NCBI GenBank assembly: GCA_947501275.1
Contig: CANMVD010000001.1
Location: 744,001 to 808,000, forward strand
Length of the DNA: 64,000 nt
Source: an uncultured Tateyamaria sp.
GTDB taxonomy: Bacteria; Pseudomonadota; Alphaproteobacteria; Rhodobacterales; Rhodobacteraceae
Direction of reading: 5' to 3'
The position numbers and the translations under genes were made by a program. The notes beneath the pieces were generated by a model, which saw only the letters and a program-made list of their open reading frames with translations, did not search any database and was not told the DNA's origin. Positions 1 to 64,000 of this stretch are shown piece after piece. Within the stretch, counting starts at the first letter, position 1, and every line of letters starts with the position of its first letter.

Positions 1-2
1 CA

Positions 3-491
3 GTTAAAAACGTAGTCAACCGGTTAGTTGAATTAGGTTTTGCTTCTGAAGCAGATTCGTTGATAGCGAACTCAACAGGAATTGATAATACAGCTTCGTT
101 GAAAATTATCCGTGCGAAGATTGCATTGCAACTTGGACGACCTTCTGAAGCGCAAGCAATTTTATTTGGCGTAGAAACACCCAAAGCCAATGCTTTGAAA
201 GCCATAGCAAAGCTACAGTCCGCCGACTTCGACGGAGCCAGAGAGCTCTTTACAAAGCAGGGAGAGAGTAATTTGAGCTTGATATCAGCCTTGATGGCGG
301 AGGATTGGCAATATCTTTCTGAACAGGGAACTGGCGCTTATAGCGCTCTGGCCGAGCTATCTGAGCATACCATTGAAACGGACAATGAGAACGAAGGAAT
401 GCTCGGTCGCGCAACATCTTTTGTTTCAGAAAGTCAAAACGCAAGGCAGATCGTAGGCGATCTTCTCACCGAACAGTCGAACGTTGAATGA
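3..491 (+). CDS. C-terminal part of a hypothetical (possibly TPR-like, helical) protein, truncated by the window start
   Basis: Frame is open from base 3 (VKNVVNRLVELGFASEADSL...) through the listed ORF to TGA at 491; alanine-rich helical character; next to flagellar genes. Confidence 0.55.
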   Translation, partial: VKNVVNRLVELGFASEADSLIANSTGIDNTASLKIIRAKIALQLGRPSEAQAILFGVETPKANALKAIAKLQSADFDGARELFTKQGESNLSLISALMAEDWQYLSEQGTGAYSALAELSEHTIETDNENEGMLGRATSFVSESQNARQIVGDLLTEQSNVE

Positions 492-581
492 TGCCTTGAT
501 ATAAGTTGTCTGAAACTTGGTGATGAATTTTAAACTATTTATCACTAGTTTTAGAAAAGTTGAGAAACCTATGGCAGGCAT

Positions 582-935
582 ATGGCTAAGCTAACAACCA
601 CTTACGTCTATAATTACTTTGATTCTTGCCATCTCGACGGATCGCTACAGGCCGAGTTAAAAAATTCTTGGCGTTACTTGAGAGAGATTTCTGCACGCCT
701 TCATATAAATGAAGATTTCGAATTCTCTAACATTCTAAAGACTTCAGTTCGTAAATGCTGCAACTGCAAGCGAAACTCCCGTCTTCATTTCCAAATTTCC
801 GATACTGGAGCCGCTGTTTCCAGTTTCTTATATTCGTACGCTAATGAGTTTTATACTGCTGCAATCGGCGGCGGTATGAAAATCCATCATAGGTTTCTTC
901 TAAAGTCCCAAATATCGAAAGTTTGCTTGAGATGA
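582..935 (+). CDS. Hypothetical 117 aa protein, translationally coupled to flhA
   Basis: ORF ends in TGA that overlaps the likely flhA ATG (ATGA at 932-935); contains CCNCKR; no family recognised. Confidence 0.5.
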   Translation: MAKLTTTYVYNYFDSCHLDGSLQAELKNSWRYLREISARLHINEDFEFSNILKTSVRKCCNCKRNSRLHFQISDTGAAVSSFLYSYANEFYTAAIGGGMKIHHRFLLKSQISKVCLR

Positions 936-3028
936 GTAGCTCTGGATTCAAGTTGAGCGTGTCGGCCATTTACAACCCCACCGTCCTGCTTGCAGTCGCT
1001 TTGATGGCTATCATCGTAATGATGATTTTGCCCATGCCCGCTTGGGTCTTGGACATCGGTCTAGCCGCTTCATTTGCTCTAGCAATACTCATTTTTACAA
1101 TAACTCTTTTCATAGAACGCCCACTTGATTTTTCTGCGTTCCCTACAATCCTCCTTGCCTCGCTTATGCTGCGCTTGTCGCTCAACGTATCGTCAACCAA
1201 ACTGATTATTGGTGAGGGACATTCGGGAACACATGCCGCTGGAGATGTTATTGAAGGGTTCGCACAGTTTATCATGGGTGGCAGTGTCTTCCTTGGTGTT
1301 GTGGTCTTTTGCGTTCTTCTGATTGTGAATTTCATGGTTATCACCAAAGGCGCAACGCGTATGGCCGAAGTTGGGGCACGTTTTGCATTGGATGGCATGC
1401 CAGGAAAACAGCTCGCAATCGACAGCGACATGTCTGCGGGCGCAATCGATCACAAAGAGGCCAAGGCACGTCGTGAACTTGAACAAGCAGAAACAACTTT
1501 TTTTGGTTCCCTTGACGGTGCTTCGAAGTTCGTAAAGGGCGATGCTGTCGCCGGACTTCTGATTACTTTGTTGAACCTTGTCGCAGGCTTGATCATGGGC
1601 ATTGCAGTTCATGGTATGCCAATCGGAGACGCATTTGAAACCTATGCGATCTTGACCGTCGGTGATGGTTTGGTTTCGCAAATCCCAGCCGTTATCATCT
1701 CAATTGCATCGGCCCTTTTGTTGGCCAAGGGCGGCGCAAAAGGTGCAACTGACCTCGCGGTTTTTCACCAACTGGGCAAACATCCTGCTGCGCTCGCGAC
1801 TGTTGCCGTTTTGATGATAATGCTTGGATTGTTTCCCGGCTTACCTGCATTGCCGTTTGTTTTGGGTGGTCTTGGGCTCGGTACCGCTTCATTTATGATG
1901 CGGAAGCATTTGGCCAAGCATTCAAATTCGTTGGAAATTGTCGATGAAACCCCAGAGCTTCCGGCTGAAAAGTCACTTGGTGATGTTCTTGAACTCGACG
2001 ACATCCATGTGGAGTTCGCCCCGGATCTAGTAAACATGGTACTGGATCCCGGCACCGGTCTGGATGCGCGCATTGCAAATATGCGCACGCATGTGGCTTC
2101 TGTTTTCGGACTTATTTTACCAGAGATTCGGCTTACTGATCACCCGGGGTTGCAAGCTGGAGAGTATGTGCTTCGTATCCAGGGGGTTGAGCAGGCGCGC
2201 GGAACACTACGAGCAGGCGAAGTTTTGGCTCTTGTTCCCGAGGACAGAGGCAATTTACCCGTCGGCGTCGATACGACTGAACCTGTCTATGGTGCGCCGG
2301 CGCGCTGGATCGACCAGCACGCTCAAGATTCTGCAGCCGTATCTGGCGTGACAATCGTTACACCGACGGAAGTACTGGCAACCCACCTTCTGGAAGTTGT
2401 CAAAAAGAACTTCAGCAGGCTGCTAACGCTCAAGTCTTTGCGTCGTTTGCTAAATGAAATGACGAACATCTCTGATCCTGCGCGCGCAGAGGCAAATCGT
2501 AAACTTTTGGATGAACTCATTCCGGATAAGGTGCCAATTGATGTCCTGCATGCCGTTTTGCGTCTCCTTTTGGATGAACAAGTATCTGTCAGAAACTTGC
2601 CGTTGATCCTCGAGGCAACAGCGGAAGCTCGCGCACAAAACGCCCAACCCGAAGCAATCTGCGAGCATGTGCGTCAACGCCTTGGGTTCCAGTTGGTCGC
2701 GGAAATGCGGCGGCCTGATGGTTCTTTGCCGCTCATTCAACTTGCGCCAGAATGGGAGGATGTCTTTGCCAGTTACCAAGTTAACGCTGAACGTGGTTTG
2801 GACGTCGCCTTACCACCAGATTTGTTCAACAAGCTCGCTCTGAATATGTCGGACAAATTGCAGGAAGCCAGCGGTCAGGGTGTTTTCCCGGCTGTTGTGA
2901 CGAATACAAGGCGGCGGCGTTTTGTCAAAACGCTCATGCGCGCTAAAGGGATAACCAACCCGGTGTTGTCTTTTGAAGAAATCGGGATCGATGCACAGCC
3001 TGCATTGGTCGGAATCGTGGCAGCATGA
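932..3028 (+). CDS. flhA: Flagellar biosynthesis protein FlhA
   Basis: FHIPEP-family motifs (PTILLASLMLRLSLNVSSTKLII, GDAVAGLLITLLNLVAGLIMG); ATG at 932 preferred over TTG at 923. Confidence 0.97.
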   Translation: MSSSGFKLSVSAIYNPTVLLAVALMAIIVMMILPMPAWVLDIGLAASFALAILIFTITLFIERPLDFSAFPTILLASLMLRLSLNVSSTKLIIGEGHSGTHAAGDVIEGFAQFIMGGSVFLGVVVFCVLLIVNFMVITKGATRMAEVGARFALDGMPGKQLAIDSDMSAGAIDHKEAKARRELEQAETTFFGSLDGASKFVKGDAVAGLLITLLNLVAGLIMGIAVHGMPIGDAFETYAILTVGDGLVSQIPAVIISIASALLLAKGGAKGATDLAVFHQLGKHPAALATVAVLMIMLGLFPGLPALPFVLGGLGLGTASFMMRKHLAKHSNSLEIVDETPELPAEKSLGDVLELDDIHVEFAPDLVNMVLDPGTGLDARIANMRTHVASVFGLILPEIRLTDHPGLQAGEYVLRIQGVEQARGTLRAGEVLALVPEDRGNLPVGVDTTEPVYGAPARWIDQHAQDSAAVSGVTIVTPTEVLATHLLEVVKKNFSRLLTLKSLRRLLNEMTNISDPARAEANRKLLDELIPDKVPIDVLHAVLRLLLDEQVSVRNLPLILEATAEARAQNAQPEAICEHVRQRLGFQLVAEMRRPDGSLPLIQLAPEWEDVFASYQVNAERGLDVALPPDLFNKLALNMSDKLQEASGQGVFPAVVTNTRRRRFVKTLMRAKGITNPVLSFEEIGIDAQPALVGIVAA

Positions 3029-3795
3029 CAGCTACAGCAGATCTCTTGTCAATGCTGCAAACGCAGCTTTGGTTAGGATTCATCGTATTTCTTCGAGTGG
3101 CTGCGACCGTCTCGCTTTTGCCAGCATTTGGCGAAAGGTCTGTACCGATGCAGATCAAACTTGTGATTACTTTGGCATTTACATTGATCGTTGCTCCAAT
3201 CGTTTCGCAAGATGTGCCCTCTATGAGTGTGTCAAATGTCGGATTGCTTACCCTGACAGAAACGGCGTCAGGTTTATTGATCGGTTTAGGATTAAGGTTG
3301 TTCATTCTTGCGCTGCAAACCGCAGGCGCGATCGCGGCGCAATCGACTTCGCTTTCCCAAATTTTGGGTGGCGCGGCTATCGAACCATTGCCTGCAATGG
3401 GGTATATTCTGACAGTAGGCGCGCTCGCCCTGGCAGTGATGTCAGGGCTTCATATCAAAGCTGCGCATCTGCTGATTCATTCATACACACTCTTGCCCAT
3501 AGGATTCTTTGCCGGTGGCAGTGATGTGGCGGATTGGGGTGTCGCTCAAATCAGTCACGCGTTCGGGCTCGCTTTTCTGCTCGCTGCGCCCTTTGTCTTG
3601 ATGTCCGTTCTGTACAACCTCGCGCTTGGCGTCATCAACAAAGCAATGCCACAGCTGATGGTTGCATTTGTCGGCGCACCAGTCATCACATTGGGTGGAC
3701 TTTTTATTCTGTTCCTGGCGGCTCCAACGATCTTGAGCGTCTGGCTTGCCGGGCTTGATGGATACATGGCTAATCCGTTTGGACCCCGGCAATGA
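3025..3795 (+). CDS. fliR: Flagellar biosynthesis protein FliR
   Basis: FliR-like membrane protein of 256 aa between flhA and flhB, ATGA overlaps on both sides. Confidence 0.93.
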   Translation: MTATADLLSMLQTQLWLGFIVFLRVAATVSLLPAFGERSVPMQIKLVITLAFTLIVAPIVSQDVPSMSVSNVGLLTLTETASGLLIGLGLRLFILALQTAGAIAAQSTSLSQILGGAAIEPLPAMGYILTVGALALAVMSGLHIKAAHLLIHSYTLLPIGFFAGGSDVADWGVAQISHAFGLAFLLAAPFVLMSVLYNLALGVINKAMPQLMVAFVGAPVITLGGLFILFLAAPTILSVWLAGLDGYMANPFGPRQ

Positions 3796-4877
3796 GTGGG
3801 CAGGACGAAGATCAGGACAAGTCTTTTGACCCAACCCCACAAAAGCTGCAGGAAGCACGCAAGAAAGGCGAAGTCGCCAAGTCAACAGATCTGCAAACGG
3901 CCGCCGCCTACATGGGATTGACGCTGGCCGTGCTTGCCTTGGGAAATCACGCCATCACATCATTTGGCACACATATGATGGCGATTCTGGACCAGGCAGA
4001 GAGCATTGCAGATCAAGTGTTCGAAGGGGGGCCTGTGGCTCCTTTGAGTGGGTGGATGTGGGTTGTCGCCAGTGATCTCGGCCCACTGTTCGCCGTTCCC
4101 GCGATCGCAGTCCTCTGCACGATTTTGGCGCAACGTGCGTTCGTTGTTGCGCCAACGAAACTGCAGCCGAAACTGTCACGGATATCTCTGCTCCAGAATG
4201 CCAAACAGAAGTTTGGACGCGGCGGATTTTTTGAATTTGGAAAGAGCTTTGCAAAGCTGCTGATATACTCGGGCTGTCTTGCACTCTTCCTATCCGCCAA
4301 ACTGCCCGAAATGGTCAGCGTCATTCATAATGCGCCGGGTGGTGTTGTCTTGTTGTTGGCTGAGCTGTGTATCAGCTTTCTATTCGTTGTGGTGATCGTC
4401 TCATTTGTGATCGGTGGGATCGACGCGGTGTGGCAGCATCACGAACACTTGCGCAAAAACCGCATGTCACGAAAAGAGATCATGGATGAGAATAAAAACT
4501 CCGAAGGCGATCCTCATTTGAAACAAGAGCGCCGCGCGCGTGCGCAGACGATTGCATCCAGACAGATGATGTCGGATGTTCCGGAAGCAGACGTGGTTAT
4601 CGTGAACCCGACGCACTTTGCCGTTGCTTTGAAATGGAGCAGAACCGCCGGCACGGCGCCTGTTTGTGTTGCTAAAGGTGTCGACGAAATTGCCTTACGG
4701 ATTCGCGAGATTGCGATGGAGGCTGGTGTTCCTATTCACCGTGACCCGCCGACTGCACGGGCTTTGCACTCTGTGTCTGAAGTTGGTGAAGAAGTGCCGC
4801 CCAATCACTACCAAGCAGTAGCGGCGGCCATTCGTTTTGCAGATCAATTGCGCGCACGAGCGCGCCATGGAGTTTGA
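3792..4877 (+). CDS. flhB: Flagellar biosynthesis protein FlhB
   Basis: SFDPTPQKLQEARKKGEVAKS N-terminus and the autocleavage motif NPTHFAVAL. Confidence 0.96.
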   Translation: MSGQDEDQDKSFDPTPQKLQEARKKGEVAKSTDLQTAAAYMGLTLAVLALGNHAITSFGTHMMAILDQAESIADQVFEGGPVAPLSGWMWVVASDLGPLFAVPAIAVLCTILAQRAFVVAPTKLQPKLSRISLLQNAKQKFGRGGFFEFGKSFAKLLIYSGCLALFLSAKLPEMVSVIHNAPGGVVLLLAELCISFLFVVVIVSFVIGGIDAVWQHHEHLRKNRMSRKEIMDENKNSEGDPHLKQERRARAQTIASRQMMSDVPEADVVIVNPTHFAVALKWSRTAGTAPVCVAKGVDEIALRIREIAMEAGVPIHRDPPTARALHSVSEVGEEVPPNHYQAVAAAIRFADQLRARARHGV

Positions 4878-5278
4878 ACATGGACTTAGCGCAGCTTCAA
4901 ATTCTTACAGAAATTCAATTCCAGAGATCGCATCAGGGTTTGTCTGAGCTGTTGCACCGCGAGACGGAGCTACGATCAGAGCTTTCCCGTTTACGTGCTC
5001 TGGCAAAAGAGACACATTCGCTGCCGCCAGAACAAGCGCCTATGCGGTCCATCGGTGCGGATTTGATATGGCTCAAGTGGATTTCTCAAACCACCCGAGA
5101 GTTGAACATTAAACTGGCTCAGGTCCTGGTCGAGAAAGACGCGTTGATGGCCGGGCACAAACGTGCCTTTGGCAAGAAAGCAGTGGCAGAACAACTGCAC
5201 AAGGACAGCATGTCAGCAAAAAAGAAAGCCCAACAGGACGCCGCATTGAAACGAACAATTGAACAGTTTGTGCTGTGA
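4874..5278 (+). CDS. Small coiled-coil protein, FliJ-like by size and context
   Basis: 134 aa, charged and helical, overlaps the flhB stop; no sequence-level family recognition. Confidence 0.6.
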   Translation: MNMDLAQLQILTEIQFQRSHQGLSELLHRETELRSELSRLRALAKETHSLPPEQAPMRSIGADLIWLKWISQTTRELNIKLAQVLVEKDALMAGHKRAFGKKAVAEQLHKDSMSAKKKAQQDAALKRTIEQFVL

Positions 5279-5289
5279 CTTGGGCCCGG

Positions 5290-5787
5290 TCAGTAGTCTT
5301 GCCGAGCGATTTCGACAATCAATACGTCCGTGATGTTGTCACCCATATCTCTTTTTGCGACTTCGCGCAAAGCGCTGCGCAGAACCGCAAGGTTGTTGGC
5401 GTTGGTAAATGCGCCATCAAAGCCACCAATATTGGCGTGATCAAATAGAACCTGAAGAAAACTATCACGCAGCTTTGGTTCCTTGGCATAGATGGCATCC
5501 TTCCGTCCGGCTGGCACTTCAACACTCAACGACAGAACGACCAGAGCTTGCACTTGTGTATGATTCACGACAGGTACGACAAACTGATTGTTCATTTTGA
5601 CGTATTCACGATCAAGTGGTGGCCCTTCTTCAGAAGCCGCGGCTTCGATCGTTGCTTTTTCTTCTTCTTTCTCTTTCTCAGCCACCACGACTTCCAGATC
5701 CGGCGCCGGACGCAAGAAAATACCCGCGCCCACACCAGCGCCTGATCCAACGAGCAGTAGTATCAACGGCAAAAGCTTCTTGATCAT
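5290..5787 (-). CDS. fliL: Flagellar basal body-associated protein FliL
   Basis: Single N-terminal TM, FliL-like body (LVVLSLSVEVPAG...LREVAKRDMGDNITDVLI). Confidence 0.85.
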   Translation of the reverse strand: MIKKLLPLILLLVGSGAGVGAGIFLRPAPDLEVVVAEKEKEEEKATIEAAASEEGPPLDREYVKMNNQFVVPVVNHTQVQALVVLSLSVEVPAGRKDAIYAKEPKLRDSFLQVLFDHANIGGFDGAFTNANNLAVLRSALREVAKRDMGDNITDVLIVEIARQDY

Positions 5788-5796
5788 TTCGCGCTC

Positions 5797-6540
5797 CTAA
5801 AATGGCAGGATAACGTCCAGAACCTGCTGGCCAATCCGCGGTTGCTGAACATCCGTGATCTGTCCACGACCGCCATATGAAACGCGTGCCGAGGCAATCT
5901 TGTCATATGTAATCTCGTTCTGACGAGAGATGTCCTCGGGCCGAACATACCCTGACACCAGCAACTCTCTCAGCTCGAAATTGACGCGCAGTTCCTGCGA
6001 TCCTGTGATCGAAAGCACGCCATTGGGCAAAACATCGACAATTGTCGCTGCCACGCGCAACGTTAGCTTTTCATTGCGCTTGACCGACCCATCTCCGCTC
6101 GAATTGCTGCTGGAATTGATCGAAACAAGTTCGGATGCTGATGCCCCTTCCGGAAGATTTTCATCAAGACGCTGAGGTAAACCGCCCAACTGGGGTACGC
6201 CCAGTGTCTCTGATCCTGATCGAGATCGTTCAGTCTCATTTGAAATCTCTGCACGTTCGTCGATTTCGATCACGACCGTCAGAATATCACCCCTTTGCAT
6301 GGCGCGGCGATCGCCAAGGAGAGACCCACGTTGGCCACTCCACAGTGAGGCCTGATCCAACGCTGTTGTTTCCTCGACCCTGAGCGGCAAGGCAGACGAA
6401 ACCATTGCAGAATGCTCGCGCGAATCTAAAGGGTTGGTCAAAGAGGGTTCTTTGCCCAAGTGGTCGGACCGACCACAGCCCACGACCACGAAGCATAGCA
6501 GAATTGGAACAATAGGACGAACGGCTTTCGTATAGTTCAT
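5797..6540 (-). CDS. flgH: Flagellar L-ring protein FlgH
   Basis: RAMQRGDILTVVIEIDERAEISNETERSRSGSE, VNFELRELLVSGYVRPEDISRQNEI. Confidence 0.95.
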   Translation of the reverse strand: MNYTKAVRPIVPILLCFVVVGCGRSDHLGKEPSLTNPLDSREHSAMVSSALPLRVEETTALDQASLWSGQRGSLLGDRRAMQRGDILTVVIEIDERAEISNETERSRSGSETLGVPQLGGLPQRLDENLPEGASASELVSINSSSNSSGDGSVKRNEKLTLRVAATIVDVLPNGVLSITGSQELRVNFELRELLVSGYVRPEDISRQNEITYDKIASARVSYGGRGQITDVQQPRIGQQVLDVILPF

Positions 6541-6953
6541 TGGGTCACCTTGATTGATCCATCTGCTAGGACGAGGCCAAACAGAGTGGCGCGCGATTGC
6601 AGGTTCATAATGCGAATTCGATCGCCTACGCCGCCCCGTTCCATGGCGCGGCCTTCGGTTGTGATGGTCAGACCAGTCGCCGCAAAGAGCAGTGGAACGA
6701 TTTGATTTCTGTTTACGATCGCCGGTGGGCCAATGGCTTCAAACGCAATCGGCCGCCCTGCGTAAAGCGCAACGCGTGCTTCTTGCCCGACAACATCAGA
6801 AACTCGATCAAACGCACCAGGATGGTCTCCGTCGCGAATGGTCAGATCCGTCACGGTGATCAATGCGCCGGGTCGCAGCGTCCTGGTCGGGGTCACTACG
6901 TCAGCAATCGCCGCGCCTGACAGAAGGAAAAAAATGAGCAAACTGCGCATCAT
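6537..6953 (-). CDS. flgA: Flagellar P-ring assembly chaperone FlgA
   Basis: SAF-like region plus position between flgH and flgG. Confidence 0.85.
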   Translation of the reverse strand: MMRSLLIFFLLSGAAIADVVTPTRTLRPGALITVTDLTIRDGDHPGAFDRVSDVVGQEARVALYAGRPIAFEAIGPPAIVNRNQIVPLLFAATGLTITTEGRAMERGGVGDRIRIMNLQSRATLFGLVLADGSIKVTQ

Positions 6954-7735
6954 CTTACCTGTGTCATTGCGCTCATCATCTGATCAGCAGCAGAGATGAC
7001 TTTGGAATTCATTTCGTATCCGCGTTGGGCAGCAATCAGATCGGTGATCTCGCGTACGGCATCCACCGAGCTATCTTCCAAAAATCCTTGCCGTAGCGGA
7101 CCAAGACCATCCAGACCGGGGGTGGAAACCAGAGCCGGGCCCGAGGCTTCGGTTTCGGCAAATAGGTTGCTTCCAAGGGCTTCCAGCCCTTTGGCGTTTG
7201 TGAACCCGGCAAGATCAAACTGCCCAATTTGCTGAGCAGCGGTGGTATCTGCGAAATAGACATACACTTCGCCATCTGCATTTATCGAAACGCTGCGCGC
7301 ATCCGCTGGAATAACGATTTCCGGTGACACGGTGTACCCGTCTGACGTTACGATCACACCTTCGGCCGTACGCTTCAACGCTCCATCGCGCGTGTAAGCG
7401 GTTTGCCCAGATGGTAATGTTACTTCAAGATATCCGTTGCCGTCGATGGCTATATCGAGATCTCCGCCCGTCGCGGAAAGCGATCCCTGAGACAGATTCA
7501 CAGAAACCGCAGACGGACGAACGCCGAGCCCAAGCTGTACCCCGGTTGGCAGTACGGTCCCATCAGATGCATTGATCGACCCTGGCCGTGTCATCTGCTG
7601 ATAGTGGAGGTCCGCAAACTCGGCGCGCCGCGCGTTATATCCGGTCGTACTCATGTTCGCGAGGTTGTTCGAAATCGTTTCGACCCGCATCTGTTGAGCC
7701 AACATGCCTGTGGCTGCGATTTTTAACGCGCGCAT
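6950..7735 (-). CDS. flgG: Flagellar distal rod protein FlgG
   Basis: MRALKIAATGMLAQQMRVETISNNLANMSTTGYNARRAEFADL ... GYEMNSKVISAADQMM. Confidence 0.97.
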   Translation of the reverse strand: MRALKIAATGMLAQQMRVETISNNLANMSTTGYNARRAEFADLHYQQMTRPGSINASDGTVLPTGVQLGLGVRPSAVSVNLSQGSLSATGGDLDIAIDGNGYLEVTLPSGQTAYTRDGALKRTAEGVIVTSDGYTVSPEIVIPADARSVSINADGEVYVYFADTTAAQQIGQFDLAGFTNAKGLEALGSNLFAETEASGPALVSTPGLDGLGPLRQGFLEDSSVDAVREITDLIAAQRGYEMNSKVISAADQMMSAMTQVR

Positions 7736-7745
7736 CGTGTTCTCC

Positions 7746-8465
7746 TCAGTTGGATTTCATCATCGCGTCCATGGACCGGCGAACGCGTTCATCTTCAGAA
7801 TCAAGAAAGCTCTGACCCATCTCATAGGCACGCTGCACTTCGATCATCCGGGCGATTTGCGTAATAGCGTCGACGTTTGATGCCTCCACAAAGCCCTGCA
7901 TGACACGCCCGTTTTCTGCCGGCTCAAAACCACCATCTGCACGGAACATAACGCCGCCCTCTCGGATCATGTCTGTGCCTTCAAGCGGGCGAACCAGCCC
8001 GATCTGTCCAGCGAGAACGCCGTCCGCGCTCATCGTACCATCGGGAGAAACCGCAATGCTTTTGGCGCCGGGGGGAACAAACAGCGGAGCCCCGCCCGCA
8101 TCAAGCACCCGGTATCCATCAAACGTGACCAGATCCCCTTCTCCATTTGAGGAAAACCCACCAGCCCGTGTGAGCCGCTCACCATCAGGTGTCTCAATCA
8201 AAAAATACCCGTCGCCTTCAATCGCGAAGTCAAAGGTGCCACCAGTTTGCTGCAACGCGCCTTGTTCAAAGGACGTACGCCGCACGTTGCCTTGCCCCAT
8301 GGAAAGCGACGCACCACCATCGACACCTTTCACATACTCAGAGAAAATTACGCCTTCCTGCCGATATCCCGTGGTCGCCGCATTTGCGATGTTGTTCGCG
8401 ACGACCTGCATTTCACGCATGAGGCCGTTTTGCCGTGTCAGTGTAACGTAACCTGTGCTGTCCAC
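7746..8465 (-). CDS. flgF: Flagellar rod protein FlgF
   Basis: Flagellar rod/hook motif NIANAATTGYRQEG; C-terminal MIEVQRAYEMGQSFLDSEDERVR. Confidence 0.93.
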   Translation of the reverse strand: MDSTGYVTLTRQNGLMREMQVVANNIANAATTGYRQEGVIFSEYVKGVDGGASLSMGQGNVRRTSFEQGALQQTGGTFDFAIEGDGYFLIETPDGERLTRAGGFSSNGEGDLVTFDGYRVLDAGGAPLFVPPGAKSIAVSPDGTMSADGVLAGQIGLVRPLEGTDMIREGGVMFRADGGFEPAENGRVMQGFVEASNVDAITQIARMIEVQRAYEMGQSFLDSEDERVRRSMDAMMKSN

Positions 8466-8466
8466 G

Positions 8467-8736
8467 CTAACCTCCTACAATTATTGGAATAAGTCGATCT
8501 TGGAAAAACGAAACGAGGGTGTGGGTCATGAAACCCATCGAGACCCAGAAGACGACCACAATCGCCGCAAGTTTGGGCACAAAGGTGAGCGTCATCTCCT
8601 GGATTGACGTCAAGGCCTGCACCAATCCGATAGATACACCAGCTACCAATGCAACGGTCAGAATGGGTACAGACACAATGACGGCCACCCACAACCCTTG
8701 CCGCAACGTGTCAAAAAAGATGACCTCATTCAGCAT
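8467..8736 (-). CDS. fliQ: Flagellar export protein FliQ
   Basis: 89 aa, two TM segments, FliQ motifs (ALTSIQEMTLTFVPKLAAIVV). Confidence 0.94.
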   Translation of the reverse strand: MLNEVIFFDTLRQGLWVAVIVSVPILTVALVAGVSIGLVQALTSIQEMTLTFVPKLAAIVVVFWVSMGFMTHTLVSFFQDRLIPIIVGG

Positions 8737-9020
8737 CAGACAGGCATCCGGAGAATTTCCTGATAGGCTTCCACCACCTTATTGCGGACCGTCACCGCAG
8801 TTTCGACTGCCAGCTCGGTTTGCGCCAAGGCTTGCACCAGCGCGTGCGGATCGACGTCACCGGTCATCGCTTTTTGCGACACCTGTTCGCCTTGCGCCAA
8901 TGTATTGGTAAAGTCGGCCATCATCTGACCGAACATCGACCCGCCATCAGCCGCGACTGGTTGCGTTGCTGGGCGAGATGCAGCGTACTTTTGTACTGCT
9001 GAAATTGCTGCTGTATCCAT
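8736..9020 (-). CDS. fliE: Hook-basal body complex protein FliE
   Basis: FliE C-terminus (AVETAVTVRNKVVEAYQEILRMPV). Confidence 0.93.
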   Translation of the reverse strand: MDTAAISAVQKYAASRPATQPVAADGGSMFGQMMADFTNTLAQGEQVSQKAMTGDVDPHALVQALAQTELAVETAVTVRNKVVEAYQEILRMPV

Positions 9021-9046
9021 TCTGGATCTCCTTGATTTTGCGTCGT

Positions 9047-9433
9047 TTAACGACGCAGCAGTTGCATCAATCCGGCCGACATTTGTCTGGCCTGTTCAAA
9101 CATCTTCAGGTTTGCCTCATAGCTACGCTGCGCTTCGCGCGCGTCAGCCAGTTCGATCAAAAGATCGACATTTGATCCGTCGTAATGGCCGGATCCATCC
9201 GCCATTGGATGTGAAGGATCAAAAATGCGCTCAAGTGGTTGGTCATCCAGCTTCATCCGGCCCACTTCGACTTGCGAGACACCCGACCCGAAAGCTGTTT
9301 CAAACGGAATCATCTTGCGGCGATATCCGGGCGTATCAGCGTTCGAAATATTTTCGGACAGATGACGCAACCGCGAGGCTTGGGCTTGAAGACCACTCGC
9401 CGACACAGACAAAGCTTTGGAGAAATCAGTCAT
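9047..9433 (-). CDS. flgC: Flagellar rod protein FlgC
   Basis: LSVSASGLQAQASRLRHLSENISNADTPGYRRK, EAQRSYEANLKMFEQA. Confidence 0.94.
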   Translation of the reverse strand: MTDFSKALSVSASGLQAQASRLRHLSENISNADTPGYRRKMIPFETAFGSGVSQVEVGRMKLDDQPLERIFDPSHPMADGSGHYDGSNVDLLIELADAREAQRSYEANLKMFEQARQMSAGLMQLLRR

Positions 9434-9444
9434 TTAACTTGCTC

Positions 9445-9837
9445 CTATTGCCGGCCGAGGCTGGTGCGCAGGATACTCAGCGCTGAGCCGTAGATAGCGA
9501 GGGAGCGGTCGTGCTGCCGTTTGGCTTCTGTTCCGCGCAACATTTCCTGATCAATTGACACACTGTTTCCGTCGGGTGACGCAAACGTCGGGTCCTTGAT
9601 CAAATGGTCTGTCGATGGTGCATTGCCATTGCCGTGCAAGTGGCCAGAGCGTGTCGCATAAAGAGCGGCGCTGTCACTCTCCTGCGGCGCGTATACTTCC
9701 TGAAACGACATCATGTCGCGCGCGACATAACCGGGCGTGTCCGCGTTGGCCACATTCTGGGCCACCACCGATTGCTTCTGCCCAGCATGGACGGCCATAG
9801 CGTATGCCGTTTTGAATACGGCCAGGTTTTCGAACAT
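9445..9837 (-). CDS. flgB: Flagellar rod protein FlgB
   Basis: MFENLAVFKTAYAMAVHAGQKQSVVAQNVANADTPGYVARD; start placed at this internal Met. Confidence 0.92.
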   Translation of the reverse strand: MFENLAVFKTAYAMAVHAGQKQSVVAQNVANADTPGYVARDMMSFQEVYAPQESDSAALYATRSGHLHGNGNAPSTDHLIKDPTFASPDGNSVSIDQEMLRGTEAKRQHDRSLAIYGSALSILRTSLGRQ

Positions 9838-9918
9838 CGGGGCTTCTCCCTCGAGTAATTTCAACCAAGGCTTAACTGTGATTCCTTTAAAAACTGTTTC
9901 AGAAATCTGGAGGATTCG

Positions 9919-11283
9919 ATGCAGCACGCCCAATCACTCAAAGTTCTGAAGACCCGCATGGCAAGTGTGGAACGTGCACGTCACATTGGGCGGATCAATA
10001 GCGTTGAGGGTGGACTGCTTCGGGCAAGTGGCTTGAATGGTTGCGCCAGTATTGGTGATCGGGCTGAGATCAGACTAAGCAACGGACGAACGATGTCCGG
10101 TGAAGTTGTTCAGTTGACAGCTCAAGGTACAGTTTTGCTGCCTGATGCCAGTATAGAAGGTGTTTCGCTGGATGATCCTGTTACGTTGTCCAAAGGTGGC
10201 AACATAGCCCCGTCCAACAGTTGGATCGGCCGCATAGTGGATCCTGACGGGTTGGCTCTGGATGGCGAACCGCTTCCCCGTGGATTGGAAGAACGTGCAC
10301 TTCGAACCAGCCCGCCGCCTGCTGCACACCGCAGGCCAATGGGTAGTCGCTTGAACACGGGGCATCTGATTTTTGATACAGTTTTACCTATTGTAAAAGG
10401 ACAAAGAGTTGGGCTTTTTGCTGGGTCTGGCGTCGGGAAATCCAGCCTTATGGGGCGATTTGCACAGCGCATAGAAGCTGATGTCGTTGTCATTGCAATG
10501 ATCGGTGAGCGTGGTCGAGAAGTGCGTCACTTCGTGGACGAAATTCTTGGCCCCGAAGGCCGGGCGCGAAGTGTCGTTGTCGCGGCTACCTCCGATCAAT
10601 CGCCTCTCGTACGGAGGCGTTGCGCATGGACGGCAATGGCTGTCGCGGAGTTTTTTCGAGATCAAGGGAAGTCAGTTTTACTTTTGGCAGATTCGATCAC
10701 ACGATTCGCTGAGGCACATCGGGAAGTCGCGGTTGCAGGTGGCGAGGCCCCGGTATTGCGCGGCTTCCCACCGTCCACGGCCCATATGATTATGTCTCTG
10801 TGTGAACGTGCTGGGCCCGGCATGCACGACCAGGGAGATATAACCGCTGTGTTTAGTGTTCTGGTCGCTGGATCAGATATGGACGAACCGGTAGCTGATA
10901 TCCTGCGCGGCGTGCTGGACGGGCATGTAGTTTTGGATCGTGACATTGCCGAGCGGGGGCGGTTTCCAGCCGTCGATGTTCTGAGGTCGGTTTCGCGCAG
11001 CTTGCCAGACGCCGCCACGACGGATGAAAATACTGTTTTGGCACAAGTTCGAAAACACATCAGTGTTTACTCGAAAAACCAGATCATGATTTCTGCAGGC
11101 TTGTATACCCAAGGCGCAGATGCAGAAATTGATGCAGCCATGCAGATCTGGCCGGCTTTGGATGACGCCATGGCACAATTGCATGATCGTGATGTTGCGC
11201 ACAGTTTTGACAGTCTGAAACTTCTTCTTAGACGCAATGGCCGCAGCCCTTCCGATCACTCGAACAGGAAGAACATTGCTTGA
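9919..11283 (+). CDS. fliI: Flagellum-specific ATPase FliI
   Basis: Walker A GLFAGSGVGKSSLM, IGERGREVRHFVDEILG, LLLADSITRFAEAHREV. Confidence 0.97.
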   Translation: MQHAQSLKVLKTRMASVERARHIGRINSVEGGLLRASGLNGCASIGDRAEIRLSNGRTMSGEVVQLTAQGTVLLPDASIEGVSLDDPVTLSKGGNIAPSNSWIGRIVDPDGLALDGEPLPRGLEERALRTSPPPAAHRRPMGSRLNTGHLIFDTVLPIVKGQRVGLFAGSGVGKSSLMGRFAQRIEADVVVIAMIGERGREVRHFVDEILGPEGRARSVVVAATSDQSPLVRRRCAWTAMAVAEFFRDQGKSVLLLADSITRFAEAHREVAVAGGEAPVLRGFPPSTAHMIMSLCERAGPGMHDQGDITAVFSVLVAGSDMDEPVADILRGVLDGHVVLDRDIAERGRFPAVDVLRSVSRSLPDAATTDENTVLAQVRKHISVYSKNQIMISAGLYTQGADAEIDAAMQIWPALDDAMAQLHDRDVAHSFDSLKLLLRRNGRSPSDHSNRKNIA

Positions 11284-11420
11284 CGGCAAATCGATGTGAT
11301 CCAAAACACCGTACAGTCGGAGGCAACTGAAGCCTTCTTGATTGGATCGCTCACGCCTTTTTGAAACAACCCGTGTGCAATCGAAAGTTGATCATCCAGT
11401 TTGCCCGACCAAGACTAGTG

Positions 11421-12209
11421 TCATCCTCCCAAAAGCGCTAAGGCAATCGCGCCGCTGGATGCACCCGCACCGAATGTGTTCAATTGGGAACGTGCCAAGT
11501 AATTTGTGACAAGCGTGTCCATGACTTCTGGGTCTGCAAAATCGCTTGGATCAGACACACCGAGTATCCGATTCGCGCGCTCCTCGAAAACTTCGACCTG
11601 TTGATCGATGTCTACTTGTCCAAACTCACTCGGCAATCCCAAAGCGGTCTCGAATAGTGATCGTAGCGGTGGTTGCCCCATGATCGAAAACCACTTGGCG
11701 GTCGCACTGCTATCCGTGGAGACGACGTCAGGAAGTGTGCGTTCTGCGTAAAGTGCAATGCGCATGGATTCATCTTGTTCACCCGTGGCAATCTCAAAAC
11801 TGGCCGCCTCATACAGATCAACGATTTCATTGGCGAAGCTGGGCAGAATGCCACCTCGCAACTCGCCTGGACCAAAACCGAATGCTTCTGACAAGTTTCG
11901 GTATCTCGTGTCCGTAAAGCGGTTGGCCAAGGCATCGTCTGCGGTCGTGCCTTCCTCCAGCATCTTTTGAATAAAGAAACGATTGTTTATGTCGTCTTCC
12001 AGACCAAAGGCACCGAGAGCGACAGTTAGCAAACGACGGTCGGACACCAATTCTTCTGCAGTTTCAATTGACCCAATTTTTTCGGCAAAGTAGTCGGTAT
12101 CGCGCTTTAGCTCAGTGGATTGGCTGAACGCTTCGAACTGGCGATCATACGTAGATTTGAGAAATTGCCACCCGCTTAACCCTTGAGAAATGATGATTGG
12201 CTGGAACAT
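11421..12209 (-). CDS. DUF1217 flagellar-associated protein
   Basis: DUF1217-like pattern (TDYFAEKIGSIETAEELVSDRRLLTVALGAFGLEDDINNRFFIQKML); flagellar context. Confidence 0.85.
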   Translation of the reverse strand: MFQPIIISQGLSGWQFLKSTYDRQFEAFSQSTELKRDTDYFAEKIGSIETAEELVSDRRLLTVALGAFGLEDDINNRFFIQKMLEEGTTADDALANRFTDTRYRNLSEAFGFGPGELRGGILPSFANEIVDLYEAASFEIATGEQDESMRIALYAERTLPDVVSTDSSATAKWFSIMGQPPLRSLFETALGLPSEFGQVDIDQQVEVFEERANRILGVSDPSDFADPEVMDTLVTNYLARSQLNTFGAGASSGAIALALLGG

Positions 12210-12213
12210 GTGT

Positions 12214-12615
12214 TTACACCTGCGTCGCCAACAGCCGCTCTTCGCGAGGAAGCAGAGTACGCAACGCTTTCAGGCAACGATAATGATCATCTTGAATCAA
12301 GGAGTGAGATGCCAGGTCCAGATTTTTTCGACTGTCCGGATCTATGAATACTTGGCTGAGCTCTTCGATGTTGCGCAGCAAGCCCTGACGGGCTTCCGCA
12401 GCGGATCGATCGCCCGACAGAACCAGTTGAACGGCATAGCAAACCCTACGGACTGGCGTTTTCGCATCTTCGGGGTGGATGGCATCCCTTAAACGCAGAA
12501 TGTTCGCATCCGGGGTGACTATTGAAAGCCGGCTACGGCGATCGCCGTTTTCAATGACCGCGCCGTTGATCAAAACGCGCTCCTTCGGGCTCAGCTTGAG
12601 AACAAGGCCACTCAT
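12214..12615 (-). CDS. flbT: Flagellin mRNA regulator FlbT
   Basis: MSGLVLKLSPKERVLINGAVIENGDRRSRLSI; start corrected to the Met overlapping the flaF stop. Confidence 0.94.
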   Translation of the reverse strand: MSGLVLKLSPKERVLINGAVIENGDRRSRLSIVTPDANILRLRDAIHPEDAKTPVRRVCYAVQLVLSGDRSAAEARQGLLRNIEELSQVFIDPDSRKNLDLASHSLIQDDHYRCLKALRTLLPREERLLATQV

Positions 12616-12989
12616 GCCGATCTTCCTTCTGATTTCAGGCCGCGCAAGACAGCCATGTTGATTTCCAGCAGCGGCATGACAGACGCATTTTCGCGAAAGA
12701 TCTTTCTTGTGTGCTGACGGGTAAAATCCGCCAAGTAAATGACCCGGGCTTTGAGATCCGCGGGAAGTGGATTGTCTTTGTCCGCAACGTCTACAACCAA
12801 CGCGGTCCACAATCGCTGGTTCAAATCCAGAGCGGAAGCGTAGGCAGGAAAGTCTGATTTGCCCTTTACTGCAGCGTCTCTCAGACTCTGTGTGACGCGT
12901 GCAACGATACCGTATTCGGTACGACGATCGTCGCGGGTCGTGGCGGCATTATCGGCGTATCCGCGCAAAGCTTCTGACGTTGCGTTCAC
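12612..12989 (-). CDS. flaF: Flagellar biosynthesis regulator FlaF
   Basis: FlaF-like (LDLNQRLWTALVVDVADKDNPLPADLKARVIYLADFTRQHTRKI) next to flbT and flagellin. Confidence 0.93.
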   Translation of the reverse strand: MNATSEALRGYADNAATTRDDRRTEYGIVARVTQSLRDAAVKGKSDFPAYASALDLNQRLWTALVVDVADKDNPLPADLKARVIYLADFTRQHTRKIFRENASVMPLLEINMAVLRGLKSEGRSA

Positions 12990-13029
12990 AGCAAAACCCT
13001 TTGTCTAAGTGATGATTGTCTGAGGAGTT

Positions 13030-13054
13030 GGGAGCGCCTTAGGGTGGCGCTCCC
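13030..13054 (-). terminator. Perfect 9-bp hairpin after the flagellin gene (terminator or mRNA stabiliser)
   Basis: GGGAGCGCC-TTAGGGT-GGCGCTCCC between the flagellin stop and flaF; no long U-tract. Confidence 0.6.
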
Positions 13055-13062
13055 AGATGGTG

Positions 13063-14451
13063 TTACCGGAACAGCGACAAAATCGACTGTGGCGCCTGAT
13101 TGGCAATCGACAAGGACTGTACACCAAGCTGCTGCTGTGTTTGCAGAGCCTGCAGACGGGCAGACACTTCTTCCATGTCTGCGTCAACAAGCGAACCAAT
13201 GCCTGCCTTCAAAGAATCAGACAGCTTGCTAACAAACTCAGATTGAGTTTCGATCCGGTTTTGAACCGAGCCAAAGGCAGCCGACGCGTCAATCGACTGT
13301 TGGATCAGGCCATCAATAGCCGTCAGAGCACCAGTTGCGTTTTGGGTCACGTCAAGCGATGCCAGAGCGCCAAGGCCACCTGAGGATGCACTTGTACCTG
13401 CGGTGCCGCCTTGTGTGATCTGTGCGCTGAAGTTAATCGCAGCACCGGAATTGTTGGTCAGCTGGATTTCATTCAGGTTTACGTCGCCTGCAGTATTTGT
13501 GGTCGAGTTCACCGAAGCCGAGTAGTCGCCGTCATTGGTAGCTGCACCAAAGAAAGCATTGATTTGGCTGGCCAACTCATTGGCAACATCAGTTGTACCA
13601 TCAGACTCTGAGGCAACGTAGCTGAATGTACGCGATCCAGTGGTTGTACCACCACCAACAACATTGATTTCAACGTCGCTCAGATAAATCTGATACGTCG
13701 CACCGGCTTGCACTTCGTTGACAGAGAAAGATGCGCCTGTGCCGTCAGCAAGAACTGTCGGCGCGTTGGTCGCCTCATCTGTCAAATCGTCATTTTCGAA
13801 GTAAGCGTTTGTGCCAGTACCAGTCGTATCCGCACCGGCAGCCACTGTCGTGTTGTTCAACACAGTGAATGCCGCATTCGCACCGGCCTGGTCCGCAGCA
13901 CCGTCAGCTGTACCAAGTACTGCGGTAGCTGTTGCATCCGTGACCGAAAGATTCTGACGTACGACAGCGATCGAACTGGAAGACACGGTACCGTCTGTCG
14001 AGCGGTCGAGCGACGACAGAACATTCATGTCAACAGTGCTCGATCCATCAATCAGGTTCTGACCGTTGAACTGAGCGGCGCCCACAACAGAGCCAATTTG
14101 CGCTTCAAGAGCATCGATGTCCGCTTGGATGGCGTCACGGTCGACGTTTTCTTCTTGAGCGGCGACAATCCGACCTTTCATTTCCGTCAAAAGGTCTGTG
14201 ATCGTTTCGGAAGCATTTGCGGCCACCGCCACTGTGCTTTCACCCAAGCTCAGTCCTTCGGACACCGCCTTGAAGCCGGACACATCTGATTCCATCACTT
14301 TGGAAATTGCCCAGACTGCAGAGTTGTCTTTCGCGCTGGCAACCGATTTACCGGTCGAGATTTCGCTTTGCGTCATCGCAAGGTTTTTGTTGATGGATTT
14401 CAGTGTTTGCAGCGCGACCATTGCGCTGTTGTTGGTAAGAATGCTCGACAT
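13063..14451 (-). CDS. Flagellin
   Basis: MSSILTNNSAMVALQTLKSINKNLAMTQSEISTGKSVASAKDNSAVWAISKVMESDVSGF and C-terminal LQTQQQLGVQSLSIANQAPQSILSLFR. Confidence 0.97.
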   Translation of the reverse strand: MSSILTNNSAMVALQTLKSINKNLAMTQSEISTGKSVASAKDNSAVWAISKVMESDVSGFKAVSEGLSLGESTVAVAANASETITDLLTEMKGRIVAAQEENVDRDAIQADIDALEAQIGSVVGAAQFNGQNLIDGSSTVDMNVLSSLDRSTDGTVSSSSIAVVRQNLSVTDATATAVLGTADGAADQAGANAAFTVLNNTTVAAGADTTGTGTNAYFENDDLTDEATNAPTVLADGTGASFSVNEVQAGATYQIYLSDVEINVVGGGTTTGSRTFSYVASESDGTTDVANELASQINAFFGAATNDGDYSASVNSTTNTAGDVNLNEIQLTNNSGAAINFSAQITQGGTAGTSASSGGLGALASLDVTQNATGALTAIDGLIQQSIDASAAFGSVQNRIETQSEFVSKLSDSLKAGIGSLVDADMEEVSARLQALQTQQQLGVQSLSIANQAPQSILSLFR

Positions 14452-14491
14452 TTGCATTTCCTTTTGTCAGGCGCTTTTGCACCTAGGTTTA

Positions 14492-14596
14492 CGTCCCGCC
14501 CCCCATTGGGACGGCTGAATGCCGTTCTGACAGTCGCACCGCCAAATCGATGGCGCTGCGCCACTCTTTCCGAGTGCTCGGGGACAGTGACCCCGA
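14492..14596 (-). promoter_or_regulatory. Structured flagellin 5' leader with several perfect hairpins
   Basis: Inverted repeats at 14492-14513, 14511-14525, 14551-14563, 14562-14576 and 14578-14596. Confidence 0.55.
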
Positions 14597-14656
14597 ATTA
14601 CCTAACGGAGTCATAAGGGTTCCGCGCAGAGTCCATCAGATTTGAATCAACACTGC

Positions 14657-15022
14657 TTACGCACGCTTTTCGACCGAACGTGTAACACCCATATCGACGG
14701 ACGATTTGCGCCCGGATTCATCATAAGTTTCCAGCGACTGCTTAACGCGCCGGATTGCAGCCAGCCGTCGCGCGACCGATCTGATCCCATCCAGCGCAGT
14801 ATCCAGCAACAGCTGATTGCGCCGCACTTTTTCATCCAGCTCACGTAAATCCAATGCTTCTTGAGTGTCGAATTTGTTCAGCGCATCGACAAGACGCCCT
14901 TTTTCGTCATGCAAACGTGCGACACCATCAACGTCGCCAGTAAGCAAGGCCTCCCTTTCGCGCTCCAGAAGATCATCAAGACTGTCGATGGTGGTTTGCA
15001 GTGTTTCAGTTGTCATCTTCAC
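14657..15022 (-). CDS. FlgN-like flagellar chaperone candidate
   Basis: 121 aa helical protein (LDDLLEREREALLTGDVDGVARLHDEKGRLVDALN), overlaps the flgJ-like gene. Confidence 0.6.
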   Translation of the reverse strand: MKMTTETLQTTIDSLDDLLEREREALLTGDVDGVARLHDEKGRLVDALNKFDTQEALDLRELDEKVRRNQLLLDTALDGIRSVARRLAAIRRVKQSLETYDESGRKSSVDMGVTRSVEKRA

Positions 15023-15287
15023 GATCCTTCAATGCTTCAAACAAAGCTTCCGCCAACCCGACCCCACCTGCGGCAACCATTTCCTCGGCCTGTGCGTCCA
15101 CAAGAAAGGACGCAAACTGATCCTCACCGTGGCCGCCGCCAAATTCTTCGCGGCTGTCTCCAAAACCGGCAGACTTCAACATTTCTGCTAAAAAGGAGGC
15201 TTCCAGCTTTTGCGCCGCCTGCATGAGCGCCGCGTCACGATGTGGTGGGGCCGCATCCCGTGGTTGCAGCGAGGTGGAAACATCCAT
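15006..15287 (-). CDS. Rod-binding protein (FlgJ N-terminal / CheL-like)
   Basis: KLEASFLAEMLKSAGFGDSREEFGGGHGEDQFASFLVDAQAEEMVAAGGVGLAEALFEAL. Confidence 0.88.
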   Translation of the reverse strand: MDVSTSLQPRDAAPPHRDAALMQAAQKLEASFLAEMLKSAGFGDSREEFGGGHGEDQFASFLVDAQAEEMVAAGGVGLAEALFEALKDREDDN

Positions 15288-15402
15288 TTTAGAATCCCTT
15301 CAATTCGATCAATTTTTCCGATCATGAAGCAAAACCGGTAAAGAACGGGTAACTATCCCTGGTTCATATGTGCGGGACGCGGAAGAACTCCCGGAGAGCA
15401 CA

Positions 15403-16920
15403 ATGCAAATACCATTCCAGATGGGCCCATCACTGAAAGGCGACGAAAAGTTTGCTTTGAATGAAGCAGAAATTGACGTTGCCAGTAGTGTTCTGACCAC
15501 GTTTGAGCACGTTTTTGATGCGGCTAATCCAAAGGCTGAGCCTGTGCTCACTATTGAGCTTGAAGCCGAATTGAAGACCCAAAAGGTCGTATCGGCGGAG
15601 GAGGGCGAAGAGCCTTTGATAGCTGGTGAGGATGGCGAGGACTGGTCGCTGATTGGTGAAGCTCCGGTCGATACCGAGATCCCAATGGCGGCTGCACGAT
15701 CGGCTGATGTAACAGCTGAGTTGTCGCCTTCTGCGACTACTTATACGGAAACGGCCCACACTGAGCCTCAGGGTGAGGTGCAGACGATTGGGCTGGTTGA
15801 TGGTTCTGGCCAAAGTGCCAAATCGCACGCTGTTGAGTCGCAAGCATCTGCGCCCGACGGTCACAATAGGGTCGCTGCTGTAGAATCTATCAACAGGCCA
15901 GACGCGGCAAGGCACTATGTCGTCGAAGACAAGACAGCGACGCCTCGCGTCAATGATGGCACCGCAACTATCAAGGAAACATTGGTGGAAAAGGCGTATG
16001 TCGCTCCCCCACCATCTCGGTTCGAGACAATTGCTACGGCAAAGATGCTGGATTTGTCCATGCTCCGCCATGCAATGGCAGGACAACAACTGCCTGAGCA
16101 GCAGGTAGGAGTTTCAGCTCTACCACCATCGCAGTTGGCTCAGGTTCCTTCCGCCGTGCCTATCGCACCAGCAGTTCAACTTGGCCAAATGGCAGTGGCT
16201 GCCAATGCCCCGGCACCTCAAGCCGACGAGGTCAACAAAAAGACCGATGATATCCGGAGTCCGGGTAGAATAACGCGGGATATAGCCTCTCTTCACGCAA
16301 CACCAATTTTGCGGAATTCAGAGACAGCTTTTGTGCATACACCACCGACGCAAAACCAAATACAGGTGATGCAATCCGCGGCCAATCTGCTCCAAACCAT
16401 TGAAATTTCGGAACGCGGCAACTCAACCAGATTTGATGCAATGGAAACACTCTCATGGGACGTAAGAAGCTCTGTAACAACAAGTCACGCGCCCACTGTC
16501 TTGCCCACAAGGGTCGAAATGCCCCCCCACATCGCGCAGGCAATTGCGCAATCGTTGCATGTCTCACCCGACAAGTCTGTTGAAATTGCGCTGAACCCGG
16601 CTGAACTTGGACGCGTTCGTATTGTCATGACCCCGTCCGAAACAGGTATGACGGTAAACATTCTGGCGGACCGTCCTGAAACGCTCGATTTGATGCGCCG
16701 GAACATTGATGATCTAGGCCGCTCAATCTCCGATCTCGGCTATGAAGACATCAACTTTTCATTCGGCCAGGACGACACATCAGCCGACACATCCGAACGG
16801 CACGAAGGGTCAGCGGATACTCTGGCTCTCAATGTCGAACTTGTCGATCACACGACGACTTCCAATTCACAACTCTCCGCCTTGGCCATTGCGCCGGACG
16901 GCATCGACATGAGGCTTTGA
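15403..16920 (+). CDS. fliK: Flagellar hook-length control protein FliK-like
   Basis: C-terminal Flg_hook motif VEIALNPAELGRVRIVMTPSETGMTVNILADRPETLDLMRRN; low-complexity N-terminus. Confidence 0.85.
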   Translation: MQIPFQMGPSLKGDEKFALNEAEIDVASSVLTTFEHVFDAANPKAEPVLTIELEAELKTQKVVSAEEGEEPLIAGEDGEDWSLIGEAPVDTEIPMAAARSADVTAELSPSATTYTETAHTEPQGEVQTIGLVDGSGQSAKSHAVESQASAPDGHNRVAAVESINRPDAARHYVVEDKTATPRVNDGTATIKETLVEKAYVAPPPSRFETIATAKMLDLSMLRHAMAGQQLPEQQVGVSALPPSQLAQVPSAVPIAPAVQLGQMAVAANAPAPQADEVNKKTDDIRSPGRITRDIASLHATPILRNSETAFVHTPPTQNQIQVMQSAANLLQTIEISERGNSTRFDAMETLSWDVRSSVTTSHAPTVLPTRVEMPPHIAQAIAQSLHVSPDKSVEIALNPAELGRVRIVMTPSETGMTVNILADRPETLDLMRRNIDDLGRSISDLGYEDINFSFGQDDTSADTSERHEGSADTLALNVELVDHTTTSNSQLSALAIAPDGIDMRL

Positions 16921-16924
16921 CACT

Positions 16925-17587
16925 ATGGATCTTTCAACAATTTCCGCAGCGGCGCCAGCTACGGCCGCGACCACCTCATCGACCAGCAACAGTGTGCTGA
17001 GTTCAGACTTCGAAGTCTTTCTGACAATGCTCACTGCGCAAGCCGAATATCAGGACCCGCTGGAACCCATTGACTCATCAGAGTATGCAGCCCAATTGGC
17101 CCAGTTTTCGATGGTAGAGCAGCAGGTCACGACGAACGACCTTCTTGATCAACTTGTGCTGGCTTTGGGTGCCAATGACATGTCCAGCGCCGCCAATTGG
17201 ATCGGAATGGAAGCACTGGTGGATGGCCCGGCAAAATTCCAAGGCGACCCCATCACAATATCTCCGAACCCTCCCATCACGGCGGATGAGGTGACATTGG
17301 TGGTGACCAATGCCCAAGGCAACGAGGTGCAGCGGCGTTCCCTGCCTATCGGAGCCGAGCCTTATGAATGGACCGGCCTGAGAGCCAATGGGGACCCGCT
17401 TCCTTTGGGCGAATATACTTTGCAGATTGAGAGCAAGGCCAAAGGCGATGTTCTGGTAACGGAACCAGCGCTGTCATACACACGTGTCACAGAAGCGCGG
17501 ATCGAAAATGGTGCGACACTACTGCTGCTGAACAACGGCTACTTTATTGAAGCGGGAAATGTCATTGGTCTGCGAGAGCCGTCCTAA
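16925..17587 (+). CDS. flgD: Flagellar hook capping protein FlgD
   Basis: DFEVFLTMLTAQAEYQDPLEPIDSSEYAAQLAQFSMVEQQ. Confidence 0.93.
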   Translation: MDLSTISAAAPATAATTSSTSNSVLSSDFEVFLTMLTAQAEYQDPLEPIDSSEYAAQLAQFSMVEQQVTTNDLLDQLVLALGANDMSSAANWIGMEALVDGPAKFQGDPITISPNPPITADEVTLVVTNAQGNEVQRRSLPIGAEPYEWTGLRANGDPLPLGEYTLQIESKAKGDVLVTEPALSYTRVTEARIENGATLLLLNNGYFIEAGNVIGLREPS

Positions 17588-18903
17588 CCGCGCCAATCTG
17601 CCAGTTTGAGCAAACCGTAGATTGGGGGCATCAGGACGCGTCGCGCACGACCCAGTGGAAAGCGGCCCGGCACTGCACGTAATACGGCAGGGTACAGGTC
17701 TGGAGTGTTGCCCAAGGCAAGATCCGCAAGGATTTTCCCAGAGAACGTACCCATGGCAACCCCATTGCCATGGTAAGCGAACCCAGCCAAGACGCCTTTG
17801 GAGTCCGGGATGTTGCCGACAAATGGCGCAAGATTGCGGGCCAAACACACCATGCCTGACCACTTGTTGCGCACCTCAACTCTGCGCCATTCGGGAAACA
17901 TTGTGCGAAAGTCGCGTACGACAGCGACCCTTGCGCGTGCTTCTGCGTTGGGAGATGAAAACAACCCACCCCGCATACCGAATAGAAACCGATTGTCGGG
18001 CATCAACCGAAAATAGTGAAGTAGATTGCGGGTATCAAAAGCCATCTGATCCGTTGTCCAACCCTGCGCGAGGATTTCACTTTCAGACAAAGGGCGCGTT
18101 ACCAGAACTGTTGATTGGGCGGGCATGTAACGATGCGCGATCCAGCTGGGGACATCCTCGCTGGAGTATCCGTTGGTCGCCACAATTATTCTCTCCGCGT
18201 TCACCTGCCCTGAACCAGCCTTTACGAAATTGGATCGCACATTATGAACGGGGCTTTGTTCAAAGATCCGAACCCCCAATGCCAGCGCGGCCTGAACAAG
18301 CCCAGACAGGTATTTGCGGGGGTTCAGACCGAACCCAATCGGATTGGTCAGCGCTCCGTGAAATGGACCACCAAACCCGGCTGACGTTGCTTGAGAGGCG
18401 GACAAAACAGCCGCATCCACCCCGTAGTTCTCAGCAATCTGTGTGGCATAATCATCGAACGTCCTGGCCGCCCCCGGCGTATGCGCAAGCGAGGTTTCTC
18501 CGACAGAATGACGATCAACATCCAGATCTAGCTCGGAAACAAGGTCCGAGACACATTGAACGGCTGTTTTCTCGGCCAGCCGCCAATCGAGTCGACCGGC
18601 CTTGCCGAATTGACGGTCCAGGTAGGCATCGTCGATCATGCCGCCGCCAAGACAACAAAAACCGCCATTGCGACCGGATGCCCCCCACCCCACTTGGTTG
18701 GCTTCCAGCACAACAACCGAAGCCCCCTTTTGGGCGAGATGAAGAGCGGCTGAAATGCCCGTATATCCAGCACCAACTACGACGACATCGCATTTGATCG
18801 TTTGATCCAGAGTGTCGCACCGCGGAACATCGCAGGTCTCGTCCCACCAGCAGCCAGACCTTGGGCCCGGGCCATAGGCATAATCCGCGAATATCCGTTT
18901 CAT
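17584..18903 (-). CDS. FAD-dependent oxidoreductase, PuuB/OrdL-like (gamma-glutamylputrescine oxidase type)
   Basis: CDVVVVGAGYTGISAALHLAQKGASVVVLEANQVGWGASGRNGGF; polyamine transporter context. Confidence 0.85.
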   Translation of the reverse strand: MKRIFADYAYGPGPRSGCWWDETCDVPRCDTLDQTIKCDVVVVGAGYTGISAALHLAQKGASVVVLEANQVGWGASGRNGGFCCLGGGMIDDAYLDRQFGKAGRLDWRLAEKTAVQCVSDLVSELDLDVDRHSVGETSLAHTPGAARTFDDYATQIAENYGVDAAVLSASQATSAGFGGPFHGALTNPIGFGLNPRKYLSGLVQAALALGVRIFEQSPVHNVRSNFVKAGSGQVNAERIIVATNGYSSEDVPSWIAHRYMPAQSTVLVTRPLSESEILAQGWTTDQMAFDTRNLLHYFRLMPDNRFLFGMRGGLFSSPNAEARARVAVVRDFRTMFPEWRRVEVRNKWSGMVCLARNLAPFVGNIPDSKGVLAGFAYHGNGVAMGTFSGKILADLALGNTPDLYPAVLRAVPGRFPLGRARRVLMPPIYGLLKLADWRG

Positions 18904-19718
18904 GCAGTGCGTGCTGCGGTTTGTTCATCACGCTTGGCGCGGATCGCTGATTGCTTGGTCGCCAGCGACGCCGCCACAACACCAACGGTAACCAACCCGA
19001 TCAGGATCGTACTGAGCGCATTGATCTCGGGGCTGACCCCCAGCCGCACCGACGACCAGATTTTCATAGGCAGGGTTGTGGCCGACGGGCCGGATGTAAA
19101 CGAAGCGATAACGAGATCATCCAAGCTGAGCGTGAAAGCAAGCAGCCAGCCTGAGATGACCGCTGGTGCGATGATCGGCAGTGTCACCAAGCGAAACGCA
19201 TCTAGCGGGGATGCGCCAAGGTCCAGTGCGGCCTCTTCCAAAGCACGGTCAAACGTGACCAATCTTGAAGACACCACGACAGATACAAAACACATCGAGA
19301 ATGTCGTATGCGCCAAGACAATTGTCATGACGCCGCGATCAACGCCCAATCCAATGAACAGCAGTAACAGAGATAGACCCGTGATAACCTCGGGCATCAC
19401 AAGCGGTGCGTAGATCATCCCGGAAAACAGCGTTCGCCCAAAGAACCGCCCCCCGCGCACCAAGACATAGGCTGCCATCGTCCCAAGCACTGTCGCAATA
19501 GTCGATGAAACGACTGCAACCCTCAGCGTGACCCATGCAGCGTCAAGAAACGCCTCGTTCCCAAGCAATTCTCCGTACCATTTTGTCGAAAACCCTGCCC
19601 AGACCGTCACCAATTTGGATTCATTGAAACTGTAGATCACAAGGATCAGCATCGGCAGATAAAGGAACGCTAAGCCCAGAGTCAGAGACACAATATTGAA
19701 GGGCGACAGGCGCATCAT
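18900..19718 (-). CDS. Polyamine-type ABC transporter permease (PotI-like)
   Basis: Permease EAA-like loop EEAALDLGASPLDAFRLVTLPIIAPAVISG. Confidence 0.92.
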   Translation of the reverse strand: MMRLSPFNIVSLTLGLAFLYLPMLILVIYSFNESKLVTVWAGFSTKWYGELLGNEAFLDAAWVTLRVAVVSSTIATVLGTMAAYVLVRGGRFFGRTLFSGMIYAPLVMPEVITGLSLLLLFIGLGVDRGVMTIVLAHTTFSMCFVSVVVSSRLVTFDRALEEAALDLGASPLDAFRLVTLPIIAPAVISGWLLAFTLSLDDLVIASFTSGPSATTLPMKIWSSVRLGVSPEINALSTILIGLVTVGVVAASLATKQSAIRAKRDEQTAARTA

Positions 19719-20590
19719 TGTTCTGCCTCGGCCTGCCGTTGCTCGTTGCGTTGAAACAAGACTATGGGAATGATCAGGATCAGCAGCAAAATGACGGCGA
19801 CCGCGGACGCGACAGGCCAGTCGCGATTTGAGAAGAACTCTTCAAACAGGACTTTGCCAATCATCAACGTACTTGATCCACCCAGCAACGACGGGATCAC
19901 GAACTCACCCAATGCCGGGATAAAGACGAGAAAACACCCCGCGATGATTCCGTTTTTGGAAAGGGGGATTGTGACAAGCCAAAACGCCTTGAGACGCGAG
20001 CACCCAAGATCTTCTGCCGCTTCGATCAGGGACCCATCCAGCCGATCTAGCGCAGAATAGATGGGAAGTATCATAAAAGGCAGGTACGTGTAGACGATAC
20101 CGATATAGACCGCCGTGTTTGTGTTCAGCACGGTCAAGGGCTCGGCTATCAGCCCAGTCCAAAGCAGGAACTGGTTCAGGAATCCTTCGCCAGACAGGAT
20201 ACCCACCCAAGCGTAGACCCGGATCAGGAACGAAGTCCAAAACGGCAGGATGACGAGCATCAACAGTGTGGCGCGCCACTCGCCCGGCGCCCGCGCCATC
20301 GCATATGCCATTGGATAGCCAACCAGCAGTGTCAGCAGTGTGGAGATGAGCGCAATTTGGAGCGAGCTGACATACGCCTTCCAGTAAAGATCGTCCTCAG
20401 TCAGGAACACAAAGTTCTCGAAATCGAGCCCCGACAGCATGGTCCAGATACCGTCCTTGGCCGTGGGTGTGTATGGCGGGATGGCCAAAGCAATGTCCGA
20501 CAGTGAAATTTTAAAAACAACGGCGAAGGGGATCAGGAACAACGCCAGTAGCCAGAGGTATGGCACCGTTATGAGGACGAGGCGTCTCAC
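19715..20590 (-). CDS. Polyamine-type ABC transporter permease (PotH-like)
   Basis: EAAEDLGCSRLKAFWLVTIPLSKNGIIAG; GTG at 20590 overlaps the upstream ATPase stop (GTGA), so the listed start is probably too long. Confidence 0.9.
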   Translation of the reverse strand: MRRLVLITVPYLWLLALFLIPFAVVFKISLSDIALAIPPYTPTAKDGIWTMLSGLDFENFVFLTEDDLYWKAYVSSLQIALISTLLTLLVGYPMAYAMARAPGEWRATLLMLVILPFWTSFLIRVYAWVGILSGEGFLNQFLLWTGLIAEPLTVLNTNTAVYIGIVYTYLPFMILPIYSALDRLDGSLIEAAEDLGCSRLKAFWLVTIPLSKNGIIAGCFLVFIPALGEFVIPSLLGGSSTLMIGKVLFEEFFSNRDWPVASAVAVILLLILIIPIVLFQRNEQRQAEAEQ

Positions 20591-21909
20591 GACGCCAACA
20601 CGACGCCGGCCGTTCCGGTCCAGCTGACCCACACCGCGTCTTCCCAGACAATGTCACGCCGTGACACGCGCCTGGTGTTTGCCATCTGGGCCTTGATCAT
20701 TGCGCCATTTTCCAATTCGACATGATACGTCGATAGGTTGCCCAAGTACGCGATGTCGATGACTTTGCCCCGCAGCACATTCACAGCGTCAGGTTTGGTT
20801 TTTGAAATCGCCACTTTTTCCGGACGCAAGGCCAGTTTCACGGTCTGACCGTCCAAAGCCGGATCCGCATCAATCGCGATCAACGGCGGCTGGCCTTCTG
20901 CCCATGCAATGTCGATCCCCGCATCCGGTGTGTCAGCGCTGGACGCCTTTTCTGACTCGTCTGGCGCGGGCAGTTGCAAGACGGGTTCAACACGCGGGCC
21001 GATGACGGGCGCTAGCACCTTGTCATGCAACCACATGCCAAGCGCATTGGGTTGCGCACTGCGCGGAAGGTGTGCGGCAATGGCTGCGACATCGGTCTCC
21101 ACTGCTTCCGGCGCAACCTGGGAAACACGTGCACTTGCCTTGCCTTCGATCAGGGTCACGTCACCAATAAAATCGGCCACATAAGCCGACCTTGGTGCTT
21201 CGTAGATCTGCTGAGGCGTATCGACCTGCATCACCCGCCCTTCGTCCATGACAGCCACGCGGCTGGCGACGGTCATCGCCTCTTCCTGATCATGGGTGAC
21301 GATAACGAAGGTTGTGCCCGTCTTTTCCTGAATGTCCATCAATTCAAATTGCGTCGCCTCACGCAACTTGGCGTCCAGCGCGCCCAAAGGTTCGTCCAGA
21401 AGCAACAACTTGGGCGCCTTGGCCAACGATCTGGCCAGCGCCACACGCTGCCTTTGCCCTCCAGAGATCTGATGAGGTTTGCGCCGCGCAAACTTTTCCA
21501 GCCGGGTGAGTTTCAACATCTCGTCCACGCGGGCGGCAATGGCTGTCTTGTCACTGCTTTCCCGTCGCAAACCAAAGGCGATATTGTCCCATACCGACAA
21601 GTGCGGAAACAACGCGTAGGATTGAAACATCATGTTCACGGCGCGCTTGTTGGCTGGAACGCCTGCAATATTCTGTCCGGCAAGTTCGATTGCACCGCTT
21701 GTCGGATCTTCAAAACCCGCAAGCATTCGCATCATCGTTGTCTTGCCACAGCCCGAGGGACCCAGCAGGGCAAAAAACTCTTTCTCAAAGATATCAAGGG
21801 TCAGGTCGTCAATCGCCGTGAAATCGCCAAAGCGTTTGGTGACGTTGCGAAACCGGATTAGCGGCTTCTCACTCGGGTCGTCCCAAGGGGCGAAAACAGT
21901 CTCTGCCAA
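20587..21909 (-). CDS. Polyamine-type ABC transporter ATP-binding protein (PotG-like)
   Basis: Walker A GPSGCGKTTMM, signature ISGGQRQRVALARSL, Walker B LLLLDEPLGALD. Confidence 0.93.
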   Translation of the reverse strand: MAETVFAPWDDPSEKPLIRFRNVTKRFGDFTAIDDLTLDIFEKEFFALLGPSGCGKTTMMRMLAGFEDPTSGAIELAGQNIAGVPANKRAVNMMFQSYALFPHLSVWDNIAFGLRRESSDKTAIAARVDEMLKLTRLEKFARRKPHQISGGQRQRVALARSLAKAPKLLLLDEPLGALDAKLREATQFELMDIQEKTGTTFVIVTHDQEEAMTVASRVAVMDEGRVMQVDTPQQIYEAPRSAYVADFIGDVTLIEGKASARVSQVAPEAVETDVAAIAAHLPRSAQPNALGMWLHDKVLAPVIGPRVEPVLQLPAPDESEKASSADTPDAGIDIAWAEGQPPLIAIDADPALDGQTVKLALRPEKVAISKTKPDAVNVLRGKVIDIAYLGNLSTYHVELENGAMIKAQMANTRRVSRRDIVWEDAVWVSWTGTAGVVLAS

Positions 21910-21972
21910 GGGGAAATCCCTATTTGGAAATGAAAGGGCGCGAGAGATCCCCGCGCCCTTGGGTCTGGCATA

Positions 21973-23055
21973 TCAGGTGCCGGATTTGACCTTGGTCCAC
22001 ATGCGCGTGACGGTGCGCTGCACCCGTGCAGGATACGGTGTCGTCGTGTAAAGGTTTTCCAGCGTTGCCGCGTCCGGATAGATCGCAGGATCTTCGATAA
22101 CGTCGGCTTCAAGGAACTCTTGCGAGGCCGCGTTGCCATTGGCGTAGTAGACGTAGTTGGACGCCTGCGCCATGTTCTGTGCATCCATAATGAAGTTCAG
22201 GAATTTGTGTGCACCTTCTGGATTGGGCGCATCCGCCGGGATGGCCATTTGGTCAAACCACATCAATGCACCCTCACTGGGCGCGTTATAAGCAACCTCA
22301 ACACCATTTTCCGCTTCGGCAGCACGATCGCGCGCCTGAAGGATGTCACCAGACCAGCCGAAAGCTACACAAATGTCACCATTCGCCAGTGCGTTGATAT
22401 ATTCCGAGTTGTGGAATTTCTGAACGTAAGGGCGGACTGGCATCAGCACGTCTTCGGCCTTGGCAATAACGTCCGGATCATGGCTGTCGGGGTCTTCGCC
22501 GATATACTGCAGCGCCGCCGGGATCATCTCAGTCGGGGCATCAAGGAAGTGCACACCGCAGGCTTGCAGCTTTTCCATGTTCTCCGGTTTGAAGATCAGA
22601 TCTAGGGATCCCATCGGGGCGTCCTCGCCAAGGATTTCCTGAACTTTGCCCACATTCACGCCAATGCCGGTCGTGCCCCACATGTAATTGATCGAATATG
22701 CGTTGTCGGGATCATATTGGGCTGTTCGTTCCTCAACCACGTCCCACAAGTTTTCCGCGTTGGGCAACTGCGCGGGGTCCAGCTTCTGGAATGCGCCCGC
22801 AGTGATCTGGCGTTGCAGGAAGGTGCCGGACGGCACAACCACGTCGTAACCGGACGAACCTGCCAGCATTTTGGTTTCCAACACTTCGTTGCTGTCAAAT
22901 ACATCGTAAACCAGTTTCAGACCAGTTTCTTCCTCGAACTTGGTCAGCAGGTCTTCGTCAATGTAGTCCGACCAATTGTAAACGCGCACTTCTTCGGCAA
23001 CGGCTGCACCCGCAAGGGCAAAGGCAGCAACCGTGCTCAGCATCATCTTTTTCAT
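21973..23055 (-). CDS. Polyamine-type ABC transporter substrate-binding protein (PotF-like)
   Basis: MKKMMLSTVAAFALAGAAVAEEVRVYNWSDYIDEDLLTKFEEETGLKLVYDVFDSNE. Confidence 0.93.
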   Translation of the reverse strand: MKKMMLSTVAAFALAGAAVAEEVRVYNWSDYIDEDLLTKFEEETGLKLVYDVFDSNEVLETKMLAGSSGYDVVVPSGTFLQRQITAGAFQKLDPAQLPNAENLWDVVEERTAQYDPDNAYSINYMWGTTGIGVNVGKVQEILGEDAPMGSLDLIFKPENMEKLQACGVHFLDAPTEMIPAALQYIGEDPDSHDPDVIAKAEDVLMPVRPYVQKFHNSEYINALANGDICVAFGWSGDILQARDRAAEAENGVEVAYNAPSEGALMWFDQMAIPADAPNPEGAHKFLNFIMDAQNMAQASNYVYYANGNAASQEFLEADVIEDPAIYPDAATLENLYTTTPYPARVQRTVTRMWTKVKSGT

Positions 23056-23203
23056 GTTACACTCCCAAATCACGCCCGGTAGGCCCGGGTCAGCGCGCAT
23101 GAAACCAAGTTTTCACCCAAGCGTCCAGCGTGATTGCAGATGCCGCATTGACGGCAGCCCGGTTGCCCATATTCTCAGCACGTTGTTCTGCCTTGGAGGC
23201 CCT

Positions 23204-24601
23204 ATGCCGACGATTACCAACCATCTGCCCACATCCGAGCTGCAAGCCTTGGATGCGGCGCACCATATGCATCCCTTTACTGCGGGCGGCGAGTTGGCCG
23301 CAAAAGGGGCACGCATTATCACGCGGGCCAATGGTGTCTTCCTGCATGACAGCGAAGGAAACGAGATCCTCGATGCGATGGCAGGCTTGTGGTGCGTGAA
23401 TATCGGCTACGGCCGCGGTGAACTGGCGGATGTAGCGGCACGCCAGATGCGCGAATTGCCTTACTACAATACGTTTTTCCAAACGACCCACGTGCCCGCA
23501 ATTGCGCTGGCGCAAAAGATCGCGGAACTGGCGCCCGGTGATCTGAACCACGTCTTTTTCGCTGGTTCCGGGTCCGAGGCCAACGATACCAACTTGCGCA
23601 TGGTCCGCACCTATTGGGCAACTAAAGGCAAGCCGGACAAGTCGATCATTATCAGCCGCAAGAACGCTTATCACGGATCTTCAGTGGGCTCAGGATCGCT
23701 GGGCGGTATGACCGGGATGCATGCGCAGGGCGGTATGCCGATTCCAGATATTGTCCATATCAACCAACCAAACTGGTGGGCTGAAGGCGGCGATATGACA
23801 CCCGAAGAATTCGGGTTGGCTCGTGCCCGGGAGCTGGAGGCCGCGATTCTGGAGCACGGAGAAGATCGCGTTGCAGCTTTCATCGCCGAACCGATTCAGG
23901 GCGCAGGAGGCGTGATCATCCCTCCGGATACATACTGGCCGGAAATTCAACGGATCTGCGACGCATACGACATCCTGCTGATTGCGGATGAAGTTATTTG
24001 TGGTTTTGGGCGGACAGGAAACTGGTTTGGCAGTCAGACCCTGGGCATCAAGCCGCATATCATGACCATCGCTAAGGGGTTGAGTTCCGGATACCAGCCA
24101 ATCGGCGGATCTGTTGTGTGTGACGAAGTGGCAGAGGTGATCGGATCTGGTGAGTTCAACCATGGCTATACTTATTCGGGTCATCCGGTTGCATCCGCTG
24201 TCGCACTCGAAAACCTGCGCATTCTCGAAGAAGAGCACGTGCTTGATCATGTGCGTAATGTTGCGATGCCTGCGTTGCACAAGATGTGGCATGGTCTCGC
24301 GGATCACCCGCTTGTCGGTGAAACAACAATCGTCGGCATGATGGGGTCACTTGCGTTGACGCCGCACAAGGAAAGCCGTGCCAAATTTGCGATGGAGGCG
24401 GGCACAGCCGGTTTCATGTGCCGCGAACGTTGCTTTGCGAACAATTTGGTTATGCGCCACGTTTACGACCGAATGGTCATCTCGCCGCCGTTGGTGATCT
24501 CTCCGGAAGAGATTGCCGAACTTGGGAGACGCGCACGTACTGCATTGGACGAATGCCATGCGCAGTTGAAGGAACAAGACCTGTTGAAACCGGCGACCTG
24601 A
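23204..24601 (+). CDS. Class III aminotransferase, SpuC-like (putrescine-pyruvate aminotransferase type)
   Basis: FFAGSGSEANDTNLRMVRTYW, ILLIADEVICGFGRTGNWFGS, TIAKGLSSGYQPIGGSVV. Confidence 0.88.
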   Translation: MPTITNHLPTSELQALDAAHHMHPFTAGGELAAKGARIITRANGVFLHDSEGNEILDAMAGLWCVNIGYGRGELADVAARQMRELPYYNTFFQTTHVPAIALAQKIAELAPGDLNHVFFAGSGSEANDTNLRMVRTYWATKGKPDKSIIISRKNAYHGSSVGSGSLGGMTGMHAQGGMPIPDIVHINQPNWWAEGGDMTPEEFGLARARELEAAILEHGEDRVAAFIAEPIQGAGGVIIPPDTYWPEIQRICDAYDILLIADEVICGFGRTGNWFGSQTLGIKPHIMTIAKGLSSGYQPIGGSVVCDEVAEVIGSGEFNHGYTYSGHPVASAVALENLRILEEEHVLDHVRNVAMPALHKMWHGLADHPLVGETTIVGMMGSLALTPHKESRAKFAMEAGTAGFMCRERCFANNLVMRHVYDRMVISPPLVISPEEIAELGRRARTALDECHAQLKEQDLLKPAT

Positions 24602-24652
24602 CGGAAGTCGCGGGAGTTGCTGTGAGCTGTTATGGGGTTGGTTGGGGACGCT

Positions 24653-25804
24653 TTACGCCTTGACGAACATTTGTCTGGGCCGGTCACATAGACACTCTGC
24701 AGGTCCATCTTCCGATATGCGGATGCTCTCCGTAATAGCCAGACCCCAACCGTCCATCCATAGGCCAGGCATAAAGTGGAACGTCATGTTGGGCTGCAAT
24801 ACGGTGTCATCCTCTGCGCGAAATGACATTGTTCGCTCACCCCAGTCAGGCGGGTAGCTGAGGCCAATTGGATACCCGCAGCGCGCGGTACGTTCGATCC
24901 CAATTTTGGACAGGGCAGAGTTGAGGGCTTGAGCCACGTCGCGAGTTTTATTTCCCGCTCGGGCCGCATTCAAACCTGCGTCCAATCCTTCCAGCACCGC
25001 ATCTTGCGCGCGCTTCATCTCGTCAGGAGGCGTTCCAAGAAACACGGAACGACAGAGCGGTGCGTGATAGCGCCGGTAACATCCCGCGATTTCAATTGTT
25101 GTAGCTTCGCCTCGCTGAAAGGTTCTGCCATCCCATGTCAGATGCGGGGCAGCGGCGTCTGCTCCGGACGGGACCAAAGGCACAATTGCCGGATAGTCAC
25201 CCCAATCCCCATCTACCCCGCGAATTGCATCACGATAGGCGTCTGCAACAACCTCGTTCTTGGGCACGCCCGGTGCAATCCGGTCGATCATACCATCAAC
25301 AACGGCTTCTGAAATACGTGCCGCTTTTCGCATATAGCCAATCTCGGTTTCTGATTTGATTGCGCGGCACCAGTTCACGAGGCCTGTCGCGTCATCCAAG
25401 CGAATCCCCAAATCGCTCAGAACTGAATGCGCTTTTGCAGAGTAGTAATAGTTGTCCATCTCAACGCCAACACGGCCCTTCACATATCGTGCGAGGTCCT
25501 CCATCGGATGGTGGAAAGGTGTTTGGATGTAGTGTTCCGCGTACCCAACCAATTGCGATTGCGCCATCCATACCGTGCGACTTGCGCCTGCCACGTCTTG
25601 CGCACGGCCCCACCAGACAGGATCAGCATCATGCGTCACAAGAACCGCCTGATGAACGTAAAACGACCAACCATTGTAGCCTGTCAACCAACACATATTC
25701 GACGGGTCAGTCACGATCAGCATATCCAGCTCTTGCGCAGCCATCCGTGCACGGACGGCCAGCAATCGGGACGCATATTCATCTTGGGTGAACGGCAAAG
25801 ACAT
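24653..25804 (-). CDS. M24-family hydrolase resembling ectoine hydrolase DoeA
   Basis: TDPSNMCWLTGYNGWSFYVHQAVLVTHDADPVWWGRAQDVAGA; M24 creatinase/Xaa-Pro fold; DoeA call is from memory of family motifs. Confidence 0.7.
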   Translation of the reverse strand: MSLPFTQDEYASRLLAVRARMAAQELDMLIVTDPSNMCWLTGYNGWSFYVHQAVLVTHDADPVWWGRAQDVAGASRTVWMAQSQLVGYAEHYIQTPFHHPMEDLARYVKGRVGVEMDNYYYSAKAHSVLSDLGIRLDDATGLVNWCRAIKSETEIGYMRKAARISEAVVDGMIDRIAPGVPKNEVVADAYRDAIRGVDGDWGDYPAIVPLVPSGADAAAPHLTWDGRTFQRGEATTIEIAGCYRRYHAPLCRSVFLGTPPDEMKRAQDAVLEGLDAGLNAARAGNKTRDVAQALNSALSKIGIERTARCGYPIGLSYPPDWGERTMSFRAEDDTVLQPNMTFHFMPGLWMDGWGLAITESIRISEDGPAECLCDRPRQMFVKA

Positions 25805-25965
25805 GATTCTGTTTTCTTCCTAGGGATGATTTGTGCAGGAACTTTGCCCAAAACGGCGATCAATAGCAGTGAAATCGACCAGAAAGCCCACTGAACCCAA
25901 AATTTGGTGCCAAGTTGGTTGCATTGCGTCCACCCAATCGCTTTAGTTCGTCCAAACCGGCGGTA

Positions 25966-27096
25966 ATGACCGGAACACATAACGGGGAGCCACACTTGGC
26001 CAACACTGCGTCCGATCAGGCGTTCGTTGCATTCGAACGCGTGCAGAAAAGTTATGATGGCGAAACACTTGTCGTCAAAGATCTCAACCTGTCGATGCCG
26101 CGTGGGGAATTCCTCACAATGTTGGGGCCATCCGGATCTGGTAAGACGACGTGTCTGATGATGCTCGCCGGCTTCGAGACAGCAACCCACGGCGACATTC
26201 GACTTGATGGTGTGTCGATCAACAATATCCCTCCTCACAAACGCGGCATTGGCATGGTATTCCAAAACTATGCCCTCTTTCCGCATATGACGGTTGCCGA
26301 AAACCTGTCTTTCCCTCTTGAGGTCCGCAAGATCGGCAAGGCAGAGCGCGAAGAAAAGGTTATGCGGGCTTTGGGTATGGTGCAGATGCAGGATTTCGCC
26401 GGTCGTCGCCCGGCGCAATTGTCTGGTGGTCAGCAACAGCGCATCGCCCTTTCACGCGCCCTTGTGTTTGAACCCGAGCTTGTCCTGATGGACGAACCAT
26501 TGGGCGCTTTGGACAAGCAACTGCGCGAGACGCTGCAGTTCGAAATCACAAAGCTGGCCCATGAGTTGGGAATCACGACCGTTTATGTGACCCATGACCA
26601 GACCGAAGCTCTCACCATGTCTGACCGGGTTGCCGTGTTTGATGATGGCCGTATTCAACAGCTCGATCCGCCGGACACGCTGTACGAAGAACCGCAGAAC
26701 AGCTTCGTCGCGCAGTTCATTGGCGAGAACAACACGCTTATGGGCAAGGTCACCAAAATCTCTGGCGACCGCTGCGAAGTCACATTGGACAGCGGTGACA
26801 TCATTGATGCCAAGCCGGTGAATGTAAGCGAAGTCGGGCAACGCACCCGCGTTTCGATCCGCCCAGAACGGGTCGAGATGGACAAGACGCGCCTGCTGCC
26901 GGACGTGCATTCGCTCAAGGCAGAGGTGCTCGAATTCATTTACATGGGCGACATTTTCCGCACGCGCCTGCGCGTCGCAGGAAACGAAGACTTCGTCATC
27001 AAAACACGCAACGCTCCGGATCAGGTGCGCCTGACACCGGGGACCCAGATCGACATTGGGTGGTTGCCACAGGATTGCCGGGCGTTGGACGCCTGA
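25966..27096 (+). CDS. ABC transporter ATP-binding protein (PotA-like)
   Basis: GPSGSGKTTCLMMLAGFE, LSGGQQQRIALSRAL, LVLMDEPLGALD; ATG at 25966 preferred. Confidence 0.92.
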   Translation: MTGTHNGEPHLANTASDQAFVAFERVQKSYDGETLVVKDLNLSMPRGEFLTMLGPSGSGKTTCLMMLAGFETATHGDIRLDGVSINNIPPHKRGIGMVFQNYALFPHMTVAENLSFPLEVRKIGKAEREEKVMRALGMVQMQDFAGRRPAQLSGGQQQRIALSRALVFEPELVLMDEPLGALDKQLRETLQFEITKLAHELGITTVYVTHDQTEALTMSDRVAVFDDGRIQQLDPPDTLYEEPQNSFVAQFIGENNTLMGKVTKISGDRCEVTLDSGDIIDAKPVNVSEVGQRTRVSIRPERVEMDKTRLLPDVHSLKAEVLEFIYMGDIFRTRLRVAGNEDFVIKTRNAPDQVRLTPGTQIDIGWLPQDCRALDA

Positions 27097-27106
27097 GCAA
27101 GCAGAA

Positions 27107-27138
27107 GAAGCCTGGGCCGACGCCCACGCACAGGCTTC
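27107..27138 (+). promoter_or_regulatory. Interrupted inverted repeat between the ATPase and the binding-protein gene
   Basis: GAAGCCTG...GGGC-CGAC-GCCC...CAGGCTTC. Confidence 0.4.
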
Positions 27139-27178
27139 CAAACACTCAAAACGGGCGTAAACAGTGGGAGACTGTAAA

Positions 27179-28288
27179 ATGAAACTTACCAAGACCCTAT
27201 TGGCCACGACGGCCCTGACGGTTGCGGCCGGCACAGCGTTTGCCGACGGCCATATGGCTGGCGACATGACACTTGTCAGCTGGGGTGGCGCATACCAAGC
27301 CAGCCAGCAGAACGCCTATGTCGCGCCATATCTGGAAATGAACCCCGGCGTGACAGCGGTTTGGGACGAAAGCTCGGCTGAAGCCGTCGCCAAGCTGCGC
27401 GCAATGAACGAAGCGGGCAGCGTCACATGGGACGTTGTTGACGTTGTTGCTGCTGATGCGATCCGCCTGTGCGACGAAGGTCTGGCACTGGAAATCGACG
27501 CTGACGAAATGCTGGCAGCCGCGCCTGATGGCACATCTGCGTCGGACGATTTTGGCGACCTGCTGGTGTCGGACTGCTTTATTCCACAGATCGTTTACTC
27601 GACGACCTTTGGCTATCGCACCGATCTGGTTGGCGACACGGCACCAACATCCGTTTGCGCGGTGTTTGACACAGACGCCTATCCCGGCAAACGCAGCCTT
27701 GAAAAGCGTCCGATCAACAACATGGAATGGGCTTTGCTTTGTGACGGTGTTGCCAAAGAAGACGTCTATGACGTGCTGGCAACTGCCGAAGGCCAAGATC
27801 AAGCTCTGGCAAAGCTCGACACCATCAAGGACGATGTGATCTGGTGGTCTGCCGGTGCCGACACGCCCCAACTGCTGGCCGATGGCGAAGTTGTCATGGG
27901 TTCGACCTATAACGGTCGTCTGTTCGCAGCAATCGAAGAGCAAAAGCAGCCCATCGGCATGCTGTGGGACGCGCAGGTGTTTGACCTCGACGGTTGGATC
28001 ATCCCAACAGGTCTGAGCCCCGAGCGTCAGGCGCGCGCACTGGACTTCATCAAGTTCGCGACAGACACGCAGCGACTTGCAGATCAGGCAAAGTACATCT
28101 CGTACGGCCCTGCACGCCTGTCGTCCGCACCACTTGTTGGTCAGCACGCGACACTGGGTATCGACATGGCACAGCACATGCCAACAGACCCAGAGAACGC
28201 CAAGAACACGTTCCTTTACAACTACGAGTTCTGGGCGGACTACCGCGATGACATCGACGCCAAATTCCAGGCGTGGCTGGCTCAGTAA
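27179..28288 (+). CDS. ABC transporter substrate-binding protein (PotD/spermidine-putrescine-type)
   Basis: Signal peptide MKLTKTLLATTALTVAAGTAFADGH, then MTLVSWGGAYQASQQNAYVAPYLE. Confidence 0.92.
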   Translation: MKLTKTLLATTALTVAAGTAFADGHMAGDMTLVSWGGAYQASQQNAYVAPYLEMNPGVTAVWDESSAEAVAKLRAMNEAGSVTWDVVDVVAADAIRLCDEGLALEIDADEMLAAAPDGTSASDDFGDLLVSDCFIPQIVYSTTFGYRTDLVGDTAPTSVCAVFDTDAYPGKRSLEKRPINNMEWALLCDGVAKEDVYDVLATAEGQDQALAKLDTIKDDVIWWSAGADTPQLLADGEVVMGSTYNGRLFAAIEEQKQPIGMLWDAQVFDLDGWIIPTGLSPERQARALDFIKFATDTQRLADQAKYISYGPARLSSAPLVGQHATLGIDMAQHMPTDPENAKNTFLYNYEFWADYRDDIDAKFQAWLAQ

Positions 28289-28296
28289 TTGAACCA

Positions 28297-28324
28297 CGGG
28301 GTGGGCGACATCGCCCACCCTACC
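28297..28324 (+). repeat. GGTGGGCGA..TCGCCCACC hairpin between the binding-protein gene and the DUF1330 gene
   Basis: Near-perfect inverted repeat cggggtgggcgacatcgcccacccta. Confidence 0.5.
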
Positions 28325-28342
28325 CCAACCGGAGCGACAGAC

Positions 28343-28630
28343 ATGCCCAAAGGCTACATCATCGGCCACATCACCGTGAATGATCCCGAGGCGTACAAAG
28401 AGTACGTAGAAAAGGACACACCGATCCTGTTGCGCTGTGGCGCTGTCCCCATCATTCGTGGCGGTCAATCGACTGTCATGGAAGGCGAAACCCATGATCG
28501 CCACGTTGTCTTTGAATTCCCATCGTATCAGGCCGCCCTCGACGCCTATAACGACCCCGAATATCAAGAAGTGATGAAAATCCGTCACCGCACGGCCACC
28601 AGCACAATCCTTGTGGTGGAAGGGGTCTGA
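28343..28630 (+). CDS. DUF1330 family protein
   Basis: MPKGYIIGHITVNDPEAYKEYVEKDTPILLRCGAVPIIRGG...HDRHVVFEFPSYQAALDAYNDPEYQ. Confidence 0.88.
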   Translation: MPKGYIIGHITVNDPEAYKEYVEKDTPILLRCGAVPIIRGGQSTVMEGETHDRHVVFEFPSYQAALDAYNDPEYQEVMKIRHRTATSTILVVEGV

Positions 28631-28634
28631 TCAC

Positions 28635-30278
28635 ATGTCCGAAGCAATGATGGCCGCAGACGGTACCCCCCTGAAACGCAGCCTGGCGCGCGCTCTGCGC
28701 CGCCAAAAACTGCGGGCTTTGGGGCTGATTGCACCTCTGCTTGTTTTCGTGGTCATCACATTCATCGTTCCCATCGGATCCATGCTGTTTCGATCAGTCG
28801 AGAACGATATCGTCTCTAACACATTACCAATGACGGTTCAGTCCCTTGCAAGGTGGGACGCATCTTCAGGCGCGTTGCCGGACGAAGCGGTGTACGAGGC
28901 CATGTATTTCGACATGTTCCTCGCCGCAGAGGCCAAGCGCCACACGCGGCTTGGCACACGCCTGAACTATGAACAAACTGGCCTGTCTTCCCTGTTCCGC
29001 CAGTCCGGGCGCGCCTTGGACGACATCGGCAAAGAAACGCAAAGGCCGCTCGAAAAGCTGAACAAAGCCTGGAAGGACGGCGAAACGTGGCACATGCTTT
29101 TCAACGCAACAAGCAGTGCAGACACCAACGCGGCATTGCTCTCTGCGCAACGCGCTCGAATTGCGAGACTGACGGACACGCCCGCGAACCAAGAGGTCAA
29201 CTTCGCCCCTAGCACAGCTGCAACGGCGCTGCTGCCGAAAACAGGGCGCGCTTATACGGCATGGGCCGTATATGTTGCGACGCAAGATGGACGCGATCCA
29301 GCGACACGCGATCCGTGGGAAGCAGTGGCCACTGCACTTGCGTTGGATCTGAAGACTGTGGATGTGTCTGGCTACTCCGGTCCCGGTGCTGAACTGCTGG
29401 TCGAAGCACAATCCGCTGACTTGCCCGTACCTGCATTGTCGGCAGCGTTTGCCGATATGGACGAGGATTGGGCCACAGACGTACCGTGGAAAACAATCCA
29501 GACACATTCCGGGATCTACACATCCGGCTATTTCCTGAACGCTGTAGATGCGCAAAAGACGCCCGATGGTGTTGCTTGGCAGCCCGACGACAAACAGATC
29601 CTGCAAAAGCTGTTTGGTCGCACGATCTGGATGTCCCTGATGATCACGTTCTCCTGTATCGCGCTTGGCTATCCAATTGCGTGGCTGCTGGCCAACCTGC
29701 CGATGCGCAAAGCGAACCTGTTGTTGATCCTCGTGCTGCTGCCATTCTGGACGTCCCTTCTGGTGCGAACATCGGCATGGAAAGTGATGTTGCAACAACA
29801 AGGGGTCATTAACGACGTGCTCGTCTGGATCGGGCTGGTGGATGACGCCAACCGCCTGATCATGATCAACAACCAGTTTGGTACAATTGTCGCGATGACG
29901 CACATCTTGCTGCCGTTCATGATCCTGCCGATGTACTCTGTGATGCAGACAATTCCGCCCAGCTACCTGCGCGCCGCAAAGTCTCTCGGGGCGACAAACT
30001 GGACAGCCTTCTGGCGGGTCTACTTCCCACAATCCGTACCGGGGATCGGCGCAGGCAGCATCCTCGTCTTCATCCTCGCCATTGGCTATTACATCACGCC
30101 TGAGATTGTCGGCGGGACCAAGGGCGTATTCATCTCCAATCGCATCGCCTACCACATCTCTTCGTCTCTGAACTGGGGTTTGGCCGCCGCCTTGGGCAGT
30201 ATCCTGTTGGCCGCAGTGCTGGTGCTTTATTGGGCCTATGACAAGATCGTGGGCATCGACAACGTGAAGCTGGGATAA
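28635..30278 (+). CDS. ABC transporter permease (PotB-like) with a large N-terminal periplasmic insertion
   Basis: Permease core LPFWTSLLVRTSAWKVMLQQQGVIND and RAAKSLGATNWTAFWRVYFPQSVPGIGAG; about 270 residues between TM1 and the core. Confidence 0.9.
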   Translation: MSEAMMAADGTPLKRSLARALRRQKLRALGLIAPLLVFVVITFIVPIGSMLFRSVENDIVSNTLPMTVQSLARWDASSGALPDEAVYEAMYFDMFLAAEAKRHTRLGTRLNYEQTGLSSLFRQSGRALDDIGKETQRPLEKLNKAWKDGETWHMLFNATSSADTNAALLSAQRARIARLTDTPANQEVNFAPSTAATALLPKTGRAYTAWAVYVATQDGRDPATRDPWEAVATALALDLKTVDVSGYSGPGAELLVEAQSADLPVPALSAAFADMDEDWATDVPWKTIQTHSGIYTSGYFLNAVDAQKTPDGVAWQPDDKQILQKLFGRTIWMSLMITFSCIALGYPIAWLLANLPMRKANLLLILVLLPFWTSLLVRTSAWKVMLQQQGVINDVLVWIGLVDDANRLIMINNQFGTIVAMTHILLPFMILPMYSVMQTIPPSYLRAAKSLGATNWTAFWRVYFPQSVPGIGAGSILVFILAIGYYITPEIVGGTKGVFISNRIAYHISSSLNWGLAAALGSILLAAVLVLYWAYDKIVGIDNVKLG

Positions 30279-30284
30279 ACGCAC

Positions 30285-31169
30285 ATGGGTCTTCCTCCAT
30301 ACGCCACGCTGGGTCAGCGGATCTGGTATTACAGCTTCCGCATCATCTGTGGGCTGATCTTCTTTTTCCTTGTGGCGCCCATCGTTGTGGTGATGCCGCT
30401 CAGCTTCAATGCGCAGGATTTCTTCACGTTCACACCCGAGATGCTGCGTCTCGATCCGGCAGGCTATTCGCTCAAGCACTACGAGGATTTCTTCACCAAT
30501 CCCCAATGGCAACTGGCCATGAAGAACTCGCTGATCATCGCACCTCTGGCGACCATAATTTCGGTCAGTTTGGGGACACTTGCTGCCATCGGCCTCAGCC
30601 AGTCGCACGTCCCGTTCAAGGGGCCGATCATGGCCATCCTGATCTCACCCATGATTGTGCCACTGATCATTTCGGCCACTGGCATGTTCTTTTTCTACGC
30701 CCAACTGGGCAATTGGATGGAAGGCACGCTGGGGCTCGACAAAGGATTTGTAGGCTATGTCAAAGTTGTTCTGGCACATGCCGTGTTGGGTATACCGTTT
30801 GTGATCATCACAGTAACAGCAACACTGGTAGGATTTGATCGCTCGCTCACAAGGGCAGCGGCGAACATGGGGGCCGGGCCGGTCACCACCTTCTTTCGCG
30901 TGCAAATGCCACTGATCCTGCCCGGCGTCATCTCTGGCGGTCTTTTTGCATTCATCACCAGCTTCGACGAAGTTGTGGTTGTCCTATTTGTTGGCTCAGC
31001 CAGCCAGAAGACACTGCCATGGCAGATGTTCATTGGCCTGCGCGAACAGATCAGCCCAACAATTCTCGCCGTCGCGACGATACTGGTGGTGATCTCAATT
31101 GCGCTGCTCGCCACCGTCGAACTTTTGCGGCGGCGCTCGGAACGGCTGCGCGGTATGAGCCCGGGTTAA
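30285..31169 (+). CDS. ABC transporter permease (PotC-like)
   Basis: RAAANMGAGPVTTFFRVQMPLILPGVISGGLFAFITSFDEVVV. Confidence 0.93.
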   Translation: MGLPPYATLGQRIWYYSFRIICGLIFFFLVAPIVVVMPLSFNAQDFFTFTPEMLRLDPAGYSLKHYEDFFTNPQWQLAMKNSLIIAPLATIISVSLGTLAAIGLSQSHVPFKGPIMAILISPMIVPLIISATGMFFFYAQLGNWMEGTLGLDKGFVGYVKVVLAHAVLGIPFVIITVTATLVGFDRSLTRAAANMGAGPVTTFFRVQMPLILPGVISGGLFAFITSFDEVVVVLFVGSASQKTLPWQMFIGLREQISPTILAVATILVVISIALLATVELLRRRSERLRGMSPG

Positions 31170-31173
31170 CGCC

Positions 31174-31232
31174 TTCTTCTGACCAAAAATACCATGGGGG
31201 AATCGCGCAAGCGATGGGGGCAAAGCCCCCTG
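31174..31232 (+). repeat. Dispersed intergenic repeat, copy A
   Basis: ttcttctgaccaaaaataccatgggggaatcgcgcaagcgatgggggcaaagccccctg. Confidence 0.7.
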
Positions 31233-31261
31233 AATCATCGTGTGGCGTAGCCCCAATCGGA

Positions 31262-32638
31262 TCAGCGCAGGCGTTTTAGAAGATCAAGAGACGCATATCC
31301 GTCTGGCGCTAGCCCCTTGCTCCGTTGGAAATTGCGCACCGCCGATATCGTCTTCGGTCCTATTCGGCCATCCACACCTTGTGTATTGAAACCTGCAGAT
31401 GTCAGTAGCCTCTGCATTTCCTGTCGCTCCACAAATGTCAGCGCACGATCATCACGCGGCCAACTCGCCCGAATGGCAGGCCCACCTTTGATCCGATCAC
31501 TTAAATGACCAACGCCGATGACATAGGCGTCGGCTGTATTGTACCGCTCGATCACCGAGAAGTTTTTGAAGATCATAAAGGCTGCGCCCCGCCCACCAGC
31601 CGGCAATAAAATGGATGCAGACCCATGGTTGGGCACCGTACGGCCGTCAACGCCAACAACACCCAAGGCTGCCCATTGTGCAGGCGATTTGGACACCTTG
31701 CGATCCGCCAAAGCAAAGTCAAATCCGCGGGGTAATTTGACCTCGACTCCCCATGGCTGTCCAGTCACCCAACCGAATTTGGCCAAGTAGGCAGCGGTCG
31801 ACGCCAACGCATCGCTTGGATCGTCTGACCAGATATCACGACGACCGTCACCTGTGAAATCAACCGCATATTCCTGATATGAGGTTGGGATGAACTGCGT
31901 ATGCCCCATCGCTCCGGCCCATGACCCCGTCATGTTGCGCGGTGACGTATCTCCATTCTGAAGGATCTTGAGCGCTGCCACCAATTGCTGTTCAAAGAAC
32001 GCGCCGCGGCGCCCATCAAAAGCCAGCGTTGCCAGACTGCGAACAATGTCATTGCTGCCACGAAAAGCACCATATGCGCTCTCCAGCCCCCAAATGGCCA
32101 CCACGACTTCTTTTTCAACACCATAGCGCGCTTCAATGGCGTCCAGTTTTGCGCGATGTTGTTGCACCGCCGCTTTGCCATTCTTGATACGATTGTCCGA
32201 TGCGGCGCTGTCCAGATACTCCCAGATTGTCTTGGTAAATTCTGACTGGTTGCGATCCCGTTTGATAACGTCGGGATCGTAACGCACACCGGAAAACGCG
32301 CGGTCAAACGTTGCCACAGAAATCCCCTGTGCAGTCGCGCGGGCGCGAAATGCGCGGATCCACCGCTGAAAATCAGGATCTTGTGGCGCGATTGACGTTC
32401 GTTCCTGAGCAACTGCTGTCGCGTCACGTGGACGCAACTGAGGGCGCAACACGGCACTTTCAGTAACAGCCAGAATGGGCAAGGCCTGAGCGCGCGTTAC
32501 CGTGGATTCAGAGGCAAGCGGTCGGGCAATGGGCCGGAGGGTTGGCGTCAGCCCTTCGGCCTGTACGCCTGATTCAAAGGATACCAGGGCGGCACCTATA
32601 GCCACAGTCGAAACCACACACCGCATCATTTGCCTCAT
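31262..32638 (-). CDS. Lytic murein transglycosylase (MltB-like) with C-terminal peptidoglycan-binding domain
   Basis: WGLESAYGAFRGSNDIVRSLATLAFDGRR, GAMGHTQFIPTSYQEYAVDFTGDGRRDIW; PG_binding_1-like C-terminus. Confidence 0.93.
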   Translation of the reverse strand: MRQMMRCVVSTVAIGAALVSFESGVQAEGLTPTLRPIARPLASESTVTRAQALPILAVTESAVLRPQLRPRDATAVAQERTSIAPQDPDFQRWIRAFRARATAQGISVATFDRAFSGVRYDPDVIKRDRNQSEFTKTIWEYLDSAASDNRIKNGKAAVQQHRAKLDAIEARYGVEKEVVVAIWGLESAYGAFRGSNDIVRSLATLAFDGRRGAFFEQQLVAALKILQNGDTSPRNMTGSWAGAMGHTQFIPTSYQEYAVDFTGDGRRDIWSDDPSDALASTAAYLAKFGWVTGQPWGVEVKLPRGFDFALADRKVSKSPAQWAALGVVGVDGRTVPNHGSASILLPAGGRGAAFMIFKNFSVIERYNTADAYVIGVGHLSDRIKGGPAIRASWPRDDRALTFVERQEMQRLLTSAGFNTQGVDGRIGPKTISAVRNFQRSKGLAPDGYASLDLLKRLR

Positions 32639-32693
32639 GCTCGCTTTTCGCGTTGTTTCCAATCTAGCGACAATGAGCAGTTCGATAAAGCGT

Positions 32694-33413
32694 TCAATCC
32701 CCTGATGGGCGATCCCATGCTTCTGCTTCGATCTCCGCACGAATACGTGCAAGGTGATCACGCAAAAGGGGAACACGATGCGGGCGAAAGCTCTGGTCTG
32801 TCACGTGCAGCTCATCCATGCGATCCAAACGAAAGACTCGGAAATCTTCGCGCAGATGGCACCAGGCGAGCAGCGTATTGGTGTCTTGAAGGTACACAAT
32901 GCCTAATGGCTTCACCGTGCGCTCAGTCTGATTACCTTTCGCATCTTTATAGTGGAACCGAACACTCAGTTCATCCCAAGCTGCCTGCCGCAGCTTTGAC
33001 ACGTCGATGCGTGGCGGCTCAGGTCGCCAATACCGACGCGCATCGAGCACTGCATGCTTAAGGCGGTGCGCCTGCTTCGGCGGTACGCGTGCCTGAATTT
33101 TTGTAAGGGCTGATGTTGCTGCCTTGGACAAGGCTGGATCACCGATAACAGCAACTTCACGCAAGCCAAGAACCAGCGCCTCCAACTCATCGTTTTCGAA
33201 CCCCAATGGAGGAAGGGAGGCATCTTCGATCAAGGTAAACCCAAAACCGGCTTCTCCGTCTATGACCGCACCCAACCCACGCAAAGCATCAATGTCGCGA
33301 TAGATAGTGCGCAGAGACACATCCATTTCATAAGATAGGGATTGGGCCGTCACAGGTGGCGCCATCCGGCGCAGTGCTTGCATCAATTGGAAGAGGCGGT
33401 GGGTTCTGGTCAT
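32694..33413 (-). CDS. YafY-like WYL-domain transcriptional regulator
   Basis: N-terminal HTH (SYEMDVSLRTIYRDIDALRGLGAVIDGEAGFGF) and WYL-like C-terminal region. Confidence 0.9.
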   Translation of the reverse strand: MTRTHRLFQLMQALRRMAPPVTAQSLSYEMDVSLRTIYRDIDALRGLGAVIDGEAGFGFTLIEDASLPPLGFENDELEALVLGLREVAVIGDPALSKAATSALTKIQARVPPKQAHRLKHAVLDARRYWRPEPPRIDVSKLRQAAWDELSVRFHYKDAKGNQTERTVKPLGIVYLQDTNTLLAWCHLREDFRVFRLDRMDELHVTDQSFRPHRVPLLRDHLARIRAEIEAEAWDRPSGD

Positions 33414-33496
33414 GACGCTAGTGTAGCATACTTCCTGACAAAAACTGGCAAGAGGCATTCCTATTTCGGCCTCGTGTTCAATTACCGGAGATAGCC

Positions 33497-34189
33497 ATGC
33501 TCACCCTTGTGACCTATCCGCCAGCTTTTGGTCAAAGCAGTTCCAGCCCCTTCTGCGTCAAGGCACAATACCTGCTGAACATGTCAGGTTTGAAGTGGCA
33601 AAGACAGGAGGCAAACGACCCGCGCAAATGGCCCAAGGGCAAACTGCCTGCCTTGCTGAGCGGCAACGAAGTTATCGGCGACAGCGACAACATTCGCGCG
33701 TTTCTGGAAGAACAAGGCGCGCAATTTGACAAAGGCCTGACTGAGCTTGACCGGGCTACTTCACGTGCATTCATCCGGATGGCCGAAGAGCACATGTATT
33801 TCCATATTGTGTTGGACCGCTGGGGCAATAATACCGTGTGGCCCCAAATTAGGGACACATACTTCAGCGCAATACCAACCGCTTTTCGCCTCCTGATAAC
33901 GCGCGGCATTCGAAAAACACTTCTGAACGGCATGACTGCACAAGGGCTGGGGCGCCTAACCGCCGGGGAGCGATTGGACCGAATTGAACTGGACCTGGCA
34001 GCCATCGCAACGAGGCTGTGGGAAGGCCCATTTCTGTTTGGGAAAACGCCAACAGCAGCAGATGCCAGCGTTGCTGCGATGCTTGGTTCTATAATGGGAA
34101 CGCCTGGTGGCACCGCTCTATCTCGCCGCGTAAAAGAGGACGTTATTCTGAATGAATACGTCAGACGTGTGGAGGACGCACTGGGTTAG
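33497..34189 (+). CDS. Glutathione S-transferase family protein
   Basis: Thioredoxin-like N-terminus (SSSPFCVKAQYLLNMSGLKW) and GST C-terminal domain. Confidence 0.8.
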   Translation: MLTLVTYPPAFGQSSSSPFCVKAQYLLNMSGLKWQRQEANDPRKWPKGKLPALLSGNEVIGDSDNIRAFLEEQGAQFDKGLTELDRATSRAFIRMAEEHMYFHIVLDRWGNNTVWPQIRDTYFSAIPTAFRLLITRGIRKTLLNGMTAQGLGRLTAGERLDRIELDLAAIATRLWEGPFLFGKTPTAADASVAAMLGSIMGTPGGTALSRRVKEDVILNEYVRRVEDALG

Positions 34190-36441
34190 CGGCGACTGCG
34201 GCTCACTTTCCGTTTCGCCTTGTCACCACGCCGCTTGGCTTTGACCGCTTTGCGGCGTGGACTGCGACCTGCCGGGCTTGTGCGCCCTTTGGGCAGCGAC
34301 TTGCCATCAAGCGCAAGGAGTTCCAGCGCAACGCCACCTGTGACCGGAACCGCCTCGGACAAGCGAACAGTCGCACGTTGGCCCAAACGGATTGTGAGGC
34401 CTGTGTCCGACCCCATCAACGTATTGGCCTCTCGATCGAAGTGGAAATACTCCGATCCGATGGCGCGCATGGGTACGAGGCCGTCCGCGCCACTGTCATC
34501 TAGCTTTATGAACAGGCCAAACTTGGCAATGCCGGCAACCCGGCCTTCCATCTCTTCACCGACGCGCTCACTCAGATAGGCCGCCAGATAACGATCCGTC
34601 GTGTCGCGTTCCGCGACCATCGAGCGGCGCTCGGTGTCAGAGATATGACCACCCGTTTTCTCCAGCGTCTCTGCATCTTCAGGTCTCAGCCCGTCCTTGC
34701 CCCACCCATGGGCAGACACAAGGGCGCGATGCACAATCAAATCCGCATAACGCCGAATGGGCGAGGTAAAGTGTGCGTAGCTGCGCAGCGCCAACCCGAA
34801 ATGCCCAAAATTGGTTGGGCTATAGTAGGCTTGGGTCATGGATCGCAGCGTCGAGATATTGATCAACTCCTCATCGTCAGTATCTGCCGCCTGATTGAGC
34901 AATCGGTTCAGGTGCGCTGTCTTCAAAACTTGACCTTTCGCCAAATTCAAACCCGCGGCTTGCGCCGTTTCCCGCAGGGCTTCTAGTTTGTCTGGCGATG
35001 GCTCCTCGTGAACGCGAAACAAAAGGGGCGAGTCCTTGGCGATCAACGTTTCTGCGGCGGCAACATTGGCCAAAACCATGAACTCTTCGATCAGACGGTG
35101 CGCATCAAGGCGATCCTTGAACGCAACCGAAGACACAGTGCCGTCTTCCTCCAGAACGATTTGCCGTTCGGGCAAATTCAGCTCAAGCGGTTGGCGCCGC
35201 GAACGGGCGTCGAGCAGGGCGGCATAGGCCGCATAAAGTGGCTCTAAAACAGGCTCTAACAAGGGTAGTGTACGGTCATTAGGGTGACCATCTATCGCCT
35301 CTTGTACCTCTTCGTAGTTCAATGACGCGGGGGACTTCATCAATCCGCGATGAAAGCTGTGGCTGATCTTGTTCCCCACCGCATCAATCTGCATACGCAC
35401 GGCAAGACACGCCCGTGGCACTCCTTCGTGGAGCGAACACAGATCTCCTGACAACCGATCTGGCAGCATGGGGACAACACGGTCGGGAAAGTAGGTTGAA
35501 TTGCCGCGCTTCTTGGCCTCGCGGTCAAGTGCAGAACCGGACGTCACATAGGCCGCTACATCTGCAATCGCGACCCAGATTATATGACCACCTTCGTTTT
35601 TCGGGTCATCATCCGCATGGGCATAGCACGCGTCATCGTGATCGCGGGCGTCCCATGGATCGATGGTGACCAAAGGCAGTTTGGTCAGATCCTCGCGCCC
35701 TTTCAAACCGGCCGGTTTTTTTGAATCCGCTTCGGCCATGACATCATCGGGGAACGCGTCTGGGATTCCGTGTTCGTGAATCGCAATCAACGACACAGCC
35801 TTTGGAGCTGAGGGATCGCCCAAGCGCGCGACAACACGCGCACGAGGCAAACCGATGCGCGACTTGGGACCCGCCTGTTCTGCCTCCACCAATTCACCAT
35901 CTTTGGCACCGTGAGTGGCGTCTGTCGCAACACTCCATTCACGATCATTGCCTTTGTCGATCGGCACAATGCGCCCACCTTCGGACGTTGCGCGAAACAC
36001 ACCCAGTACACGGCGGGGATTGGTGCCAATGCGGCGGATCAGACGGGCCTCGTAGTGATAGTCTTCGCCCTGCACCAAGGTCAGACGGGCGAGAATACGA
36101 TCCCCTGCGCCCAATGCAGGATCGGACGCGCGCGGCAGCACCAGAATACGTGGCTCGACGCCGGTGCCCTGCCATTCCATTGGGCTGGCAAACAGATCGC
36201 CGTCATTGTCGGGTTCCATCACCAAAAGCACGCTGACAGGCGGCAGTCGATCGGGGTCTTGATAGGTCTTTTTGCGCTTTTCCAGATGGCCTTCGGCTTC
36301 AAGCTCTTTGAGGAGGCGTTTGAGATCAATGCGTGCCGCCCCCTTGATGCCAAAGGCTTTTGCGATGTCACGCTTGGCAGTCAGGGTAGGATTGGCGGTG
36401 ATCCAGTCCAGAACTTCGGGCTTGGTGGGGATACGGGTCAT
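34186..36441 (-). CDS. rnr: Ribonuclease R
   Basis: RNB motifs (TIDPWDARDHDDACYA, YFPDRVVPMLPDRLSGDLCSL, SPIRRYADLIVHRAL), S1 domain, basic tail. Confidence 0.95.
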   Translation of the reverse strand: MTRIPTKPEVLDWITANPTLTAKRDIAKAFGIKGAARIDLKRLLKELEAEGHLEKRKKTYQDPDRLPPVSVLLVMEPDNDGDLFASPMEWQGTGVEPRILVLPRASDPALGAGDRILARLTLVQGEDYHYEARLIRRIGTNPRRVLGVFRATSEGGRIVPIDKGNDREWSVATDATHGAKDGELVEAEQAGPKSRIGLPRARVVARLGDPSAPKAVSLIAIHEHGIPDAFPDDVMAEADSKKPAGLKGREDLTKLPLVTIDPWDARDHDDACYAHADDDPKNEGGHIIWVAIADVAAYVTSGSALDREAKKRGNSTYFPDRVVPMLPDRLSGDLCSLHEGVPRACLAVRMQIDAVGNKISHSFHRGLMKSPASLNYEEVQEAIDGHPNDRTLPLLEPVLEPLYAAYAALLDARSRRQPLELNLPERQIVLEEDGTVSSVAFKDRLDAHRLIEEFMVLANVAAAETLIAKDSPLLFRVHEEPSPDKLEALRETAQAAGLNLAKGQVLKTAHLNRLLNQAADTDDEELINISTLRSMTQAYYSPTNFGHFGLALRSYAHFTSPIRRYADLIVHRALVSAHGWGKDGLRPEDAETLEKTGGHISDTERRSMVAERDTTDRYLAAYLSERVGEEMEGRVAGIAKFGLFIKLDDSGADGLVPMRAIGSEYFHFDREANTLMGSDTGLTIRLGQRATVRLSEAVPVTGGVALELLALDGKSLPKGRTSPAGRSPRRKAVKAKRRGDKAKRKVSRSRR

Positions 36442-36473
36442 GGGTCTTGAGGTAGCACGCCGCCCGTGGGGCG

Positions 36474-37058
36474 TCATGGCAAATCGTCGATTGTGTCCAC
36501 ATCGTTAAGCGTATCCACCAGGGCGACCTTACCGGGTAGCCGTGCTTGTGTGTCGGCAAGTGCGTATTGGGTCGACCAACGTGCGCCTTCCAACACGTTC
36601 CGCGTCAGACGTTTGGGATGTCGCGCCCCGATCAACCAGAACCCCCCGTCAGGCGAGGGGCCAAGTACGCTGTCGCTTTGGCCCAAAGCCCCGATCGCAC
36701 GCGCAATATGGCGGCGTTCAAGACCAGCTATATCTGACCCGATCAATACGGACTTTGGCGGTGCCTGTCGCAATAGGCGGATCATCCTCTGCCCAAGGTC
36801 CCCATTGCCTTGCCAGATCTTGATATCATTCTGCCCGACAACCAGCCGAGATGTTTTTGGCGAGAATCCAGCCACCAGTGTCCATCTTGGGTCCCTAAGG
36901 CTGCGCACCATTTGGTTTACGTGATGTCGATACCACCACGTCGCGTCAATTATCCCGATCCCACGACCAAGCCGGGTTTTGACCCGACCCGGACGCGGCT
37001 GTTTGACCATGATGATCAACCAAGGCGCTTCGATTGGGTTCAACTGGAGTGGTGTCAT
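36474..37058 (-). CDS. DUF2064/TIGR04282-type glycosyltransferase-like protein
   Basis: IIMVKQPRPGRVKTRLGRGIG, IGSDIAGL, LGPSPDGGFWLIG. Confidence 0.82.
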   Translation of the reverse strand: MTPLQLNPIEAPWLIIMVKQPRPGRVKTRLGRGIGIIDATWWYRHHVNQMVRSLRDPRWTLVAGFSPKTSRLVVGQNDIKIWQGNGDLGQRMIRLLRQAPPKSVLIGSDIAGLERRHIARAIGALGQSDSVLGPSPDGGFWLIGARHPKRLTRNVLEGARWSTQYALADTQARLPGKVALVDTLNDVDTIDDLP

Positions 37059-37477
37059 AAAGATCGTTGCATATCGCGATGCGGAATACCCGCGTCATCA
37101 TAGGCCGGGCCAACCGCGACAAAGCCCAACTTTTCATAAAACGCCAACGCGTGTGTTTGCGCGCCCAGTTTTGCACGTGTCACTCCGGTTTGGGTCCGTG
37201 CGATATCCAGACATGCCTCGATGATTGCCGCGCCAAGGCCGGACCCTCGCCCCTGTTTCAAAACGCAGACACGGCCGATCTTGGCCGTCTCTCCTGCCAC
37301 CAAAATCCGAGCACACCCCATTGGGGTGCCGTCGACCGTTGCCAAGACATGCAGGGCGTCACCGTCGCGTCCATCAACCTCTTCTGCCTCACTTACATTT
37401 TGCTCATCGATAAACACAACGCGACGAAGCGAATGGCAGACTGCGAGATCGTCTGTCTGAAAGATGGACCAAGTCAT
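37055..37477 (-). CDS. GNAT family N-acetyltransferase
   Basis: [48 protein letters not shown]. Confidence 0.9.
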
Positions 37478-38619
37478 GCGAAATAGTCTCTAAGAATGCG
37501 CGAATAGATCGATTTCAGCTGCACGATATGATCCACCGCGACATGCTCATCCACTTGGTGCATCGACTGGCCAACAAGGCCAAACTCCACCACCGGACAG
37601 TGATTTTTGACAAAGCGGGCATCGGATGTGCCGCCCGTCGTGCTGAGCTCAGGCGTACGCCCGGTTTCGGCAGCAACCGCCGCAGCGACCAAATCGGATA
37701 AGGGGCCGGGTGGTGTTAAAAAACTCTCACCCGAAATCTTGATCCGAACGTCGATTTCCACACCATAATTCGCTGCTACCGCAGCTGCCTGTTCTTGCAG
37801 CCACGCAGATAGGCTTGCCCCGGAATGTGTATCATTAAATCGGATATTCACGACGGCACTGCCCTTTGCAGGGATCACATTCGTCGCCGTATTCCCTGTA
37901 TCCACAGACACAACGGCAAGGGTCGATGCATCAAAATGATCGGTGCCTGTGTCCAATTCATGATGCGCCAGTTGATCCATCAACCGCACCAGTGGGTTCA
38001 GCGGATTGTTGGCGCGATGTGGATAGGCCGAATGGCCCTGCACCCCGGTTACCGTAAACCAAGCTGTCATGGACCCACGGCGGCCGATTTTCATCATCTC
38101 TCCCATGGTGTTCGGACATGTGGGCTCACCCACCAGACACACGCTCATCGCCTCACCAGCGCGCTCCATATGATCCAGCAATGCAGTTGTGCCGTCCAAC
38201 GCTTCGCCCTCTTCGTCCCCGGTGATCGCCAAAACAACTGCCCCGTCCGGAGGTGATATACGCACAAAGTCAATTGCGGCCGCCGCAAAAGCGGCAACAC
38301 CAGATTTCATGTCCGTCGTGCCACGGCCAAACATGACACCATCTTCTATAGCGGCCCCAAAGGGAGGATGAGTCCAGTCCGCTTCGTTTCCCACGGGCAC
38401 AACGTCCGTATGACCATTAAATCCAAACGTCTGCGCATGGCCCTTGGCTCCCCAGCGGGCAAAAAGATTGCGAATTTCACCACGATCAGCCCAGACGCAC
38501 TCGAACCCGGCTGAGGCAAGCAGATCATGTAAAATACCCAGCGCACCGCCATCCATAGGGGTCACAGAGGGGCAACGCACAAGATCGGCGGTCAAGGCGA
38601 CAGGATCAATGGGCTCCAT
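37474..38619 (-). CDS. dapE: Succinyl-diaminopimelate desuccinylase
   Basis: [55 protein letters not shown]. Confidence 0.95.
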
Positions 38620-38816
38620 GGCGGTTCCTTTTACAGGGTTCAAGGTAAAGTTGTGGCGAAAAGGACGCGTTAACAACACCTTCACCGCGCGACAGAGTTA
38701 ACAGGCCATGAATAGCTGTGCTAGGCTCAAGCAAATAATATGACCCGAGGCAGGGCATGAGCAGTCTGGTCGCCAACGTGTGACCGCCAAAAGTGCTAAA
38801 AAATGCACGATCGTGA

Positions 38817-38835
38817 CATGGGGAAATACCCCATG
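38817..38835. promoter_or_regulatory. Perfect inverted repeat upstream of the Hint gene pair
   Basis: CATGGGG-AAATA-CCCCATG, about 45 bp upstream of the ATG at 38880. Confidence 0.45.
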
Positions 38836-38879
38836 AGCTGCGTTTTGTTTTGCCGCCGGAATAAGGGTGAGAGCAGGAC

Positions 38880-40481
38880 ATGGTAGCAGCATCGGAACTC
38901 CCGATTCAAACGGTACGCGAGGGCGTTGATGCCACGGATATGGCCGAGACAATCTTTGGTGACGGTGTTCAGGTCGTTTCGGCCTCGTATACAGGCGACA
39001 TCGACAGTGCAGGGATCTACCAGAACGGAGATAGCGTCTCGCCCGGTGTAACGCCCGGTGATACCGGCGTCATTCTATCAACGGGCAACGCAGAAGACTT
39101 CACCAATTCCAACGGCCAAGCCAACCAAGCCTCCAACACCACAACCAATACCTCGGGCCCAAACAATACGCCTGATTTCAATTCGGAGGCCAACGCTCGG
39201 ACTTTTGATGCATCGTATCTGGATGTAGACTTCATCCCCGACAGTAACCTGATGACGATGCAATTCGTCTTTTCGTCCGAAGAATATCCAGAGTTCCAAA
39301 ACTCGATCTATCAGGATTTTGTAGGGGTGTGGGTGAACGGGCAAATCGTCGATATGGATGTCGGAAACGGCGATACCGACCCGGGAAACATCAACACTAC
39401 AAACAACATCAACATGTTCGTCGACAATCAAAACGACGACTACAACACAGAGATGGATGGGTTCACAATCACGCTGACCCTGACAATGGTTGTGCAACCA
39501 AATGTAGTGAATTCTATCCGTATCGGAATTGCGGACGTGGCTGATACCAGCTTTGATTCAAATCTGTTGATTGCGGGAGACTCTGTACAAACCTCACTTG
39601 TTGCTATCTCGGACGATGTGAATGTCTACCCGGATGGCACGACTTCGTTCAACGTTTTGGACAACGATGTTGGGCCAGCCACCAGTATTCTGACAGTGAC
39701 GCACATCAACGGCCAACCAGTCAGTTATGATCCAGTAACTGGCGTTGGAACAACGATAACGCTGCCCACAGGGCAGACCGTGACAATCGGCGCAAACGGC
39801 GAACTTACGGTTGTTGGTGATGGAGACGAAGAAGACTTTAACTTCACCTACACGGTTACGGATGGCAACAACACAGACGTCGGGTTCGTCAACGCAACAT
39901 CGATCCCATGCTTTGTGGCAGGCACACTGATTGAGACACCGGATGGGAACGTTCCCGTTGAAGTGCTGCAAGCTGGCGATTTGGTAATGACCCAAGATGA
40001 AGGCCCGCAACCGCTTCGTTGGATCGGTACACGCACCGTCAAGGCAGAAGAAAACTTTGCCCCGATCCTGATCCGTGCCGGCACGTTTGGACAACACCGC
40101 GATGTTATGGTGTCACCACTGCATCGCATCCTTGTGCGTGACAGTTTGGCCGAACTTTTGTTCGGAGAGACCGAGGTACTTGTCGCCGCAAAAGACTTGC
40201 TGAACGATCATTCGGTAATACGACAGGTCGGCGGCAAAGTGACCTATGTGCATCTCATGTTCGATCGCCATCAGGTCGTCTTTACAGAAGGGTTGGCGAC
40301 CGAGAGTTTCCTACCCGGGCCGCAAACCACCAAGAGCTTTGAACAAGAGATCGTCGCAGAGATCTGCTCAATTTTCCCCGAGTTAGACCCGCATACAGGC
40401 GAAGGTTACAGCCCAGCGGCTCGCCGCACGTTACGCCACTTCGAGGCAGATTTGCTGATCAAGGCGAAGGTTGCTGCGTGA
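38880..40481 (+). CDS. Choice-of-anchor L / Ig-like / Hint-domain protein
   Basis: Choice-of-anchor L-like region (FVFSSEEYPEFQNSIYQDFVGVWVNG) and Hint domain (PCFVAGTLIETPDGNVPVEVLQAGDLVMTQDEGPQPLRWIG ... SPLHRILV). Confidence 0.9.
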   Translation: MVAASELPIQTVREGVDATDMAETIFGDGVQVVSASYTGDIDSAGIYQNGDSVSPGVTPGDTGVILSTGNAEDFTNSNGQANQASNTTTNTSGPNNTPDFNSEANARTFDASYLDVDFIPDSNLMTMQFVFSSEEYPEFQNSIYQDFVGVWVNGQIVDMDVGNGDTDPGNINTTNNINMFVDNQNDDYNTEMDGFTITLTLTMVVQPNVVNSIRIGIADVADTSFDSNLLIAGDSVQTSLVAISDDVNVYPDGTTSFNVLDNDVGPATSILTVTHINGQPVSYDPVTGVGTTITLPTGQTVTIGANGELTVVGDGDEEDFNFTYTVTDGNNTDVGFVNATSIPCFVAGTLIETPDGNVPVEVLQAGDLVMTQDEGPQPLRWIGTRTVKAEENFAPILIRAGTFGQHRDVMVSPLHRILVRDSLAELLFGETEVLVAAKDLLNDHSVIRQVGGKVTYVHLMFDRHQVVFTEGLATESFLPGPQTTKSFEQEIVAEICSIFPELDPHTGEGYSPAARRTLRHFEADLLIKAKVAA

Positions 40482-41554
40482 CCTGGATCGGGATCACGGA
40501 TCACATGGGCGGGCGATTTTCGCCCACTGGGCTTGGACGCGGCAAGCTACTGCGACCAGGAAAAATGCTCGAACGTGGTACCATCATGTTCGAAACGTTT
40601 ATCACCGGTGATTTGCGCCCCCATGATCTGTTGTCATTGACGCACCAATATCCATGGACCCGCGAGATCGCCTTTCGTGCTGTGCCGGGCGGAGGTTTTG
40701 CCCTTGTGCATCGGCATCATGATTCCATTGCGCACGCCGCCGTTTCATGGACGGGTGATGGCCGTGCCCACACGTTGCGCATCAGCTACGCTTGGGATGC
40801 ACGACATGGTTGGGGTCGACTGACACTGGAACAACCTGAACGCACATTGGTGCGCACCAGCACCGTCAAGAATGCCCGCCCCCTCATGTCCGAGGACTTG
40901 CGCGACCTGATGCTGGGCCACGCTGCGCGCAAGCTGTCCAAGGAAGTTTTATTCGCCGCGGTCACGACTGGCGTTATGCCCGTTGGCCCGATGCCATCAC
41001 TGCATCCCGCAACGCCTATTGCGACACCTGGCGGCTACAAGCAGGCAGGCAAGATCAGACGCGGTGATACTGTTTTGACGGATACAGGCCAAGTTGCACC
41101 AGTGCTGCATACCGTTCGACACACTGTTCCTGCACGGGCCAGCTTTGCACCGGTGCGATTGCACGCGCCCTACTTTGGGCTGCAACGCGATATTGTCGTC
41201 GCCCCCGAACAGCGGCTGGTGCTACGTGGATCCGAAGTAGAGTATATTTTCGGTCAAGAAGCCGTTCTTGTGCCAGCCCGTCATCTGGTCAACGGCTTTG
41301 CCGCGTCGTGGCTGGCCCCGCAATCCGTCACGCAATATGTCCAACTCGTCCTACCCCAACACGAGGTGCTGATCGCTGCGGGCACTGCATTGGAAAGTCT
41401 CTATATCGGGCGAATCCGGCGCAAACCTGAGTTGCTGAATGCATCGGTGCTGTCTGGCACGCCCAGTCAATTGCTGCCAGAGCATGGACGACCCGTCCAT
41501 CAGGTCTTGCGGTCGTTTGAGGCGATTACGCTGATCGAACAGCGGGCTGCTTAG
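40478..41554 (+). CDS. Degenerate Hint-domain protein
   Basis: Hint-like region (TPIATPGGYKQAGKIRRGDTVLTDTGQVAPVLHTVRHTVPARASFAPVRLHA) without the N-terminal Cys; GTGA overlap with the upstream gene. Confidence 0.82.
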   Translation: MTWIGITDHMGGRFSPTGLGRGKLLRPGKMLERGTIMFETFITGDLRPHDLLSLTHQYPWTREIAFRAVPGGGFALVHRHHDSIAHAAVSWTGDGRAHTLRISYAWDARHGWGRLTLEQPERTLVRTSTVKNARPLMSEDLRDLMLGHAARKLSKEVLFAAVTTGVMPVGPMPSLHPATPIATPGGYKQAGKIRRGDTVLTDTGQVAPVLHTVRHTVPARASFAPVRLHAPYFGLQRDIVVAPEQRLVLRGSEVEYIFGQEAVLVPARHLVNGFAASWLAPQSVTQYVQLVLPQHEVLIAAGTALESLYIGRIRRKPELLNASVLSGTPSQLLPEHGRPVHQVLRSFEAITLIEQRAA

Positions 41555-41895
41555 TTTTCGGTCTCGTCCCCGAAAAACGGCGTGACCTGCGCCACGATAA
41601 CGGCGTTTTCATCTAGTGCACGCTGCATCAAATCCCGTTCATCATCGCTGATTTCATGGCCTTCAGCCTCGCGTTCAGCCAAGGTTCCATAACCTGTGAC
41701 GTCCAATGGTGCTGTGTCCGCCTGCTTGAGCAACGCAACCGTTTCGCGCACGGCTTCAGCCTCATCCACACCGCTGGCAAAACACATCAACGCAGCACTT
41801 GTTGCGCCTTCGGGCAGACCATCGCCGGTCTTACGACCTATTTGCACGACAAGCGTGTACACCTGCTGGCGCGACGGTTTCTTTTCCTTGCTCAT
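41551..41895 (-). CDS. Conserved hypothetical protein
   Basis: 114 aa ORF with good start; convergent 4-nt overlap with the Hint gene. Confidence 0.65.
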   Translation of the reverse strand: MSKEKKPSRQQVYTLVVQIGRKTGDGLPEGATSAALMCFASGVDEAEAVRETVALLKQADTAPLDVTGYGTLAEREAEGHEISDDERDLMQRALDENAVIVAQVTPFFGDETEN

Positions 41896-41991
41896 GTTCT
41901 GGCCGTAGCCTGCCTTTCCGGGCTTGGCAAGCGATCAGGTGGCAGGCATCCTTTGATCAAATCGAAACGCGAATAGCTGGGAACTTTCAGG

Positions 41992-42384
41992 ATGAAACAC
42001 ATCAAGGACATGATCGAGGCCGCAAACAAAGTTGTAGATCACGCCCCAGCGGCTGACATGCTGGATCTGTACGGTCAGGACGATGTCACCTTTGTGGATA
42101 TCCGCGACCCCCGGGAGCTTGCCCGTGATGGAACTATCCCAGGGGCATTCCATTGCACACGCGGCATGCTGGAATTTTGGATCGACCCGGACAGCCCCTA
42201 CGCAAAACCCCAGTTTCAAACAGGCAATCGGATCGTGTTTTTTTGCGCGTCGGGATGGCGATCTGCCTTGGCAGCGCAAGTCGCCCAGGAGATGGGTGTC
42301 GCAAACGTCACCCATATCGAAGATGGTTTCGGCGGTTGGAAAAAGGCTGGTGGCCCGGTCGAGGCCAAACCAGCAAAATCCTGA
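41992..42384 (+). CDS. Rhodanese-like domain protein
   Basis: FVDIRDPRELARDGTIPGAFHCTRGMLEF, IVFFCASGWRSALAAQVAQEMG. Confidence 0.92.
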   Translation: MKHIKDMIEAANKVVDHAPAADMLDLYGQDDVTFVDIRDPRELARDGTIPGAFHCTRGMLEFWIDPDSPYAKPQFQTGNRIVFFCASGWRSALAAQVAQEMGVANVTHIEDGFGGWKKAGGPVEAKPAKS

Positions 42385-43212
42385 TCAGTCGCGCAATAGC
42401 TCATTGATTGACGTTTTGGAGCGTGTCCGTGCATCGACCTTTTTCACTATAACGGCGCAATAAAGATTCACTCCATTCTTCGATGGCATCGAGCCGGCAA
42501 CAACAACTGATCCCGCAGGCACTTCGCCATAGGTGAACTCGCCGGTTTCCCGATCTACGATCTTGGTCGACTGGCCAATAAAGACGCCCATGCCCAGCAC
42601 AGACCCTTCGCGCACGATACAACCCTCGACCACTTCGGAACGCGCGCCGATAAAGCAGTTGTCTTCGATGATGGTTGGGCCTGCCTGCATAGGTTCAAGC
42701 ACACCACCGATACCGACACCGCCGGACAGGTGCACGTTTTTACCGATCTGCGCACAGGAACCAACGGTGGCCCATGTATCAACCATGGTCCCTTCGTCCA
42801 CGTAAGCGCCCAGATTCACAAAAGACGGCATCAGCACCACGCCCGGCGCAATGAATGCAGACTTGCGTACAACGCAGTTTGGCACAGCGCGGAAACCAGC
42901 CGTTTTCCACTGGTTGTCACCCCAGCCTTTAAATTTGGAATCAACCTTGTCCCACCAGCCGCCGCCTTGGGGGCCACCGTCTTGTTGTTCCATGTCTTTG
43001 ATACGGAACCCAAGGAGGACGGCCTTTTTCGCCCACTGGTTCACATGCCAATCACCACTTTCCTGACGTTCCGCGACACGCAAACTGCCGGAATCCAGTG
43101 CGTTCAACGTATCCTCGATCGCCTCTCGCGTTTCTCCTCCGGTGGCTGGCGTAATGGTATCACGCGCCTCCCAAGCGGCTTCGATGGCGGTTTCAAGTTG
43201 CGCATTGGACAT
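42385..43212 (-). CDS. dapD: 2,3,4,5-tetrahydropyridine-2,6-dicarboxylate N-succinyltransferase
   Basis: Left-handed beta-helix hexapeptides, [55 protein letters not shown]. Confidence 0.96.
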
Positions 43213-43335
43213 AGACAGACTCCCCACATTGATCGCGGCGCTTAGACAACAAACCGGATGCAGGTGCAATCATGTCTGGGCAAGAGGGCAAGGCCACGCT
43301 ACCCCTTGGCAAGCCGTTTAAAGGAGACATTGCGC

Positions 43336-44178
43336 ATGAAAGACGACCGCCACAGCCCGTTTCGGGATGCCTACACAGACCGCAAGGCTGCCGAGGGCGT
43401 ACCGGATACGCCGCAAACGCGCTCGCCGTCCTATCCGCTGGCCTTTGCCGACGACGAATTCATGTGCCGTGACGAATTGCGTCCAGTCCGCTTGCAGCTC
43501 GAACTGCTCAAACCCGAGATGATGATGAACGAAGCCGGGATCCGCTCAACCATTGTTCTATTTGGCGGCGCGCGCATCCCCGCCCCTGCTGACAAAGATA
43601 CTGCACGGACAAAAACCTTGGCCCAACTGTCGCATTTCTATGATGAGGCTCGAGAGTTTTCTCGGCTGATGACCGAGAAGTCCAAGGCCAGCGGAGGGAC
43701 AGAAAACGTGGTTGTCACTGGTGGTGGCCCGGGTGTGATGGAGGCCGGGAATCGTGGCGCTGTTGACGCTGATGGCGCCTCAATCGGGTTGAACATCGTG
43801 CTGCCGTTTGAACAAGCACCCAACGCCTACGTGTCGCCACATCTGTCGTTTAACTTTCACTATTTCGCCATCCGCAAAATGCACTTTTTGATGCGGGCAC
43901 GGGCAATTTGCGTGTTTCCCGGTGGATTCGGCACTTTGGACGAATTGTTCGAGGCTTTGACACTGATTCAGACTGGCCGGATGGAACGTGTGCCGTTCCT
44001 GCTGTTTGGGCGTGCTTTCTGGGAAAGCATAATCAATTGGGGTGCCTTGTCCGATGCAGGCACGATTTCAGCAGATGATCTGGATCTTTTCCGATTTGTT
44101 GAAAGCGCGCAAGAAGCCATAGATGTCATCGACAACTGGGGCCCAGTCACCAAGCGCGGCGAAGTACCGGGACGTTGA
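43336..44178 (+). CDS. LOG family protein (TIGR00730-type)
   Basis: VVTGGGPGVMEAGNRGA and FPGGFGTLDELFEALTLIQTG. Confidence 0.92.
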   Translation: MKDDRHSPFRDAYTDRKAAEGVPDTPQTRSPSYPLAFADDEFMCRDELRPVRLQLELLKPEMMMNEAGIRSTIVLFGGARIPAPADKDTARTKTLAQLSHFYDEAREFSRLMTEKSKASGGTENVVVTGGGPGVMEAGNRGAVDADGASIGLNIVLPFEQAPNAYVSPHLSFNFHYFAIRKMHFLMRARAICVFPGGFGTLDELFEALTLIQTGRMERVPFLLFGRAFWESIINWGALSDAGTISADDLDLFRFVESAQEAIDVIDNWGPVTKRGEVPGR

Positions 44179-44263
44179 GTGCCCACAGGATGCCAATCAT
44201 TTTGTGCGCAAAGTCACATGACGAAGAGCATCAAACATCAGGGCTGTGGTATACGCATGGCCC

Positions 44264-44340
44264 CAATACCTCTCTAATTCGAGGTATTGCGCGGCAGTCA
44301 CAAGAACGCGCCGACCATCCCAGCGGGCCAAAGAGCCCGC
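44264..44340. other. Intergenic element with two perfect hairpins
   Basis: CAATACCTC-TCTAATTC-GAGGTATTG (44264-44289) and GCGGGC-CAAAGA-GCCCGC (44323-44340). Confidence 0.5.
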
Positions 44341-44369
44341 GGAGTGCGTTGATTGATCACGTTCGCGGA

Positions 44370-44576
44370 TCAGAGATGCGCAGGCAATGAGCAGATCTCG
44401 ACACGATGCGGCAACGTCTCCAGAATATCACCCGTCTCGGTTTCACGAATGCCATAACCCATTCCGGCCAGGCGGTGCTTCCACTCACGACGCGACAGTG
44501 ACTTGCCCCGCTCACGCGAAACGATGTCCAGAACTTGTGCCGCAACAAAGCGGTCTTGATTTACGATGATCGACAT
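44370..44576 (-). CDS. Small conserved hypothetical protein (68 aa)
   Basis: MSIIVNQDRFVAAQVLDIVSRERGKSLSRREWKHRLAGMGYGIRETETGDILETLPHRVEICSLPAHL; internal Met chosen. Confidence 0.65.
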   Translation of the reverse strand: MSIIVNQDRFVAAQVLDIVSRERGKSLSRREWKHRLAGMGYGIRETETGDILETLPHRVEICSLPAHL

Positions 44577-44766
44577 TTTGCTGTCGCTCCATTTCCATTT
44601 TCCCTGACAGTGACCGTGCAGGGGCACCAAGGCGGGATTGGTGCGCAAACTGGAAAAGATTGTGACCATTTCGAGAACAGTCAGGCTGATTTCAGCCAAT
44701 GGCCATCTGTGCCAACGCTATCTTGACAGCAAAAAGGTGAATGACGGCCCCACCAAAGCCGACGAC

Positions 44767-45948
44767 CTAGGGCAACCCAGCTTCGGCGGCGATTTCTTTG
44801 CGTGATTTACGCGCGCGTTCGGTTGCAGACTTCAACTGACCGCAGGCGGCTAGAATATCTTCGCCACGCGGCGTGCGAATGGGCGACGCGTAACCCGCCT
44901 GATAGATAATGTTGGCAAATGCACGGATGCGGTTGTTGGACGACCTTTTGTAAGGCGCTCCCGGCCATTCATTGAATGGGATAAGGTTCACCTTGGCGGG
45001 GATGCCATCCAACAACTCTACCAGACGGTGGGCATCTGCATCCGTGTCATTCACACCATCGAGCATTACATACTCAAATGTAATGCGCTCGGAATTGCGA
45101 CCTTTCGGATAGGCTTTGAGGGCGGCCAAAAGCGCCTCGATATTCCATCGCTTATTGATGGGGACCAACCTGTCGCGCACTTCATCCCGGGTCGCATGAA
45201 ATGACACAGCCAGCTGGCAGCCGATCTCATTTGCTGTCCGCTCAATCTCAGGCACCACACCAGAAGTCGACAACGTTATGCGACGACGGCTCAGTTGAAT
45301 GCCCTCTTCGTCCATACAGATCTTCATCGCATCGCGCACGTTCTCGAAATTGTACAATGGCTCGCCCATGCCCATCAGGACGATGTTGGACAGCAGCCGA
45401 GTCTCATCCTTGGGCGCACCGGGAATTGGCCATTCATCCAGATCATCTCGGGCGACCATCACCTGCCCTACAATCTCTCCTGCTGTCAGGTTACGGACGA
45501 GTTTTTGCGTGCCCGTGTGGCAAAATGAACATGTCAACGTACAGCCCACTTGGCTGGACACACACAACGTTCCGCGATCTTCTTCAGGGATGTAGACAAC
45601 CTCGACTTCATGACCGCCAGCAATGCGCACCAGATATTTGCGGGTACCGTCTGTGCTGACCTGCTTGGACACAACTTCCGGAACTTCGATCACAAAGGAT
45701 TCGGCCAACTCTGCACGATAGGTTTTGGACAAGTTCGTCATTACGTCAAAATCACGAACACCCCATTGATAAATCCACTGCCAGATCTGCCCCACACGCA
45801 TCTTCGCCTGTTTCTCAGGCGTGCCATGCGCGACAAGAACTTCGTGCAGTTGGGTACGAGTCAAACCAACAAGGTTTGTCGGACCGTCCGGCAACTTGCG
45901 GGGGATCGTCAAAACATCCTGCGTGATAGGCGCATCAGCCATCGTCAT
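44767..45948 (-). CDS. rlmN: 23S rRNA (adenine-C2)-methyltransferase
   Basis: Radical SAM motif [37 protein letters not shown]. Confidence 0.96.
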
Positions 45949-45980
45949 ATCCAATCCTATTGGGGTGATGTGCCCCATAT

Positions 45981-46014
45981 AGGAAAAAGGCGGGCGATCA
46001 AAAGAGATTCGCCC
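45981..46014 (-). terminator. Intrinsic-terminator-like hairpin downstream of the carboxymuconolactone decarboxylase-like gene
   Basis: Minus strand GGGCGA-ATCTCTTTTGA-TCGCCC followed by GCCTTTTTCC. Confidence 0.6.
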
Positions 46015-46030
46015 ACTCTTCTCTGTTCTA

Positions 46031-46070
46031 AAAAATCCTGGGGGGCCGCAGGCGGGGGCAAAGCCCCCTC
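46031..46070 (+). repeat. Dispersed intergenic repeat, copy B (partial)
   Basis: aaaaatcctggggggccgcaggcgggggcaaagccccctc. Confidence 0.6.
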
Positions 46071-46080
46071 CGATAGCGCG

Positions 46081-46653
46081 TTATGCGGGCACAGCTGTTT
46101 TGGGTTCCCACGCAAAAGCGGCAAAAGCGTCATCAGTCGGTGTCTCGAAGATCGCATTGGTAAAGTTCGACATGACCTTCTGCGCATAGATCAGGATTGT
46201 ATCCAAAATCGCACGCTCTCCGTATCCGGCGGCCTCAAAATCAGCGATTGCATCCGAACCGGGGCGACCATGGCTTTCACGCAAAGCAAGCGTAAAGGTG
46301 CGCAAAGCTTCCAGCTTTGGAGGAAGCGGCGTTTCATCGCGCAGCGCATTCACGATCTCCGCATCAATTTTCTCACTCTTGGCGATGCCTGTATGTGCAG
46401 GGACGCAATAGTGGCACGCATTCGCAACGTTCACGGTCATCCAGACAACAGTGCGTTCTTCGGGCGTGAAGGCCGTACCGGAAATCGCGAGACGGTGGAG
46501 ACGTTGGTATCCCTCCAGCAGGCCCGGGCTTTCTGCCATGACACCATGAAGGCTGGGCAGGCGTCCGAATGCTTTCATGGAGTTTTCCAGCAGGGGTTTG
46601 GATGCCTCTGGTGCGCTTTCCAAATCATGAACGGTTGTCGTGACCATCACCAA
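46081..46653 (-). CDS. Carboxymuconolactone decarboxylase/AhpD-like family protein
   Basis: TVVWMTVNVANACHYCVPAHTGIAKSEKIDAEIVNALRDETPL. Confidence 0.9.
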   Translation of the reverse strand: MVMVTTTVHDLESAPEASKPLLENSMKAFGRLPSLHGVMAESPGLLEGYQRLHRLAISGTAFTPEERTVVWMTVNVANACHYCVPAHTGIAKSEKIDAEIVNALRDETPLPPKLEALRTFTLALRESHGRPGSDAIADFEAAGYGERAILDTILIYAQKVMSNFTNAIFETPTDDAFAAFAWEPKTAVPA

Positions 46654-46788
46654 TTTCCTTTGTCTGAGTGTGATGCACAGAACTTAGTTGGGAACTCTTT
46701 GGTTCCAATCTACCCAAATCGACAAAAGGGCCGTGCATCGCTGCACAGCCCCTCACCCGTTTGTGACTTTTTAGCTTCTGACGTTAGC

Positions 46789-47322
46789 TTACCCGCCGCA
46801 ACGCCCTTCGGCATCCTCAACAGCAGCAGTAAAGCCCAATAGCGAGAACGTATCTTTCGTCGTCGTTCCACGGCTGGAAATACCTGTAACAACGGCTGAG
46901 GCGCCACGTTTCATTGCCGTGACGATCTTGGCGTCATCCGATGCAGACGCAGGCCATGCCCACTCACCATCGGTAAACAATTCAAATTCTGTCCCGCCAA
47001 TGTCGATGTTCACCGGCGAACCCGAGCGGAAAGGATATCCACCGGTGAATGCAACTTGCCCTCTCGCTTCCGCACTCGGGCGATAAAACACCATCAACAG
47101 AACCTGACCCCGGTTCACCGCAACGACATTCCCACCGCGGGTCGCAACCTCTTCCTTCGGCGTGGCCACGCCCCAACACTCGGTCGGGTTGTCCTCAACA
47201 AAAACGCTCCAGTCCGTTTTGGCCGCCACACGGTTCGTGCTTGTCGCGTCCTGAGCAAATGCATAGCCCGCACTCAGCGACAATGCGCCAAGGCCCAGCA
47301 CCATTTTCGTCATAAATCCCAT
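46789..47322 (-). CDS. Invasion-associated locus B (IalB)-like protein
   Basis: Signal peptide then TDWSVFVEDNPTECWGVATPKE...YPFRSGSPVNIDIGGTEFELFTDGEWAWPAS. Confidence 0.85.
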   Translation of the reverse strand: MGFMTKMVLGLGALSLSAGYAFAQDATSTNRVAAKTDWSVFVEDNPTECWGVATPKEEVATRGGNVVAVNRGQVLLMVFYRPSAEARGQVAFTGGYPFRSGSPVNIDIGGTEFELFTDGEWAWPASASDDAKIVTAMKRGASAVVTGISSRGTTTKDTFSLLGFTAAVEDAEGRCGG

Positions 47323-47495
47323 AGTTACAGCCTCCAAGCTGTCCAAACCTCAACGCCAACACTGCTCCCCTGACACGTCATTTTTTGCGCAGTCACTTGC
47401 AAGGGCAGAGTTTCTTCTCGACAAGTGGCACATTAGCGCGAAACGCGCGACGCAGGAAAGATGAATTGGCAGATTTTCGCCAAGAAGTGAGGAAA

Positions 47496-48491
47496 ATGAT
47501 GCCCCACACAGCCGGAACTGGCGCTCAATTGGTCGAACTATGGCGCGGACCGTTCCTTGAGAGTGTGCATTTGGGCCACGCAGTGGTCTGTGACGACACA
47601 GGGCAAATTGTGCAAAGTTGGGGGGATCCGAACGCAATTGTGTTGCCAAGGTCGTCCTCCAAGATGATCCAAGGCTTGCCACTGATCGAAAGCGGAGCAG
47701 CAGCGGCCCACAACTTGACGCCCCAACATCTGGCGCTGGCCTGCGCATCACACAATGCGGCGCGCATCCATATTGATCCCGTCAGGGATTGGCTCAATGC
47801 GATCGGTCGGTCAGATGACGATTTCCGCTGCGGACCCCAAATGCCTCGCGACAAAGAGGTACATGATGAGGTCATCAAAAACGATGAACCCGTTTGCCAG
47901 ATTCACAACAACTGCTCGGGCAAACACGCAGGATTTCTGACTCTCGCCAAACATCTTGGCGCAGGACCGGAATACGTGGACCCTGACCATCCGGTGCAAA
48001 TCGCTTGTCTTGAGGCGTTTGAGCGGATGACCGAAGAAACCTCACCTGGCTACGGAATAGATGGCTGTTCCGCTCCCAACTTTGCCTGCACCCTACACGG
48101 CATGGCGCGCGCTATGGCCGGATTTGCCAGAGCTGCGGCAGACAGCCCAGCCGGCCAATTGACACGTGCAATGGCAGAACATCCCGAACTGGTCGCTGGC
48201 GAAGGCCGGGCTTGTACCCGACTGATGCGCGCTATGAACCACAAAGTCGCGATCAAAACCGGAGCCGAAGCGTTCTTTGTGGCCATCCTCCCTGACCAAA
48301 AACTAGGGGTAGCACTCAAGATCTCGGACGGCGGGACCCGTGCTGCCGAATGCGCAATCGCGCAGATTCTGGTCAACCTGGGAGCGTTGAACGCAGATCA
48401 CCCCGAAGCACTGGCCTACACCAACGCCCCAATTTCGAATTGGCGCGGCATCGAAACAGGGCACATGCGGGCGGCGCCCAAACTGCTCTGA
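47496..48491 (+). CDS. L-asparaginase II-type (rhizobial AnsA-like) asparaginase
   Basis: LVELWRGPFLESVHLGHAVVCD, PRSSSKMIQGLPLIESGAA, IHNNCSGKHAGFLTLAKHLG. Confidence 0.88.
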   Translation: MMPHTAGTGAQLVELWRGPFLESVHLGHAVVCDDTGQIVQSWGDPNAIVLPRSSSKMIQGLPLIESGAAAAHNLTPQHLALACASHNAARIHIDPVRDWLNAIGRSDDDFRCGPQMPRDKEVHDEVIKNDEPVCQIHNNCSGKHAGFLTLAKHLGAGPEYVDPDHPVQIACLEAFERMTEETSPGYGIDGCSAPNFACTLHGMARAMAGFARAAADSPAGQLTRAMAEHPELVAGEGRACTRLMRAMNHKVAIKTGAEAFFVAILPDQKLGVALKISDGGTRAAECAIAQILVNLGALNADHPEALAYTNAPISNWRGIETGHMRAAPKLL

Positions 48492-48518
48492 GAACTACAG
48501 ACAAGAGCTGGATCGCCC

Positions 48519-48833
48519 CTACATCTCGGCGATCGGGGCGACCTCAACCGACCCGGATCCATCCGTAACCATAGGGCACCCGGCTGCCATGACACAGGCA
48601 GCGTCAGCGGTCTCCGCTCGGACGATGGTATAGCCAGAGATTGGATTTGGGCCGCCATTGGCGGTAACACCAGATGCTGTAACCGTCATGGATCGTCCGA
48701 CCGGGTTGCCGCCGTTTACAACCGCGTCACCCATGTCTTCAAACCATTTGCCCCACGCAATCATGGCCTTTTCGCCCTCTTCCTGCGTCTCTGGAATCGT
48801 GCCTCCGTGATAGGCAAAAATAAAGTCCGGCAT
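48519..48833 (-). CDS. YCII-related (DGPF-type) protein
   Basis: 104 aa with MPDFIFAYHGG...WGKWFEDMGDAVVNGGNPVGRSMTV...GYTIVRAETADAACVMAAGCPM. Confidence 0.82.
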   Translation of the reverse strand: MPDFIFAYHGGTIPETQEEGEKAMIAWGKWFEDMGDAVVNGGNPVGRSMTVTASGVTANGGPNPISGYTIVRAETADAACVMAAGCPMVTDGSGSVEVAPIAEM

Positions 48834-48884
48834 GTCACCCTCCCTGGTTCAGACAGGGACAGCCTAGCATAAATCGATCCAGAT

Positions 48885-48931
48885 TTCTTCTGACCCAAAA
48901 TACCACGGGGGTCTTGGGGGCTGGCCCCCAG
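48885..48931 (+). repeat. Dispersed intergenic repeat, copy C
   Basis: ttcttctgacccaaaataccacgggggtcttgggggctggcccccag. Confidence 0.7.
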
Positions 48932-48967
48932 AAAAACACCTCAATGCAATTCACTCAGGTCAACAGA

Positions 48968-49846
48968 TCAAGGCGAGACAAATTCGTCCCGCGCATACCC
49001 CTGCAAATACAACAACGCAGTCAGATCACCATGATTAATGCGCACGTCACACTGCGCCGCGACGGCTGGCTTGGCGTGCAACGCAACGCCCATGCCCGCG
49101 CGCGCCAACATGCCAAGGTCATTGGCGCCATCACCAACAGCCAGAACATCTCCGGCACTCAAGCCCAGACGCCCGGTTATTTCCTCCAAAGCCTCAACCT
49201 TGGCCGCACGGCCAAGGATTGGTGTGCCAACCTCTCCGGTCAAATATCCACCCGCAATACCAAGCGTATTGGCCCGGTTTTCATCAAAACCAAGATGTGC
49301 CGCGACAGCAGCCGTAAAAGCCGTGAATCCGCCTGAAACCAAAGCGGCATAGGCACCATTTGCCTTCATCGTCGCCAATAGTGTCGCGCCCCCGGGCATA
49401 TAGGTAATGCGGGTGTTCATCACGTCCGCAATCACGCTCTCCGGAAGATCTTTCAAAAGCCCGACGCGCTCGCGTACAGCACCATCAAAATCCAACTCAC
49501 CATTCATCGCGCGCGCAGTGATTTCCTTCACCCGATCGCCCACGCCAGCAACAACCGCCAATTCGTCAATGCATTCCTGCTGGATCATCGTGCTGTCCAT
49601 ATCAGCCAGCAACATCGCCTTGCGACGACCCTCAAATGGCAAAATGACCAGATCCACGCCAAGCTCCTGAACGTCGGCCCAGACCTCCCAACGGTTGTCA
49701 GGCACAACAGGCAGCGCAAAGCACGCCGCCTCATCCGGGGACAACCACTGCGCATCCCCCCCACCCCACGCATTGCGCAACGATTCCACCAATGCAGGGG
49801 AAAGCGTCGGACGCGCAGGATCGCTTAGCAAAGTGCAAATAAACAT
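48968..49846 (-). CDS. serB: Phosphoserine phosphatase
   Basis: LLADMDSTMIQQECIDELA, LVSGGFTAFTAAVAAHLGFDENRANTL, AVGDGANDLGMLARAGMGVAL. Confidence 0.95.
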   Translation of the reverse strand: MFICTLLSDPARPTLSPALVESLRNAWGGGDAQWLSPDEAACFALPVVPDNRWEVWADVQELGVDLVILPFEGRRKAMLLADMDSTMIQQECIDELAVVAGVGDRVKEITARAMNGELDFDGAVRERVGLLKDLPESVIADVMNTRITYMPGGATLLATMKANGAYAALVSGGFTAFTAAVAAHLGFDENRANTLGIAGGYLTGEVGTPILGRAAKVEALEEITGRLGLSAGDVLAVGDGANDLGMLARAGMGVALHAKPAVAAQCDVRINHGDLTALLYLQGYARDEFVSP

Positions 49847-49962
49847 GGGTCAGGTTTCCGAAAGGCGACGGCAATGTCGCAATTAACAGCTCAAGCGGCG
49901 CTATAGCCGTGGATTCCCGGTTGCACCACCCCACCTAGGCTCGTAAACGCGACAGTGGGACA

Positions 49963-50001
49963 CCCTTCCCCAACGAAGGGCGATTATCTGTAAGGATAGC
50001 A
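49963..50001 (+). ncRNA. Candidate serC leader RNA
   Basis: CCCTTC-CCCAAC-GAAGGG hairpin and a TATC/GATA mini-stem immediately 5' of the serC ATG; position matches the published serC RNA motif class of Alphaproteobacteria. Confidence 0.45.
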
Positions 50002-50004
50002 TTG

Positions 50005-51144
50005 ATGGCTACGATACAACCGGGCGCACGCCCGTCCAATCCGCGTTTTTCCTCCGGGCCTTGCGCGAAACCCCCCACCCACACATTGACTGCCTTGGCT
50101 GACGCGCCCTTGGGTCGATCGCATCGCGCCGCTGTTGGCAAAGCCAAACTCAAGCAAGCAATCGAAGACACACGTGACATCCTTGGTGTACCCGCGGATT
50201 ACCGCATCGGGATAGTGCCCGCTTCTGATACAGGGGCCTATGAAATGGCCATGTGGTCACTTTTGGGCGAACGGCACGCCGACATGGTCGCATGGGAAAG
50301 TTTTGGGGCAGGCTGGGTCACTGACGTGGCCAAACAGCTCAAAATCGCGCACACAGTCCACACCGCCGACTACGGCGACATCGTGGATATGGCGACCCTA
50401 AACTACGACAACGATGTCTGTTTTACATGGAATGGCACAACGTCAGGTGTGCGGATGCCCAATGGTGACGCCATCCCTGCGGATCGGACCGGACTGACTT
50501 TGTGTGACGCAACTTCAGCTGCGTTTGCAATGGATCTTCCTTGGGACAAGCTCGACGTCACCACATTTAGCTGGCAGAAAGTACTCGGCGGGGAAGCCGC
50601 CCACGGGATGTTGATCCTCAGCCCCCGCGCAGTGGCACGACTGGAAAACTATACTCCGTCGTGGCCTCTGCCCAAAATCTTCCGTCTGACCAAAGGCGGC
50701 AAGTTGAACGAAGGGATCTTTGTGGGTGAGACGATCAATACGCCGTCCATGCTCGCCGTCGAAGACTACCTGTTCGCTCTAGACTGGGCCCGCTCTGTCG
50801 GAGGGCTGCAAGGGCTGATCGCGCGGGCGAACAACAATGCCGACGCGATAGCCGACTTCGTCGCGCAGCACGATTGGATCGAAAACCTCGCATCCGACCC
50901 GGCAACACAATCTACGACGTCGGTCTGTCTGAAGTTCACGGACGCACGCATCACGGATGGCGCAGCCTTTGCAAAAGCTGTTGCGAAACGGCTGGCCGAC
51001 GAAGACATCGCCTTGGACATCGGCGCTTACCGCGACGCACCTCCGGGTTTGCGGATCTGGTGCGGCGGCACAGTCGAGACAACGGACATTCAGGCGATGT
51101 TACCTTGGCTCGCCTGGGCCTTCGAAACCGAGATCAACGCATAG
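50005..51144 (+). CDS. serC: Phosphoserine aminotransferase
   Basis: [42 protein letters not shown]; start at ATG 50005. Confidence 0.95.
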
Positions 51145-51164
51145 TCCTCTCACCCCGTCGCACG

Positions 51165-51223
51165 TTTCTCTGTTCCCTGAAGATTTTAGGGGAGGCGCGC
51201 AGCGACGGGGGCAAAGCCCCCTG
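51165..51223 (+). repeat. Dispersed intergenic repeat, copy D (diverged 5' half)
   Basis: tttctctgttccctgaagattttaggggaggcgcgcagcgacgggggcaaagccccctg. Confidence 0.6.
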
Positions 51224-51248
51224 ATACATCTCCAAAAGGACCAAACAC

Positions 51249-52844
51249 ATGGCTCCCAAAGTACTCATCTCCGACAAGCTTTCTCCAGCAGCAGTCCAGA
51301 TCTTCAAAGACCGTGGGATCGACGTCGATTTCCAACCCGACCTTGGCAAAGACAAGGACAAGCTGGCCGAGGTCATTGATCAATATGACGGCCTTGCCAT
51401 CCGTTCGGCGACACGGGTCACACCGACGATCCTGAAAAACGCCAAAAACCTCAAAGTCATTGGACGTGCCGGGATCGGCACCGACAACATCGACAAGGAA
51501 GAAGCCTCGAAAAAGGGGGTGATTGTCATGAACACACCCTTTGGCAACATGATCACCACTGCCGAACATGCCATCGCGATGATGTTTGCCGTTGCTCGGC
51601 AGATCCCCGAGGCCTCGCAATCCACACATGCGGGCAAATGGGAAAAGTCCAAATTCATGGGCACCGAGTTGACAGGCAAAACTCTGGGTGTGATTGGGGC
51701 GGGCAACATCGGCGGGATCGTGTGCGACCGCGCACGCGGGCTGAAGATGAAGGTGCTGGCATACGATCCCTTCCTCGGCGAAGAAAAGGCCGACAAGATG
51801 GGTGTCGAAAAGGTCGAGCTCGAGGACCTGATCAAACGTGCTGATTTCATAACACTGCACGTTCCCAAAACCGAACAAACCGCCAACATGATCACCGCAG
51901 AACGCATCGCCATGATGAAGCCCGGCGTGCGGATCATCAACTGTGCCCGTGGTGGGCTGGTCGATGAGGCGGCACTGGCCGAAGCCCTCAAGTCCGGTCA
52001 CGTCGCCGGAGCTGCATTTGACGTCTTTGCCGAAGAACCCGCCACGGAAAACGCGCTGTTCAACCTGCCCAACGTGGTCGTCACACCGCACCTCGGCGCC
52101 GCCACAACCGAGGCTCAGGAAAATGTTGCCCTGCAAGTGGCCGAGCAAATGGCGAACTATCTGCTGACGGGCGCAGTCGAAAACGCGCTCAACATGCCTT
52201 CGGTCACAGCAGAAGAAGCCAAGGTTATGGGGCCTTGGGTCCATCTTGCCGGGCATCTGGGCAGCTTCATCGGACAGATGACAGACGAACCTATTAAGGC
52301 GATCAACATTCTATACGATGGTGTCGTGGCTGGCATGAACCTCGACGCGCTGAATTGCGGTGTGGTGGCCGGAATCATGAAAAAGGCAAACCCAGACGTA
52401 AACATGGTTTCTGCCCCCGTGATCGCCAAAGAACGCGGCATCCAGATTTCGACCACAAATCAGGACAAGTCCGGCGCGTTTGAAGGGTATATCAAAGTCA
52501 CTGTGGTGACAGACAAGCGCGAACGCTCGGTCGCGGGAACTGTGTTCAGCGATGGAAAACCCCGGTTTATCCAGATCAAAGGTATCAACATCGACGCCGA
52601 GATTGGGGCGAACATGCTGTATACCACCAACGAGGACGTTCCCGGCATCATTGGTTTGCTGGGCAACACGATGGGGCACAACGGCGTCAACATCGCAAAC
52701 TTTACGCTTGGCCGCGCAGAAGTCGGCGGCGAGGCCATTGCGCTGCTTTATGTTGACAATCCGATTCCAGCTGATGTGCTGAAAACCTTGGAAGGCACCG
52801 GGCAGTTCACGCAAGTCAAGCCACTGGCGTTCGACGTCGCCTGA
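51249..52844 (+). CDS. serA: D-3-phosphoglycerate dehydrogenase
   Basis: IGRAGIGTDNIDKEEASKKGVIVMNTPFGN, GKTLGVIGAGNIGG, C-terminal ACT domain. Confidence 0.97.
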   Translation: MAPKVLISDKLSPAAVQIFKDRGIDVDFQPDLGKDKDKLAEVIDQYDGLAIRSATRVTPTILKNAKNLKVIGRAGIGTDNIDKEEASKKGVIVMNTPFGNMITTAEHAIAMMFAVARQIPEASQSTHAGKWEKSKFMGTELTGKTLGVIGAGNIGGIVCDRARGLKMKVLAYDPFLGEEKADKMGVEKVELEDLIKRADFITLHVPKTEQTANMITAERIAMMKPGVRIINCARGGLVDEAALAEALKSGHVAGAAFDVFAEEPATENALFNLPNVVVTPHLGAATTEAQENVALQVAEQMANYLLTGAVENALNMPSVTAEEAKVMGPWVHLAGHLGSFIGQMTDEPIKAINILYDGVVAGMNLDALNCGVVAGIMKKANPDVNMVSAPVIAKERGIQISTTNQDKSGAFEGYIKVTVVTDKRERSVAGTVFSDGKPRFIQIKGINIDAEIGANMLYTTNEDVPGIIGLLGNTMGHNGVNIANFTLGRAEVGGEAIALLYVDNPIPADVLKTLEGTGQFTQVKPLAFDVA

Positions 52845-52884
52845 CTTGGAGGCCGATTGCTTTCGACCTGAATCAAATCATCTC

Positions 52885-52911
52885 GCAAGGCGGCCATCTT
52901 GTCCGCCTTGC
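52885..52911. promoter_or_regulatory. 9-bp perfect hairpin between serA and the sulfotransferase gene
   Basis: GCAAGGCGG-CCATCTTGT-CCGCCTTGC. Confidence 0.5.
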
Positions 52912-52925
52912 CAACCCGAGCGCCT

Positions 52926-53660
52926 ATGACGAAGCCTGAGGCATATATACTGTGCACTGCTCCCCGAAGCGGCAGCACACTACTCTGTGTCTTGCTCGCG
53001 GATACGAAAACCGCTGGGCAACCCCAAAGCTACTTCCACCGCGCATCTCTGGCCGATTGGCGGGCCGGGCTAGGTGTGTCAGCAGATACACCGCTTGCTG
53101 ACGTTGTTCAAAACGCCATCACCATGGGTACAGACCGTACGCCGCTTTTTGGGTTGAGATTGCAACAGCACAGCGTGGCATTCTTTCTGCAACAGTTGGC
53201 AGTCCTGCACCCGAAGGCACCTACGGACCGCGCCCGGATCGACGCTACGTTCGGCCCCACCCGCTATATCCACCTGACCCGGTCTGACAAATTGGCACAG
53301 GCAATTTCGCTGGTGCGCGCAGAGCAAAGTGGGCTCTGGCACCGCAATTCAGATGGGACGGACCGCGAAAGGCTGGGTGTCGCCCAACAACCTTTGTACG
53401 ACCGCGCAAGGCTTACGGCCGAAATCGAGGCGTTTCAGTCTTATGATGCGGCATGGGCAAACTGGTTCGCGACCAACAAGATCGAGCCACTGCACGTGGA
53501 TTACGAGGCGGTCGTTGTTGATCCTGTCGGCACCACTGGAAAAATCCTCGAATTTCTTGGCCAGGACGCCGCGCGAGCCGCAAATGTGCGCCCGGCAACG
53601 GCGCAATTGGCGGATGAGTTGTCAGCCAAATGGACGCACCTTTACCAATCCGGCGCTTAA
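52926..53660 (+). CDS. Stf0-like sulfotransferase
   Basis: YILCTAPRSGSTLLCVLLADTKTAGQPQSYFH, TRYIHLTRSDKLAQAISLVRAEQSGLWH. Confidence 0.85.
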   Translation: MTKPEAYILCTAPRSGSTLLCVLLADTKTAGQPQSYFHRASLADWRAGLGVSADTPLADVVQNAITMGTDRTPLFGLRLQQHSVAFFLQQLAVLHPKAPTDRARIDATFGPTRYIHLTRSDKLAQAISLVRAEQSGLWHRNSDGTDRERLGVAQQPLYDRARLTAEIEAFQSYDAAWANWFATNKIEPLHVDYEAVVVDPVGTTGKILEFLGQDAARAANVRPATAQLADELSAKWTHLYQSGA

Positions 53661-53729
53661 CGTCTCGCATGAGCGCCCCGAAAGGCGTAAGCGACAGGCA
53701 TATTGTCCCAGTGCCCCCGAGTCGTTTTC

Positions 53730-54467
53730 ATGTCGCATCCCATTTATGCCATCGGTGATATTCATGGCCAAAAGGCGGAGCTTGATCGCGTTCTCGACCT
53801 GATCGAAAAAGATGGGGGCAAGGACGGGCAAACCGTTTTTCTGGGTGACTACACGGATCGCGGGCCAGACAGCCGTGCGGTGATTGACACGTTGATCGCA
53901 GGGCGAGATGCCGGACACAACTGGGTGTTTCTAAAGGGCAACCATGACCGCATGTTTGAATGGTTCATGGAAGTGCCACCACGACACGACCCCTACTTGA
54001 TGATCCAGCTCTATTGGATGCACGAACGGTTGGGTGGGGATACAACGCTGGCATCATACGGCCTTGATATTCAGGGACAGCGGCGCGAAAAAGACGTCCA
54101 TGCTGAAGCGCTGGAGGCTGTGCCGCAATCCCACGTGGATTTCCTGCGCAACCTCGTTTTGACCCACGAGGTCAAAGATCTGTTTTTTGCGCATGCTGGT
54201 ATCAGACCGGGTGTGGCGCTCGCGGATCAGAGCGAGGAAGATCTGCTTTGGATCCGTCAGGAGTTTCACAATTTCAGGGGTCCGCACCCCAAGTTGATTG
54301 TGCACGGCCACACGCCTGTCAAAGCCGCCACACACTACGGAAACCGGGTGAACCTCGATACGGCAGCAGGTTACGGAGAACCGCTTACCGTGGCCGTTTT
54401 CGAAGGGAACGAAGTTCACCGTCTGACGTCCAAGGGTCGCCAGGCACTCGTGCAAACAGGCACCTAA
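53730..54467 (+). CDS. Metallophosphoesterase / serine-threonine phosphatase family
   Basis: YAIGDIHGQKAELDRVLDLI, FLGDYTDRGPDSRAVIDTL, KGNHDRM. Confidence 0.92.
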   Translation: MSHPIYAIGDIHGQKAELDRVLDLIEKDGGKDGQTVFLGDYTDRGPDSRAVIDTLIAGRDAGHNWVFLKGNHDRMFEWFMEVPPRHDPYLMIQLYWMHERLGGDTTLASYGLDIQGQRREKDVHAEALEAVPQSHVDFLRNLVLTHEVKDLFFAHAGIRPGVALADQSEEDLLWIRQEFHNFRGPHPKLIVHGHTPVKAATHYGNRVNLDTAAGYGEPLTVAVFEGNEVHRLTSKGRQALVQTGT

Positions 54468-54491
54468 GTCAGTTTAAGCAGGCACCCAATC

Positions 54492-55529
54492 TCAGGTCCA
54501 ATCAAGCACCACTTTTCCGGACGATCCCGACCTCATCGTGGCGAAGCCTGCCTCGAAGTCAGCGACCGCAAAACGGTGTGTGATCACGCGCGACACATCC
54601 AGCCCATTCTGTAACATGGCAATCATCTTGTACCACGTCTCGAAAATCTCTCGGCCATACACGCCTTTGATCGTGATGGCCTTGAAGACGATACGAGACC
54701 AATCAACAGGCGATTGCCCGGGTGGTATACCCAGCATTGCAATACGACCGCCCATCGTCATGGCTTCGACCATCTGATCCAGCGCGGCCTGATTGCCGGA
54801 CATTTCAAGACCCACGTCAAAGCCCTGCTGCATCCCCAGTGATGCAATGACCTCCGCCAGATCCTGTTCTGCGACATTGACAGGCACCACGTCCGCCACT
54901 TCGCCCGCAAGGCGTAGCCGATCCGGATTCACATCGGTGATCACAACGTGGCGGGCGCCAACATGGCGGGCAACCGCCGCAGCCATGATCCCAATGGGGC
55001 CTGCACCGGTGATCAAAACGTCCTCGCCAATCAGATCAAAGCTGAGGGCGGTGTGCACCGCATTGCCAAGCGGGTCGAGAATGGCCCCGATATCATCCGA
55101 AATCTCATCCGGCAAAGGCACCACATTGAAGGCAGGCAAACGTAGATATTGTGCGAAGGCGCCTTGTTCGTTCACCCCAATCCCTCGGGTCGCAGGGTCG
55201 AGATGAAATTTACCGGCCCTGCTCTGACGCGAAGTCTTGCCAATCAGATGCCCCTCGCCGGAGCAGCGTTGGCCGAGGACCAAACCATCGACATTAGAGC
55301 CGATTTCGACGATCTCACCGGCAAACTCATGCCCGGTGATCAGCGGAGTCGGCACAGTTTGTTCGGCCCACGCATCCCAATTCCAAATGTGAATATCCGT
55401 GCCACAAATACCGGTCTTGTGGACACGGATCAGAACGTCGTCGGGGCCAATCTCTGGCACGGGGGCGGTCACCTGCCACAAACCTTCGCGTGCATGTGTC
55501 TTTTCAAGAGCAATCATGTCATTGCGCAT
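54492..55529 (-). CDS. tdh: L-threonine 3-dehydrogenase
   Basis: Zn-dependent MDR ([41 protein letters not shown]); next to kbl. Confidence 0.95.
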
Positions 55530-56713
55530 CAGATCACTCCCAGCTTTTTGCCCACATGACCAAAGGCCGCCAATCCACGGTCCAGATCGTCTTGACTCAA
55601 GGCAGCGTTCATCTGTGTTCTGATCCGGGCCTGGCCCTTGGGGACAACCGGGAAAAAGAATCCGGACACGTAGACACCTTGGTCAAACAACTGCGCCGCC
55701 ATGTCCTGGGCCAACTGCGCATCGCCCAACATGACAGGAATGATGGGATGCGCCCCGGGCAAAACGTCAAAGCCCAACGATTCCAGACCTGCCCGCCAGT
55801 ATGCCGCGTTTTCAAACAGCCTTAGCCGCAAGGCATCACCATTTTCGACCAACCGGATTGCTTCAATCCCGGCCGCCACGATGGCTGGCGGCAAGGAGTT
55901 CGAAAACAGATATGGACGCGCGCGTTGTCGCAACAAATCAATGACAGGCTGCGGACCCGCAATATAGCCCCCGATTGATCCACCAAGCGCCTTGCCAAGG
56001 GTCCCTGTCAGAATGTCGACTTCAACGCCAAAATGGGCAGGTGTCCCCGCCCCTTTGGGGCCCATAAACCCTGTCGCATGACAGTCATCGACCATCACCA
56101 ACGCATTGTATTTTTTGGCCAGTGCTGAGATTTCAGGGAGCTTGGCCAGATAACCATCCATGGAAAACACGCCATCTGTCGCGATCATGATGTGCCGTGC
56201 ACCTTCTGCCTGCGCGAGGCGCAATTGGCCTTCCAAATCGCCCATGTCTGAATTTGCGTAACGATACCGTTTGGCCCGGCACAGGCGAACGCCATCAATG
56301 ATCGACGCATGGTTCAGGGAATCCGATAAAATGGCGTCTTCTGGTCCCAAGAGAGGCTCGAACAAACCGCCATTGGCGTCGAAACAAGCCGCAAACAAAA
56401 TCGCATCATCCTTGCCAAGGAACCGCGCCAAGCGTGCCTCAAGCGTGCGATGGATGTCCTGTGTGCCGCAGATAAAGCGTACACTCGCCATGCCAAACCC
56501 CTTGTCGTCCATGGTGGTTTTCGCGGCTGCGATAAGGTCCGGATGATCGGCAAGCCCCAGATAGTTGTTTGCGCAGAGGTTCAATACATCTCGCGAGCCA
56601 ACCTCGATACGCCCTCCTTGTGGTGATGTGATCATCCGCTCTTGCTTCATCATCCCCTCAGCGTCGATCTGCGCCAAAGTGTCTGTGATGTGATCAAGAA
56701 AAGACTGGGTCAT
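55529..56713 (-). CDS. kbl: Glycine C-acetyltransferase (2-amino-3-ketobutyrate CoA ligase)
   Basis: [61 protein letters not shown]. Confidence 0.96.
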
Positions 56714-56755
56714 GATGATGCTCCTTCACAGCACCATCTACCATATCGGATGTGA

Positions 56756-56786
56756 TTCCAAAATAGAGGAATTCAAAATAACGGAA
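56756..56786. promoter_or_regulatory. Tandem operator-like direct repeats upstream of kbl
   Basis: TTCCAAAATAGAGGAA immediately followed by TTCAAAATAACGGAA. Confidence 0.45.
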
Positions 56787-56806
56787 AATTCTCCGTGAAG
56801 ATGGAT

Positions 56807-57364
56807 TTACGCGTCTTGAACCACCAAAAAGGCGCGGGCGGCTTCCACCGCTTTTATACAATGGGGAACGTCTGCCGGGTATCGCGCAGTGTCACCTGCG
56901 CCAATCGTCTCCTCAGATCCACCGCTGGTAATTGTCAGCGTGCCCTCAATGACTGTCAGATGTTCACGCGCACCGTGGGTATGGGGTTGGCTATCCAGTA
57001 CCCCGCCGGTTTCGAACCGCAGTTCGTAAACTTCGTGGCGCCCTGCATCTTCAGGGGGCGACAGGATGCGAATACTGCATCCGGTCCCACGATTTTCGAT
57101 GTTGGGCACATCCCCGTTGCGTAAGACTTCGATGCGACCAGCGGATCCAGTGTCCAGCAGGCCTGCAAAATCGACCTGCAAGGCGCGTGTCAGATTCCAC
57201 AGGGTCGCGATGGTAGGCGAGGATTCCCCGCGTTCAATCTGGCTGACCATCGACCGGCTGACACCGGACAGCTTTGCGACCGCGTCAAGGGACAGGCCAT
57301 GAGCTTGCCGCGCCTCTTTCAGGCGATTGGGCAAACGGGACAGTATTGCATCAGTGTCATCCAT
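56807..57364 (-). CDS. XRE-family transcriptional regulator with cupin domain
   Basis: LSLDAVAKLSGVSRSMVSQIERGESSPTIATLWNLTRAL and C-terminal cupin; start set to MDDTDAILSRL. Confidence 0.92.
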   Translation of the reverse strand: MDDTDAILSRLPNRLKEARQAHGLSLDAVAKLSGVSRSMVSQIERGESSPTIATLWNLTRALQVDFAGLLDTGSAGRIEVLRNGDVPNIENRGTGCSIRILSPPEDAGRHEVYELRFETGGVLDSQPHTHGAREHLTVIEGTLTITSGGSEETIGAGDTARYPADVPHCIKAVEAARAFLVVQDA

Positions 57365-57467
57365 AATGACGCAGAGAAGGCGGTGCCGTTGCGTCGAAGT
57401 CAAGCCACGGCGGGTGACTTTGCGACCTATGGGCGTCATATCTGAATGAAAGAGGAGACCCAGCAGC

Positions 57468-58649
57468 ATGACACATGACATCGTAATTCTTGACGGCGCG
57501 CGCACGGCCATTGGCACTTTTGGCGGCTCCTTGGCCGGAACAGCTCCCATTGATCTGGGTACTGCGGCGGCAAAGGCCGCGCTTGAGCGTTCCGGCGTCG
57601 ATGGCCGGCAGATTGGTCATGTCGCTTTTGGGCACGTTATCAACACAGAGCCGCGCGACATGTATCTCAGCCGCGTTGCTGCAATGCAGGCAGGTGTGCC
57701 CGATACGACGCCTGCGATGAACGTGAACCGGCTTTGTGGGTCCGGCGTTCAAGCAATTGTATCGGTTGTTCAGTCTCTGATGCTGGGTGATGCAGAGTTT
57801 GGTTTGGCTGGTGGGGCCGAAAACATGTCTCGCAGTCCCTTTGTCGTTCCATCGCAGCGGTGGGGCGCCAAGATGGGAGATGTAAAAACGCTCGACATGA
57901 TGCTGGGCGCGCTCAACTGTCCCTTTGGCACTGGGCATATGGGTGTCACCGCCGAAAATGTCGCCGCCGAACATCAGATCACCCGCGAAGCGCAAGATGA
58001 CTTTGCGTTGCAAAGCCAGACACGTGCCGCTGCAGCCATTGCCGAAGGACGCTTTGCCAGCCAGATCGTCCCGGTCGAAGTACGCGTAAAGCGGGATACG
58101 GTCGCCTTTGACGTCGACGAACACCCCAAAGCGACTACAGCACAAGCCCTCGCGGGCTTGCGCCCCGTGTTTCAAAAGGACGGATCTGTCACGGCAGGCA
58201 ATGCGTCCGGGATCAACGATGGCGCTGGTGCGATTGTGCTGGCCACGGCAGATGCAGCGCAAAGGGCCGGACTGAAACCAAAGGCCCGCGTGCTTGGCTA
58301 CGCTCATGCCGGTGTACGTCCCGAAGTGATGGGCATCGGCCCGATCCCGGCGGTCCGCAACCTGTTGGATCGCACAGGACTGTCACCTGATGATTTCGAC
58401 GTGGTGGAATCCAACGAGGCTTTTGCCGCACAGGCATTGGCTGTATCGAATGACCTTGGTTTTGATCCGGCCCGTGTCAATCCAAATGGCGGTGCAATTG
58501 CCCTTGGCCACCCCGTCGGCGCGACTGGAGCGATCATCACGGTCAAGGCGCTTTATGAACTGGAACGCATCGGTGGTTCCAAAGCGTTGATTACAATGTG
58601 TATCGGTGGCGGTCAGGGAATTGCGCTGGCCATTGAACGTATCGTTTGA
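57468..58649 (+). CDS. Acetyl-CoA acetyltransferase (thiolase)
   Basis: NRLCGSGVQAIVSVVQSLMLG, NPNGGAIALGHPVGATGA, MCIGGGQGIALAIE. Confidence 0.94.
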   Translation: MTHDIVILDGARTAIGTFGGSLAGTAPIDLGTAAAKAALERSGVDGRQIGHVAFGHVINTEPRDMYLSRVAAMQAGVPDTTPAMNVNRLCGSGVQAIVSVVQSLMLGDAEFGLAGGAENMSRSPFVVPSQRWGAKMGDVKTLDMMLGALNCPFGTGHMGVTAENVAAEHQITREAQDDFALQSQTRAAAAIAEGRFASQIVPVEVRVKRDTVAFDVDEHPKATTAQALAGLRPVFQKDGSVTAGNASGINDGAGAIVLATADAAQRAGLKPKARVLGYAHAGVRPEVMGIGPIPAVRNLLDRTGLSPDDFDVVESNEAFAAQALAVSNDLGFDPARVNPNGGAIALGHPVGATGAIITVKALYELERIGGSKALITMCIGGGQGIALAIERIV

Positions 58650-58661
58650 AAGCTCTGTCAA

Positions 58662-58707
58662 TGGGGGCTCTGCCCCCAGACCCCCGTGGTACTTTTTGTC
58701 AGAAGAA
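58662..58707 (-). repeat. Dispersed intergenic repeat, copy E (inverted orientation)
   Basis: Reverse complement reads ttcttctgacaaaaagtaccacgggggtctgggggcagagccccca. Confidence 0.7.
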
Positions 58708-58710
58708 GAG

Positions 58711-60243
58711 TCAGAGAAGTGCTTCGATCATCAGCACAAGTGACGTGCCCAACGCTGTTCCGATCATCAGCGCGAGGATGATCCAGCGCCAAAAGCCACG
58801 TTTCTTTGGTGGTGCCGGGTTCGCCTGATTAATCAGGGCTTGTTCGACTAGCCTTGGTAGACGCGGTCCAAACCGCGTGAGCACCCGCGCTGTTTTGTAA
58901 AGATCGGTCAGAACTGCCTTGGGACCGATGGATTTCTGGATGTAGTCCGTCACGATGGGCGAGGCGACCTGCCAGATGTTGATGTTCGGATTGAGGCTTC
59001 GCGCAACCCCTTCGACCACCACCATCGTGCGTTGCAACAAGATCAGTTCGGTTCGTGTTTCCATGCCAAACCGTTCCGTCACCTCAAAAAGATAACTCAG
59101 CAGTCGCCCCATAGAAATCTGCGAGGCATCCATACCAAAAATCGGTTCACCCACAGCGCGCAAGGCCCGCGCGAATTCATCCACGTCTTTGTCCGGGGGG
59201 ACATAACCAGCTTCGAAATGCACCTCCGCGACGCGTTTGAAATCCTGACGGATGAACCCAAACAAGATCTCGGCGTAAACGCGGCGGGTGTATTCGTCGA
59301 TGTGGCCCATGATTCCAAAATCATAGGCAATGATGTCCCCGTTGCTGGCAACCTTCAGGTTCCCCTGATGCATATCCGCGTGAAAATATCCGTCGCGCAG
59401 CGCATGCAGAAGAAACAGCCGCAACACCCGTTCGCTCAGATCAACTCTGTTGTGCCCAGCCCCATCGATCGCGCTATTGTCGCCCATGGGTACGCCATCT
59501 GCCCACTCCAGCGTCATCACACGGCGGGCGGAATAATCCCAACGGATACGCGGCAGTTTGAAGCCCTTATCGTCCTTGGTGTTGGCTGCATATTCCCCGG
59601 CGGCCGAGGATTCGAGGCGCAAATCCAACTCGCCTTGCACCACGCCGTCAAAGTGTTCGATCACATCCATGGGGCGCAAGCGCCGTGCTCCGGGCGCAAA
59701 CAACTCGACTATGCGGGCCGCAAGATAAAAGGCATCCACATCCTTACCAAATGCACGCTCAACACCCGGGCGCAGGACTTTGACAGCCACAGCCTCGCCA
59801 GTACTCTCCAGGGTCGCCTTGTGCACCTGCGCAATAGAGGCCGCCGCTACCGGTTCACTGAACTCAGAAAAAAGCGTGTCGATGGGCTGTCCAAGCTCCT
59901 TTTCGACTTCGGCCTTGGCGACCTCAACCGGGAAGGGGGGTAACTTGTCTTGCAACACGCGCAACTGCTGCGCCATTTCTTCGCCCACCACATCCGGACG
60001 TGTCGACAGGACTTGACCAAACTTGATGTAGGCCGGACCCAAAGCTGTCAGCGCTCGGGTCGCAGGTGGCATGGACGGATCACCTTTGTAGCCCAGCCAC
60101 ATGAACGGTTTGCCCAACAGCTTGGCGACGAAACGCAAGGGGGCCGGAGCCTCGAATGCATCCAGGACAACGTTCATTGCCCCAGTGCGTTCCAGCGTCG
60201 CGCCCGTGCGGATCAGGCGGATAATGTTGTGGGGGCCGCGCAA
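58711..60243 (-). CDS. ubiB: Ubiquinone biosynthesis protein UbiB (ABC1/ADCK-like kinase family)
   Basis: KFGQVLSTRPDVVGEEMAQQLRVLQDKLPPFP, AAASIAQVHKATL, FHADMHQGNLKVASNGDIIAYDFGIMGHI; exact start uncertain. Confidence 0.94.
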   Translation of the reverse strand: MRGPHNIIRLIRTGATLERTGAMNVVLDAFEAPAPLRFVAKLLGKPFMWLGYKGDPSMPPATRALTALGPAYIKFGQVLSTRPDVVGEEMAQQLRVLQDKLPPFPVEVAKAEVEKELGQPIDTLFSEFSEPVAAASIAQVHKATLESTGEAVAVKVLRPGVERAFGKDVDAFYLAARIVELFAPGARRLRPMDVIEHFDGVVQGELDLRLESSAAGEYAANTKDDKGFKLPRIRWDYSARRVMTLEWADGVPMGDNSAIDGAGHNRVDLSERVLRLFLLHALRDGYFHADMHQGNLKVASNGDIIAYDFGIMGHIDEYTRRVYAEILFGFIRQDFKRVAEVHFEAGYVPPDKDVDEFARALRAVGEPIFGMDASQISMGRLLSYLFEVTERFGMETRTELILLQRTMVVVEGVARSLNPNINIWQVASPIVTDYIQKSIGPKAVLTDLYKTARVLTRFGPRLPRLVEQALINQANPAPPKKRGFWRWIILALMIGTALGTSLVLMIEALL

Positions 60244-60244
60244 A

Positions 60245-60991
60245 TCAGATCTTCCAGCCGGAATGCAGGCACGCAACACCCATGGTCATGTTGCGGTACT
60301 TGGCGTTCTCGAAGCCAGCGGCGCGGACCATGGATAAAAAGGTGTCCTGATCCGGGAACTTGCGGATCGATTCGACAAGATATTGATAGCTGTCGCGATC
60401 GCCTGCAATCATCTGACCCATGCGAGGAATGAAATTGAAGCTGTAGAGATCATACAGCTTTTGCATACCCTCGTTGGGCAATTGGCTGAACTCCAGAACC
60501 ATCAGGCGCCCACCCGGTTTCAGAACGCGATAGGCTTCGTTCAATGCCTCTTGCGGGCGGGTCACATTCCGGATGCCAAATGAGATCGTATAGACATCAA
60601 AACTGTTATCTTCGAAGGGCAAGGCCATCGCATCGCCTACCACCCAATCGAGACTGTCGGCCATCTTGTCCGCTTCGGCACGCTTGCGACCCTCAACCAA
60701 CATAGGTTCGGTCAGATCCAGAACGGTGGCGTGGCCATGACCAGCACGCTTGAGGAACTTGAACGAAATGTCTCCCGTTCCCCCTGCCACATCCAACAGC
60801 TTTTGACCGGGACGCGGAGCCAGCCAGTCCATCATCGCCTCTTTCCAGATGCGGTGGATGCCAACGCTCATCACGTCATTCATCACGTCATATTTGGACG
60901 CAACCGAGTTAAAGACGCCCTGCACCCGCCCGGCCTTTTCGCCCTCGGGGACCGTTTCAAATCCGAAATGTGTGGTGTTGTCGTCGCTCAT
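60245..60991 (-). CDS. ubiE: Demethylmenaquinone/ubiquinone methyltransferase UbiE
   Basis: [73 protein letters not shown]. Confidence 0.96.
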
Positions 60992-61075
60992 ATCAGGGCA
61001 CCTTGATCCGCCTTTGGCTGAGATATAGCGTCCGATCCAAGGATACAAATGGCCAAATCAGCGCGGTAAGTTGCT

Positions 61076-61732
61076 ATGTTTGAAAACTTAATCGACAGTC
61101 TGCGTGTCCTGTCCCAGATGTTCTTTAACAATCCAATCCCATTCACGATTGGGACAATCATCGCTGTCACCCTGATCTATTACAAATGGGTCTGGATAGG
61201 TCGGATACAGACAAATACGATCAAGAAAAACTATGCCGGATGGAAAGTAGACGGGACGGTGGACAGCGCCCAACGATTGGTCCTGGAACCGATAAAAATG
61301 TTGCGTACAGGAATTGGGGCATTCCTGTTCTTTTTCGCCGGATTTCTCTTTTTTGCACTGGTCGAGGTGCCAAGGGGCGAAATGGATGGCGAAGGCTGGT
61401 TTGCCTTTGTGGCCATGGGGGCCTTTTCCCTGCTCGCACTATGGGTGATCTTCAAATCGTTTACACGCATCACCTTTGATGGAGAGGTGTTCACACAGTC
61501 CGGTCCGATTGTCCGCACCATGGCGGCACGTGCAGACACACTGCAAGATATCCGCCCCATCGGCAAAACCATCGCAGGCGGCATCTTTCTGGACTTTGGC
61601 GACCAAGGGCGGATACGGGTGGCGTCCAACATGTCAGGCTACCGCCAACTGCTCGAAATCCTGACACAACATAATCTGAAACTGCGGATGCTGGTGAATG
61701 CCTATTCCGAAGCGGCCAAAAGGCACCTTTGA
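61076..61732 (+). CDS. Hypothetical membrane protein
   Basis: 218 aa with three likely TM segments; 61732 abuts the mutM ATG. Confidence 0.65.
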   Translation: MFENLIDSLRVLSQMFFNNPIPFTIGTIIAVTLIYYKWVWIGRIQTNTIKKNYAGWKVDGTVDSAQRLVLEPIKMLRTGIGAFLFFFAGFLFFALVEVPRGEMDGEGWFAFVAMGAFSLLALWVIFKSFTRITFDGEVFTQSGPIVRTMAARADTLQDIRPIGKTIAGGIFLDFGDQGRIRVASNMSGYRQLLEILTQHNLKLRMLVNAYSEAAKRHL

Positions 61733-62584
61733 ATGCCAGAACTTCCCGAAGTCGAAACCGTCCGTCGTGGCCTGAGCCCCGCGATGGAAGGGGCCGTGAT
61801 TACACAGGCGGATGTGAACCGGCCCGACTTGCGCTGGCCGTTTCCCGACGGCATGGCCGAACGACTGACCGGGCAAACGGTCACACAACTGCGCAGGCGG
61901 TCCAAGTATATCCTCGCAGATCTTAGTTCAGGCGAGACGCTCCTGATCCATCTGGGCATGTCCGGGCGGATGCTGGTGTCAGGCGATCCACTTGGACAAT
62001 TTGCGCACGAACACCCGCAGGCCGAAAAACACGACCACGTTGTGCTGCACATGAACAACGGTGCGCGTATCACGTTCAATGACCCGCGGCGGTTCGGTGC
62101 GATGGACCTGATGCAGACTGCCACTGCAGACCAGCACAAATTGTTGGCTGTGCTGGGTCCTGAACCACTTGGCAACGACTTCCACGAAAACCACCTGATC
62201 GCTGCATTCAAAAACAAGAACACGCCCGTCAAATCGGCACTGCTGGATCAGAGAATCGTCGCGGGTTTGGGCAACATCTATGTGTGTGAAGCGTTATTCC
62301 GTGGTGGCATCGCACCGACGCGCAAAGCGGGCCAAATTTCGAAACGCCGTGTCTCCGCCCTCGTGCCCATCATCCGTGACGTGTTGTCAGAAGCGATCGA
62401 AGCAGGCGGTTCATCCTTGCGTGACTTCCGCCAAGCCGATGGAGAACTTGGATATTTTCAACACCGCTTTGATGTGTATGGGCGCGAAGGTGCACCCTGT
62501 TCGACCACCGGATGCACCGCGCACATCACCCGTATCGTGCAATCGGGGCGGTCTTCTTTCTACTGCAAGTCGTGCCAATCATAG
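61733..62584 (+). CDS. mutM: Formamidopyrimidine-DNA glycosylase
   Basis: [20 protein letters not shown] and C-terminal zinc finger [27 protein letters not shown]. Confidence 0.97.
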
Positions 62585-62647
62585 CTTGAAACGATGTGCT
62601 AGAGTGGTAATGCTCGGCCCTCAATGGCAACGGATGAAAGCAGACAC

Positions 62648-63424
62648 ATGGCCTATGAGACGATCATCGTCGACTTAGAAGACCACATCGCCAAAATCAC
62701 CCTAAATCGCCCTGACGCACTGAACGCGCTCAACGACCAGCTGATGACAGAGCTGGCTGATGCTATGGCAGCCGCGCAAAGCAACGATAAGGTGCGGTGC
62801 ATTGTGATTACCGGTTCGGAAAAGGCATTCGCCGCCGGGGCTGACATCGCGATGATGAAAGACAAATCCTATGTCGAAGTCTTCACCGAAGACCTGTTCG
62901 GCCCAGAAACCGATGTCATCACCCGCACCCGCAAACCTGTAATTGCCGCCGTGGCTGGTTACGCGCTGGGCGGGGGCTGCGAACTGGCAATGATGTGCGA
63001 CTTTATCATTGCTGCCGACACGGCCAAATTCGGACAGCCCGAAATCAACCTCGGGGTTATGGCGGGAATCGGGGGCACCCAGCGCCTTACGCGCGCAGTG
63101 GGCAAGGCCAAGGCGATGGACATGAACCTCACCGGGCGCTTTATGGACGCCGAGGAGGCCGAGCGTGCTGGGCTGGTCAGCCGCGTCGTACCTGCCAAAA
63201 AACTCATGGACGAAGCAATGGGCGCAGCCACCAAGATCTCCGAGAAATCGATGATCTCGGCCATGGCGGTCAAGGAATCAGTGAACCGCGCCTTCGAAGT
63301 CCCTCTGCGTGAAGGACTGCTGTTTGAACGCCGCGTGTTCCACTCTCTCTTCGCCACTGAAGACCAGAAAGAAGGTATGAGCGCGTTCCTCGAAAAACGC
63401 GAAGCGCAGTTCCGGGACAAGTAG
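62648..63424 (+). CDS. Enoyl-CoA hydratase
   Basis: [71 protein letters not shown]. Confidence 0.95.
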
Positions 63425-63444
63425 TACTTTGGTCCGATCACAGT

Positions 63445-63502
63445 TTCTTCTGACTGAAAATACCACGGGGGAAAGCGCGCAGCGCTTGGGGGCGGAGCTC
63501 CC
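63445..63502 (+). repeat. Dispersed intergenic repeat, copy F
   Basis: ttcttctgactgaaaataccacgggggaaagcgcgcagcgcttgggggcggagctccc. Confidence 0.7.
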
Positions 63503-63590
63503 TTATCCCTGCGGTGTTGACTCGGAATTGTCTCAGGCCTATACGCGCCACTTCTGAAACTACCGCACCAATAGATTGGGACGAGATAAA

Positions 63591-63854
63591 ATGGCAAATT
63601 CGCCTCAGGCCAAGAAACGGGCCCGCCAAAACGCGAAACGTTTCGAAGTGAACAAAGCACGCCGCTCGCGGATTCGCACGTATCTGCGCCGCGTCGAAGA
63701 GGCGATCGCCTCTGGTGATAAGGACGCAGCGGGCGAGGCCCTCAAAGCGGCACAGCCCGAACTGATGCGCGGAATCACTAAGGGCGTGTATCATAAAAAC
63801 ACCGTTGCCCGGAAAATGTCGCGACTCTCCGCTCGGGTGAAGTCGCTGGGCTGA
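63591..63854 (+). CDS. rpsT: 30S ribosomal protein S20
   Basis: [39 protein letters not shown]...[23 protein letters not shown]. Confidence 0.97.
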
Positions 63855-63877
63855 TTCCCCCGTAACGCGAAGATAGA

Positions 63878-63907
63878 AAGCGCCGCTGATGAGCGGCGCT
63901 TTTTTTG
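63878..63907 (+). terminator. Rho-independent terminator of rpsT
   Basis: AAAGCGCCGCT-GATG-AGCGGCGCTTT followed by a T-run. Confidence 0.92.
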
Positions 63908-64000
63908 TTTTTGACATAAAAACAAGGCCTGCACAGATTCTCTCTGCAAAAAATCGGAGTCAATAATGAAGTTCTGTGGACGCACCGCTCACGATCTTGC

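Follow-up and report, generated by a model that had tools for sequence, protein, structure and literature searches.

The flagellin locus

The window analysed here, a stretch of 64,000 nucleotides of an uncultured marine Tateyamaria sp. (positions 744001-808000 of contig 1), contains the only flagellin gene that a full flagellin query found in the 4.6-Mb genome. The gene lies on the minus strand at 13063-14451 (ATG at 14449-14451, stop codon at 13063-13065) and carries the Pfam domains PF00669 and PF00700. In a swimming cell, flagellin is one of the costliest proteins. Downstream, on the same strand, are flaF (12612-12989, PF07309) and flbT (12214-12615, PF07378), whose identities given in the initial annotation are confirmed by their Pfam domains. 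Upstream are flgN and a gene of the FlgJ rod-binding type.

The initial annotation described a flagellin leader packed with five perfect inverted repeats. All five are present on the minus strand, approximately where it placed them, upstream of what the Pfam domains identify as a genuine flagellin gene. Folding of this region exceeds that of dinucleotide shuffles, with z of -3.5 for 14452-14600 and -3.8 for 14452-14656; for the predicted transcript, taken from 14577 through codon 14, z is -2.8. Together with the covariation in relatives described below, this bears out the general claim of a structured leader. A search of 14380-14680 against Rfam 15, at gathering and relaxed thresholds, left the leader unmatched up to E = 10. 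Elsewhere in the window, the serC leader (RF00517, 49953-50004, 71.6 bits) is the sole Rfam match at gathering level.

Conservation in the Rhodobacteraceae

Eighteen flagellin leaders of the same genus align from GCAC/GCAT to the ATG, with hairpin sequences that differ between them. When 298 genomes sampled from the Rhodobacteraceae were searched with a covariance model made from these 18 leaders only (R1), 69 of them gave one full-length match each. A refined model of 89 leaders (R2) found the leader in 197 of the 298, mostly as a single match per genome. It is the shape of the leader, rather than its letters, that is kept in about 200 genera. In the 89-leader alignment, 82 leaders directly abut a flagellin start codon and seven are without flagellin. 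A class-wide search outside the family returned weak matches in six genomes only, and in the four of them that were examined (all but G349 and G380) no flagellin start followed the match.

Across the 89 leaders, 92.9% of pair cells are formed and 320 double changes were counted, against 94 +/- 12 in shuffles; the covariation score is 0.449, against 0.05-0.10 for slid partners. Fitting the alignment to the model favours the structure. The slid control, the folding of single sequences and a second set of loci, gathered independently of the model, nevertheless argue for a real effect. The mean single-sequence z is -1.90 for the 82 leaders, whereas their promoters give -0.09 and coding sequence gives -0.91. 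The second set, loci without flagellin, was collected by a DNA pattern and not by the structure model. Covariation in related genomes, on which the initial annotation had made its claim depend, is thus strong: compensatory base changes exceed chance in independent lineages. By this comparison the leader is almost certainly a conserved structured RNA, and its reading as an apparently uncurated family of structured RNAs located at the 5' end of flagellin messages is strongly supported.

In two genomes with several matches (G106 and G238; L114, L115, L116), the matches that were read, three in G106 and two in G238, each precede a separate flagellin paralogue. Some of these paralogues have no CtrA box and still carry the leader; the element therefore travels with the RNA and not with the promoter.

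Predicted promoter and transcription start

Upstream regions of the family, justified to the right, gave a profile of TTAG-N7-TTAG at -39 to -25 with an A in position -11 and a T in position -7, counted from the first base of the conserved RNA. In the window, a CtrA-box-like site, TTAT-N7-TTAG, occupies the minus strand at 14602-14616 (-39 to -25), and a -10-like element, CACTGT, lies at 14584-14589 on the same strand (-12 to -7). TTA-N8-TTA is in place before 85 of 94 flagellin leaders, and the A at -11 and the T at -7 are found in 70 of the 94 promoters. CtrA-activated promoters have the consensus TTAA-N7-TTAA near -35 (PMC6180460), and the predicted promoter has a box of this type. In the relative Phaeobacter inhibens, fliC was 64-fold down in CtrA phosphorelay mutants and was the most CtrA-dependent flagellar gene (PMC12363192). 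A sigma-70 consensus scan found no promoter, and the CtrA-type promoter emerged by comparison only.

From this anatomy we infer that the flagellin promoter is under CtrA control and starts transcription at 14577 (minus strand), the first base of the conserved RNA. The position is read from the spacing of the CtrA box and the -10-like element and from the 5' edge of conservation. It is upstream of 14492, in keeping with the initial annotation, for which a start downstream of 14492 would have spoken against its claim.

One of the five repeats falls outside the predicted transcript. TCGGGG..CCCCGA (14578-14596), proposed as the outermost RNA hairpin, is not conserved in the 18 same-genus leaders and spans promoter positions -20 to -1. 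The palindrome is essentially particular to this strain, and in L018 an unrelated six-pair stem stands at the same place. Because the CtrA box and the -10-like element put the start at 14577, this hairpin is probably promoter DNA that is not transcribed.

Further upstream, positional conservation in 89 aligned upstream regions delineates the element TTGATTCAAATC (14639-14650, minus strand), whose family consensus is TTNNNTCAAAT at -73 to -63. This element, about 70 bp from the inferred start, contains a GANTC (CcrM-type) site in this genome and genus. It is a possible site for a second activator.

Architecture of the leader

As delimited by sequence conservation, the conserved RNA is the segment of about 126 nt that begins near 14577 and ends at the start codon (14451), with the predicted elements P1, P2, PL, P3 and P4 and a free Shine-Dalgarno sequence, all on the minus strand. 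P1, the 5'-terminal hairpin CACTC-GGAAA-GAGTG (14562-14576), was already recognized as an inverted repeat; 99.7% of its cells are paired, and changes on both sides occur in three of its four modelled pairs. P2, a long hairpin CGCAGCGCCA / TGGCGGTGCG (14535-14560), has 82-94% of cells paired and both-side changes in six of seven modelled pairs. The TGGCG..CGCCA repeat of the initial annotation is part of it, conserved and covarying as such, but its extent was underestimated since the stem in fact counts nine pairs.

Two conserved elements had been overlooked. The first is PL, a small hairpin GUC-AGAAC-GGC (14521-14531) that contains the invariant GUCAGAA and has a near-invariant AGAAN loop; 94.5% of its cells are paired with little variation, and the motif GUC-AGAAN-GRC is present in 73 of the 89 leaders. 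The second is P4, AGGTGC-AAAA-GCGCCT (14469-14484), located just 5' of the ribosome-binding site, with 95-98% of cells paired and both-side changes in four of five pairs. Within the genus it reads GGCGC-AAA-GCGCC, and GACGC-AAA-GCGUC in L014.

Between these two elements, P3 forms the hairpin CCGUCCC-AAUGG-GGGGCGG (14496-14514, pairing 14508-14514 with 14496-14502), with 89.8% of cells paired and both-side changes in all seven pairs. Its arms are mostly CCGUCCC/GGGGCGG in the genus, CUGUCCC/GGGACAG in L005 and CCGCCCC/GGGGCGG in L004. The initial annotation had paired this region differently, as CGTCCC..GGGACG (14492-14513). The 5' arm of that repeat does belong to a conserved helix, P3, but in another register; the register proposed is paired in only 58% of cells, and 56 of 500 shuffles reach as high a value. 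The neighbouring repeat, ACGGC..GCCGT (14511-14525), fared no better, with 50% of cells paired in the 89 relatives and an equally high value in 144 of 500 shuffles.

These two repeats had been proposed as mutually exclusive hairpins that toggle flagellin translation. In this genome both repeats are free of mismatches and overlap at 14511-14513, but neither is conserved across the 89 relatives. In addition, ACGGC..GCCGT is absent in the same-genus leaders L008, L011, L012 and L013, in which P3 is maintained by changes on both arms. A switch of this kind is thus very improbable.

The Shine-Dalgarno sequence AAGGA (14459-14463) was read directly; it is kept in 18 of 18 same-genus leaders and lies outside every conserved helix. 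It was computed to be 50% unpaired, against 37% for the remaining leader. An extended helix masking it (GUGCAU/AUGCAC, from RNAalifold) was considered and found not to be general, as it is broken in L001, L008 and L013. An upstream peptide within the leader was rejected on a reading of the sequences, because single-base insertions vary the loops of P2 and P3.

The idea of a switch stays alive in another form, since PL may clash with a long-range helix. The GUCA of PL (14528-14531) could pair instead with UGAC (14466-14469, minus strand), and this putative helix P0 would exclude PL. UGAC or UGAU occurs at most 14 nt before the Shine-Dalgarno sequence in 37 of the 89 leaders, about tenfold more than the 4% expected. 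P0 also forms when the predicted transcript is folded to minimum energy, and it was picked by RNAalifold on the 18 leaders. On the other hand, 83% of its cells are paired and 17% are broken on an alignment fitted to P0 itself, with almost no covariation, and PL accounts equally well for the conservation of GUCA. A competition between PL and P0 is hence rather unlikely. It is in the same measure unlikely that P0 closes P3 and P4 into a junction that abuts the ribosome-binding site.

A simpler function would be that of a passive stabilizer, in which a stack of hairpins guards an abundant message against 5'-dependent decay and leaves the ribosome-binding site accessible, without any ligand, protein or switch. 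P1 begins at the inferred +1, P1 to P4 are all local hairpins, and the Shine-Dalgarno sequence is free as described above. However, the near-invariant loop sequences GUCAGAAN and GCAAAGC (the tip of P4) exceed the needs of protection, as does the order and spacing of hairpins fixed in about 200 genera. Passive stabilization alone can be retained as a possible but doubtful explanation.

A model for the control of flagellin synthesis

The preferred model is that of a cis-acting control element for flagellin synthesis. The flagellin mRNA would start at about 14577 under CtrA with a folded leader of 126 nt. Protection of the mRNA is probably the task of the stacked helices and of P1 at its very 5' end, whereas a trans-acting regulator probably recognizes the AGAAN loop together with the GCAAAGC tip of P4. 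By analogy, this regulator would most plausibly be FlbT, alone or with flagellin or FlaF, and it would set decay or translation according to the export status of flagellin, as described in Caulobacter. Taken as a whole, with its cis element, recognition loops and FlbT-type regulator, this mechanism has in our view an even chance of being right.

FlbT is the first candidate because of its action on flagellin leaders in other alphaproteobacteria. It is described as acting on the 5' UTRs of flagellin mRNAs in both Caulobacter and Brucella, with an opposite sign in the two (PMC4347634). In Caulobacter, FlbT and FljJ couple export to translation, in that flagellin translation is repressed until FljJ is exported (PMC7591256). 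The genome studied here likewise encodes FlbT, and the leader forms the 5' UTR of its flagellin gene. Among the 298 genomes, 172 have both FlbT and the leader, 25 the leader only, 43 FlbT only and 58 neither (Fisher p 1e-15). This co-occurrence is in line with FlbT control but says little on it because both belong to one gene cluster and can be lost with it. In P. inhibens, an flbT transposon mutant is still motile (PMC12363192). The retention of the leader in genomes without detected flagellin also counts against the mechanism. Control of the leader by FlbT is plausible on the analogy with Caulobacter.

Several known systems are comparable. In Caulobacter crescentus, the fljK flagellin 5' UTR and FlbT (Anderson and Gober 2000, as cited in PMC4347634) offer an alphaproteobacterial flagellin leader with linked flaF and flbT for which post-transcriptional control was proposed. 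In contrast, the matches examined outside the Rhodobacteraceae contain no flagellin leader, and the leader described here has a CtrA-type promoter whose +1 is in register with P1, FlbT binding being putative. FlbT was found in Caulobacter, used as control genome; with only weak leader matches outside the family, the present architecture is therefore not a general requirement of FlbT.

The flg-Rhizobiales RNA motif (RF01736; PMC2864571) is also a candidate structured RNA named for flagellar genes and found in one alphaproteobacterial order, the Rhizobiales. It differs by its host group, and its covariance model has no match to the leader (Rfam 15, E up to 10). Finally, the Campylobacter flaA leader, bound by CsrA-FliW (PMC4894983), is a stem-looped flagellin leader through which a protein responds to the status of flagellin. 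It comes from another phylum and has CsrA sites of the GGA type, and homology is not claimed.

The leader in loci without flagellin

In the seven aligned loci without flagellin, motB codons 1-31 come after the leader, in reverse orientation. A scan of the genome contigs for this junction pattern found 66 stretches, 56 of which have an R2 leader that ends at the junction. These 56 loci, among L159-L224, are a lower bound; the arrangement was also seen in L035, L042, L072, L074, L083, L085, L101, L123, L124, L126, L127, L129 and L130. It occurs in Roseovarius, Loktanella, Yoonia, Celeribacter, Shimia, Pseudooceanicola, Maritimibacter, Sulfitobacter, Roseibacterium and others. In 56 of 56 loci, the AT of the former fliC start is fused to an alanine codon of motB, and the alanine wobble alone varies. 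In the genome to which the window belongs, most of the flagellar cluster is bounded on one side by motB (730 kb) and on the other by the leader (758 kb), and the two point towards each other, so that the junction is what remains after loss of the approximately 27 kb between them.

Flagellin and FlhA seem to be missing from many of these genomes. FlhA was not found in ten genomes with this arrangement (G074, G249, G260, G263, G069, G060, G173, G179, G176 and G276), and a flagellin search of the first eight found none in any of them. The RNA can thus outlast flagellin. Long open frames for FlgJ, FlgN, FliK and FlgD persist in nearly all loci without flagellin, with a median dN/dS of 0.1-0.4 for FlgD, FlgN and FlgJ and of 0.08 for the motB fragment.

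Tomasch et al. concluded that fla1 was lost several times independently. On an FlgJ+FlgN tree, a quick tree with many weak forks, the flagellin-less state needs 23 changes, at least 6 of which are forced by well-supported branches; a leader sequence tree served for nearest-neighbour counts only. The shared base-exact junction may go back to one deletion allele that spread through recombination or gene transfer agents, to a precise excision that happened repeatedly, or to selection acting on the ends that are left.

This persistence led to the hypothesis that the RNA acts at least partly in trans, as a leader-derived small RNA, and hence outlives flagellin. The 56 loci match the flagellin leaders in structure and covariation (92.9% paired, score 0.502), the FlhA and flagellin searches above are in line with it, and E. 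coli has flagellar small RNAs that derive from UTRs (PMC10578931). Nevertheless, the CtrA box is eroding in loci without flagellin (30 of 55, against 85 of 94), and the leader itself is decaying in Loktanella and Yoonia (19-30 bits). It may also be a simple remnant, as the adjacent fla genes are likewise intact. An action in trans is accordingly judged improbable. More broadly, it can be proposed tentatively that the leader is a new family of RNA whose role extends further than the translation of flagellin, the Rhodobacteraceae that lost fla1 having kept the RNA, the promoter, 31 motB codons (antisense), flgN, flgJ, fliK and flgD.

Other observations concern the same region. In L062, L079 and L125 (genomes G161, G160 and G290, all FlbT-negative), the leader precedes a truncated flagellin of about the first 41-44 residues; full-length MotB is still present about 2 kb away, a different type of cluster decay. 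The motB gene has its own conserved upstream region (L226 8066-8314 in the window's genome), with a GTTAA..GTAAC box and then GGGTGA..GGTGG before the ATG, which is also kept ahead of the motB fragment in loci without flagellin. In G232 (62% complete; contig 93, L233), the flagellin-less leader and an FlhA gene are on different contigs, and this genome may be a strain mixture or have a second system.

Implications

How alphaproteobacteria delay flagellin synthesis until they are ready for export has been an open question since the discovery that FlbT acts on the flagellin leader. A strongly covarying leader in about 200 genera supplies the exact helices and loops to mutate and can serve as bait in the search for its regulator. 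If functional, its survival in relatives without flagellum would be unexpected. Were a role beyond flagellin translation true, it would mean either a retained module of regulatory RNA and microprotein or a recurrent and precise loss of the flagellar cluster in this family.
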